From NCBI GenBank assembly GCA_024637295.1, contig JAGXFL010000010.1:1-32203 (forward strand): DNA of 32,203 nt, given 5' to 3'. The position numbers and the translations under genes were made by a program. Each line of letters opens with the position of its first letter. Within the stretch, counting starts at the first letter, position 1. Positions 1 to 32,203 of the stretch are shown in pieces. The notes under the pieces are model-generated. The model had not been told where the DNA came from and searched no databases. It worked only from the letters and a program-made list of their open reading frames with translations. Origin of the DNA: Sulfuricurvum sp. (GTDB lineage Bacteria > Campylobacterota > Campylobacteria > Campylobacterales > Sulfurimonadaceae).

Positions 1-7
1 AAGCCGT

Positions 8-142
8 TTATACAGCCAATCTGCTTCTGCCTTTAGCACGACGAGCATTGATAACTCGGCGACCATTCTTTGTAGACATACGTAAACGGAAACCGTGCGT
101 ACGCTTACGTGGTGTATTATGTGGTTGGTATGTTCTTTTCAT
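8..142 (-). CDS. rpmH: 50S ribosomal protein L34
   Basis: This gene encodes ribosomal protein L34, a small basic protein of the large ribosomal subunit. Reading the minus strand from the ATG at 142 gives a 44-residue protein that begins [19 protein letters not shown] and ends GRSRLAV, followed by TAA. That is the full family length and the conserved Arg/Lys-rich sequence. An AAGGGG ribosome binding site lies just upstream. In most bacteria rnpA follows rpmH; here only seven bases remain before the window edge, so rnpA can only be guessed at. It is too short for ordinary ORF length cut-offs. The identification is very secure. Confidence 0.97.
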
Positions 143-155
143 TACCATTCCCCTT

Positions 156-183
156 GTTATATTTTGACCGCAATGGTAGTCAA
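156..183 (-). promoter_or_regulatory. Probable sigma70 promoter of rpmH
   Basis: On the minus strand TTGACT (183-178) is followed after 16 nt by TATAAC (161-156). Transcription would start near 149, just ahead of the AAGGGG ribosome binding site and the rpmH ATG at 142. Assigned by motif and spacing only. Confidence 0.55.
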
Positions 184-284
184 ATCTTACTTAAAGTGCC
201 ATTAAGCTTCATACAAGCTTATTTAATCTTTTCATCATTTGACCGATATTGTAACTATAATTAGTTGTAGTAAGGGGTAGTATT

Positions 285-824
285 ATGACAACTTCATCAT
301 TGAACGCCTATCGTTCGCATGATCTAAGTATGCAGATGAAAACCAGCAGTGGAGATACTTTATCTCTAAATTTTGAAAACACTCAGGAGCTTTCCCTAAA
401 TTCCCGCCAAGATGAGGGTACAAAAGAGAGCTCATTTAGTTTTTCCTCTACGCAATCCTTTGCATTTGAGCTCAATACCAACGGTATCAGCGAACAAGAC
501 CAAAAAGAGATCGATGCGTTTATGAAAAAAGCACAGCCTTATATTGATAAATTTATGAAAGAACTCAGTGACGGCGAACAAAAGTCTCCGATCAATAAGA
601 TGGCATCTGATCTAACCAAAGCACTAGGAGATCTCAAACACAGTGATGAAAGTGTCAAAAATCATACCAAAAAAGGGATAGTCGATCTGTTTGATAATGC
701 CCTCAAACAAACCCCTCCACCGAAAAATGAAAACGATATGTCAAAAATAATCAGTGAAGCAGAAAAGTTTTTGAAGAAAATATTCGAAGGATTTGACCGA
801 CTCTTCGAGCCGGTTTACGCTTAA
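285..824 (+). CDS. Hypothetical protein, 179 aa, acidic and helical C-terminal half
   Basis: I do not recognise a named function. The 179-residue protein has no signal peptide and no membrane segment. The N-terminal third is rich in Ser, Thr and Asn and contains MKTSSGDTLSLNF, a pattern that resembles the start of small uncharacterised Campylobacterota proteins. From about residue 68 it becomes charged and probably helical (ISEQDQKEIDAFMKKAQPYIDKFMK in outline). A good ribosome binding site (TAAGGGGTAG) precedes the ATG. Upstream, CCGATAT (243-249) resembles the -10 of a FliA (sigma28) promoter and TATAAT lies at 256-261; neither has a convincing -35. The gene runs away from rpmH, and its stop overlaps the convergent cytochrome gene by 4 bp. 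A real gene is likely; its role is open. Confidence 0.75.
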   Translation: MTTSSLNAYRSHDLSMQMKTSSGDTLSLNFENTQELSLNSRQDEGTKESSFSFSSTQSFAFELNTNGISEQDQKEIDAFMKKAQPYIDKFMKELSDGEQKSPINKMASDLTKALGDLKHSDESVKNHTKKGIVDLFDNALKQTPPPKNENDMSKIISEAEKFLKKIFEGFDRLFEPVYA

Positions 825-1180
825 GGCTTTAAAAAATCCCGTAGTGTCGGGGCAGAAGACTGTCCTTGCGGTAATGTATCCAAACCAACAGTGATTTTCA
901 TCTTCATATGACAATCACGGCACTCACGAATAACCGCATGCTCTTTTACGTTTATCCCTTCAATCTTTGCCACCGGATGACACGCGAAACAGTCACTTCC
1001 ACAATCCGCCATTTTGGCAGGATTGGCACTGTGACATTTGATACACGTCGTCATCGGTTTATGTCGTTTATCAAAATCAATATTTTTGAGCAATGCAGGA
1101 TGGCAGGTCATACAATCACCTGTGCATCCCCATGACTCAATGGCGAAAATAAGAAAAAGGGTTAAAAATATCTGTTTCAT
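821..1180 (-). CDS. Small periplasmic tetraheme c-type cytochrome
   Basis: This encodes a 119-residue multiheme cytochrome c, expected to carry electrons in the periplasm. It has a hydrophobic N-terminal signal (MKQIFLTLFLIFAIESWGC) and four CxxCH heme attachment motifs in order: CMTCH, CIKCH, CFACH and CRDCH. Further histidines (for example in FDKRHKP and KEHAV) could serve as distal heme ligands. The small size and even motif spacing resemble Cys/His-rich cytochrome domains of the cytochrome c3/c7 or NapC-partner type, but I cannot name a partner. It begins 8 bp after the clpB stop on the same strand, so it is probably co-transcribed with clpB. That is an odd pairing of a chaperone with a respiratory protein. 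Confidence 0.88.
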   Translation of the reverse strand: MKQIFLTLFLIFAIESWGCTGDCMTCHPALLKNIDFDKRHKPMTTCIKCHSANPAKMADCGSDCFACHPVAKIEGINVKEHAVIRECRDCHMKMKITVGLDTLPQGQSSAPTLRDFLKP

Positions 1181-1188
1181 AAAGCCAA

Positions 1189-3765
1189 TTATGCCACAGA
1201 TACGGTAATCTCATCACCTACAGCATCGAATGCTACTGATGAGCCCTCGATCACTTCACCACCAAGAATCAAATCTGCAAGACGGTCTTCGACAATCTCA
1301 TACAATGCACGTTTGAGTGGACGCGCTCCATAGACAGGATCAAATCCGGCTTGAGCAATATGGCGTTTTGCCGCATCAGTGAGAGTAAGGGTAATATTGC
1401 GCTCCTCGACTTTTGCCACAATGTCCGCAAAGAACAGATCGACGATGCTAAGGATCTGACTCTCACCCAACGGATTAAAGACCACTACATCGTCCAGCCT
1501 ATTCAAAAACTCCGGCTTGAAATGCTGTCGCAACTCACCTAATACCATCTCTTCGAGATTTGCATCGCCATGGTGCGCCATAATCTTATCGCTTGCGATG
1601 TTGGAGGTCAAGATAATGATCGTGTTGGTAAAATCTACCACCACACCCTTATTGTCCGTCAGACGTCCGTCATCGAGTACCTGAAGCAGCACATTAAACA
1701 CATCGGGATGCGCTTTTTCAACCTCATCAAACAAGATGACACTGTACGGTTTACGACGTACCGCCTCAGTAAGCTGTCCGCCATCATCAAAGCCAACGTA
1801 TCCCGGAGGGGCACCAACGAGTCTGGACACCGCATGTTTTTCCATATATTCGGACATATCGATACGGATCATCGATTCACTGCTGTCAAACAAAAACTTC
1901 GCTAACGTTTTCGCTGTTTGCGTTTTTCCGACACCGGTAGGTCCCAGGAACAAAAATGATCCTATTGGACGGCTTTTGTCCGAAAGTCCCGCTTTGTTAC
2001 GCTTGATCGCACGTGCTACGGCATGCGTTGCTTTTTCTTGCCCTACGACATCACGATTCAATTCATCTTCGATGTGTAAGATCTTCTCTTTTTCACCTTG
2101 TAACATTTTATTGACCGGAATTTTCGTCCAACGGCTCACAACCCCTGCGATCGATGCTTCGTCTACACTGTTTTTCAACAATGTCCCTTGTGCTTGCATG
2201 ATCTTCCAATTTTCTTGAAGCTGCTTCTCTTCTTCTTCGAGTTTTGGAATCTGTCCATGGGTTATTTCTGCAACTTTCGCATAGTCCCCTTGCTGTTGTG
2301 CTGTTTCCGCTTCACGTCGTTTGGATTCGATCTCACGCTTAATCTTAGAGACACGATCAAACTCTCCTTTTTCATGTTCAAACTGCGCTTCAAGACTTCG
2401 GCGCTCTTCGCTCACGTCGGCCAGCTCTTTGACTATCTCTTCGAGTCTCTTGGTATTAGCAGCACTCTCTTCCATCTTCAATGCTTCTGTTTCTACTTGC
2501 AGCTGTGTCATGCGACGTTTTACACTAGCAAGGGCATTAGGTTCAGACTCAATTTGCATACGCAGTTCTGCCGCCGCTTCATCGATCAAATCGATTGCTT
2601 TATCGGGTAAAAAACGGTCACTAATATAACGATCAGAGAGTTTCGCCGCGGCTACCAATGCCGAATCCGCAATGGTAATACTGTGATGCGCTTCAAGACG
2701 CTCTTTGAGTCCACGCAAGATCTGCAATGTCTGATTGACGCTTGGTTCTTCAACGTGCACGGGTTGAAAACGGCGTTGCAATGCGGTATCTTTTTCAAAA
2801 TACTTACGGTATTCTTTGAGTGTAGTCGCACCAATCGTATGCAACTCACCTCGTGCCAATGCCGGTTTTAAAATATTGGCCGCATCCATAGACCCCTCTG
2901 AAGCTCCTGCCCCTACAATGGTGTGGATCTCATCAATAAAAAGGATAATATTGGCACTCTTTTTGACTTCATCAATGACCGCTTTGAGACGATCTTCGAA
3001 CTCCCCGCGATACTTCGCCCCTGCAATGAGTGCGCTCATATCCAAAGCAATCACTTTTTTGTTCTGAAGGCTTAATGGCACATCTTTACTGATAATACGT
3101 TGTGCCAACCCTTCTACCAAGGCCGTTTTACCAACCCCTGGTTCACCTAATAAAATCGGATTGTTTTTGGTACTACGAATCAAAATTTGCATCATACGAC
3201 TGATCTCTTCATCGCGTCCGATAACAGGAGAGAGTTTCCCCTCGACTGCCATTTTGGTTAGATCAATCCCGTATTTTGAGAGAGATTCGAGATTCTCATC
3301 AGCGGTTTGTGATTCGATCTTTTGACCCGCACGTGATGCTTCAAACGTCTTTGCCAATTCTCGCAGATCAACGTATTTGCCCACAATGGATTTAAAAGGG
3401 TCATTGTTTAAATTAGCAACCACATACGTGTCAACTGCCAAGAAGCTGTCCCCATTTTTTGCCATCTCTCCGGAACTCACTTCCAGGGAATGGGTAAAGT
3501 TTCTTGACAGACGAATACTCTCTTTGGTTACACTCGAAGAGGTTGGAAGTTTTGATGCCGCACTTTTGACATCCAATTCAATAGCCGTCTTGTCCACGTT
3601 CATCTTGGTCAACATCTGATTCAGCGGTGAATTGCTATTGGCGAGCAATGCCCATAAAAAGTGGATCGGTTCTACTTCGCTGTTTTTACTGTGTAATGCC
3701 AAAGAGATCGAAGACTCGATCATCTCGGTCATTTGATGGGTTAGTTTTTCAAAAATATTTTGCAT
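1189..3765 (-). CDS. clpB: ATP-dependent disaggregase ClpB
   Basis: ClpB is the hexameric AAA+ disaggregase that works with DnaK to pull proteins out of heat-induced aggregates in the cytoplasm. The 858-residue length matches the family. An N-terminal Clp repeat domain covers about residues 1-145. The first AAA+ domain has Walker A GEPGVGKT (207-214) and Walker [16 protein letters not shown] long coiled-coil middle domain follows, rich in Glu, Lys and Arg, which separates ClpB from ClpA and ClpC. The second AAA+ domain has Walker A GPTGVGKT and Walker [12 protein letters not shown], and the protein ends in a normal ClpB C-terminal domain. The ATG at 3765 is preceded by AATAAGGAATAG. The gene sits behind a HAIR-like operator and promoter, and a cytochrome gene follows it closely. 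Confidence 0.98.
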
Positions 3766-3794
3766 GTTCTATTCCTTATTGTTTAGCTAAAGAA

Positions 3795-3825
3795 ATTATA
3801 GTACTTTGAGTCACTTAATGTCAAG
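3795..3825 (-). promoter_or_regulatory. clpB promoter with overlapping HAIR-like (HspR) operator
   Basis: On the minus strand TTGACA (3824-3819) is followed after 18 nt by a perfect TATAAT (3800-3795). Overlapping the -35 box, the + strand reads TTTGAGT-N7-TGTCAAG (3805-3825). This matches 11 of 14 positions of the HAIR inverted repeat CTTGAGT-N7-ACTCAAG bound by HspR. HspR is known to repress heat-shock genes, including clpB, in Campylobacter and several other bacteria. Position over the -35 box fits repression. The HspR gene itself is not in the window. Confidence 0.7.
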
Positions 3826-3843
3826 TCTTTTGAGTGAGATTAT

Positions 3844-4542
3844 TTACAGTATAAGTGATGAGACCAATCCAATAACCGCTCCAAACACTCCTCCCCAAAC
3901 AACAAGCCATCCTAAATGCTCTTTCATCAGAGTATGTAACATCTCTTTGACCATATCAGGTGTCAATTCTGCAAGACGCGATTCAACAATCTCACCTATA
4001 CTTTGTGTCAATGTTGAACTTCCTTGATGCATATGGGTATTAAGAGCATTCATAAAAGAATCGCTTTGTGATATTTCAATGGTTGAGCACTTGATTTTTT
4101 CAATAAACGGCTCTTTGAGTTTTGAAATCAAGGCCTCTCCACCAAACATCCCAAGCATTCCCCCCATTGGTGATTCCATGACACTTAATACCAATGCATC
4201 ATAGGCTGGGGTAAAATCAGTTTGCTCGATTATAGGCGCTAAATTAATCGAACGCTCTTGAGACTGTACAAACGCTTCAATCTTCTCAGGACTGAAAAAC
4301 TGTTCCATAATCAATGTTTTAAGCGCTTCTCGTATCGATTCAAACCGATCCAATATAATCCCTGAACCGTATAAAAATGGGACTTTTTCAAAGAGCATAT
4401 GTATGGCCAATTGGTTAGTAACAGCACCTGAGAGAGCAAATAGTCCAGCTGATCGAATTGCATTTGCTACTTCACCTTGCAGTAAATACGATCCCCCTAC
4501 GAATCCAAATGCGATGATGTTGGTGCTCCATCCTTTATCCAT
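3844..4542 (-). CDS. DUF445 family membrane protein
   Basis: A 232-residue protein that I assign to the DUF445 family of uncharacterised bacterial membrane proteins. A hydrophobic N-terminal stretch is followed by LFALSGAVTNQLAIHMLFEK, close to the family's conserved motif in which a small-residue segment precedes an NxxAI(H/K)MLF core. The middle is mostly charged and helical with no catalytic motif visible, and the C-terminus ends in a clear membrane helix (LGWLVVWGGVFGAVIGLVSS). An anchor at each end with a soluble body between is typical. The ATG at 4542 has a strong AAGGAG site upstream. It is transcribed toward clpB but is separated from it by the clpB promoter. The function is unknown. 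Confidence 0.82.
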   Translation of the reverse strand: MDKGWSTNIIAFGFVGGSYLLQGEVANAIRSAGLFALSGAVTNQLAIHMLFEKVPFLYGSGIILDRFESIREALKTLIMEQFFSPEKIEAFVQSQERSINLAPIIEQTDFTPAYDALVLSVMESPMGGMLGMFGGEALISKLKEPFIEKIKCSTIEISQSDSFMNALNTHMHQGSSTLTQSIGEIVESRLAELTPDMVKEMLHTLMKEHLGWLVVWGGVFGAVIGLVSSLIL

Positions 4543-4611
4543 TGTTTCAACTCCTTGTGTTAATGCTTGTATTATACAAAAAAGGTTATTGTTCTATAAA
4601 AAAGATGCCCC

Positions 4612-5100
4612 ATGAAATTACATTCTATGTCTACACTGCTCCAATCAGGTGAAGCCCCTGCAATTTTGGGAGCTATAAAGTCGGCCATTGATCGAAGTGA
4701 TGAAGCCCCCTTTTGGCAGCAGAAGACCCTTCCCTACTGTGAAGCCATTTTAAGTGTTTTGATCCCCCTGCGTGAGCAAAAACTCCTTTTTGATCCTGAA
4801 GGGAACCCTGTTCCAGCATTAACGATGGAGCTATTTCTTCGTTGGTGTGATTTGATGAGTCTCAAAACCCTCGCATTTACATTGGCAAAAAGTAATACGG
4901 CTGAAAAACTCATGCGTACCAAATATGACGCGCAATCTTGTGCTGCATATACCCCTATTGATTTGGAAGTTTTAGGGACATACTTGAGTGTGTATACCGT
5001 CAACTTGAGTGATGAGTCGATTGATTTTCCTATTAGCAACTATAATCTCCATATCGGAATGACCACATTGATTACAAATATTTTTAACGGGAACCAATAA
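4612..5100 (+). CDS. Hypothetical protein, 162 aa, faint likeness to a T4 coupling-protein segment
   Basis: I do not recognise this family with confidence. The 162-residue protein has no signal peptide or clear membrane span. The stretch around residues 33-60 (APFWQQKTLPYCEAILSVL, then IPLREQKLLFD) looks like a segment of VirD4/TraD/DotL-type coupling ATPases, where an FW-Q-x-A-x-x-x-L-x-A-L pattern precedes a helical insert. No Walker motifs are present, so it is not an ATPase. The likeness may be coincidental. The TAATG junction with the next gene (stop and start share one base) shows that the two are translated together. The gene diverges from the DUF445 gene. Confidence 0.68.
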   Translation: MKLHSMSTLLQSGEAPAILGAIKSAIDRSDEAPFWQQKTLPYCEAILSVLIPLREQKLLFDPEGNPVPALTMELFLRWCDLMSLKTLAFTLAKSNTAEKLMRTKYDAQSCAAYTPIDLEVLGTYLSVYTVNLSDESIDFPISNYNLHIGMTTLITNIFNGNQ

Positions 5101-5528
5101 TGGCTGAAATCAAACCTCTTAGTATCAATACCTATCTCTCACACAACGAAATTCAAGCTTTATTGGAAAACGTCGACTTTATTGTCATGGCATCTCCGTC
5201 ATTACAAAGCGAACCAGATCCGTCATTGCACTTTACCTTTATTCTCAACACAGCCGACAAGATCCCTGATCCCATCAAAGAACAATTGCTTGAAAAATTT
5301 TGTTTTGATTACAACATCACAGACATAAAACATGTCCTCAATAACCGTGAACGTATCGCTTTTGCCATGACGTCCCAAGAAACGCCTATGCCTCGCCATC
5401 TCATCGACGATGCCGAAGCCAACACCATCCCATGGACCTTGTTACACATTATTGATTTTTTAGGTGAGTCAAAAGATTTTCAAGAGGCCAAAGACGGCCT
5501 CAGCGGTTGGAGTTATAGCTATAATTAA
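5100..5528 (+). CDS. Hypothetical protein, 142 aa, coupled to the gene before it
   Basis: A 142-residue acidic protein that I cannot place in a family. It has no signal peptide, no membrane helix and no recognisable catalytic motif. Predicted beta strands (VDFIVMASP; LHFTFILNT) alternate with helices, and the C-terminus ends in aromatic residues (GLSGWSYSYN). The ATG overlaps the stop of the upstream gene by one base (TAATG), so expression is almost surely coupled and the products may act together. Base composition and codon use look like those of the neighbouring core genes, so there is no sign of recent transfer. The next gene converges on it 16 bp later. Confidence 0.68.
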   Translation: MAEIKPLSINTYLSHNEIQALLENVDFIVMASPSLQSEPDPSLHFTFILNTADKIPDPIKEQLLEKFCFDYNITDIKHVLNNRERIAFAMTSQETPMPRHLIDDAEANTIPWTLLHIIDFLGESKDFQEAKDGLSGWSYSYN

Positions 5529-5544
5529 ACAGGTGGGAAGTTTA

Positions 5545-5796
5545 CTACGCGCAATGAGACAAAACAAGTTCGTGTTTTAGCTTGTAGTCAATAATCCCTT
5601 CCAATGATATATCTTCATCTATATCATCGAAGTGGATACCTCGTCCCCCACCGATAAGATGGTAATTTACGAGTTCCGACACACTACTTTGTTCGATGCG
5701 TTTGGTGTAAGAATACGGCAGACTTAAAACATCACCGCTATCAAGATGGACTAAAATTTTAGTATCCAGTTCAATCTTACTGATTAAAGTATTCAT
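5545..5796 (-). CDS. DUF2442 domain protein
   Basis: An 83-residue protein of the DUF2442 type. It begins MNTLISKIELDTKILVHLDSG, with the family's short beta-rich fold in which the gene product describes its own length of strand-turn-strand (LDSGDVLSLPYSYTKRIEQ) and ends with an ISLEGIIDYKL segment. A longer reading frame starts at 5832, but the ATG at 5796 has GGAGGC about 6 nt upstream, so I chose it. It then overlaps the upstream DUF4160 gene by 20 bp. DUF4160 and DUF2442 genes are very often adjacent and are sometimes suggested to form toxin-antitoxin-like pairs. That role is unproven. Confidence 0.8.
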   Translation of the reverse strand: MNTLISKIELDTKILVHLDSGDVLSLPYSYTKRIEQSSVSELVNYHLIGGGRGIHFDDIDEDISLEGIIDYKLKHELVLSHCA

Positions 5797-6010
5797 TCCA
5801 CGCCTCCATAAAATCTTGTTTGTGTTTTTCAACGATCTCTATAACTTCTCGTATCTCTTTTGATGTCATTTTATAATTGTCGGTGACTTTTAAAGTCTCA
5901 AGCTCGATTCTCATATACTTATCCGATTTTTCAATATGTACATGTTTTGGCAAATGCTCATCACTAAAAAAGAAAAATCGGTAACCATCCACTCTCAGTA
6001 ATGTCGGCAT
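5777..6010 (-). CDS. DUF4160 domain protein
   Basis: A 77-residue protein of the DUF4160 family. The signature is clear: MPTLLRVDGYRFFFFSDEH followed by LPKHVHIEKSDKYMRIEL, where the family has a conserved (F/Y)-F-x-S-(N/D)-E-x-x-P-x-H-(V/I)-H-(V/I) core. The C-terminal half is one helix with EIVEKHKQDFMEAWNEYF. The His-x-His pair has led to guesses of metal binding or nucleic acid action, but no activity is established. The start has GGAGTGA just upstream, and the 3' end overlaps the DUF2442 start by 20 bp. TATAAT on the minus strand (6043-6038) could be its -10 box, with no good -35. Confidence 0.85.
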   Translation of the reverse strand: MPTLLRVDGYRFFFFSDEHLPKHVHIEKSDKYMRIELETLKVTDNYKMTSKEIREVIEIVEKHKQDFMEAWNEYFNQ

Positions 6011-6138
6011 GGCTCACTCCGCTATTTCATTGCTCATATTATAGCTCATTTTGATTGTCGTACATCTAACTGGAATGATACAGTATTTTGGAAGAGTTCA
6101 GAAGGGTGATTGAAGAGGGGTATGAGGTTTTATAATCT

Positions 6139-6321
6139 TTATTGGTCATTTGCTATTGTTTGTATCTCAAACTCAATATTATTATTTTTAAAATTTTTAT
6201 GTATCGCACGAAACAAGACAATATATTCTTCTTTTTTAAATACAGATGTAAAGTAGTTAATCACTTCTATTTGTAGTAATTCTTGATTTATTAAATATTT
6301 TTTCTCTTTGCTATGCAACAA
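6139..6321 (-). CDS. Doubtful small ORF, 60 aa, AT-rich
   Basis: A 60-codon minus-strand ORF directly after the pepP stop. It would start with TTG and has no convincing ribosome binding site. The region is clearly richer in A and T than its neighbours, and the product is Lys/Asn/Ile-rich (for example FKKEEYIVLFRAIHKNFKNN). It could be a small acquired gene or the remains of one, read as an extension of the pepP transcript, or chance. Together with 6011-6138, where I find no gene, it makes up the only stretch of about 300 bases lacking a secure gene. Confidence 0.25.
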   Translation of the reverse strand: MLHSKEKKYLINQELLQIEVINYFTSVFKKEEYIVLFRAIHKNFKNNNIEFEIQTIANDQ

Positions 6322-6323
6322 AT

Positions 6324-7646
6324 TTATAATGATCTACCAAGCATTATCTTCTCTATCTCTTCTACGCTCTTAACGATCATAGCAGAGAGATTTTCACATC
6401 CTTCTGACGTAATCAAAATATCATCCTCGATACGAATACCGATACCGCGGTATTTTTCCGCCACATTCTCATCATCGGCTCGTATATATATACCCGGTTC
6501 AATCGTCATCACCATCCCCTCTATAAAAGAAAGACTCTCACCCGCATCATCCACATACGGGCACGGATCGTGTACATCCAGACCCATCCAGTGGCCTATC
6601 CCGTGCGGTGCATATTTTTTGTGTGCCTTTGATTCCAAAAGAGTTTTGCATTCACCGCTCAAAATTCCTAAATCGATTAAAGCTTGGCAGAGCAGCTCTT
6701 CACTGTATTGTTGTAACCAGTCACGTTTGACCCCCGGTTTCATCGCTTCAATCACGCGCAGCTGCACATCCAATACTTTTTGATAAACGTCACGCTGTGC
6801 GTCGGTAAATTTGCCATTGACCGGAAACGTCCGTGTGATATCACTGGCATACAGTTCCCACTCACATGCCGCATCGATCAAGACCAAATCACCTTCACGT
6901 AAAATATCACGATTGTCGATATAGTGAAGTGTATTGGCATTATTCCCACCTGCTACGATCGCGCCGTATGCCTCGGCTGACGCGCCGTTAGAAAGAAATA
7001 CATAACTCATTTTCGCTTGCAGTTCATATTCATACATCCCCGCTTTTGAAACCTTCATGGCTTCATGATGGGCTTTTGCGGTCAATTCAATTGCTTTTTT
7101 TATCGCTTCAATCTCTATATCACTTTTGATCAGTCTTTGACTACGGATCAAATGGGTGACATCATAAATAGCTTGTATATGACGCTTTACACCGCGCGTC
7201 GATAGCAGTTCTTTGGCACTTTTTTTTGCTTGCTCTAGCCACGGTGGATCGTCAAAAAGGTCGATATACAAAGCAACATGATCACGTAAAATATCTGTGA
7301 TAAGGGTTGGATAGTCATGAATATCATGTACTTCATCCACGTCAAACCGTTCTTTGGCTTTTTCAACACCTAATCGTGAACCATTCCAAAGAGCATGTTC
7401 TTCATCATACCCTTCAACAAACATCATAGATTTAACGACTTCTTTTGTTTTTACCATAACAAGTAATGAATTGTCTTCTTGAAAACCGCACATATAATAA
7501 AAATCGCTGTTTTGTCGGTAGGGATATTGCGTATCATTCGATCGGGTTTTAGCAGGGGCAGAGGTGAGGATGATCACCCCTTCTTCGAGAGAACTGAGAA
7601 GTTTTTGTCGTCTTGATTTATAATATATTTCATTCATGAGTGACAT
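6324..7646 (-). CDS. pepP: Xaa-Pro aminopeptidase (M24B family)
   Basis: A 440-residue aminopeptidase P that removes an N-terminal residue preceding proline, using two metal ions in the cytoplasm. The N-terminal creatinase-like domain includes TQYPYRQNSDFYYMCGF, typical of the family. The catalytic pita-bread domain shows all five metal-ligand regions in order: Asp in VLIDAACEWELYASD, Asp in SDITRTFPVNGKF, His in HGIGHWMGLDVHD, Glu in TIEPGIYI and Glu in GIRIEDDIL. The length agrees with E. coli PepP. It lies 26 bp after cheW on the same strand, but its function is unrelated to chemotaxis. The start is uncertain between the ATG at 7646 and another three codons later. Confidence 0.95.
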   Translation of the reverse strand: MSLMNEIYYKSRRQKLLSSLEEGVIILTSAPAKTRSNDTQYPYRQNSDFYYMCGFQEDNSLLVMVKTKEVVKSMMFVEGYDEEHALWNGSRLGVEKAKERFDVDEVHDIHDYPTLITDILRDHVALYIDLFDDPPWLEQAKKSAKELLSTRGVKRHIQAIYDVTHLIRSQRLIKSDIEIEAIKKAIELTAKAHHEAMKVSKAGMYEYELQAKMSYVFLSNGASAEAYGAIVAGGNNANTLHYIDNRDILREGDLVLIDAACEWELYASDITRTFPVNGKFTDAQRDVYQKVLDVQLRVIEAMKPGVKRDWLQQYSEELLCQALIDLGILSGECKTLLESKAHKKYAPHGIGHWMGLDVHDPCPYVDDAGESLSFIEGMVMTIEPGIYIRADDENVAEKYRGIGIRIEDDILITSEGCENLSAMIVKSVEEIEKIMLGRSL

Positions 7647-7672
7647 TGTGCCACAAATGAGTCAAGGGATGA

Positions 7673-8167
7673 TTAAAAGTTTCGCTCTAAAAGTTTATGT
7701 ACTTTTAAAATGGTGACTATACGATCCGATTGTTTACCGACACCATCGATCATCGTCTCAGCTTCTGAAACGGTTTCCGGTGCTGGTCCAATGTCTTTTT
7801 TAGGCATACGAATCGCTTCGGTCAGACGGTCAATCACAAATCCCGCTACATCATCTCCACTTTTCATAACAATAAATCGTGTTTCATCAGTATGCTTTTG
7901 AGGAGTCAATCCAAAACGAGAACGCAAATCGATCAAAGGGATAACCGAACCGCGCAGATTAAAAACACCCAAAATATACGACGGTATTTGTGGAACTCGC
8001 GTGCAACTGATCGGCTTAATGATCTCTTGAATACTCAAAATGGGTATCGCAAACTCTTCTTCTCCGACAATGAAGCCAACGAGCTGTATAACATCATCAA
8101 TCTTATTATCATCACCGATGAGAGCCGTACTTTGTTTCTTAATAATTTGTTGTAATTGCTCACTCAT
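7673..8167 (-). CDS. cheW: Chemotaxis adaptor CheW
   Basis: A 164-residue CheW that links the kinase CheA to chemoreceptor arrays at the inner membrane. The CheW beta-barrel begins near residue 30 (QLVGFIVGEEEFAIPILSIQEII) and contains the conserved core PSYILGVFNLRGSVIPLIDLR. The family's DTRFIVM-like strand appears as DETRFIVMK. An extra N-terminal extension of about 25 residues precedes the domain. The gene starts 2 bp after the cheA stop, so the two are coupled. The cheV-cheA-cheW order is usual in Campylobacterota. Confidence 0.96.
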   Translation of the reverse strand: MSEQLQQIIKKQSTALIGDDNKIDDVIQLVGFIVGEEEFAIPILSIQEIIKPISCTRVPQIPSYILGVFNLRGSVIPLIDLRSRFGLTPQKHTDETRFIVMKSGDDVAGFVIDRLTEAIRMPKKDIGPAPETVSEAETMIDGVGKQSDRIVTILKVHKLLERNF

Positions 8168-8169
8168 GA

Positions 8170-10662
8170 TTACAGCCCTTCATTAAATTTAATATTACGT
8201 TTAACAACATTCATCAAATAATCAGGTGAATATGGTTTAGTGATATACTCAACCATACCCGATTCAACACCACGCATACGGTCGGCTTTTCCTGCTCTCG
8301 AGGTGACAGCGATCAGTGGAAGGTTCTTGTATTTATTGTACTTCTTAATCTCTGCAGCCAAAGTATACCCATCCATACGTGGCATTTCGATATCAATGAG
8401 CATCGCGTCGAAGAAATGGTCTCCCTGTTTCAGGATATTCATCGCTTCAACACCGTCAACCGCTTCAACGAGTGTAATACCCGTAGATTCCAGTGATTTT
8501 CTCATAATCGTGCGATCCGTCTTTGAATCATCTACGATCATGATACAATAATCACTCGCGCTATTTTTTGCTCCAAGTTTCTTAGCACTGCCGCCTTCAT
8601 CGCCTACAGTCGATTTTACCGATTTTGCCATTTGCATCAGCGCTGCGACATCGACGATCAACGTAACACCACCATCACCGCGGATAGTCGCTCCGGCAAT
8701 ACCTTCGATCCCTTTGAGATATTCCCCAAGTGATTTAATAACGATCTCTTCTTGCCCGATCAAGGTATCGACAATAAGCCCGATTTTGCTTTCGGCAAGT
8801 CCAAGAACAACAACGTACGCGTGTTCACTGTTATCAAATACACGCTCAACTTCAAAGATATCGCCGATATGTACTAATGACAGAACTTCATCACGCAGCC
8901 TCATAACCGAACGATTCTCAACCGTGTAAATCTCATCTTTGCTAATACGTACGGTTTCCAAGACGGATGCAAGTGGAATAGCATAATATTCTTCTTGGAC
9001 ACCTACCAATAACGCCTGAATAATCGCAAGTGTCAATGGAATCTTAAGCTTCATGGATGTTCCCTGACCCAATTCAGAGTCAATATCAATCATACCGTTA
9101 AGCTTTTCGATATTGGTTTTAACAACGTCCATTCCAACACCGCGTCCCGAAACGCTTGTAACTTGTGCCGCTGTTGAAAAACCAGGACGGAAGATGAGGC
9201 CATATGCTTCTTTATCCGACATCGTATCGGCTTCTTTTTCCGTTATAAGCCCTTTTTCCATCGCTTTTGTTTTCAGCATGTCTGTGTCAAGACCTTTACC
9301 GTCATCAATGATCTGAATAACGATATGATTGCCTTCATGGTAAGCTTTAAGCTGAATCGTACCGACTTCATCTTTTCCTGCAGCTACACGAACATCACCA
9401 ACCTCGATTCCATGGTCACAAGAGTTTCGGATAATATGAACCAATGGATCACCGATCTCTTCAACAATGGACTTATCCAATTCCGTATCTTCACCCGAAA
9501 TGTCCAACTCGATTTTCTTATTCAACTCTCTGGATAGATCTCGAATCATACGTGGGAATTTATTAAATACTTTTCCGATTGGTAGCATCCGTGTCTTCAT
9601 AACGGCGATCTGCAAATCAGTAGTTACCAATGAGACAATGGAAACAACTTGATTAAGTTCTTCCAAGAAGGCTTCCCCTTCATAACGCTCTTCAACATCA
9701 TCATTGATCTTGATGAGTCGATTTTTCCCAAGTACCAATTCCCCAATCAAATTCATCAAGTGATCAAGTCGTTTAACATCGACACGAATGGTCTGCTCTA
9801 CCGTTGCACCCTTGGCATCATCCTCTTTTGGCTCAATTTTACGTGCCGGTGCAGGTGTCGCTGCAGGTTTGACTACAGGTGCAGCTTGTGCTGCCGGTGC
9901 AGGTGTTGGTTTTGGTTCTTCCGCTACAGGTGCAGGTATTGGTGTTGGTGGAGTGGGTACTGCATTTTCACTTGTCTGACTAGCCCGTTTTGCTGCAGCT
10001 TCTGCATTTTTAATTGCCAATAACCGCTCGATTTCTGCTTCAACTTCAGCATCACTCATCCCAGAATAATCAGGTTCTTCTTCCTCAACAGTAGATGCTT
10101 GAGGTGCACTTCCTGCTCGTTTAGCGACCGCTTCTGCATTCTTTATCGTAATCAATCGCTCAATCTCTGCTTCGACTTCAGCATCACTCATCCCAGAATA
10201 ATCAGATTCTTCTTCCTCTTCAGGCGCTTCAGTAACAACGGGTTCCACAACCGCAGGTTCAGCCGCAACAGGCGCATCGCCGTTGACTGCCGCATCCAAG
10301 CGAGTAACACATGCACTAACATCCAAACCATCATCTGAACGGGTATCACGGATACGTACCAACAATGCTTTCATCAAATCAATGGATTCTAAAATAACAT
10401 CCATGACTCCCGCATCGATAATAATGTCACCATGCCGTGCCAAATTAAGAATATTTTCCATGTGATGTGTCAAATGGGTCAATGTATCAAAATTTAAAAA
10501 TGAACTAGCACCCTTAATCGTATGGGCAACACGGAATATTCGGTTAAGGAGGTCCAGATCATCCGGACGCGTTTCCAACTCTACTAAATCCTGATCAAGC
10601 TGTTCGATTAACTCAAACGACTCTACTAAAAAATCTTGTAATATTTCTTCAAATTCATCCAT
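8170..10662 (-). CDS. cheA: Hybrid chemotaxis histidine kinase CheA with C-terminal receiver
   Basis: An 830-residue CheA that reads receptor signals and passes phosphate to CheY. The domain order is an N-terminal Hpt domain with the phosphorylated His47 (RVAHTIKGASSF), a long Ala/Pro/Glu-rich linker, dimerisation and ATPase domains (HIIRNSCDHGIE; IDDGKGLD; GRGVGMDVVKTN), a CheW-like regulatory domain, and a CheY-like receiver (MIVDDSKTDRTIM; LIDIEMPRMDG; TKPYSPDYL). The fused receiver is typical of Campylobacterota, where it may act as a phosphate sink. The usual P2 CheY-binding domain is missing. In its place the linker holds a tandem repeat (see 9982-10203). The gene begins 3 bp after the cheV stop. 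Confidence 0.97.
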   Translation of the reverse strand: MDEFEEILQDFLVESFELIEQLDQDLVELETRPDDLDLLNRIFRVAHTIKGASSFLNFDTLTHLTHHMENILNLARHGDIIIDAGVMDVILESIDLMKALLVRIRDTRSDDGLDVSACVTRLDAAVNGDAPVAAEPAVVEPVVTEAPEEEEESDYSGMSDAEVEAEIERLITIKNAEAVAKRAGSAPQASTVEEEEPDYSGMSDAEVEAEIERLLAIKNAEAAAKRASQTSENAVPTPPTPIPAPVAEEPKPTPAPAAQAAPVVKPAATPAPARKIEPKEDDAKGATVEQTIRVDVKRLDHLMNLIGELVLGKNRLIKINDDVEERYEGEAFLEELNQVVSIVSLVTTDLQIAVMKTRMLPIGKVFNKFPRMIRDLSRELNKKIELDISGEDTELDKSIVEEIGDPLVHIIRNSCDHGIEVGDVRVAAGKDEVGTIQLKAYHEGNHIVIQIIDDGKGLDTDMLKTKAMEKGLITEKEADTMSDKEAYGLIFRPGFSTAAQVTSVSGRGVGMDVVKTNIEKLNGMIDIDSELGQGTSMKLKIPLTLAIIQALLVGVQEEYYAIPLASVLETVRISKDEIYTVENRSVMRLRDEVLSLVHIGDIFEVERVFDNSEHAYVVVLGLAESKIGLIVDTLIGQEEIVIKSLGEYLKGIEGIAGATIRGDGGVTLIVDVAALMQMAKSVKSTVGDEGGSAKKLGAKNSASDYCIMIVDDSKTDRTIMRKSLESTGITLVEAVDGVEAMNILKQGDHFFDAMLIDIEMPRMDGYTLAAEIKKYNKYKNLPLIAVTSRAGKADRMRGVESGMVEYITKPYSPDYLMNVVKRNIKFNEGL
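9982..10203 (-). repeat. Tandem repeat in the CheA linker, two 30-codon units 132 bp apart
   Basis: Residues 154-183 and 198-227 of CheA repeat almost exactly. Each unit begins DYSGMSDAEVEAEIERL and ends KNAEA-x-AKRA, and each follows a run of three to four glutamates. In the DNA the units lie at 10203-10114 and 10071-9982, and at least 27 bases are identical between them (for example 10047-10073 against 10179-10205). The acidic helical motif sits between Hpt and the dimerisation domain, where P2 is found in other CheA proteins. Confidence 0.9.
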
Positions 10663-10665
10663 TTT

Positions 10666-11610
10666 TTACCCCTCTGACATATGAGCTTGCACGACACGTG
10701 CAATCTCATCGAAAAATATACTTCCATCAAACTTAACCAAGTACGCTTCCGCACCCGCCTCTTTTCCACGACTTTGACTAAAGTGATCACTGATTGAAGA
10801 GTTAAATACAATAGGGATCATTTTAAAGCGTGGATCCTCTTTTACTTTTGCAGCAAAATGAAATCCATCCATCCGAGGCATCTCAATATCGGATGCAATA
10901 AGGCGTAATTTTGAAGACAATTCAGAGCCATGTACTTCATAAAGCTCTTCAAGTATCTCAAATCCTTTTATCCCGTCACTGGCTTCTAAAACCGAAAAGC
11001 CCATTTGCGTCAACGCATCTTTGATAATTCGTCGTGCTGTTGAGCTATCATCCAGTAAAAGAACCAAGCCATTAAAGCGATTTTTATTTTCAACCAGCCT
11101 TGTATTTGATGGCTGATAGAGTCCAAGTTCTTGAACAACGCTTTCTAAATCTAAAATGAGCAATACATTATCGTCTTCAATACGTGTCATACCTGTGATT
11201 TTTGAACCATCTACACTGCCATCCACGAACGATGCAGGCTCAATATCTTTCCAGTTAATACGACGAATTCTTTTGGCTTCATGAACAACAAATCCAATCA
11301 AGATATTGTTAAATTCAGTAATAATCACCCGTGCATTACGGGTCATCTCTTCGGGTGCATCAATCCCCATCCATTTTGCAAGATTGATAATGGGGATAAC
11401 AACGCCTCGTAAATCAAAGATCCCCTCTATAAAACTCGGAGTTGCCGGTAGTTCTGTAAGCATCGGTAATCGGATAATTTCACGTACTTTTGCAACGTTA
11501 ATCCCATAAATACCTTCGTATATCTCACCGTCTTCACGCTTAAAGATGCGAAAATCAACCAATTCCATCTCATTGCTACCGACTTTTAAGATATCTGCAT
11601 GTCCCTTCAT
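10666..11610 (-). CDS. cheV: Chemotaxis protein CheV (CheW-receiver fusion)
   Basis: A 314-residue CheV, a scaffold in the receptor array whose coupling is tuned by phosphorylation. The N-terminal CheW domain is visible from GEIYEGIYGINVAKVREII through PSFIEGIFDLRGVVIPIINL. The C-terminal receiver domain has the acidic pair in LLLDDSSTARRII, the phospho-acceptor Asp in ASDIEMPRMDG, and the conserved Lys in YLVKFDG. The start codon sits in an ATGA overlap with the stop of the phosphoesterase gene, with AAGGAGC upstream. It is the first chemotaxis gene of the block, directly before cheA. Confidence 0.96.
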   Translation of the reverse strand: MKGHADILKVGSNEMELVDFRIFKREDGEIYEGIYGINVAKVREIIRLPMLTELPATPSFIEGIFDLRGVVIPIINLAKWMGIDAPEEMTRNARVIITEFNNILIGFVVHEAKRIRRINWKDIEPASFVDGSVDGSKITGMTRIEDDNVLLILDLESVVQELGLYQPSNTRLVENKNRFNGLVLLLDDSSTARRIIKDALTQMGFSVLEASDGIKGFEILEELYEVHGSELSSKLRLIASDIEMPRMDGFHFAAKVKEDPRFKMIPIVFNSSISDHFSQSRGKEAGAEAYLVKFDGSIFFDEIARVVQAHMSEG

Positions 11611-12350
11611 CGGGGCTCCTTATGAAAAATAGCTTCATCTAAAATAATTCGATCTTTTAAAGATTTTACAACATAATATCTTTCATTACAAGCAAAAGCA
11701 CCCAGATTATAGTATTTGAATCCATCCCATTCATAGGTGCAGTTTTGATGATAATGCCCTTCTATCACCGTATCGCATTGACATGCCCATTTTGAATCTA
11801 TATGCCGTTTGGCAATTGATTCAAAATCATCAATAGTATTACAATGTTTTTTTCGCTTCATATCTTGCGATAAGGTGTTGATGATAATGCCTCCAAATAT
11901 TTCATTAATAATATTTAGGCAAAATAATATCGCCCTATTGCGAATCAAACTTGTATAAAGGGCATATCCAAAAGGGACTTTTATATCTCCATGCAGTAAA
12001 GCGATGTACTGTTCTTTGAAGCCCATAATCAAAGGCTGTTGCCGACGCTGCACAACCTTGATGTTTGGAAATAATGACGTGAGGCGAAAATCATGATTTC
12101 CCTCAAAGTAAATGATCTCTATTTTTTGTGAAAGGCGGTTTAAGCGCTCTATTGATTCGTGATTGTCTCGTAGCGTTTGTTGAACGGGCCCAAAAAGAAG
12201 ATCAAAATTGTCCCCCATCAACACCAATTGTGTTGTCTCAATCGCACCAGATTCTAATGCACTCAAAAAATCCAAAAAGGGAGTACGCCATGAAGCGGCG
12301 TGAGAATCAGCAATAAGGATTGCCCCCTCGTGAAGAACGTTAGGGGACAT
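11607..12350 (-). CDS. LpxH-like metallophosphoesterase
   Basis: A 247-residue calcineurin-type phosphoesterase. The metal-binding motifs appear in order: ADSH (residues 15-18), GDNFD, GNHDFR, LLHGD and GHYHQ. The overall length and the cysteine- and histidine-rich C-terminal part resemble UDP-2,3-diacylglucosamine hydrolase (LpxH), which cuts the pyrophosphate in lipid A synthesis. The first motif reads ADSH rather than the usual SDxH, which is common in Campylobacterota homologues. The gene overlaps argC by 4-11 bp and cheV by 4 bp, so it is co-translated with unrelated genes. Lipid A role is inference; another UDP-sugar or nucleotide substrate is possible. Confidence 0.78.
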   Translation of the reverse strand: MSPNVLHEGAILIADSHAASWRTPFLDFLSALESGAIETTQLVLMGDNFDLLFGPVQQTLRDNHESIERLNRLSQKIEIIYFEGNHDFRLTSLFPNIKVVQRRQQPLIMGFKEQYIALLHGDIKVPFGYALYTSLIRNRAILFCLNIINEIFGGIIINTLSQDMKRKKHCNTIDDFESIAKRHIDSKWACQCDTVIEGHYHQNCTYEWDGFKYYNLGAFACNERYYVVKSLKDRIILDEAIFHKEPR

Positions 12351-13353
12351 ACGCTATTTTTGGAACTCCGAGAGTCTCATCCAATCCCATCATAATATTG
12401 GCATTAGCAATCGCTTGAGAGCTTGCCCCGCGCATCAGATTATCAATCGCACACATACTGACCAGTGCATTACCATTGCGCTGTGCATACACATCGGCAA
12501 AGTTGGTTCCTGAGGTCATTTTAGTATGTGGGGGTTCATTGCGTACACGAACAAACGGTTTGTTCGCATAAAACTCCTTCATGAGCTTCAAAGGATCACA
12601 ATCTTCTTTGAGTGTTGCATAGACGCAGGCCAGCATACCGCGCGTCATCGGTATAAGCGAGGGGACAAATGTCACCCGTACATCGGTCTCGCACAGTGCG
12701 CTTGCATGCTGTTGAATTTCTGTTGCATGACGGTGTTTGATAATGTTATAACAGTTGATATTATCATTAACACTTACATAATGAACACCCGATGTCGGTG
12801 ATTTTCCGGCACCAGACACCCCTGTTTTTGAATCGACAAAAATTGGAGCGGTATGGTCGATATAGTCAAGAAATGGAGCTAATGCCAACAGTGTTGCCGT
12901 CACATGACATCCGGGATTAGCAACCAGCTTGGAGCCTTTGGCTATTTGTCCATGCAGTTCAGGAATCGAGTAAATCGCATGAGAGAGATTGTCAATATCT
13001 TCGTGCTCACAGTAAAACGCTTCATAGTTTTCTTGACTTAGACGGTAATCCGCTGAAAGATCAACCACTTTGACCCCGTGTTCCAGTAATTCACGTGCGG
13101 CATTCATTGCCGTTTTGTGCGGAAGTGCTAAGAATATGAGTTCGCACACTTCAGAGGCTTTGACCAAATCGACTTTTTCAATAGTCATATCACACACACC
13201 CATCAAAGAGGGATGTAACTGCGACATTGTCGTCTCACCTTCGGTATTCGCACAATAAGTCAACTGAAAGATCGGATGCAGTAACAGCATTTTTACGAGT
13301 TCTAATCCCGTATAACCGCCAACTCCGATAATACCGACATTAATGGGTTTCAA
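12340..13353 (-). CDS. argC: N-acetyl-gamma-glutamyl-phosphate reductase
   Basis: ArgC makes N-acetylglutamate semialdehyde with NADPH, the third step of arginine synthesis in the cytoplasm. The NAD(P)-binding motif is VGIIGVGGYTGLEL near the N-terminus, and the catalytic Cys lies in ANPGCHVTA near residue 149. Later motifs such as KTGVSGAGKSP and PMTRGMLACVY are also typical. No ATG is available near the 5' end. The TTG at 13353 has AGGAG with a 7 nt gap, which is better than the TTG at 13359, whose gap is 1 nt. Either way the gene overlaps greA by 14-20 bp. No other arginine gene is in the window. Confidence 0.95.
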   Translation of the reverse strand: MKPINVGIIGVGGYTGLELVKMLLLHPIFQLTYCANTEGETTMSQLHPSLMGVCDMTIEKVDLVKASEVCELIFLALPHKTAMNAARELLEHGVKVVDLSADYRLSQENYEAFYCEHEDIDNLSHAIYSIPELHGQIAKGSKLVANPGCHVTATLLALAPFLDYIDHTAPIFVDSKTGVSGAGKSPTSGVHYVSVNDNINCYNIIKHRHATEIQQHASALCETDVRVTFVPSLIPMTRGMLACVYATLKEDCDPLKLMKEFYANKPFVRVRNEPPHTKMTSGTNFADVYAQRNGNALVSMCAIDNLMRGASSQAIANANIMMGLDETLGVPKIAYVP

Positions 13354-13837
13354 AAACAATCTCCTGATACTTTACTTCCAAGATTTCAAATGTCTTTTCA
13401 CCACCAGGCAAACGAGCTCGCACTTCGTCCCCCTCTTCGCGTCCCAAAAGCTGTTTTGCCAAAGGAGAGTTAAACGAGATCAGCCCACGATCCGGATTAC
13501 TCTCAATCCCACCTACGATAGTATAGGTGATCTCGTCATCGGTACTTAGATCACACAAAACAACTGTCGAACCAAAACTGATACGCGCATGCTCCAGTTC
13601 GCTTGGGTCAACAATCTGCGCACGTGAGATAACATCACCCAATTCTGCAATACGCGTACCGATAAACGCCTGTTGTTCTCGCGCTGCATGGTATTCTGAA
13701 TTTTCTTTTAAATCCCCGTTCTCTTTTGCACGGTCAATCTCGACATTGACAGCGGGTAAATCAATATTTTTAAGCTTATTGAGTTCATCGCTTAAGCGTT
13801 GAAATCCGAATTTTGTCATAGGCTCTTTTTGTTCCAC
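13340..13837 (-). CDS. greA: Transcript cleavage factor GreA
   Basis: GreA enters the RNA polymerase secondary channel and triggers cleavage of backtracked RNA, freeing stalled complexes. The N-terminal coiled coil carries PMTKFGFQRLSDELNKLK and the conserved tip region GDLKENSEYHAAREQQAF. The C-terminal FKBP-like domain ends VRLPGGEKTFEIL-like (ARLPGGEKTFEILEVKY). I chose the GTG at 13837 because GGAGAG lies 4 nt upstream and because family members carry about five residues before PMT. An open frame continues to 13879 without a site. This gives 165 residues, close to the usual length. Confidence 0.95.
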   Translation of the reverse strand: MEQKEPMTKFGFQRLSDELNKLKNIDLPAVNVEIDRAKENGDLKENSEYHAAREQQAFIGTRIAELGDVISRAQIVDPSELEHARISFGSTVVLCDLSTDDEITYTIVGGIESNPDRGLISFNSPLAKQLLGREEGDEVRARLPGGEKTFEILEVKYQEIVFETH

Positions 13838-13885
13838 TGTTCTCTCCGTGCGAAGTAATAATGGTGTATTATATACCAAACTACG

Positions 13886-15652
13886 CTAATCGATAATCAA
13901 ACGAAGATGATCTGGAGAATGTTTGGCATTTTTCTTTTCAATAGCAAATATTTTTTGAAGTTGCTCTCCTGAATGGATCGATGAACCAAGACTTCTATAA
14001 ACGATCACCGCACTTACATTTAACAAGTCAAATTCTCGAATATTTCCATCACGATCTTGTGCAATAATGCCGCCGCGTTCACGATCTTCAACACTGTAAA
14101 AATCACGGACATCTTCACTAAACTGATGAATCAGTTTTCGCACCGACGTACAAAATTCATCATACATTTCCTCTGATTTAATCACTGTACCGGCAAAAAA
14201 ATCATCTCCACCAATATGACCGACAAAGTACTGATTCAAGAAAATCTTATGCATCAGTTCGGCGAACAAGACAATAACTCTGTCTCCGTTACGAAATCCA
14301 TAATGATCATTAAAAGGTTTAAAATGGTCAAAATCAAAATAACAGAAAACACTTTTTTGCTCTGAATCAAAGGAGTGGGCTATATGCTCATTAATCATAA
14401 AATTGCCTGGTAATCTGCTTAATGGATTTTGATCACGGGCTCGTATCAAATGGCGTTCATGTACCGCTTCGATCATAACCCGTGCACTAAGATATCCAAT
14501 GTATTTGGAAGATTCAATAACCAAAACACCTGGCGCGTTAGCTGAGAGTGAATAGAGTTCAACAATCGTTTCCAGCGACATAGTGACATCGACAATTGGA
14601 ATCTGTTCCACGTAGTTTTCCAATACAGAAAAATTAGATGAGTTATTTTGAATCAATGATCGTCCAAATTGTGAATAGATAATCCCTTTTAAACGATGTT
14701 CATGAACAATCCCCACTGGAACCCCTTGCCCATCTATCACTGGGATCAAGGAAAGTTCCTGATCCACCTTAAACAGTTCAACAACTAATTCCATAGGATC
14801 GTTTATACATACAGGTTTTAATGTTTCCAGTCGTCTACGTATGATATTTTGATCACTTTTATTATCCGATTTACGCTTTTCCAATAGCGTGAGAGTACTG
14901 ATATTGATATTTTGCAACTGCAGTTCGCGACACTCGCATGTTGGTCTTTGAACGAAATAGCCCTGAACCATATGACACCCGATCTCTCGACACACCAACA
15001 GCTCTGCTTGCGTTTCTACCCCCTCGGCAATGACACGGCATCCCATCAAAGTGGATAATTGAACCATGTTGCGAGCTAACAGTTTTTTTTTGGGATCACT
15101 GTCAATATCACTTAAGAAGAAGCGGTCAATTTTAATAATATTAGGGGTGGAATGATAGAGCATTTTGAATCCCGACTGACCGATTCCAAAATCGTCTATC
15201 GCAACGCAAAAACCTTCATGTCGATAGTGGTTCATGAGACTTGTAAAATTATCAATGTTCCCTATTTCATTGTGTTCTGAAAGTTCAAACACCATACTGT
15301 TGTGATCCAACCCATAGCGTTTTAGAATACGAGAGGTATTACCCTTGGAAAAATCTCCCATGCCAAACAGCCGATTATCAAGATTATAAAAAAGCTTTAT
15401 CCCTTGATGCGATTCAATCGTACAAAACTTTTTGATCACTTTCTCACGTAAGGCTAGATCAAATGTATAGAGGGTATTAGCTTCAAACAAGCAATCGAAA
15501 AAAGATTCGATCGATTCAAATCCAAGCTTGTCTGTTCCCCGTAAAAGTGCTTCTACACCAAATAACTCACCGGAATGAATATCAACTATAGGCTGAAAGG
15601 CGATGTCGAGTACATCGAGATAATAATGATACATTGAGTGTAACGGTTCCAT
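13886..15652 (-). CDS. EAL-CBS-GGDEF cyclic-di-GMP signalling protein
   Basis: A 588-residue soluble protein that probably makes or breaks cyclic di-GMP. The EAL domain comes first (residues about 15-250). It keeps the catalytic motifs EALLR (34-38), Asn in YNLDNR, Glu in FELSEH, DDFG, Lys in IIKIDRFF, EGVET and Gln in VQGYF, so it should be an active phosphodiesterase. A CBS-pair region follows (about 275-400), a likely nucleotide-sensing part. A GGDEF domain ends the protein, with FDFDHFKPFNDHYGFRNGD and the signature GGDDF. No RxxD inhibitory site precedes it. No membrane helix is present. It is 48 bp before greA on the same strand. Which activity dominates cannot be told from sequence. 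Confidence 0.93.
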   Translation of the reverse strand: MEPLHSMYHYYLDVLDIAFQPIVDIHSGELFGVEALLRGTDKLGFESIESFFDCLFEANTLYTFDLALREKVIKKFCTIESHQGIKLFYNLDNRLFGMGDFSKGNTSRILKRYGLDHNSMVFELSEHNEIGNIDNFTSLMNHYRHEGFCVAIDDFGIGQSGFKMLYHSTPNIIKIDRFFLSDIDSDPKKKLLARNMVQLSTLMGCRVIAEGVETQAELLVCREIGCHMVQGYFVQRPTCECRELQLQNINISTLTLLEKRKSDNKSDQNIIRRRLETLKPVCINDPMELVVELFKVDQELSLIPVIDGQGVPVGIVHEHRLKGIIYSQFGRSLIQNNSSNFSVLENYVEQIPIVDVTMSLETIVELYSLSANAPGVLVIESSKYIGYLSARVMIEAVHERHLIRARDQNPLSRLPGNFMINEHIAHSFDSEQKSVFCYFDFDHFKPFNDHYGFRNGDRVIVLFAELMHKIFLNQYFVGHIGGDDFFAGTVIKSEEMYDEFCTSVRKLIHQFSEDVRDFYSVEDRERGGIIAQDRDGNIREFDLLNVSAVIVYRSLGSSIHSGEQLQKIFAIEKKNAKHSPDHLRLIID

Positions 15653-15716
15653 AACCGTACTATAGAACTTATAGGTAACATAAGGGTTACAAAGAAAATA
15701 AACTCATATCAAAAGA

Positions 15717-16352
15717 TTACATTAGCTTACGAAGTGCCAATGAACACATTGCCAGCCCAAATGATCCCGTTACGGCCACAAAACTCCCTTTTTCTTTTAT
15801 ACATGGAAGTTCGGAACTGCAGATACAATCAAACTTCGCTTTAAACTTGCGTTTGCGCAGCTCATTGCGTAGTTTCGAGGCAAAAGGATCACCTTCCGTC
15901 TTCCAAATCGAACGTACTTCAATCTTGGTCGGGTCAAGACGCTTTGCAGAGCCAACTGAACAGATAAGTTTGGGATAGCATTTTTGGATAAGGGCGATTT
16001 TTGCCCACATATCATCAATCGCATCCAATACCAAATCGTATGGTTCAAAATCAAATGCTTCTACCCAGTCAGGGGTAATTTTTTCAGCTATCGCAATCAC
16101 TTCAGGATAGTGTTGCTTGAGTGCTTCGACTTTAAGCTCTCCCTCGTGGGATTCTGAATGCATCTGGCGATTTTGATTGGTCACATCATAACGGTCAAAA
16201 TCGATGATCGTAATATCCCGCACTCCTGAGCGGTACAGACAGTCCAGACAAAAACTCCCTACACCGCCAACGCCCAATAAAAGAATCTTGGCGTTTTGAA
16301 GTTTTAGATGCGCTTCTTCTCCGAAAAGAAGTTTCGTACGGGTGTGTCTCAT
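15717..16352 (-). CDS. tcdA: TcdA-like E1 enzyme (ThiF/HesA superfamily)
   Basis: A 211-residue adenylating enzyme of the ThiF/MoeB/E1 group, most like TcdA (CsdL). TcdA turns the tRNA base t6A37 into its cyclic form using ATP. The N-terminus has the typical RTKLLFGEEAHLKLQNAKI segment, the nucleotide-binding GVGGVGS and the Asp in DFDRYDVTNQNRQ. Later come DAIDDMWAKI and the Cys-rich CICSSELPC. It is shorter than the E. coli enzyme (about 268 residues), mainly at the C-terminus, as seen in several Campylobacterota. The ATG at 16352 lies in an ATGA overlap with the surE stop and has AAGAG five nt upstream. A GTG two codons earlier is possible. Gene symbol by similarity only. Confidence 0.85.
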   Translation of the reverse strand: MRHTRTKLLFGEEAHLKLQNAKILLLGVGGVGSFCLDCLYRSGVRDITIIDFDRYDVTNQNRQMHSESHEGELKVEALKQHYPEVIAIAEKITPDWVEAFDFEPYDLVLDAIDDMWAKIALIQKCYPKLICSVGSAKRLDPTKIEVRSIWKTEGDPFASKLRNELRKRKFKAKFDCICSSELPCIKEKGSFVAVTGSFGLAMCSLALRKLM

Positions 16353-17116
16353 AACCACTCTTGCAATTGTTTTATTGATTTATAGGCGCTCATATCCAGT
16401 TTGATCGGAGTCAGTGACACCATCCCCTGCTCGATGGCTTCAAAATCACACAATCCGCTTCGGTTATTGCGCGGTTTAAAATCAAGAGGATGGAGTCCTA
16501 GCCAATAGTACTCCATACCTCTAGGATTTCGATGCAAGTGAGCATCGTTGCCATAGTGGCGATATCCCGCATAGGTAACTGAAAATTTTAACTCGCTTGC
16601 ATCATACGGAACGTTGATATTGATAAACTCACGCTCTTGCAAGGGAAAATTTCCAGCAAAGATTTTCTCGACAATCGTACGAATCGCCTTTTGAGCCAAT
16701 GCATAATCACCTTCAGGCTGTGTAAAATCCATCACTTGAGAAATAGCGATTGAAGGGACACCTTGCAATACCGCTTCCATAGCACCCGCGGCGGTGCCTG
16801 AATAAGTGATGTCCTCACCCATATTCGATCCCTTGTTGATCCCGCTGATCACGAGATCAGGCTTATTATCTTCAAACATCGAGTGCAAAGCCAAGTAGAC
16901 ACAATCGCTAGGTGTTCCATCGTCAAGTTTAAAAAAATCATCTCCAACACTGACAAAACTCAATGGCCGTGTAAGGGTGAGTGAATGACCGCAAGCTGAT
17001 TTTTCAGTAGATGGGGCAACCACTGTGATGTGTGCCAGATCCTTGATTGCATCTATCAATGCCAACAGTCCCTGAGACTCGTATCCATCATCATTTGTTA
17101 TTAATATTTTTTTCAT
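16349..17116 (-). CDS. surE: 5'/3'-nucleotidase SurE
   Basis: A 255-residue SurE, a metal-dependent phosphatase acting on nucleoside monophosphates, linked to survival in stationary phase. The start ILITNDDGYESQGL holds the metal-binding Asp9 and Asp10. The motifs APSTEKSACGHSLTL, DGTPSDCVYLAL and VISGINKGSNMGEDITYSGTA are hallmark SurE sequences, and the length fits. The ATG shares a base with the kinase stop (TAATG), so translation is coupled to the two-component genes. The 3' end overlaps the TcdA-like gene by 4 bp. Confidence 0.97.
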   Translation of the reverse strand: MKKILITNDDGYESQGLLALIDAIKDLAHITVVAPSTEKSACGHSLTLTRPLSFVSVGDDFFKLDDGTPSDCVYLALHSMFEDNKPDLVISGINKGSNMGEDITYSGTAAGAMEAVLQGVPSIAISQVMDFTQPEGDYALAQKAIRTIVEKIFAGNFPLQEREFININVPYDASELKFSVTYAGYRHYGNDAHLHRNPRGMEYYWLGLHPLDFKPRNNRSGLCDFEAIEQGMVSLTPIKLDMSAYKSIKQLQEWL

Positions 17117-18432
17117 TAATGTACTTTTCCTCGTAAATTTATTCGTTTGTTTGGGATAAATAAAAAACAGTTATCCCCTTCTCTTCGTTCATAGGCCAAA
17201 CAGTAATTGTGCTCTATTAAGATTGCATTTACAATGTATAAACCCAGTCCAAAGCTGTCTTTTGTCGGATGATCTTTCGTAAAAGGTTCTACATAGTAAG
17301 ACAATGGTTTTTGAAGCGCGTGCCCTTGATTGATAAAAACGATCATATCCTCTTCCATATGGATAGACATCGAATGGGTCGGTGAGTATTTAACTGCGTT
17401 GTCGATCATATTTTTAATGGCGGTTGCAAAAAGTCTGAAATTGGCTTCAATCATCACCGAACCTTCTACATTACGATCAACCCAATCAGACTCGACCATC
17501 GCCATATCAACGGCTTCATCAATAAGATCCACTAAACGAAATGCCGTCTTTTTCTCTAATGACTGGGATCCTGAGCTTACCTCTTCAATAAGTGCAAATT
17601 CATTTATAAGCCCCTCAAGACGCTCAAAAATACTTACAAAACGGGCGTGCTGCTTAGGATCAGTGATCATCGTTGTCACAATACGTCCTTTTGCAATCGG
17701 TGTTTTGAGTTCATGCATAATATTACGTAAGAAAAGGGTACGAGAATCCATCAATGCACGGATTTTCTTTTGCGTCATTTCCAATTCATTCGCGATAAGG
17801 GCAATCTCATCTTCCCCATTCATATGAAAAATCACTCCCATATTTCCCTCACCAAACGAGGCGATTTGACGACGAAGACGACGAAGCGGAGAAAGACGGT
17901 GGATGATCAAACCAAAAGCCAACAGCAATATGGTTAAAATCGTAGCATACGAATACAGCAAATTCCAAGGGCTGTACGGCTGACTGCTACGATCTTCCAA
18001 AAGAATCGGATAATGCGCGGACTGAATCCAAAAATAGATTTTTCCCTGATATTTCAGCATACTGGCATGAATATGATTCACAATGAGACTTTGATACGGT
18101 GCTTGGGGAGAAGGTTGACGACGCATTTCAATCGCAGAAACACCATTTTCTTTCAGTACTGCCCCATTGTCAATAATTGTGCGATACTCAACTTCACGTT
18201 CTATGGGATACAAATCATATATGGCTAAATTGGTTTCAAAAACAGGTAAAGAAATTTGCTTGAGCAGAAAAGTATGATAGATTTGAGAGATCAATGCGTA
18301 TTTGCCAAACATATTGTCATTATGCTTGGTCAGATTCGTTTGATAAAGCTGATAGAATGTATAACTGACACTCGACACAGTAACAATCAAGGCAAACAGT
18401 ATCGTTAAAAATACACCGTTTCGTTGCAGCAT
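17116..18432 (-). CDS. ArsS-type sensor histidine kinase
   Basis: A 438-residue membrane histidine kinase. An N-terminal membrane helix (about residues 8-30) and a second (about 157-178) enclose a periplasmic sensor domain. A HAMP-like linker leads to the phospho-acceptor His240 in LFLRNIMHELKTPIAKGR. The ATP-binding part has the N box NMIDNAVKYSP and a G box in DSFGLGLYIVN. The His-box context is the one I know from ArsS of Helicobacter and relatives, which senses acid; here the signal is unknown. It starts immediately after the stop of its response regulator and overlaps surE by one base. Confidence 0.93.
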   Translation of the reverse strand: MLQRNGVFLTILFALIVTVSSVSYTFYQLYQTNLTKHNDNMFGKYALISQIYHTFLLKQISLPVFETNLAIYDLYPIEREVEYRTIIDNGAVLKENGVSAIEMRRQPSPQAPYQSLIVNHIHASMLKYQGKIYFWIQSAHYPILLEDRSSQPYSPWNLLYSYATILTILLLAFGLIIHRLSPLRRLRRQIASFGEGNMGVIFHMNGEDEIALIANELEMTQKKIRALMDSRTLFLRNIMHELKTPIAKGRIVTTMITDPKQHARFVSIFERLEGLINEFALIEEVSSGSQSLEKKTAFRLVDLIDEAVDMAMVESDWVDRNVEGSVMIEANFRLFATAIKNMIDNAVKYSPTHSMSIHMEEDMIVFINQGHALQKPLSYYVEPFTKDHPTKDSFGLGLYIVNAILIEHNYCLAYERREGDNCFLFIPNKRINLRGKVH

Positions 18433-19095
18433 TTACTTCAGTAACTTATAGCCGATACCACGAATCGACTCTATGAGATTTTTATCCCCGATTTTATTAC
18501 GGATACGTCCCATCATGACATCAATACTTTTGTTTGAAGAGTCTTCGTTAATCGCACTTACATTGTGTATCAAGTCTTCTCTGGAGACAACCATCCCTTG
18601 CTTTTTGATCATGTGACCTAAAATCCCATACTCGGCATTGGTCAAATCTAAGGGCCGCCCTTTGTAACTGATCTGCATAGCAGACTCGTTGAGTTTAAAA
18701 TCACTTTGAGACTCTGCCGCCAATGCGACAATAGCATCGTAACGGCGTAATACTGAGTGTAAACGCGCTTCAAGCTCTCTTGGGTCATATGGCTTAGGAA
18801 GATAATCATCCGCCCCAAGTTCAAGGGCATTGATCTTGTCCGTCACATCCGATCGTGCCGATGAGATTATAATAGGGATATTTTGGCGCTCACGTATCGC
18901 TTTGCACACTTCCAATCCATCCATCCCCGGCAATGTCAAATCCAAAATAACCGCGTCAAATTTCTCCAATTTCAAGATACTCAACGCTTTAAACGGATCA
19001 TCTTCAACAGTTACTTTAAACCCGCACTGCTCTAGAAACTCACTCAATATCTCAGCTAGTTCAAGATCATCTTCAATCATTAATAATGTATTCAT
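18433..19095 (-). CDS. OmpR-family response regulator (ArsR-like)
   Basis: A 220-residue transcription factor with a receiver domain and an OmpR/PhoB winged-helix DNA-binding domain. In the receiver the acidic pocket is Glu8-Asp9, the phosphorylation site is Asp52 (VILDLTLPGMDG) and the conserved Lys is Lys101 (YLPKPYDP). The C-terminal domain shows LTNAEYGILGHMIKKQG and the recognition part NKSIDVMMGRIRNKIGD, ending IRGIGYKLL. It adjoins the kinase gene with no gap, so the two form one system. Similar pairs in the phylum are called ArsRS. It lies 34 bp after feoB; read-through from the iron operon is possible. Confidence 0.95.
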   Translation of the reverse strand: MNTLLMIEDDLELAEILSEFLEQCGFKVTVEDDPFKALSILKLEKFDAVILDLTLPGMDGLEVCKAIRERQNIPIIISSARSDVTDKINALELGADDYLPKPYDPRELEARLHSVLRRYDAIVALAAESQSDFKLNESAMQISYKGRPLDLTNAEYGILGHMIKKQGMVVSREDLIHNVSAINEDSSNKSIDVMMGRIRNKIGDKNLIESIRGIGYKLLK

Positions 19096-19129
19096 GACAC
19101 TATTGTAGCCAAGCGATGATTAACGAATG

Positions 19130-21241
19130 CTAACCGATCCACAGCGTGAAGTGATACGCAATAAATGCGAGCGAATAGGCGACAATCGTCGTAAAGGTAA
19201 ACAAGTACCCAAAATATTTAATCCCGCCCGCTTCACGGGTAAAAACAACCGATGCCGCCAAACAAGGTAAATAAGTCATGATCACCACGATAAACGCCAC
19301 TGCTGAGGGGAAAGGGATATGATCGTGAATAGCATTTACAAGTGAATTACTCTGCTCATTTGCATCGGATCCCAATGAGTACAACACGCTCATCGTTGAT
19401 ACAACGACCTCTTTTGCCGCCAATCCCGTTTGTAATGCGACTGCCATTTTCCAATCAAATCCCAATGGAATAAAAAGTGGTTCTATTGTATGCCCGATTT
19501 GCCCTAAAAAACTTGCAGAAAGCTGTTCTTCGGCAAGCTTGTTTTCGAGTTGCTTGACTTGTATTTCTGAAGTTGCAGCCTCGATTTTAGTAGCAAAACT
19601 CGTTGCTAATTCTGTATTTTTCGGATAGGTGCTCAAAAACCATACCAATAATGATGCCGCGGCGATAAAGGTTCCCGCTTTTTTCAAATACATCATCGTT
19701 TTGGTCAAAACTGTATGCCAGATCAATTTTAACGACGGTAATCTGTATTTTGGCATCTCCATAACAAACGGTTCATCGGCACCTTTGAACGCTGTCATCT
19801 TCAACACTTTTGCTGCAATTAGACCAATAATCGCCCCCAGTATATAAATCCCAAACAGTATGTTTCCAGCCATTGCAGGTCCAAAAAATGCACCCGTAAA
19901 AAGAACATACACCGGTAAACGAGCCCCACAGCTCATAAATCCGATAACAAACAGAGTTAGCAATCGATCACGATCATTTTTCAAAATACGCGCTGACATA
20001 TACGCAGGGATAGAACATCCAAAACCGCTTACTAACGGGATAAACGACTGGCCGTGAAGACCAAATTTATGGAAAAATCCATCAAGTAAAAAAGCAACGC
20101 GCGACATGTACCCCGTCGATTCCAATAATGCGATACCGACAAATAAAATGACAATATTAGGGACAAATAAGATAACAGCACCTACCCCTGAGATCACCCC
20201 ATCTACAATCAGTGATCGTATTTCTTCATTGCCAATAGTAGCACCGACTGTCTCTCCAAGCCATCCAAAAAATACATTTATCAAATCCATCGGAATCGAA
20301 CCGATTTCAAATGTGAGTTGAAACAGTCCCCACATAAAAAAGAGAAAAATCGGAATTCCAAAAAACGGATGGATCAATACCGAATCAATTTTTTCGGTTA
20401 ATGTTTTTTTACTCTGTGCCGTGATATTTGTCTTAACGGTTTCCGCAAGGATCCCTCGATTGAAAGCACGATATTCTTCTGCAAAAGCCTCTTTCATATC
20501 ATCCGTATCGTGATGCAATAAAACGTGATGATCTGCTTCGATAAGTATCGGTTGCAATTCAATCCATAAGGGATTATCGTGCAGTACACGATAGGTCTTG
20601 GTCTCTTTTTGGAGAAGATTGATCGCGATATTACGGTTGCTGATCGCCGCAGTAAAACGATGACGGTTGAGATAGTTTTCAATGAGGCCAATCTCCTCTT
20701 CCACTGCTTCGCTGAAAATCAGTTTTTGCTCCTGTACCGGTTCATTAATCACTTCGATAACCGATTGTATCAGCTCATCAAGCCCGGACTTAGCAACTGC
20801 TGAAACGCTGACACACGGAATACCTAGAAGCTGTGACAGATACCCAGCATTGATTACGATCCCTTCTTTGTCTGCTTCGTCACTCATATTGAGTGCCAAT
20901 ACCATTTTTTTGCTCATCGTCATCAGTTCTGCTGTGAGCTGAAGATTTTTTTCCATATTCGTAGAATCGAGGACATTGATGATGATGTCGTACGGTTCAT
21001 TGATCAAAAATTCATGGGTAACACGCTCTTCAATCGAATAATCGGTAAATGCATAGGTCCCCGGTAAATCGATGATTTTAAAATCGTATCCGTCTATTTC
21101 AAACGAGACTTGTGTTTTTTCAACCGTGACACCGGTGAAGTTCCCCACATGCAGTCGCGCGCCAGAAATTGAGTTTATGAGCATACTTTTACCCACATTA
21201 GGCTGTCCTACGAGGGCAATAGTGATTTGCTTAGCGGACAT
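19130..21241 (-). CDS. feoB: Ferrous iron transporter FeoB
   Basis: FeoB is the inner-membrane GTPase that imports Fe(II). The 703-residue protein starts with a G domain: GQPNVGKS (12-19, G1), GVTVEK (G2), DLPGTYAF (G3) and ALNMSDEA (G4). A helical regulator follows. The membrane part begins at about residue 280 and includes the two gate motifs, with conserved Cys in SGFGCSIPAYMSARI and in FMSCGARLPVYVLF. A later conserved segment reads LAAKEVVVSTMSVLY. The ATG overlaps feoA by 11 bp. The length is slightly below E. coli FeoB (773 residues), as is common outside enterics. Confidence 0.97.
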   Translation of the reverse strand: MSAKQITIALVGQPNVGKSMLINSISGARLHVGNFTGVTVEKTQVSFEIDGYDFKIIDLPGTYAFTDYSIEERVTHEFLINEPYDIIINVLDSTNMEKNLQLTAELMTMSKKMVLALNMSDEADKEGIVINAGYLSQLLGIPCVSVSAVAKSGLDELIQSVIEVINEPVQEQKLIFSEAVEEEIGLIENYLNRHRFTAAISNRNIAINLLQKETKTYRVLHDNPLWIELQPILIEADHHVLLHHDTDDMKEAFAEEYRAFNRGILAETVKTNITAQSKKTLTEKIDSVLIHPFFGIPIFLFFMWGLFQLTFEIGSIPMDLINVFFGWLGETVGATIGNEEIRSLIVDGVISGVGAVILFVPNIVILFVGIALLESTGYMSRVAFLLDGFFHKFGLHGQSFIPLVSGFGCSIPAYMSARILKNDRDRLLTLFVIGFMSCGARLPVYVLFTGAFFGPAMAGNILFGIYILGAIIGLIAAKVLKMTAFKGADEPFVMEMPKYRLPSLKLIWHTVLTKTMMYLKKAGTFIAAASLLVWFLSTYPKNTELATSFATKIEAATSEIQVKQLENKLAEEQLSASFLGQIGHTIEPLFIPLGFDWKMAVALQTGLAAKEVVVSTMSVLYSLGSDANEQSNSLVNAIHDHIPFPSAVAFIVVIMTYLPCLAASVVFTREAGGIKYFGYLFTFTTIVAYSLAFIAYHFTLWIG

Positions 21242-21479
21242 TACAGACCTCGATCAATGCTGCTTCTTCTTTGCGAAGTGCAATGTTCAAAGTTCCCACT
21301 TTTACCTCAAAGGTGCTTTTCGTAGGTGAACATTCCATCATGACCAAATCTACTCCACGCATCAGCCCAAAAGAGACTAAACGCTGCTTGAGAGGCCCCG
21401 TAGCATTTATTTTACAGACCGTTGCCATCCCGCCTTTGGTACAGGCACTCAGCAAAGTCATGGTGGATTTTTCACTCAT
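21231..21479 (-). CDS. feoA: Ferrous iron transport protein FeoA
   Basis: An 82-residue SH3-like protein that works with FeoB at the cytoplasmic face. The core sequence GPLKQRLVSFGLMRGVDLVMM matches the FeoA hallmark (a basic residue, L-x-x-x-G-(L/F)-x-x-G), and IALRKEEAALIEV forms the typical end. Cys14 and Cys21 near the N-terminus are unusual extras. AAGGAAG lies just before the ATG. The gene follows the porin stop by 15 bp and overlaps feoB, so all three are expected to be one transcript under the Fur boxes upstream of the porin. Confidence 0.93.
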   Translation of the reverse strand: MSEKSTMTLLSACTKGGMATVCKINATGPLKQRLVSFGLMRGVDLVMMECSPTKSTFEVKVGTLNIALRKEEAALIEVCNVR

Positions 21480-21494
21480 TGTCTTCCTTATGTA

Positions 21495-22712
21495 TTAAAA
21501 GCGATAGTGCAAACGTGCTAAAAAGCGATCATATCCTGCATCGCCCCCACTTCCATCTGCGTTATCATACTTGTCATTTAACTTTGCGTAACTGACATCC
21601 AGACTCATCACTTCACTGTGCGTATACGTTGCGATTACATCCAACTCAGTCATTTTAGTAGCAGCAGGAGCACTTTTAAACTCCCCATACAATGTCGTAA
21701 TACTCAAATCTTTGATTCCCACATCCGTCATATCCACAACTGCCTTATATTGATAGGCTTTGGCATCTTCAATTCCCATGATCGTCCACTCCTCCATTGA
21801 GGTATAGTAAGCTCCTCCACCAAGCCCAAGATCCAATGATTTTCCCTCTTTATTCGATACGGCATTGTATGCTGCACCTAGTGTGAGCATCTTCCATTGC
21901 CCATTCAAAGCTAACCCATAGATATGTCCATCCGTACCGGATAAGGTTCCGTCTGCTTTCCTATCTTCATTAATATTCGCATACTGTCCCATAAAAGTGA
22001 ATCCCAATGCATCCGTAGCCTTCACGTTGTAACTGGCATCGGTATAAAACGTGTCTGCTTTTTTATCAATTGAATAAAACCACCCTTGTACCATTAAGTC
22101 ATCAATGCTTTCATTGATAACACCAAACAGTGCTTCACCGTGACTCTCTTCTGCCACTTTTTTAAACTTCGAAATATCAGCACCTGAATCATATCCTGCC
22201 CAACGTTTGATATATCCTGCGGTTAGGGTTGTTTTATCAATACCGCTGTAAGTTGCCAATGCCGCCTCGTATCCATCTGGAAGCATACGAATGTCATCCG
22301 TATTGACCAATGGGGTATCGATGAGTTGACGACCAACACGCACATTTAGATCATTTGCATTGTAATCCACATACGCTTCTCCGACATAGACAAATGAATT
22401 CGCATTTTCACCTAAAAAATCAAGATCACTTTTATCCTCAAAACGTGATCCCGTTGCAAAAGGGAACTTTTGAACACCATAACCTGCAACACCCAGCTTT
22501 AACCCATTCCATGCCGGTGTTTCGTATTTCAAAATACCGCCAAGAGCTGTCGTATATCTATGAGGCCCAACAGCATTATCCTGATCCACATACCCTAATC
22601 GGACCAATCCACTCACAGTTCCCTTATCCTCAGGAATAACACTCCCTACAAGTGCCAATTGTGTACTGGCAACCAAACTCATTATAATAACTTTACTTTT
22701 TGAACTCATCAT
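21495..22712 (-). CDS. OprD-like outer membrane porin
   Basis: A 405-residue outer-membrane beta-barrel protein. The N-terminal signal peptide runs to about residue 24 (KVIIMSLVASTQLALVGS). The mature part has alternating short amphipathic strands and ends in Phe (LARLHYRF), as needed for barrel assembly. The segment VNTDDIRMLPDGYEAALATYSG and the RVGRQLIDTPLVN before it match OprD-type porins of Campylobacterota. Substrate cannot be read from sequence. The gene leads the feoAB transcript behind two Fur-like boxes, so a role in passage of iron or an iron-related solute is plausible. Two ATGs stand in a row; the second (22709) has the better spacing to GGGAG. Confidence 0.87.
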   Translation of the reverse strand: MMSSKSKVIIMSLVASTQLALVGSVIPEDKGTVSGLVRLGYVDQDNAVGPHRYTTALGGILKYETPAWNGLKLGVAGYGVQKFPFATGSRFEDKSDLDFLGENANSFVYVGEAYVDYNANDLNVRVGRQLIDTPLVNTDDIRMLPDGYEAALATYSGIDKTTLTAGYIKRWAGYDSGADISKFKKVAEESHGEALFGVINESIDDLMVQGWFYSIDKKADTFYTDASYNVKATDALGFTFMGQYANINEDRKADGTLSGTDGHIYGLALNGQWKMLTLGAAYNAVSNKEGKSLDLGLGGGAYYTSMEEWTIMGIEDAKAYQYKAVVDMTDVGIKDLSITTLYGEFKSAPAATKMTELDVIATYTHSEVMSLDVSYAKLNDKYDNADGSGGDAGYDRFLARLHYRF

Positions 22713-22736
22713 GCTCCCGATCCTATGATTATAAAA

Positions 22737-22751
22737 TGATACCTATTATCA
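22737..22751. promoter_or_regulatory. Fur-box-like palindrome, porin-proximal
   Basis: TGATACCTATTATCA: arms TGATA and TATCA are perfect inverted repeats. Compared with the 7-1-7 Fur motif TGATAAT-N-ATTATCA it differs at two positions in the left half. It is 4 bp from a minus-strand TATAAT (22733-22728), the likely -10 of the porin-feoAB promoter, where binding would block RNA polymerase. Confidence 0.65.
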
Positions 22752-22773
22752 ACTTAGTCCATTCTTAACTATT

Positions 22774-22788
22774 TGATAATACTTATCA
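22774..22788. promoter_or_regulatory. Fur-box-like palindrome, distal
   Basis: TGATAATACTTATCA differs from the 7-1-7 Fur motif TGATAAT-N-ATTATCA at one position only. Its centre is 37 bp from the centre of the first box. It lies between the porin-feoAB promoter and the divergent phosphatidyltransferase promoter, and could affect both. Confidence 0.72.
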
Positions 22789-22820
22789 TTTATCTTATGC
22801 AAATCCTTTTGCGACTTCGT

Positions 22821-22826
22821 TATAAT
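22821..22826 (+). promoter_or_regulatory. Candidate -10 box for the phosphatidyltransferase gene
   Basis: A perfect TATAAT 35 nt before the ATG at 22861. The -35 region has no good match, which is common in this phylum. A TTAGGAAAG ribosome binding site follows at about 22846-22854. Confidence 0.45.
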
Positions 22827-22860
22827 TGCACATACCATTCCCTATTAGGAAAGAACCCAT

Positions 22861-23409
22861 ATGAACTTTTTATACAAATCAACCAGTCACTTTAATCTTG
22901 CAAACCTTTTTACAATGGTCAACATCACCTGCGGCTTACTAGCAACTTATTTTATCACACAAAATCAATTTATTCTTGCAATTGTCCTCGCATGGATAGG
23001 GGGAGCATTTGATATCTTTGATGGAAAAATCGCTCGAAAGTTTGGACTTTCCAATGAATTTGGAGTACAACTTGACTCTTTTGCTGACTTTTTATCGTTT
23101 GTACTGGTACCCACTTTCTTGATTTTTCAAGCCGTATATTCGACTTTGGAAGGAGTTTCATTAATAGTAGTTGCTGTTGGATCGATTTACTATGTCATCA
23201 GCGGTCTTCGACGACTCATTCAGTTTAATATCAATACTGATGCAGGGGAAGTTAGCAAATATTTTACCGGTGTACCCACCCCACTTGGAGCGATTCTGCT
23301 ATGGGTTGTCTATCTTGCGTCACCGTTGATCACGTGGGTGGGAGTTTTGGTTTTTATGATCATTATCGGGGCATTGCTCAATTCGAAAGTAAAAATTCCT
23401 CATCTGTAA
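22861..23409 (+). CDS. pssA: CDP-alcohol phosphatidyltransferase, phosphatidylserine-synthase-like
   Basis: A 182-residue integral membrane enzyme that transfers a phosphatidyl group from CDP-diacylglycerol to an alcohol. The full family signature D-G-x2-A-R-x8-G-x3-D-x3-D is present at Asp54-Gly55, Ala58-Arg59, Gly68, Asp72 and Asp76. The N-terminal NLANLFTMVNITCGL and the later SGLRRLIQFN are most like phosphatidylserine synthases, which use serine on the way to phosphatidylethanolamine. At 182 residues it is shorter than the usual 230-250, so a second such gene elsewhere or another alcohol substrate is possible. Its last 10 codons and stop lie in the 40 bp direct repeat that bounds the toxin-antitoxin cassette. 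Confidence 0.85.
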   Translation: MNFLYKSTSHFNLANLFTMVNITCGLLATYFITQNQFILAIVLAWIGGAFDIFDGKIARKFGLSNEFGVQLDSFADFLSFVLVPTFLIFQAVYSTLEGVSLIVVAVGSIYYVISGLRRLIQFNINTDAGEVSKYFTGVPTPLGAILLWVVYLASPLITWVGVLVFMIIIGALLNSKVKIPHL

Positions 23410-23417
23410 TATTTTCT
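23378..23417 (+). repeat. Left copy of a perfect 40 bp direct repeat
   Basis: Forty bases starting TCAATTCGAAAGTAAAAATT and ending ATATTTTCT recur without mismatch at 24013-24052, 635 bp away. This copy encodes the C-terminus SKVKIPHL and stop of the phosphatidyltransferase. Its first three bases are also the complement of the rmuC stop codon. Bases on both outer sides differ between the copies. Confidence 0.95.
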
Positions 23418-23425
23418 TATTTTCC

Positions 23426-23454
23426 GTTCGTGGTGAGCTTGTCGAACCATGAAC
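23426..23454. repeat. REP-like palindrome
   Basis: GTTCGTGGT (23426-23434) pairs with ACCATGAAC (23446-23454) in nine base pairs, one of them G-T, around the core GAGCTTGTCGA. The core and arms closely resemble a REP-type dispersed palindrome (TTCGTCCTGAGCTTGTCGAA type) found in many bacterial genomes. Between two 3' ends it may also work as a bidirectional terminator. It lies 9 bp inside the left 40 bp repeat, so it came in with the cassette or entered it later. Confidence 0.65.
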
Positions 23455-23459
23455 TATGA

Positions 23460-23744
23460 TTACCCATACGCATTTTGACGATGTTTAAAATCGACCACGA
23501 TAATGATAACTTTCCCATCATCTATAAGATAAAAAAGACGATAATCACCGAGACGGTATCGGTAATACCCCTCAAACTCCCCTTTGAGCTTTTTGATATT
23601 CGTTCCATAGTAGGGATTTTGTTTCAATTGAGGATAGACGATATTGGTAATTTTCGTATACTGTTTTTTGTCGATACTTACTTTTATTTTTTCAAAGCTT
23701 TTCGTTTCAGCAATTGAAAACTCAGACAAACGTATATTCTCCAT
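23460..23744 (-). CDS. RelE/ParE-family toxin
   Basis: A 94-residue toxin of the RelE/ParE superfamily, expected to cut mRNA on the ribosome or to poison gyrase. The typical C-terminal core is present: IKKLKGEFEGYYRYRLGDYRLF, then YLIDDGKVIIIVVDFKHRQNAYG. The Arg residues in the YRYRLGDYRLFY strand and the final H-R-x-x-x-Y match RelE-type active sites better than ParE. I chose the ATG at 23744, which has GAAGAAG upstream; a TTG at 23759 is also open. It overlaps the antitoxin gene by 23 bp. It is part of the segment bounded by the 40 bp repeats. Confidence 0.9.
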   Translation of the reverse strand: MENIRLSEFSIAETKSFEKIKVSIDKKQYTKITNIVYPQLKQNPYYGTNIKKLKGEFEGYYRYRLGDYRLFYLIDDGKVIIIVVDFKHRQNAYG

Positions 23745-23958
23745 TTTTTGCTTCTTCAAAACCTTTTCTCAAATTTTGAACCAACTCTTTATCTCTCATA
23801 ATTTCAGCCATTTCCGTATTATCTACATATTGAGAAGAGGAAAGATATTGCAGTGTCGCAAACTCTATGAAGTTTGAAATATTTCTCCGTTCTCCAGAAG
23901 CTGCAAGAGAAATCATTTGATAAACCGAGTCATCCACCCTCATTGTTACTGTTTTCAT
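23722..23958 (-). CDS. Ribbon-helix-helix antitoxin
   Basis: A 78-residue partner of the RelE-like toxin. The N-terminus MKTVTMRVDDSVYQMISLAA forms the beta strand and first helix of a ribbon-helix-helix DNA-binding fold, and ERRNISNFIEFATLQYL gives the second helix. The charged C-terminus (EMAEIMRDKELVQNLRKGFEEAKNG) would wrap the toxin. AAAAAGGAGAT lies before the ATG. Three TATTCA repeats in 10 bp register upstream are a likely operator for self-repression. The antitoxin is transcribed first and the toxin start lies within its 3' end, the usual order. Confidence 0.9.
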   Translation of the reverse strand: MKTVTMRVDDSVYQMISLAASGERRNISNFIEFATLQYLSSSQYVDNTEMAEIMRDKELVQNLRKGFEEAKNGEYTFV

Positions 23959-23970
23959 AATATCTCCTTT

Positions 23971-24007
23971 TTATTCATAATAAAACAATTGTATTCAATT
24001 TTATTCA
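23971..24007 (-). promoter_or_regulatory. Likely antitoxin operator: three TATTCA boxes
   Basis: TATTCA occurs at 23972-23977, 23992-23997 and 24002-24007, all in the same direction, with starts 20 and 10 bp apart. That puts every box on the same DNA face, as for ribbon-helix-helix dimers binding side by side. An ACAATTGT palindrome (23985-23992) lies between. The block covers the expected promoter of the antitoxin-toxin pair and ends 5 bp before the right 40 bp repeat. Confidence 0.6.
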
Positions 24008-24012
24008 CAATG

Positions 24013-24052
24013 TCAATTCGAAAGTAAAAATTCCTCATCTGTAATATTTTCT
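24013..24052 (+). repeat. Right copy of the perfect 40 bp direct repeat
   Basis: This copy is identical to 23378-23417. Read on the minus strand it encodes the C-terminus NITDEEFLLSN and stop of RmuC. The repeat begins exactly at the complement of the rmuC stop codon. With both copies, the phosphatidyltransferase and rmuC each retain a complete 3' end. Confidence 0.95.
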
Positions 24053-25332
24053 ATCACTGATTCAGGAAGCGCTTTTTTAGGCTTTAATCCCAATTTTCGC
24101 ATGGACTCTGCTCTTCGAATCAGATTTCCTTTTCCCGTAGAGAGCTTGTTCATCGCCCCTTCATAGCTTTTTTGTGTACGGGCAATCGAGTCACCGATTT
24201 TCTCCATATCTTCTACGAATGCGACCAATTTTTCATACAACGCTTCAGCAGATGCTGCGATCTCTTTGGCATTGCGTTCTTGGTATTCGCTTCTCCAGAT
24301 ATGTTCAATAGTACGAAGGGTCACGAGCAGTGTCGAAGGAGAAACGACGACAATGTTTTGCTCATACGCTGTTTTGAAAAAGGTATTATCTTGTTCCAAA
24401 GCGAGCAAGAATGCCCCCTCTATAGGCATAAAGAGCAATACAAAGTCGAGTGTTTTAACACCGTTTAGCTGTTCATAGCGTTTTTGGCTCAACCCCTTGA
24501 TATGTCCGTGTATGGAAACGAGATGCTGTTTAAGCGCATGGGTTCTAGCTTCATCATCGGTCGCACGGACAAATGCTTCGTACGCCACAAGGGATACTTT
24601 GGAGTCGATAATAATGTCTTTGTTTTGAGGCAAGTGGACGATGACATCGGGGCGATATTTCTTACCCTCGTCACCCTCAAGCGTATTTTGTATGTCGTAT
24701 TCATGACCCTCGCGAAGACCGGAATCTTGAAGGATACGTTCTAACACGATCTCTCCCCAGTTTCCTTGTGTCTTGTTCTCACCTTTGAGCGCTTGAGTTA
24801 GATTGATCGCATCTTCGCTTAGACGTTCATTGAGAGATTTGAGACGGACAATCTCATCTTTGATACTTTGACGCTCTTTGGCATCGTGTAAAAATCGCTC
24901 TTCGCTTTGTTTGGAAAAATTCGTGATCTGCTCTCGAAACGGTTTGAGCAGAAGGTCAAGCCCCTTCGTATGCGCTTCGTCAAATGTTTTGGCTTTTTGC
25001 TCAAAAATCTGCGTTGCCAGATGTTCAAACTGCGCTTTCATCTGTGCTTTAGCTTCATCCAAGAGTCTTATTTTTTCTTCAAACCCTCTGGCAGACTCTT
25101 CATGACGCGTATGTAAAACCGCATAATCACGTTCTAAGGCATTAAATTCACCTCGTTTACTCTCAAGTTTAGCATCACCCTCGATACGCAAGTTGTGCTC
25201 TTGATTAAGCAGTTCTTGAATTTGGAGTGCCTTGGACTGTAACAAAGCAAATTCCTGACGTGACTGATTCCACAGCCATCCCAATGTTCCGGCGGCTACC
25301 AAGCCTATAAGTGTTGTTAGTTCGTATATCAT
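24013..25332 (-). CDS. rmuC: DNA recombination protein RmuC
   Basis: A 439-residue RmuC, thought to act on DNA during recombination and to limit inversions at short inverted repeats. An N-terminal membrane helix (MIYELTTLIGLVAAGTLGWL) is followed by a long coiled coil (to about residue 170) and the conserved nuclease-like core with GNWGEIVLERILQDSGLREG, KYRPDVIVHLPQNKDIIIDSK and VLLFMPIEGAFLLAL. I chose the ATG at 25332; the frame opens to a GTG at 25356. Neither start has a ribosome binding site, while TATAAT (25344-25339) lies 6 nt before the ATG, so a leaderless message is possible. The final 12 codons lie in the right copy of the 40 bp repeat. Confidence 0.94.
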   Translation of the reverse strand: MIYELTTLIGLVAAGTLGWLWNQSRQEFALLQSKALQIQELLNQEHNLRIEGDAKLESKRGEFNALERDYAVLHTRHEESARGFEEKIRLLDEAKAQMKAQFEHLATQIFEQKAKTFDEAHTKGLDLLLKPFREQITNFSKQSEERFLHDAKERQSIKDEIVRLKSLNERLSEDAINLTQALKGENKTQGNWGEIVLERILQDSGLREGHEYDIQNTLEGDEGKKYRPDVIVHLPQNKDIIIDSKVSLVAYEAFVRATDDEARTHALKQHLVSIHGHIKGLSQKRYEQLNGVKTLDFVLLFMPIEGAFLLALEQDNTFFKTAYEQNIVVVSPSTLLVTLRTIEHIWRSEYQERNAKEIAASAEALYEKLVAFVEDMEKIGDSIARTQKSYEGAMNKLSTGKGNLIRRAESMRKLGLKPKKALPESVIENITDEEFLLSN

Positions 25333-25394
25333 AAAGCGATTATAACCAATCCACACTAAGAGGTAAAAAAGATGACATTTTGTACAATAAATTT

Positions 25395-25793
25395 ATGAAA
25401 ATATCTCCCAACTCCCCATGCCCGTGTCACAGCAACAAAAAATACAAACAATGTTGTCAGCCCTACCATAAAGGGGTATACCCTAAAACAGCCCTATTAT
25501 TGATGCGTTCGCGCTACAGTGCTTATGCTCTTGGGTTGACCCAATACATTATGGCCACAACGCATCCGAACAATCCGGATGCAACAATTGCTTTGTCTGA
25601 CTGGCAAAATAGTATTGCTGAATTTTCTAAAGATAGCCAATTTATTGGACTAAACATTTTAGAGTTTATTGACGGAGAAGATGAATCGTATGTAGCGTTC
25701 GAGGCTCGATTGAACCATGGAACTATGAAAGAGAAAAGCCGTTTTTTAAAGGTTAATGGAAAATGGCTGTATGAGAGCGGGAGCTTTGATTAG
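25395..25793 (+). CDS. YchJ family protein (UPF0225)
   Basis: A 132-residue YchJ-like protein of unknown cellular role. The N-terminal SEC-C zinc-binding motif is visible as CPCHSNKKYKQCC with a following His. The remainder is an NTF2-like fold with RSRYSAYALGLTQYIMATTHP, a near-invariant family segment, and FLKVNGKWLYESG at the end. SEC-C motifs also occur in SecA, where they bind zinc. The ATG at 25395 is preceded by TACAAT (25383-25388), six nt away, without a ribosome binding site. The 3' end overlaps the convergent cupin gene by 4 bp. Confidence 0.92.
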   Translation: MKISPNSPCPCHSNKKYKQCCQPYHKGVYPKTALLLMRSRYSAYALGLTQYIMATTHPNNPDATIALSDWQNSIAEFSKDSQFIGLNILEFIDGEDESYVAFEARLNHGTMKEKSRFLKVNGKWLYESGSFD

Positions 25794-26146
25794 CACCCTA
25801 CCATCTCGATACAATCTTCCCCTTTTGGGATCAGACACAAAAAGACATACGCTTCATCACCGATCGTCTCATAACTGTGTGCTTCCCCCGCAGGGATAAA
25901 CAGCACATCACCGGCACTTGCTTCAAACGTATTGTCTCCACTTTTAACCATAGCCCGTCCCGATAAGACATATTGTTCATGTTCAACCGTATTGGTATGA
26001 TGCGGCATAAATCCCCCCGCATCGATCGTAAAACAGCGCATCGCAAAATTAGGAGCTTCTTGTAATGAGAGAAGCATCTGCATGCTCACACCCTTTCCTG
26101 CTTTTTGCGGCATTGCCTCAATTGTACTGCGTTTGCGATGAATCAT
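25790..26146 (-). CDS. Single-domain cupin protein
   Basis: A 118-residue cupin. The two metal-binding motifs are readable: GGFMPHHTNTVEHEQYVLSG (His, His and Glu ligands) and GDVLFIPAGEAHSYE (second His). Such small cupins may be enzymes, metal sensors or sugar-binding proteins; nothing here tells which. AGGA precedes the ATG. The upstream region is shared with the divergent rho gene and holds three TATGACG-type boxes, so the two could share control. Confidence 0.88.
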   Translation of the reverse strand: MIHRKRSTIEAMPQKAGKGVSMQMLLSLQEAPNFAMRCFTIDAGGFMPHHTNTVEHEQYVLSGRAMVKSGDNTFEASAGDVLFIPAGEAHSYETIGDEAYVFLCLIPKGEDCIEMVGC

Positions 26147-26163
26147 AAGTATGTCCTATTTTT

Positions 26164-26231
26164 CGTCATATTATTCCATAATTCTTCTGTGCTTGACAAC
26201 CTTATGACGGATTGTCTATAATGTCGTCATA
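26164..26231. promoter_or_regulatory. Three TATGACG/CGTCATA boxes between cupin gene and rho
   Basis: CGTCATA occurs at 26164-26170, TATGACG at 26203-26209 and CGTCATA at 26225-26231. The last two form a perfect 7 bp inverted repeat with centres 22 bp apart, two turns of DNA, straddling the rho -10 box. The first lies beside the expected cupin promoter. The arrangement looks like an operator; I do not recognise the protein that would bind it. Confidence 0.5.
26193..26222 (+). promoter_or_regulatory. Consensus sigma70 promoter of rho-murI-dnaX
   Basis: TTGACA (26193-26198) and TATAAT (26217-26222) are perfect hexamers separated by 18 nt. A start near 26229 would leave a leader of about 70 nt before the rho ATG. 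Both hexamers being perfect is unusual for this phylum, where -35 boxes are weak. Confidence 0.8.
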
Positions 26232-26301
26232 CATAACGTTACTATTTCGCAACTGCATATCTCACACTTAAAATCCACTCTATACTAAGGCTTCTTTTAT
26301 A

Positions 26302-27639
26302 ATGAGCGATAACGCAAAAACCCCTACTGCTAGACATAACTCCAAAAATCGTACCCACACACCCGTTGACGGATTCACGATTGAAGCACTCCGCACTAAG
26401 TCACTTGAAGAATTGCTTGCCATTGCAAGTTCGTTGAGTGTCGAAGATCCCAATGAGCTAAAACGCCAGGACCTGATCTTCGAAATCCTTAAGACGCAAG
26501 TACAGCAAGGGGGATTCATCCTCTTTACGGGTATTTTGGAAATTATGCAAGATGGATACGGTTTCTTACGCGCTGTCGATCAAGGATTTAGTGATTCAAT
26601 GCACGATGCCTATGTCTCCAGTACCCAAATTCGCCGTTTCGCCCTTCGTAACGGGGATATCGTTACAGGACAAGTACGTGCACCCAAAGACCAAGAGCGT
26701 TATTACGCCCTGCTCAAAGTCGAAGCGATCAACTATCTTCCACCAGAAGAGTCTAAAAAACGTCCTTTATTTGAGAACCTTACTCCTCTTTATGCACTAG
26801 AGCAGATCAAACTCGAATACAATGCGACCAAACTCACAGGGCGCATGATGGACCTTTTTTCCCCTGTGGGAAAAGGACAGCGTGGTCTTATCGTAGCACC
26901 CCCACGTTCAGGTAAGACTGAGCTGATGAAAGAAATCGCTCACGGTATTACCAATAATCATCCTGAGATCGAACTCATGGTATTACTCGTAGATGAACGT
27001 CCTGAGGAAGTTACCGATATGGAGCGTTCGGTCAAGGGTGAAGTGTACAGTTCAACGTTTGACGAACCTGCTAAAAACCATGTCAAAGTGGCCGAGATGG
27101 TCATCGAACGTGCAAAACGCCGTGTAGAGCTTGGCAAAGATGTTGTCATCTTGCTCGATTCTATTACCCGTCTCGCACGTGCCTACAACACCGTCACTCC
27201 AAGCAGTGGAAAAGTCCTCTCCGGGGGTGTGGATGCCAATGCTCTGCACAAACCGAAACGTTTCTTCGGTGCGGCACGTAACATCGAAAATGGCGGGAGC
27301 TTGACGATCATCGCAACCGCATTGGTCGAGACCGGAAGTAAAATGGATGAAGTCATCTTTGAAGAGTTCAAAGGTACCGGTAACTCAGAAGTCGTTCTCA
27401 GCCGCAAGATCTCTGAGCGTCGTATCTATCCTGCTATCGATATCCTCAAATCAGGGACACGTAAAGAAGAGCTTCTTATCGGTGCAGACGTTTTGCAAAA
27501 AGTCTTTATTTTACGTTCAATGCTGCATAAACAAGAAGATGAAGTCGAAGCATTGCGTTTCCTTTATAACACAATGAACAAGAGCAAGAGCAATGCTGAA
27601 TTCCTAGACAGCATGAATAACGGCGAGTCGGCCAAATAA
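26302..27639 (+). CDS. rho: Transcription termination factor Rho
   Basis: Rho is the hexameric RNA-dependent ATPase that ends transcription of untranslated RNA. The 445-residue protein has an N-terminal helical part ([20 protein letters not shown]), the RNA-binding cold-shock-like domain with [14 protein letters not shown], the P-loop [12 protein letters not shown] (about 199-210), Walker [17 protein letters not shown] and the Q/R-loop parts [22 protein letters not shown]. The first 20 residues are polar and lineage-specific. The murI start follows 1 bp after the stop, so the genes form an operon with dnaX. Confidence 0.98.
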
Positions 27640-27640
27640 A

Positions 27641-28393
27641 ATGCGTGTTGGAGTCTTTGACAGCGGCGTTGGAGGCTTAAGCGTCGTCAAATCGCTGCTT
27701 GAGCACCAGCTTTTCGAAGAGATCATCTATTTTGGTGATACCGCTCGCGTTCCCTATGGGGTCAAAGACCAAAATACCATTATCCGCTACTCCCTCGAAG
27801 CCCTCGAGTTTTTCAAAAACTTTGAAATCGATCTCCTCATTACCGCATGCAACACCGTAAGTGCCTATGCTCTGACCGAGATGCGTCTGCATGCCACCTG
27901 CGACGTCATCGGCGTTGTTGACCCGGGTGTCCTTGCTCTTAAAAATGCGGTGCCACGTACCGATGCGACTATTTTGATCCTTGGGACCAAAGCGACCGTC
28001 AAATCGCAAGCTTATGAAAAAGGGCTTCAGGAACTGGGCTATCACAACCTTAGTGCCATTGCCACTACGTTGCTTGTCCCTATTGTCGAAGAGGGTCTGT
28101 ATGAGGGAGAAGTACTGCAAAGTACATTGCATCACTACTTCAAAGATCTTCCAAAAGCACCTGATGCGATTATTTTGGGATGTACCCATTTTCCACTTGT
28201 CGCCGATGCAATACATAACTATTTTCAAGACAAAAGCACCCTTATCCACTCCGGTGAAGCGATTGTCGAATATCTGGAAAAACACTACGATTTCACACAG
28301 CGCTTTGAACATACACAGCTAAAATTTTTTGCTTCCGAAAATCCGGAAGGTTTGCGTAAAACAGCCCGAGAATGGCTAGGAGAAAACATATGA
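27641..28393 (+). CDS. murI: Glutamate racemase
   Basis: MurI makes D-glutamate for peptidoglycan in the cytoplasm. The 250-residue protein starts VGVFDSGVGGLSVVKSLL, with catalytic-site Asp7 and Ser8. The two catalytic cysteines lie in ITACNTVSAYAL (Cys70) and ILGCTHFPLV. Another typical stretch is YFGDTARVPYG. The ATG comes 1 bp after the rho stop, and the TGA stop shares bases with the dnaX ATG, so the three genes are translationally coupled. Confidence 0.97.
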   Translation: MRVGVFDSGVGGLSVVKSLLEHQLFEEIIYFGDTARVPYGVKDQNTIIRYSLEALEFFKNFEIDLLITACNTVSAYALTEMRLHATCDVIGVVDPGVLALKNAVPRTDATILILGTKATVKSQAYEKGLQELGYHNLSAIATTLLVPIVEEGLYEGEVLQSTLHHYFKDLPKAPDAIILGCTHFPLVADAIHNYFQDKSTLIHSGEAIVEYLEKHYDFTQRFEHTQLKFFASENPEGLRKTAREWLGENI

Positions 28394-29997
28394 GTCAAAA
28401 ATCCGAAGTCTTAGCCCTTAAGTACCGTCCAAGACGTTTTGAAGAACTGATCGGTCAAGAGAGTATTTCTCAGACCCTTTCACTGGCACTTGATACCAAG
28501 CGTTTATCCCATGCCTATCTTTTCTCAGGATTGCGCGGGAGCGGGAAAACCTCTACGGCACGAATACTGGCTAAATCGCTCATGTGTGATGATGGCCCTA
28601 CCTCCGCTCCATGCGACGTATGTTCACACTGTACCATGGCTAACGAGGGGCGTCATATCGATATTATCGAAATGGATGCCGCATCCAGCCGAAAGATCGA
28701 TGACATTCGCGATCTCATTGAACACACCAAATACCGCCCCGCGAGTGGAAAATACAAGATCTTTATCATCGATGAAGTGCACATGCTCACCAAAGAGGCT
28801 CATAACGCGTTGCTCAAAACGCTTGAAGAGCCTCCTGAGTATGTCAAGTTTATCCTAGCGACTACCGATCCTCTAAAATTGCCTGCTACCATATTGAGCC
28901 GTACACAGCACTTTCGCTTCAAACGTATCAGCCACCCTAACATCGTACATCACCTATCCCATATTCTCCATTTGGAAAATATTGAATTTGACAATGAAGC
29001 ACTCGATATCTTGGCACGCAGCGGTTCCGGTAGTCTGCGAGACACCCTTACACTCTTGGATCAAGCCATCATCTATTCCAAGGGATTTGTAGATGTCAAA
29101 ACCGTCGCCGATATGCTGGGGCTTTTAGACCCTAGCTACATCGACACCCTTTTTGAAGCGATCTTTGCCAAAGACCGTCCTGCCCTTATCCAAAAACTCA
29201 AAGAACTGGAAAGCTATGAAGCGGAGATGGTCGTCGATGAACTGATCGCCTATCTCAAAGAGAAACTCTATGAGGGGAATCATCGCTTTAATCCTCTTAT
29301 CATCGAACGTTTCTTTAGAATCCTCAGCGATGCAAAAACCCTGTTTGCCATTAATGCCGATGGCGGTTTTGTCGTCAGCCTCATCCTATTTAAGATGATC
29401 GAAGCGTTAAAGATAAAAGAGATCGATGAGATGATCGAATCCCTCGAATCGCGTACACCGATGCACGACATAGTGGTTAATCCGACAAAACCCGCTTCCC
29501 AGCAACCAACTGTCCATATCACACCCGACACTCCTGTTCAATCACCATTTGGACTTTTGTGTGACAAGATCCGTGATCGCAGTATCGCATTGGGTGAATG
29601 CTTTGAGCGTAATGTCACCTTCCTCTCGTACGAAGACAATGCCCTCACATGGGAAAGCTGTGCCCAAGATGAAGACAGAGAACTGCTCAAAAACAGTTTT
29701 GGAATTATCCGTCAATTTGTCCGTGAAGTCTACGGTATCGACACCGTGATCAAATCACAAGCGTGCAGTAAACCCGCCGATGAGCCTGAATCTGTAGTCG
29801 AACCTGTCGATGAGCCGATTGTCGAATCGGCATCCATGATCGAAGAGTCTGAAGTGAGTGTGGGGAGCTGTGTCGCCCAATGCGATGAAACCAGTGTCAA
29901 AGAGTTTGACGGTTCCGATGTCCTGGCTGAGCCCATGATCGCCAAAGCGGCAGAGCTCTTTGAAGCCACCAAGATCACGGTGCAGTCGAAGGTTTAA
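28390..29997 (+). CDS. dnaX: DNA polymerase III subunit gamma/tau
   Basis: DnaX is the clamp-loader ATPase that puts the sliding clamp on DNA and ties the replisome together. The 535-residue protein has KYRPRRFEELIGQE at the start, Walker A GLRGSGKTSTA (47-57), a zinc-binding cluster with CDVCSHC, Walker B FIIDEVHML, and the sensor ILATTDPLKLPATILSRTQ. The C-terminal region from about residue 365 is low in conservation and acidic. I chose the ATG at 28390 in an ATGA overlap with murI and with AGGAG upstream; the frame opens 18 bp earlier. I saw no slippery heptamer with a following early stop, so only one product is expected. Confidence 0.96.
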   Translation: MSQKSEVLALKYRPRRFEELIGQESISQTLSLALDTKRLSHAYLFSGLRGSGKTSTARILAKSLMCDDGPTSAPCDVCSHCTMANEGRHIDIIEMDAASSRKIDDIRDLIEHTKYRPASGKYKIFIIDEVHMLTKEAHNALLKTLEEPPEYVKFILATTDPLKLPATILSRTQHFRFKRISHPNIVHHLSHILHLENIEFDNEALDILARSGSGSLRDTLTLLDQAIIYSKGFVDVKTVADMLGLLDPSYIDTLFEAIFAKDRPALIQKLKELESYEAEMVVDELIAYLKEKLYEGNHRFNPLIIERFFRILSDAKTLFAINADGGFVVSLILFKMIEALKIKEIDEMIESLESRTPMHDIVVNPTKPASQQPTVHITPDTPVQSPFGLLCDKIRDRSIALGECFERNVTFLSYEDNALTWESCAQDEDRELLKNSFGIIRQFVREVYGIDTVIKSQACSKPADEPESVVEPVDEPIVESASMIEESEVSVGSCVAQCDETSVKEFDGSDVLAEPMIAKAAELFEATKITVQSKV

Positions 29998-30000
29998 CCC

Positions 30001-30750
30001 TTACTTTCTCTTCCAAACCGACATTTGAGAGATCGTGTGTTGAAATTTACGGGCAGTCTCTCGAATGACAAACGGGACATCTTCGGTTGCAACGAGTTCA
30101 AAATTTGCTTCCAACAGTTTGGTCAGTCCCTCTAGCGTAGAGACTTCACATCCGTTCTCATCTACATATCCCCCTATCCAAAACTTTTTTTGCGTGTACT
30201 CTTCCAGCCACGTATACGGTGATGTTAAAACCAAAAATCCATCTGCATTGATTCTCTCGTGGATAGTGTTTAAAAACAGTTGCGGTTCATACAATCGGTC
30301 GATGAGATTGGTCGCCATCACCAGATCGTACTCTTTAAACTCCGCAGCGAGATCGCAAGCATCCCCTTGGGAAAATACGGCTTTTACGCAGGAGTCTCTG
30401 AAACCAAACATAGTCATATCAACCAATATTTGATTTGTTAGCTCACCCTCCCCGTTTTGCGCATAACGGATACGGCCAGTTTTTTGCAGCTCTACTGCCG
30501 CATCGATAAACGCTTGCGAATAATCAACACCGTCCACATGATCAAAGGCTTGTGTGAGTTCAAACGATGCACGCCCGGTTGCGCATCCCAAATCCAATGC
30601 TCTTTTTTGTTGAGTGCTTTTTGTATATCCGATCGCTTTTTGGGCGCAAGCTTTGGCAAAATTCATCACACCAAAATGTTCATCCCCATATTGAAAATCA
30701 CAATATTGCGATACCAATGCATCTGTTTCATAGATATTGTTTTCTTTCAT
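30001..30750 (-). CDS. SAM methyltransferase, OvoA C-terminal-like
   Basis: A 249-residue class I methyltransferase. The SAM-binding motif is ALDLGCATGRASFEL (DLGCATG at 53-59), with motif II-like HVDGVDYSQAFI. The N-terminal YETDALVSQYCDFQYGDEHF matches the start of the domain that methylates 4-mercaptohistidine (OvoA C-terminal type, ovothiol synthesis), usually fused to a sulfoxide synthase. Here it stands alone and no synthase is in the window. Ovothiol synthesis is inference. It begins 2 bp after the glycohydrolase-like gene, so the two form an operon. The dnaX gene ends 3 bp from its stop on the opposite strand. Confidence 0.87.
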   Translation of the reverse strand: MKENNIYETDALVSQYCDFQYGDEHFGVMNFAKACAQKAIGYTKSTQQKRALDLGCATGRASFELTQAFDHVDGVDYSQAFIDAAVELQKTGRIRYAQNGEGELTNQILVDMTMFGFRDSCVKAVFSQGDACDLAAEFKEYDLVMATNLIDRLYEPQLFLNTIHERINADGFLVLTSPYTWLEEYTQKKFWIGGYVDENGCEVSTLEGLTKLLEANFELVATEDVPFVIRETARKFQHTISQMSVWKRK

Positions 30751-30752
30751 CT

Positions 30753-31823
30753 TTACCCTTTTGTGTTTAGTAACGGGAGGCTATCCAGTAGCTTATCGCA
30801 ATAATCCCATTGATCCAATGTCTCTTTCCACTCTTGCGGAATCGCATTGACCCCTTTATAGGCACCCAATACCATTCCTATCGCGATACCGCGTGATGCA
30901 TTGTCGCCGCCTACCATTGCATTGGCTTGGAGTGCTTTTTTCAACCCATTTTCTTCATCCGCATATTTGAGGATAAAATAGACAGCCCCCGGCAATGTCC
31001 CCTCAGTTGGACTGGCTTTTCCTACCTTGATCGGTTCGCTACGCCCTATGTCCCAAAGACGTGCCATGCTCGTGAGTGCCAAATCATCAACAAACGGTTC
31101 ACGAGAGAGCGGTGCATCCGGATTGGTCGCTTCTTGGAACTTTGCGATGGCTTGAGCCACTTTCATCTCGAAGAAACCTCCCATCTGTACGGCTACCGCT
31201 TCGATCGCATCTTGCGGTGTCGCCCCATTGATGACACGATGGGTAACACGGGCAAAAAACTCTCCTCCCCCAAGCGCTTCACGGTTCTTATGGGTGAACA
31301 TCGTCTTGCGTGCTACATCGACAAGTTCTTCCTCAGTCTCATAGTACGCGTGTGCGGCAACGTGGCGAATTGCCATAGCATTGGAGATACCGCCTAGCTG
31401 TTCTATTCCTACCCCTTGTTTTACTTGCATATAGGTCTCTTTGGTCATCGTACATATCCATGAACCCCAGCCGTTTTCCAAACGGTTCATCCAATGGGGG
31501 ATCATTGCCGCAACACTAAACGCTCGCGGTGGGTTGGCAATAGACGCTAAATGCTCCAGCACCACGATATTGTAATCCCCGTAGTCTGTCGTTCCCCCCG
31601 CTTTTTTACCGGGATGATAATTGCGTTCACCCCATCCGATTCCATGAGTTTGTCCCCCCATCATCTCACCCGGCGACATAAACTTTTCAATCGGTTTATC
31701 CCCGTATGCCTTATGGATTTTTTGAGCATCGTATTCATAATGACTTCCAAGACACAGTGCATCTGCGACGATCGCACCCATGAATGCACCCTTGATCGAT
31801 TCTTCTTTTGATACCGTATTCAT
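30753..31823 (-). CDS. ADP-ribosylglycohydrolase family protein with altered metal site
   Basis: A 356-residue protein of the ADP-ribosylglycohydrolase (DraG) fold. It starts ESIKGAFMGAIVADALCLG, the usual first helix. The first metal motif, normally TDD(T/S), reads TTDYGDYN, so the second Asp is Tyr. The C-terminal motif, normally GGDTDT, reads MVGGDNASRGIAIGMVLGAY. With two ligand positions changed, classical de-ADP-ribosylation is doubtful. GGQTHGIGWGERNYHPGKKAGG is an extra conserved-looking stretch near the active site. I chose the ATG at 31823, which has AGGTGA upstream; the GTG at 31832 lacks one. It is co-transcribed with the methyltransferase. Confidence 0.85.
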   Translation of the reverse strand: MNTVSKEESIKGAFMGAIVADALCLGSHYEYDAQKIHKAYGDKPIEKFMSPGEMMGGQTHGIGWGERNYHPGKKAGGTTDYGDYNIVVLEHLASIANPPRAFSVAAMIPHWMNRLENGWGSWICTMTKETYMQVKQGVGIEQLGGISNAMAIRHVAAHAYYETEEELVDVARKTMFTHKNREALGGGEFFARVTHRVINGATPQDAIEAVAVQMGGFFEMKVAQAIAKFQEATNPDAPLSREPFVDDLALTSMARLWDIGRSEPIKVGKASPTEGTLPGAVYFILKYADEENGLKKALQANAMVGGDNASRGIAIGMVLGAYKGVNAIPQEWKETLDQWDYCDKLLDSLPLLNTKG

Positions 31824-31884
31824 TGTGTTCACCTAATTTTTTGTAAGATTCTAACCAACGAAGGGGTAAATACAAAACCATTCC

Positions 31885-31913
31885 TTGCACATTTAATATT
31901 TTTCAGCTATAAT
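31885..31913 (+). promoter_or_regulatory. Probable promoter of the cold-shock gene
   Basis: TTGCAC (31885-31890) and TATAAT (31908-31913) are separated by 17 nt. Transcription would start near 31920, giving a leader of about 146 nt before the ATG at 32066. Confidence 0.7.
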
Positions 31914-31919
31914 TAAGTC

Positions 31920-32065
31920 ATAGAAAGATGATTTAGAGTTTCATCTTTAGGAAAGTTATTATTGAAGACCATGTGTTAACAGTGTAATCACCCTCAAGAA
32001 CGCTCCATTATTATATTTTCGACCATCTTGGCAACAGGGTGTATTAACAACAAAAGGGTTACCAC
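31920..32065 (+). promoter_or_regulatory. Long 5' leader of the cold-shock gene with a 5'-terminal hairpin
   Basis: About 146 nt of non-coding leader. Near its 5' end AAAGATGA (31924-31931) pairs perfectly with TCATCTTT (31941-31948) around a 9 nt loop. Further on lie AAAGGG-type bases close to the ATG. E. coli cspA has a leader of similar length that changes shape with temperature; a like role here is inference. Confidence 0.5.
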
Positions 32066-32203
32066 ATGGCAGCTACAGTAAACGGAACAGTTAAATGGTT
32101 CAACAGTGAAAAAGGTTTTGGATTTATCCAACAAGACAACGGAGACAAAGATTTGTTCGTACATTTCCGTCAAATTAACCACACTGGTTATGGTCGTGTT
32201 TCT
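32066..32203 (+). CDS. Cold-shock domain protein, 5' part
   Basis: The first 46 codons of a CspA-type protein that binds single-stranded nucleic acid; the gene runs off the window. The sequence begins [20 protein letters not shown] and contains RNP1 KGFGFI and RNP2 LFVHF, with HTGYGRVS at the edge where the family has a similar stretch. A complete protein would be about 65-75 residues. It stands behind its own promoter and a long leader. Confidence 0.96.

Follow-up and report, generated by a model that had tools for sequence, protein, structure and literature searches.

The porin–feoAB locus and its upstream palindromes

The window, a 32,203-nucleotide stretch of a Sulfuricurvum-like genome (2.17 Mb), contains consecutive open genes for a porin, FeoA and FeoB, arranged head to tail on the minus strand, with two palindromes ahead of the porin gene. 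The features are:

17116–18432, minus strand: ArsS-family sensor histidine kinase (NF038389, 403 bits versus a cut-off of 250)
18433–19095, minus strand: OmpR-type response regulator, 34 bp downstream of feoB and feoB-linked in relatives too
19130–21241, minus strand: feoB (TIGR00437, 612 bits versus a cut-off of 316)
21231–21479, minus strand: feoA (Pfam FeoA PF04023, 51.3 bits versus a cut-off of 23)
21495–22712, minus strand: OprD-family outer-membrane porin, 405 aa (PF03573 above cut-off; predicted 18-strand barrel)
22737–22751, no strand: putative Fur box 2, TGATACCTATTATCA, two mismatches to TGATAATNATTATCA
22774–22788, no strand: putative Fur box 1, TGATAATACTTATCA, the best site in the genome, with a single mismatch to TGATAATNATTATCA (7-1-7 motif)

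The porin gene and feoA are separated by 15 bp, and feoA and feoB overlap by 11 bp. The FeoB product has FeoB_N, Gate and FeoB_C domains, each above its Pfam cut-off; with the FeoA domain also above cut-off and the two genes adjacent, the pair encodes a FeoAB transporter, and the closest FeoB loci are those of Sulfuricurvum, in agreement with the Campylobacterota named in the earlier note. The consecutive ORFs and the PF03573, FeoA and FeoB profile matches bear out an earlier note on this DNA, in which a porin was said to head feoAB. A scan of the 15-bp gap found no Fur box, and the shortness of the gap and the absence of a box from it speak against an internal promoter between the porin and feoA; the spacing supports an operon-like layout here, for which we infer a single transcript. 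No known RNA family reached gathering score in the window. The genes for the OmpR-type regulator and the ArsS-family kinase, which the earlier note did not mention, follow feoB on the same strand.

Both palindromes have the perfect TGATA/TATCA arms previously described, and the one at 22774–22788 is indeed a single base off the 7-1-7 Fur motif. The genome contains 7 copies of the arm pattern, versus 3 of the reversed control, and 2 of the 7 sites sit here, 37 bp apart. Genome-wide, TGATAATNATTATCA has no site with 0 mismatches and only box 1 with 1 mismatch; of 15 other two-mismatch sites returned with their loci (L113–L127), 14 lie inside ORFs of at least 90 aa. When the 148-bp intergenic stretch was dinucleotide-shuffled 2000 times, one or more sites with ≤2 mismatches appeared in 22 of the shuffles, and two such sites in none. 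The match to a 7-1-7 Fur operator exceeds chance, and, on the genome counts, mismatch scan and shuffles, A+T-rich palindromes arising by chance were rejected as an explanation of the boxes. By inspection, box 1 has 3 mismatches to the H. pylori pattern TAATAAT-n-ATTATTA (PMC9696931). The genome has two FUR-family genes, the stronger match at G000:C2:337415–337777, and encodes 6 TonB-type plug proteins; the loci of all these genes contained no sites with ≤2 mismatches, so this genome offers no independent positive control for the motif. A weak promoter-like -10 element (TATTAT, 22781–22776, minus strand) overlaps box 1, with promoter matches at chance level; the region holds 14 such matches versus 18.8 in shuffles, so the promoter scan decides nothing.

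Linkage and Fur boxes across the order

A survey of porin–feoAB neighbours in Campylobacterota, as the earlier note had suggested, was positive. Of 149 genomes sampled from the order, at least 35 have a porin beside feoAB; these span 10 families and two gene orders (porin-feoA-feoB and feoB-feoA-porin). This figure comprises 33 genomes identified by coordinates (same strand, ≤1.5 kb from FeoB) plus G038 and G130 (loci L006 and L015), and all adjacency counts are lower bounds, drawn from the first 100 porin matches and the FeoB matches of genomes with a porin match. Chance would give about 0.17 adjacent cases among 100 porin matches, or roughly 0.2. Among the matches listed, the linked porin was the best porin match of its genome in 29/33, and of the 81 genomes that had a porin match, 46 showed no linked pair. 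The named loci are mostly from uncultured relatives of Sulfuricurvum and Sulfurimonas, sulfur oxidisers of settings rich in Fe(II).

Among 80 FeoB loci of close relatives, an intact porin lies directly upstream of feoA in 39, and feoA has no porin ahead of it in 24, including the two loci with the highest FeoB identities (L046, 90%; L053, 89%). Broken or remnant porin copies occur at L041, L082 and L103, and L051, one of the 24 porin-less loci, keeps a 60-aa porin remnant. In 19 loci, a pssA-like gene directly adjoins feoA. The distribution in at least 35 genomes supports a functional link over a local chance arrangement. The ‘dedicated’ porin of the earlier note, in the sense of one required by FeoAB, is less well supported, given the broken copies and the many FeoAB loci without one, nearest relatives included.

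The porin tree omitted ORFs <330 aa, and a 69-aa fragment (L134) was dropped before counts. The label ‘linked, porin first’ needed 7 changes versus a shuffled mean of 19.1, with 0/500 shuffles as low, so linked porins are clustered yet mixed with unlinked members; a single clade of feo-linked porins was not recovered in this tree. With a root set only at the midpoint, the most the tree can say is that the group is separate from its paralogues.

Fur boxes (≤2 mismatches) precede the porin in 33/36 testable cases, namely the window and those intact-porin loci whose upstream DNA was long enough (35 of 39), and in 13/14 porin-first loci of the genome survey, the window being counted in both tallies. 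In porin-last operons, counted without L158 and L160, which were not oriented to feoB, the box lies before feoB in 5/7 and before the porin in 0/4. Linked porins with a weak or absent box are those of L012, L064, L078 and L094. Porins of the same group located away from feoAB keep the box in 9/11 (all except L003 and L020), versus 0/7 for other OprD-type porins (6 full-ORF paralogues from the window's own genome and one from L062), so iron control appears to belong to the porin itself. The porin is thus likely to be under Fur control, its boxes tracking it even away from feoAB. Behind the porin, feoA has its own Fur box in 23/39 intact-porin loci, many of them Sulfurimonas-type, so the one-operon picture in the earlier note suits this locus but is not general.

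It is very improbable that feoAB, or else the divergent pssA-like gene, is the sole target of the boxes, with the porin inserted in between by accident. The box before feoA in 17/24 porin-less loci and the 19 direct pssA-like neighbours would fit such an insertion, but the boxes kept by porins away from feoAB largely refute it, and boxes also persist in porin loci without a pssA-like neighbour (L058, L074, L077 and L085) and stand separately before the porin and before feoA in many loci. Service to the pssA-like gene alone was rejected, since boxes persist without that gene and on unlinked porins.

Porin family, fold and charge

The window porin scores 42.1 bits against the OprD profile (PF03573; Pfam cut-off 25) and falls below the NCBI cut-off for Opr family porins (NF033923, 52.2 bits versus 150). 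Pfam matches up to E 1 were OprD and a weak Campylo_MOMP (PF05538), with none to OprB (PF04966). The Campylo_MOMP score (21.7 bits) lies under its cut-off of 29.6, and identity with MOMP was rejected on this score. The AlphaFold2 model (mean pLDDT 89.4) is a confident 18-strand barrel with a predicted acidic eyelet, and its best Foldseek matches in the PDB are Occ channels (structural Z about 34–40, versus 31 for MOMP). MOMP of C. jejuni is likewise an 18-strand barrel with an acidic eyelet facing arginines (PMC5090048). The eyelet metal site of MOMP consists of acidic residues of L3, L4 and L6 (Asp116, Asp120, Asp155 and Glu288), and the acidic L3 residues of the window porin align, as a loop, with MOMP L3.

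Net charge per 100 aa is -6.8 in 56 linked porins and -7.1 in 11 unlinked ones, versus -2.1 in the 7 other OprD-type porins, and the eyelet loop (130–146) carries mostly -3 or -2 in the group versus -1 in the others. D139 is kept in 67/67 group porins and D140 in 65/67; the pair is not unique, OpdL carrying DD at the equivalent position. It is possible that this Campylobacterales OprD-family group forms a true Fe(II) channel, a Fur-repressed, Feo-specific outer-membrane gate whose acidic and perhaps metal-binding eyelet sets D139-D140 opposite arginines such as R38. Acidity does not prove iron, however, since named substrates of OprD-family channels are mostly carboxylates and the eyelet of the general porin MOMP is also acidic (PMC5090048).

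A rather unlikely alternative is that the cargo is not bare Fe(II) but a small complex, ferric or ferrous, with a citrate-like ligand or another organic acid, the iron being released or reduced in the periplasm before FeoAB takes it up. The Occ channels nearest in fold have vanillate, benzoate, glucuronate, pyroglutamate and similar compounds as named substrates, and the related C. jejuni MOMP is a reported entry route for ferric quinate (PMC9522878), but the unusual acidity of both the eyelet and the whole protein would be poor for anionic complexes, and the substrate of FeoB is Fe(II). It is quite possible, instead, that this is an ordinary general-diffusion porin induced in iron shortage, which widens the entry of all small solutes, iron being one of many. 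The partly MOMP-like fold and the 24 loci with FeoAB and no linked porin agree with this, as does E. coli, where OmpC/OmpF and FeoB form one Fe(II) pathway and OmpR also acts on feo (PMC7315122); the E. coli proteins are general 16-strand porins, whereas the window porin is a predicted 18-strand OprD-family member. General diffusion accounts less readily for Fur boxes that accompany this group but were absent from the other OprD-type porins tested, or for linkage to FeoAB in both gene orders.

A candidate outer-membrane route for ferrous iron

General porins are usually credited with letting Fe(II) cross the outer membrane by passive diffusion. With a porin group that is linked to feoAB in two orders and ten families, and that mostly keeps its boxes when alone, this step gains a testable gene, and the feo-adjacent porin makes a good candidate for the outer-membrane iron gate, which is rarely identified. 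On the combined sequence evidence, the window porin is probably a Fur-repressed channel that supplies FeoAB with Fe(II) or a small iron complex. In iron-replete cells, Fe-loaded Fur would occupy both boxes and turn off the porin and feoAB together; when iron is low, repression would be lifted. The porin would then raise the permeability of the outer membrane to Fe(II), or to iron held weakly in a small complex, with the acidic eyelet favouring cations, and FeoAB would pump periplasmic Fe(II) inward. Fur binding, the substrate, and the direction and size of the effect are predictions of this scheme.

To our knowledge, Francisella FupA belongs to a family other than that of the window porin, and its gene, like those for E. 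coli OmpC/OmpF, lies outside the feo operon. In a search of mostly open-access literature, we found no published account of an OprD-family porin beside feoAB in Campylobacterota. The earlier note called the outer-membrane step rarely assigned to a gene, which is fair, with precedents in Geobacter (PMC545781), E. coli (PMC7315122) and Francisella (PMC7432831, PMC4905997). In G. sulfurreducens, a Fur box, a porin and feoAB form one predicted operon (Rodionov et al. 2004, PMC545781), the same order as at the window locus; psp porins of Geobacter and Desulfuromonas are described there with two tandem Fur boxes. A role of Geobacter Fur-box porins in ferrous iron transport was proposed in that account, so the idea has been in print since 2004, for a different porin family: the Geobacter and Desulfuromonas porins, each described from one to few genomes, are OprB-family or weakly PF07396-like (PMC545781), whereas the window porin is OprD. 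Francisella FupA is an outer-membrane protein with pore activity that admits ferrous iron ahead of FeoB (PMC7432831, PMC4905997), a position that the window porin would share as a candidate. Within the OprD family itself, the A. baumannii OprD/OprQ-type porin is tied to low-iron stress, and the recombinant protein is reported to bind Fe2+ and Mg2+, the binding being described as partial (PMC7573547, citing Catel-Ferreira 2012).

Locus layout and predicted Fur boxes

The Sulfuricurvum-like genome that holds the window (2.17 Mb, 13 contigs) encodes a FeoB whose nearest relatives, in a FeoB search of named genomes, are Sulfuricurvum records. As the earlier note read it, the porin leads feoAB: the three genes are consecutive on the minus strand, with a porin-feoA gap of 15 bp and a feoA/feoB overlap of 11 bp.

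Features of the locus
23722-23958, minus strand: 78-aa partner of the ParE-type toxin, between 40-bp repeat copies
23460-23759, minus strand: ParE-type toxin gene, between 40-bp repeat copies
22861-23409, opposite direction to the porin: phosphatidylserine-synthase-like gene
22737-22751 and 22774-22788: palindromes, predicted Fur boxes, between the porin and the synthase-like gene
22712-21495, minus strand: OprD-family porin, first in the row
21479-21231, minus strand: feoA, second
21241-19130, minus strand: feoB, third
19095-18433, minus strand: OmpR-type response regulator, fourth
18432-17116, minus strand: ArsS-family kinase, fifth, followed by surE and a ThiF-family gene

Two Fur-box palindromes, one a single base off the 7-1-7 motif, had also been claimed, and the whole-genome motif scan agrees: 22774-22788 is the sole single-mismatch site to TGATAATNATTATCA in the genome. 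Among 15 further loci listed with a two-mismatch site (L113-L127), 14 have that site within an ORF of ≥90 aa. The TGATA-N5-TATCA arm pattern occurs seven times genome-wide (versus three for the reversed control), two of them in the porin upstream stretch, and none of 2,000 dinucleotide shuffles of this intergenic stretch had two sites with ≤2 mismatches. The 7-1-7 layout is that of the reported Helicobacter pylori holo-Fur consensus, TAATAAT-n-ATTATTA (PMC9696931).

Of 76 informative relative loci, 41 carry a close match to the regulator no more than 100 bp from feoB and 69 no more than 5 kb away; in L027 the regulator and kinase genes instead run divergently from the porin. The ParE-type module has a copy of a perfect 40-bp direct repeat on each side (23378-23417 and 24013-24052), as though its insertion between two convergent genes had duplicated the ends they share. 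The inserted stretch also holds a REP-like short sequence, GTGGTGAGCTTGTCGAACCAT (23430-23450), present once in the window.

Linkage of porin and FeoAB

The neighbour survey in Campylobacterota proposed earlier was run and proved positive. Among 149 sampled genomes of the order Campylobacterales, 81 had a porin match and 133 had FeoB. By coordinates, both lie on the same strand within 1.5 kb in at least 33, and adding two sampled genomes, G038 and G130 (loci L006 and L015), gives at least 35, in 10 of the 17 families having a porin match; a simple estimate of chance expectation is ~0.17 linked pairs for the 100 porin records used. Among the matches listed, the linked porin is its own genome's best match in 29 of 33 genomes, and the order is reversed (feoB-feoA-porin) in 8 of 33. 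Porin-last loci have a predicted Fur box ahead of feoB (5/7 tested) and none ahead of the porin (0/4). Because linkage is kept across two gene orders, it constitutes strong evidence for a shared task of porin and FeoAB.

Among 80 near-relative loci from the FeoB search of named genomes, an intact porin immediately precedes feoA in 39, no porin is found in 24 and porin pieces occur in 6 (L039, L059 and L087 at a contig end; L041, L082 and L103 broken or remnant); the rest have a porin cut by a contig end (L096), too little upstream DNA (7) or no feoA (3). Since the synthase-like gene directly adjoins feoA, with no porin between, in 19 loci, the porin behaves as a present-or-absent cassette. L046 and L053, whose FeoBs are nearest to the window's, are of the porin-less type. 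Broken or remnant porins ahead of feoA (L041, 4556-5763; L051, 5575-5754; L082, 5327-5691; L103, 4460-5731) point to repeated loss. In porin-less L055, L062 and L076 a 1026-1027-aa gene stands before feoA; in L055, the one scanned, it is an AcrB-type efflux pump.

Operon form and ownership of the boxes

A Fur site (≤2 mismatches) is predicted ahead of the porin in 33 of 36 near-relative loci (the window plus the 39 intact-porin loci, minus four with too little upstream DNA), ahead of feoA in 17 of 24 porin-less loci, and ahead of feoA behind an intact porin in 23 of 39. Sulfurimonas-type loci mostly have a porin-feoA gap of 44-113 bp with its own predicted box, whereas 12 Sulfuricurvum-type loci (L031-L037, L043, L045, L047, L049, L054) have no box there and, where measured, a gap of ≤15 bp. 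Going by gaps and boxes, the single-operon arrangement of the window is characteristic of Sulfuricurvum; in other groups the porin mostly just adjoins feoAB, each having its own start with a predicted Fur box. The shared operon read earlier is supported by the layout in the window but is not general.

If the boxes served feoAB only, same-group porins elsewhere in the genome should be without them. That reading is largely contradicted: 9 of 11 unlinked porins have a predicted site at ≤2 mismatches (L008, L011, L016, L019, L022, L024, L026, L029, L030; not L003 or L020). Other OprD-type porins, a small control group mostly from one genome, have none (0/7: six full-length paralogues in the genome that holds the window, plus one from locus L062).

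A possible outer-membrane route for iron

The porin-feoAB pairing and likely Fur control of both are well supported by gene order and predicted sites. Fur binding, and the porin's substrate and specificity, we infer: Fe-Fur would repress porin and feoAB; under iron shortage both would be produced, the porin would admit Fe(II), or iron bound in a small complex, to the periplasm, and FeoAB would carry periplasmic Fe(II) onward. Of the dedicated iron route suggested earlier, pairing and probable Fur control stand, but the porin is no fixed Feo part; because FeoAB often occurs without it, it is probably an aid to Feo or one route among several. A Fur-controlled porin feeding FeoAB was already proposed in Geobacter in 2004, with a Fur box, feoAB and an OprB-type rather than OprD-family porin (PMC545781). 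OmpC/OmpF are reported to work together with FeoB in Escherichia coli (PMC7315122), Francisella FupA is described as an outer-membrane protein for ferrous iron (PMC7432831, PMC4905997), and a review notes reported Fe2+ binding by an Acinetobacter OprD (PMC7573547). As far as literature searches, mostly outside subscription journals, show, the novelty is a Campylobacterota group of OprD-family porins that is linked to FeoAB across the order and carries Fur boxes of its own.

The AlphaFold2 model of the window porin is an 18-strand barrel (mean pLDDT 89.4, pTM 0.85). Among solved structures its closest folds are Occ channels from Pseudomonas and Acinetobacter (Foldseek E as low as 3.6e-21; Z about 34-40), with Campylobacter jejuni MOMP ranked lower (Z 31). 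The linked porins are acidic: net charge per 100 residues is -6.8 for the 56 linked porins, -7.1 for the 11 unlinked members of the group and -2.1 for seven other OprD-type porins; the window porin's own is -5.0. Loop 130-146 (strands 5-6), which in the model should be eyelet loop L3, mostly carries -3 or -2 in the linked group versus -1 in others. D139 is conserved in 67/67 porins and D140 in 65/67, and OpdL likewise has DD there. MOMP is reported to bind Ca2+ in a negatively charged eyelet opposite arginines (PMC5090048); in alignment its acidic L3 residues fall beside D139-D140, a lead rather than proof.
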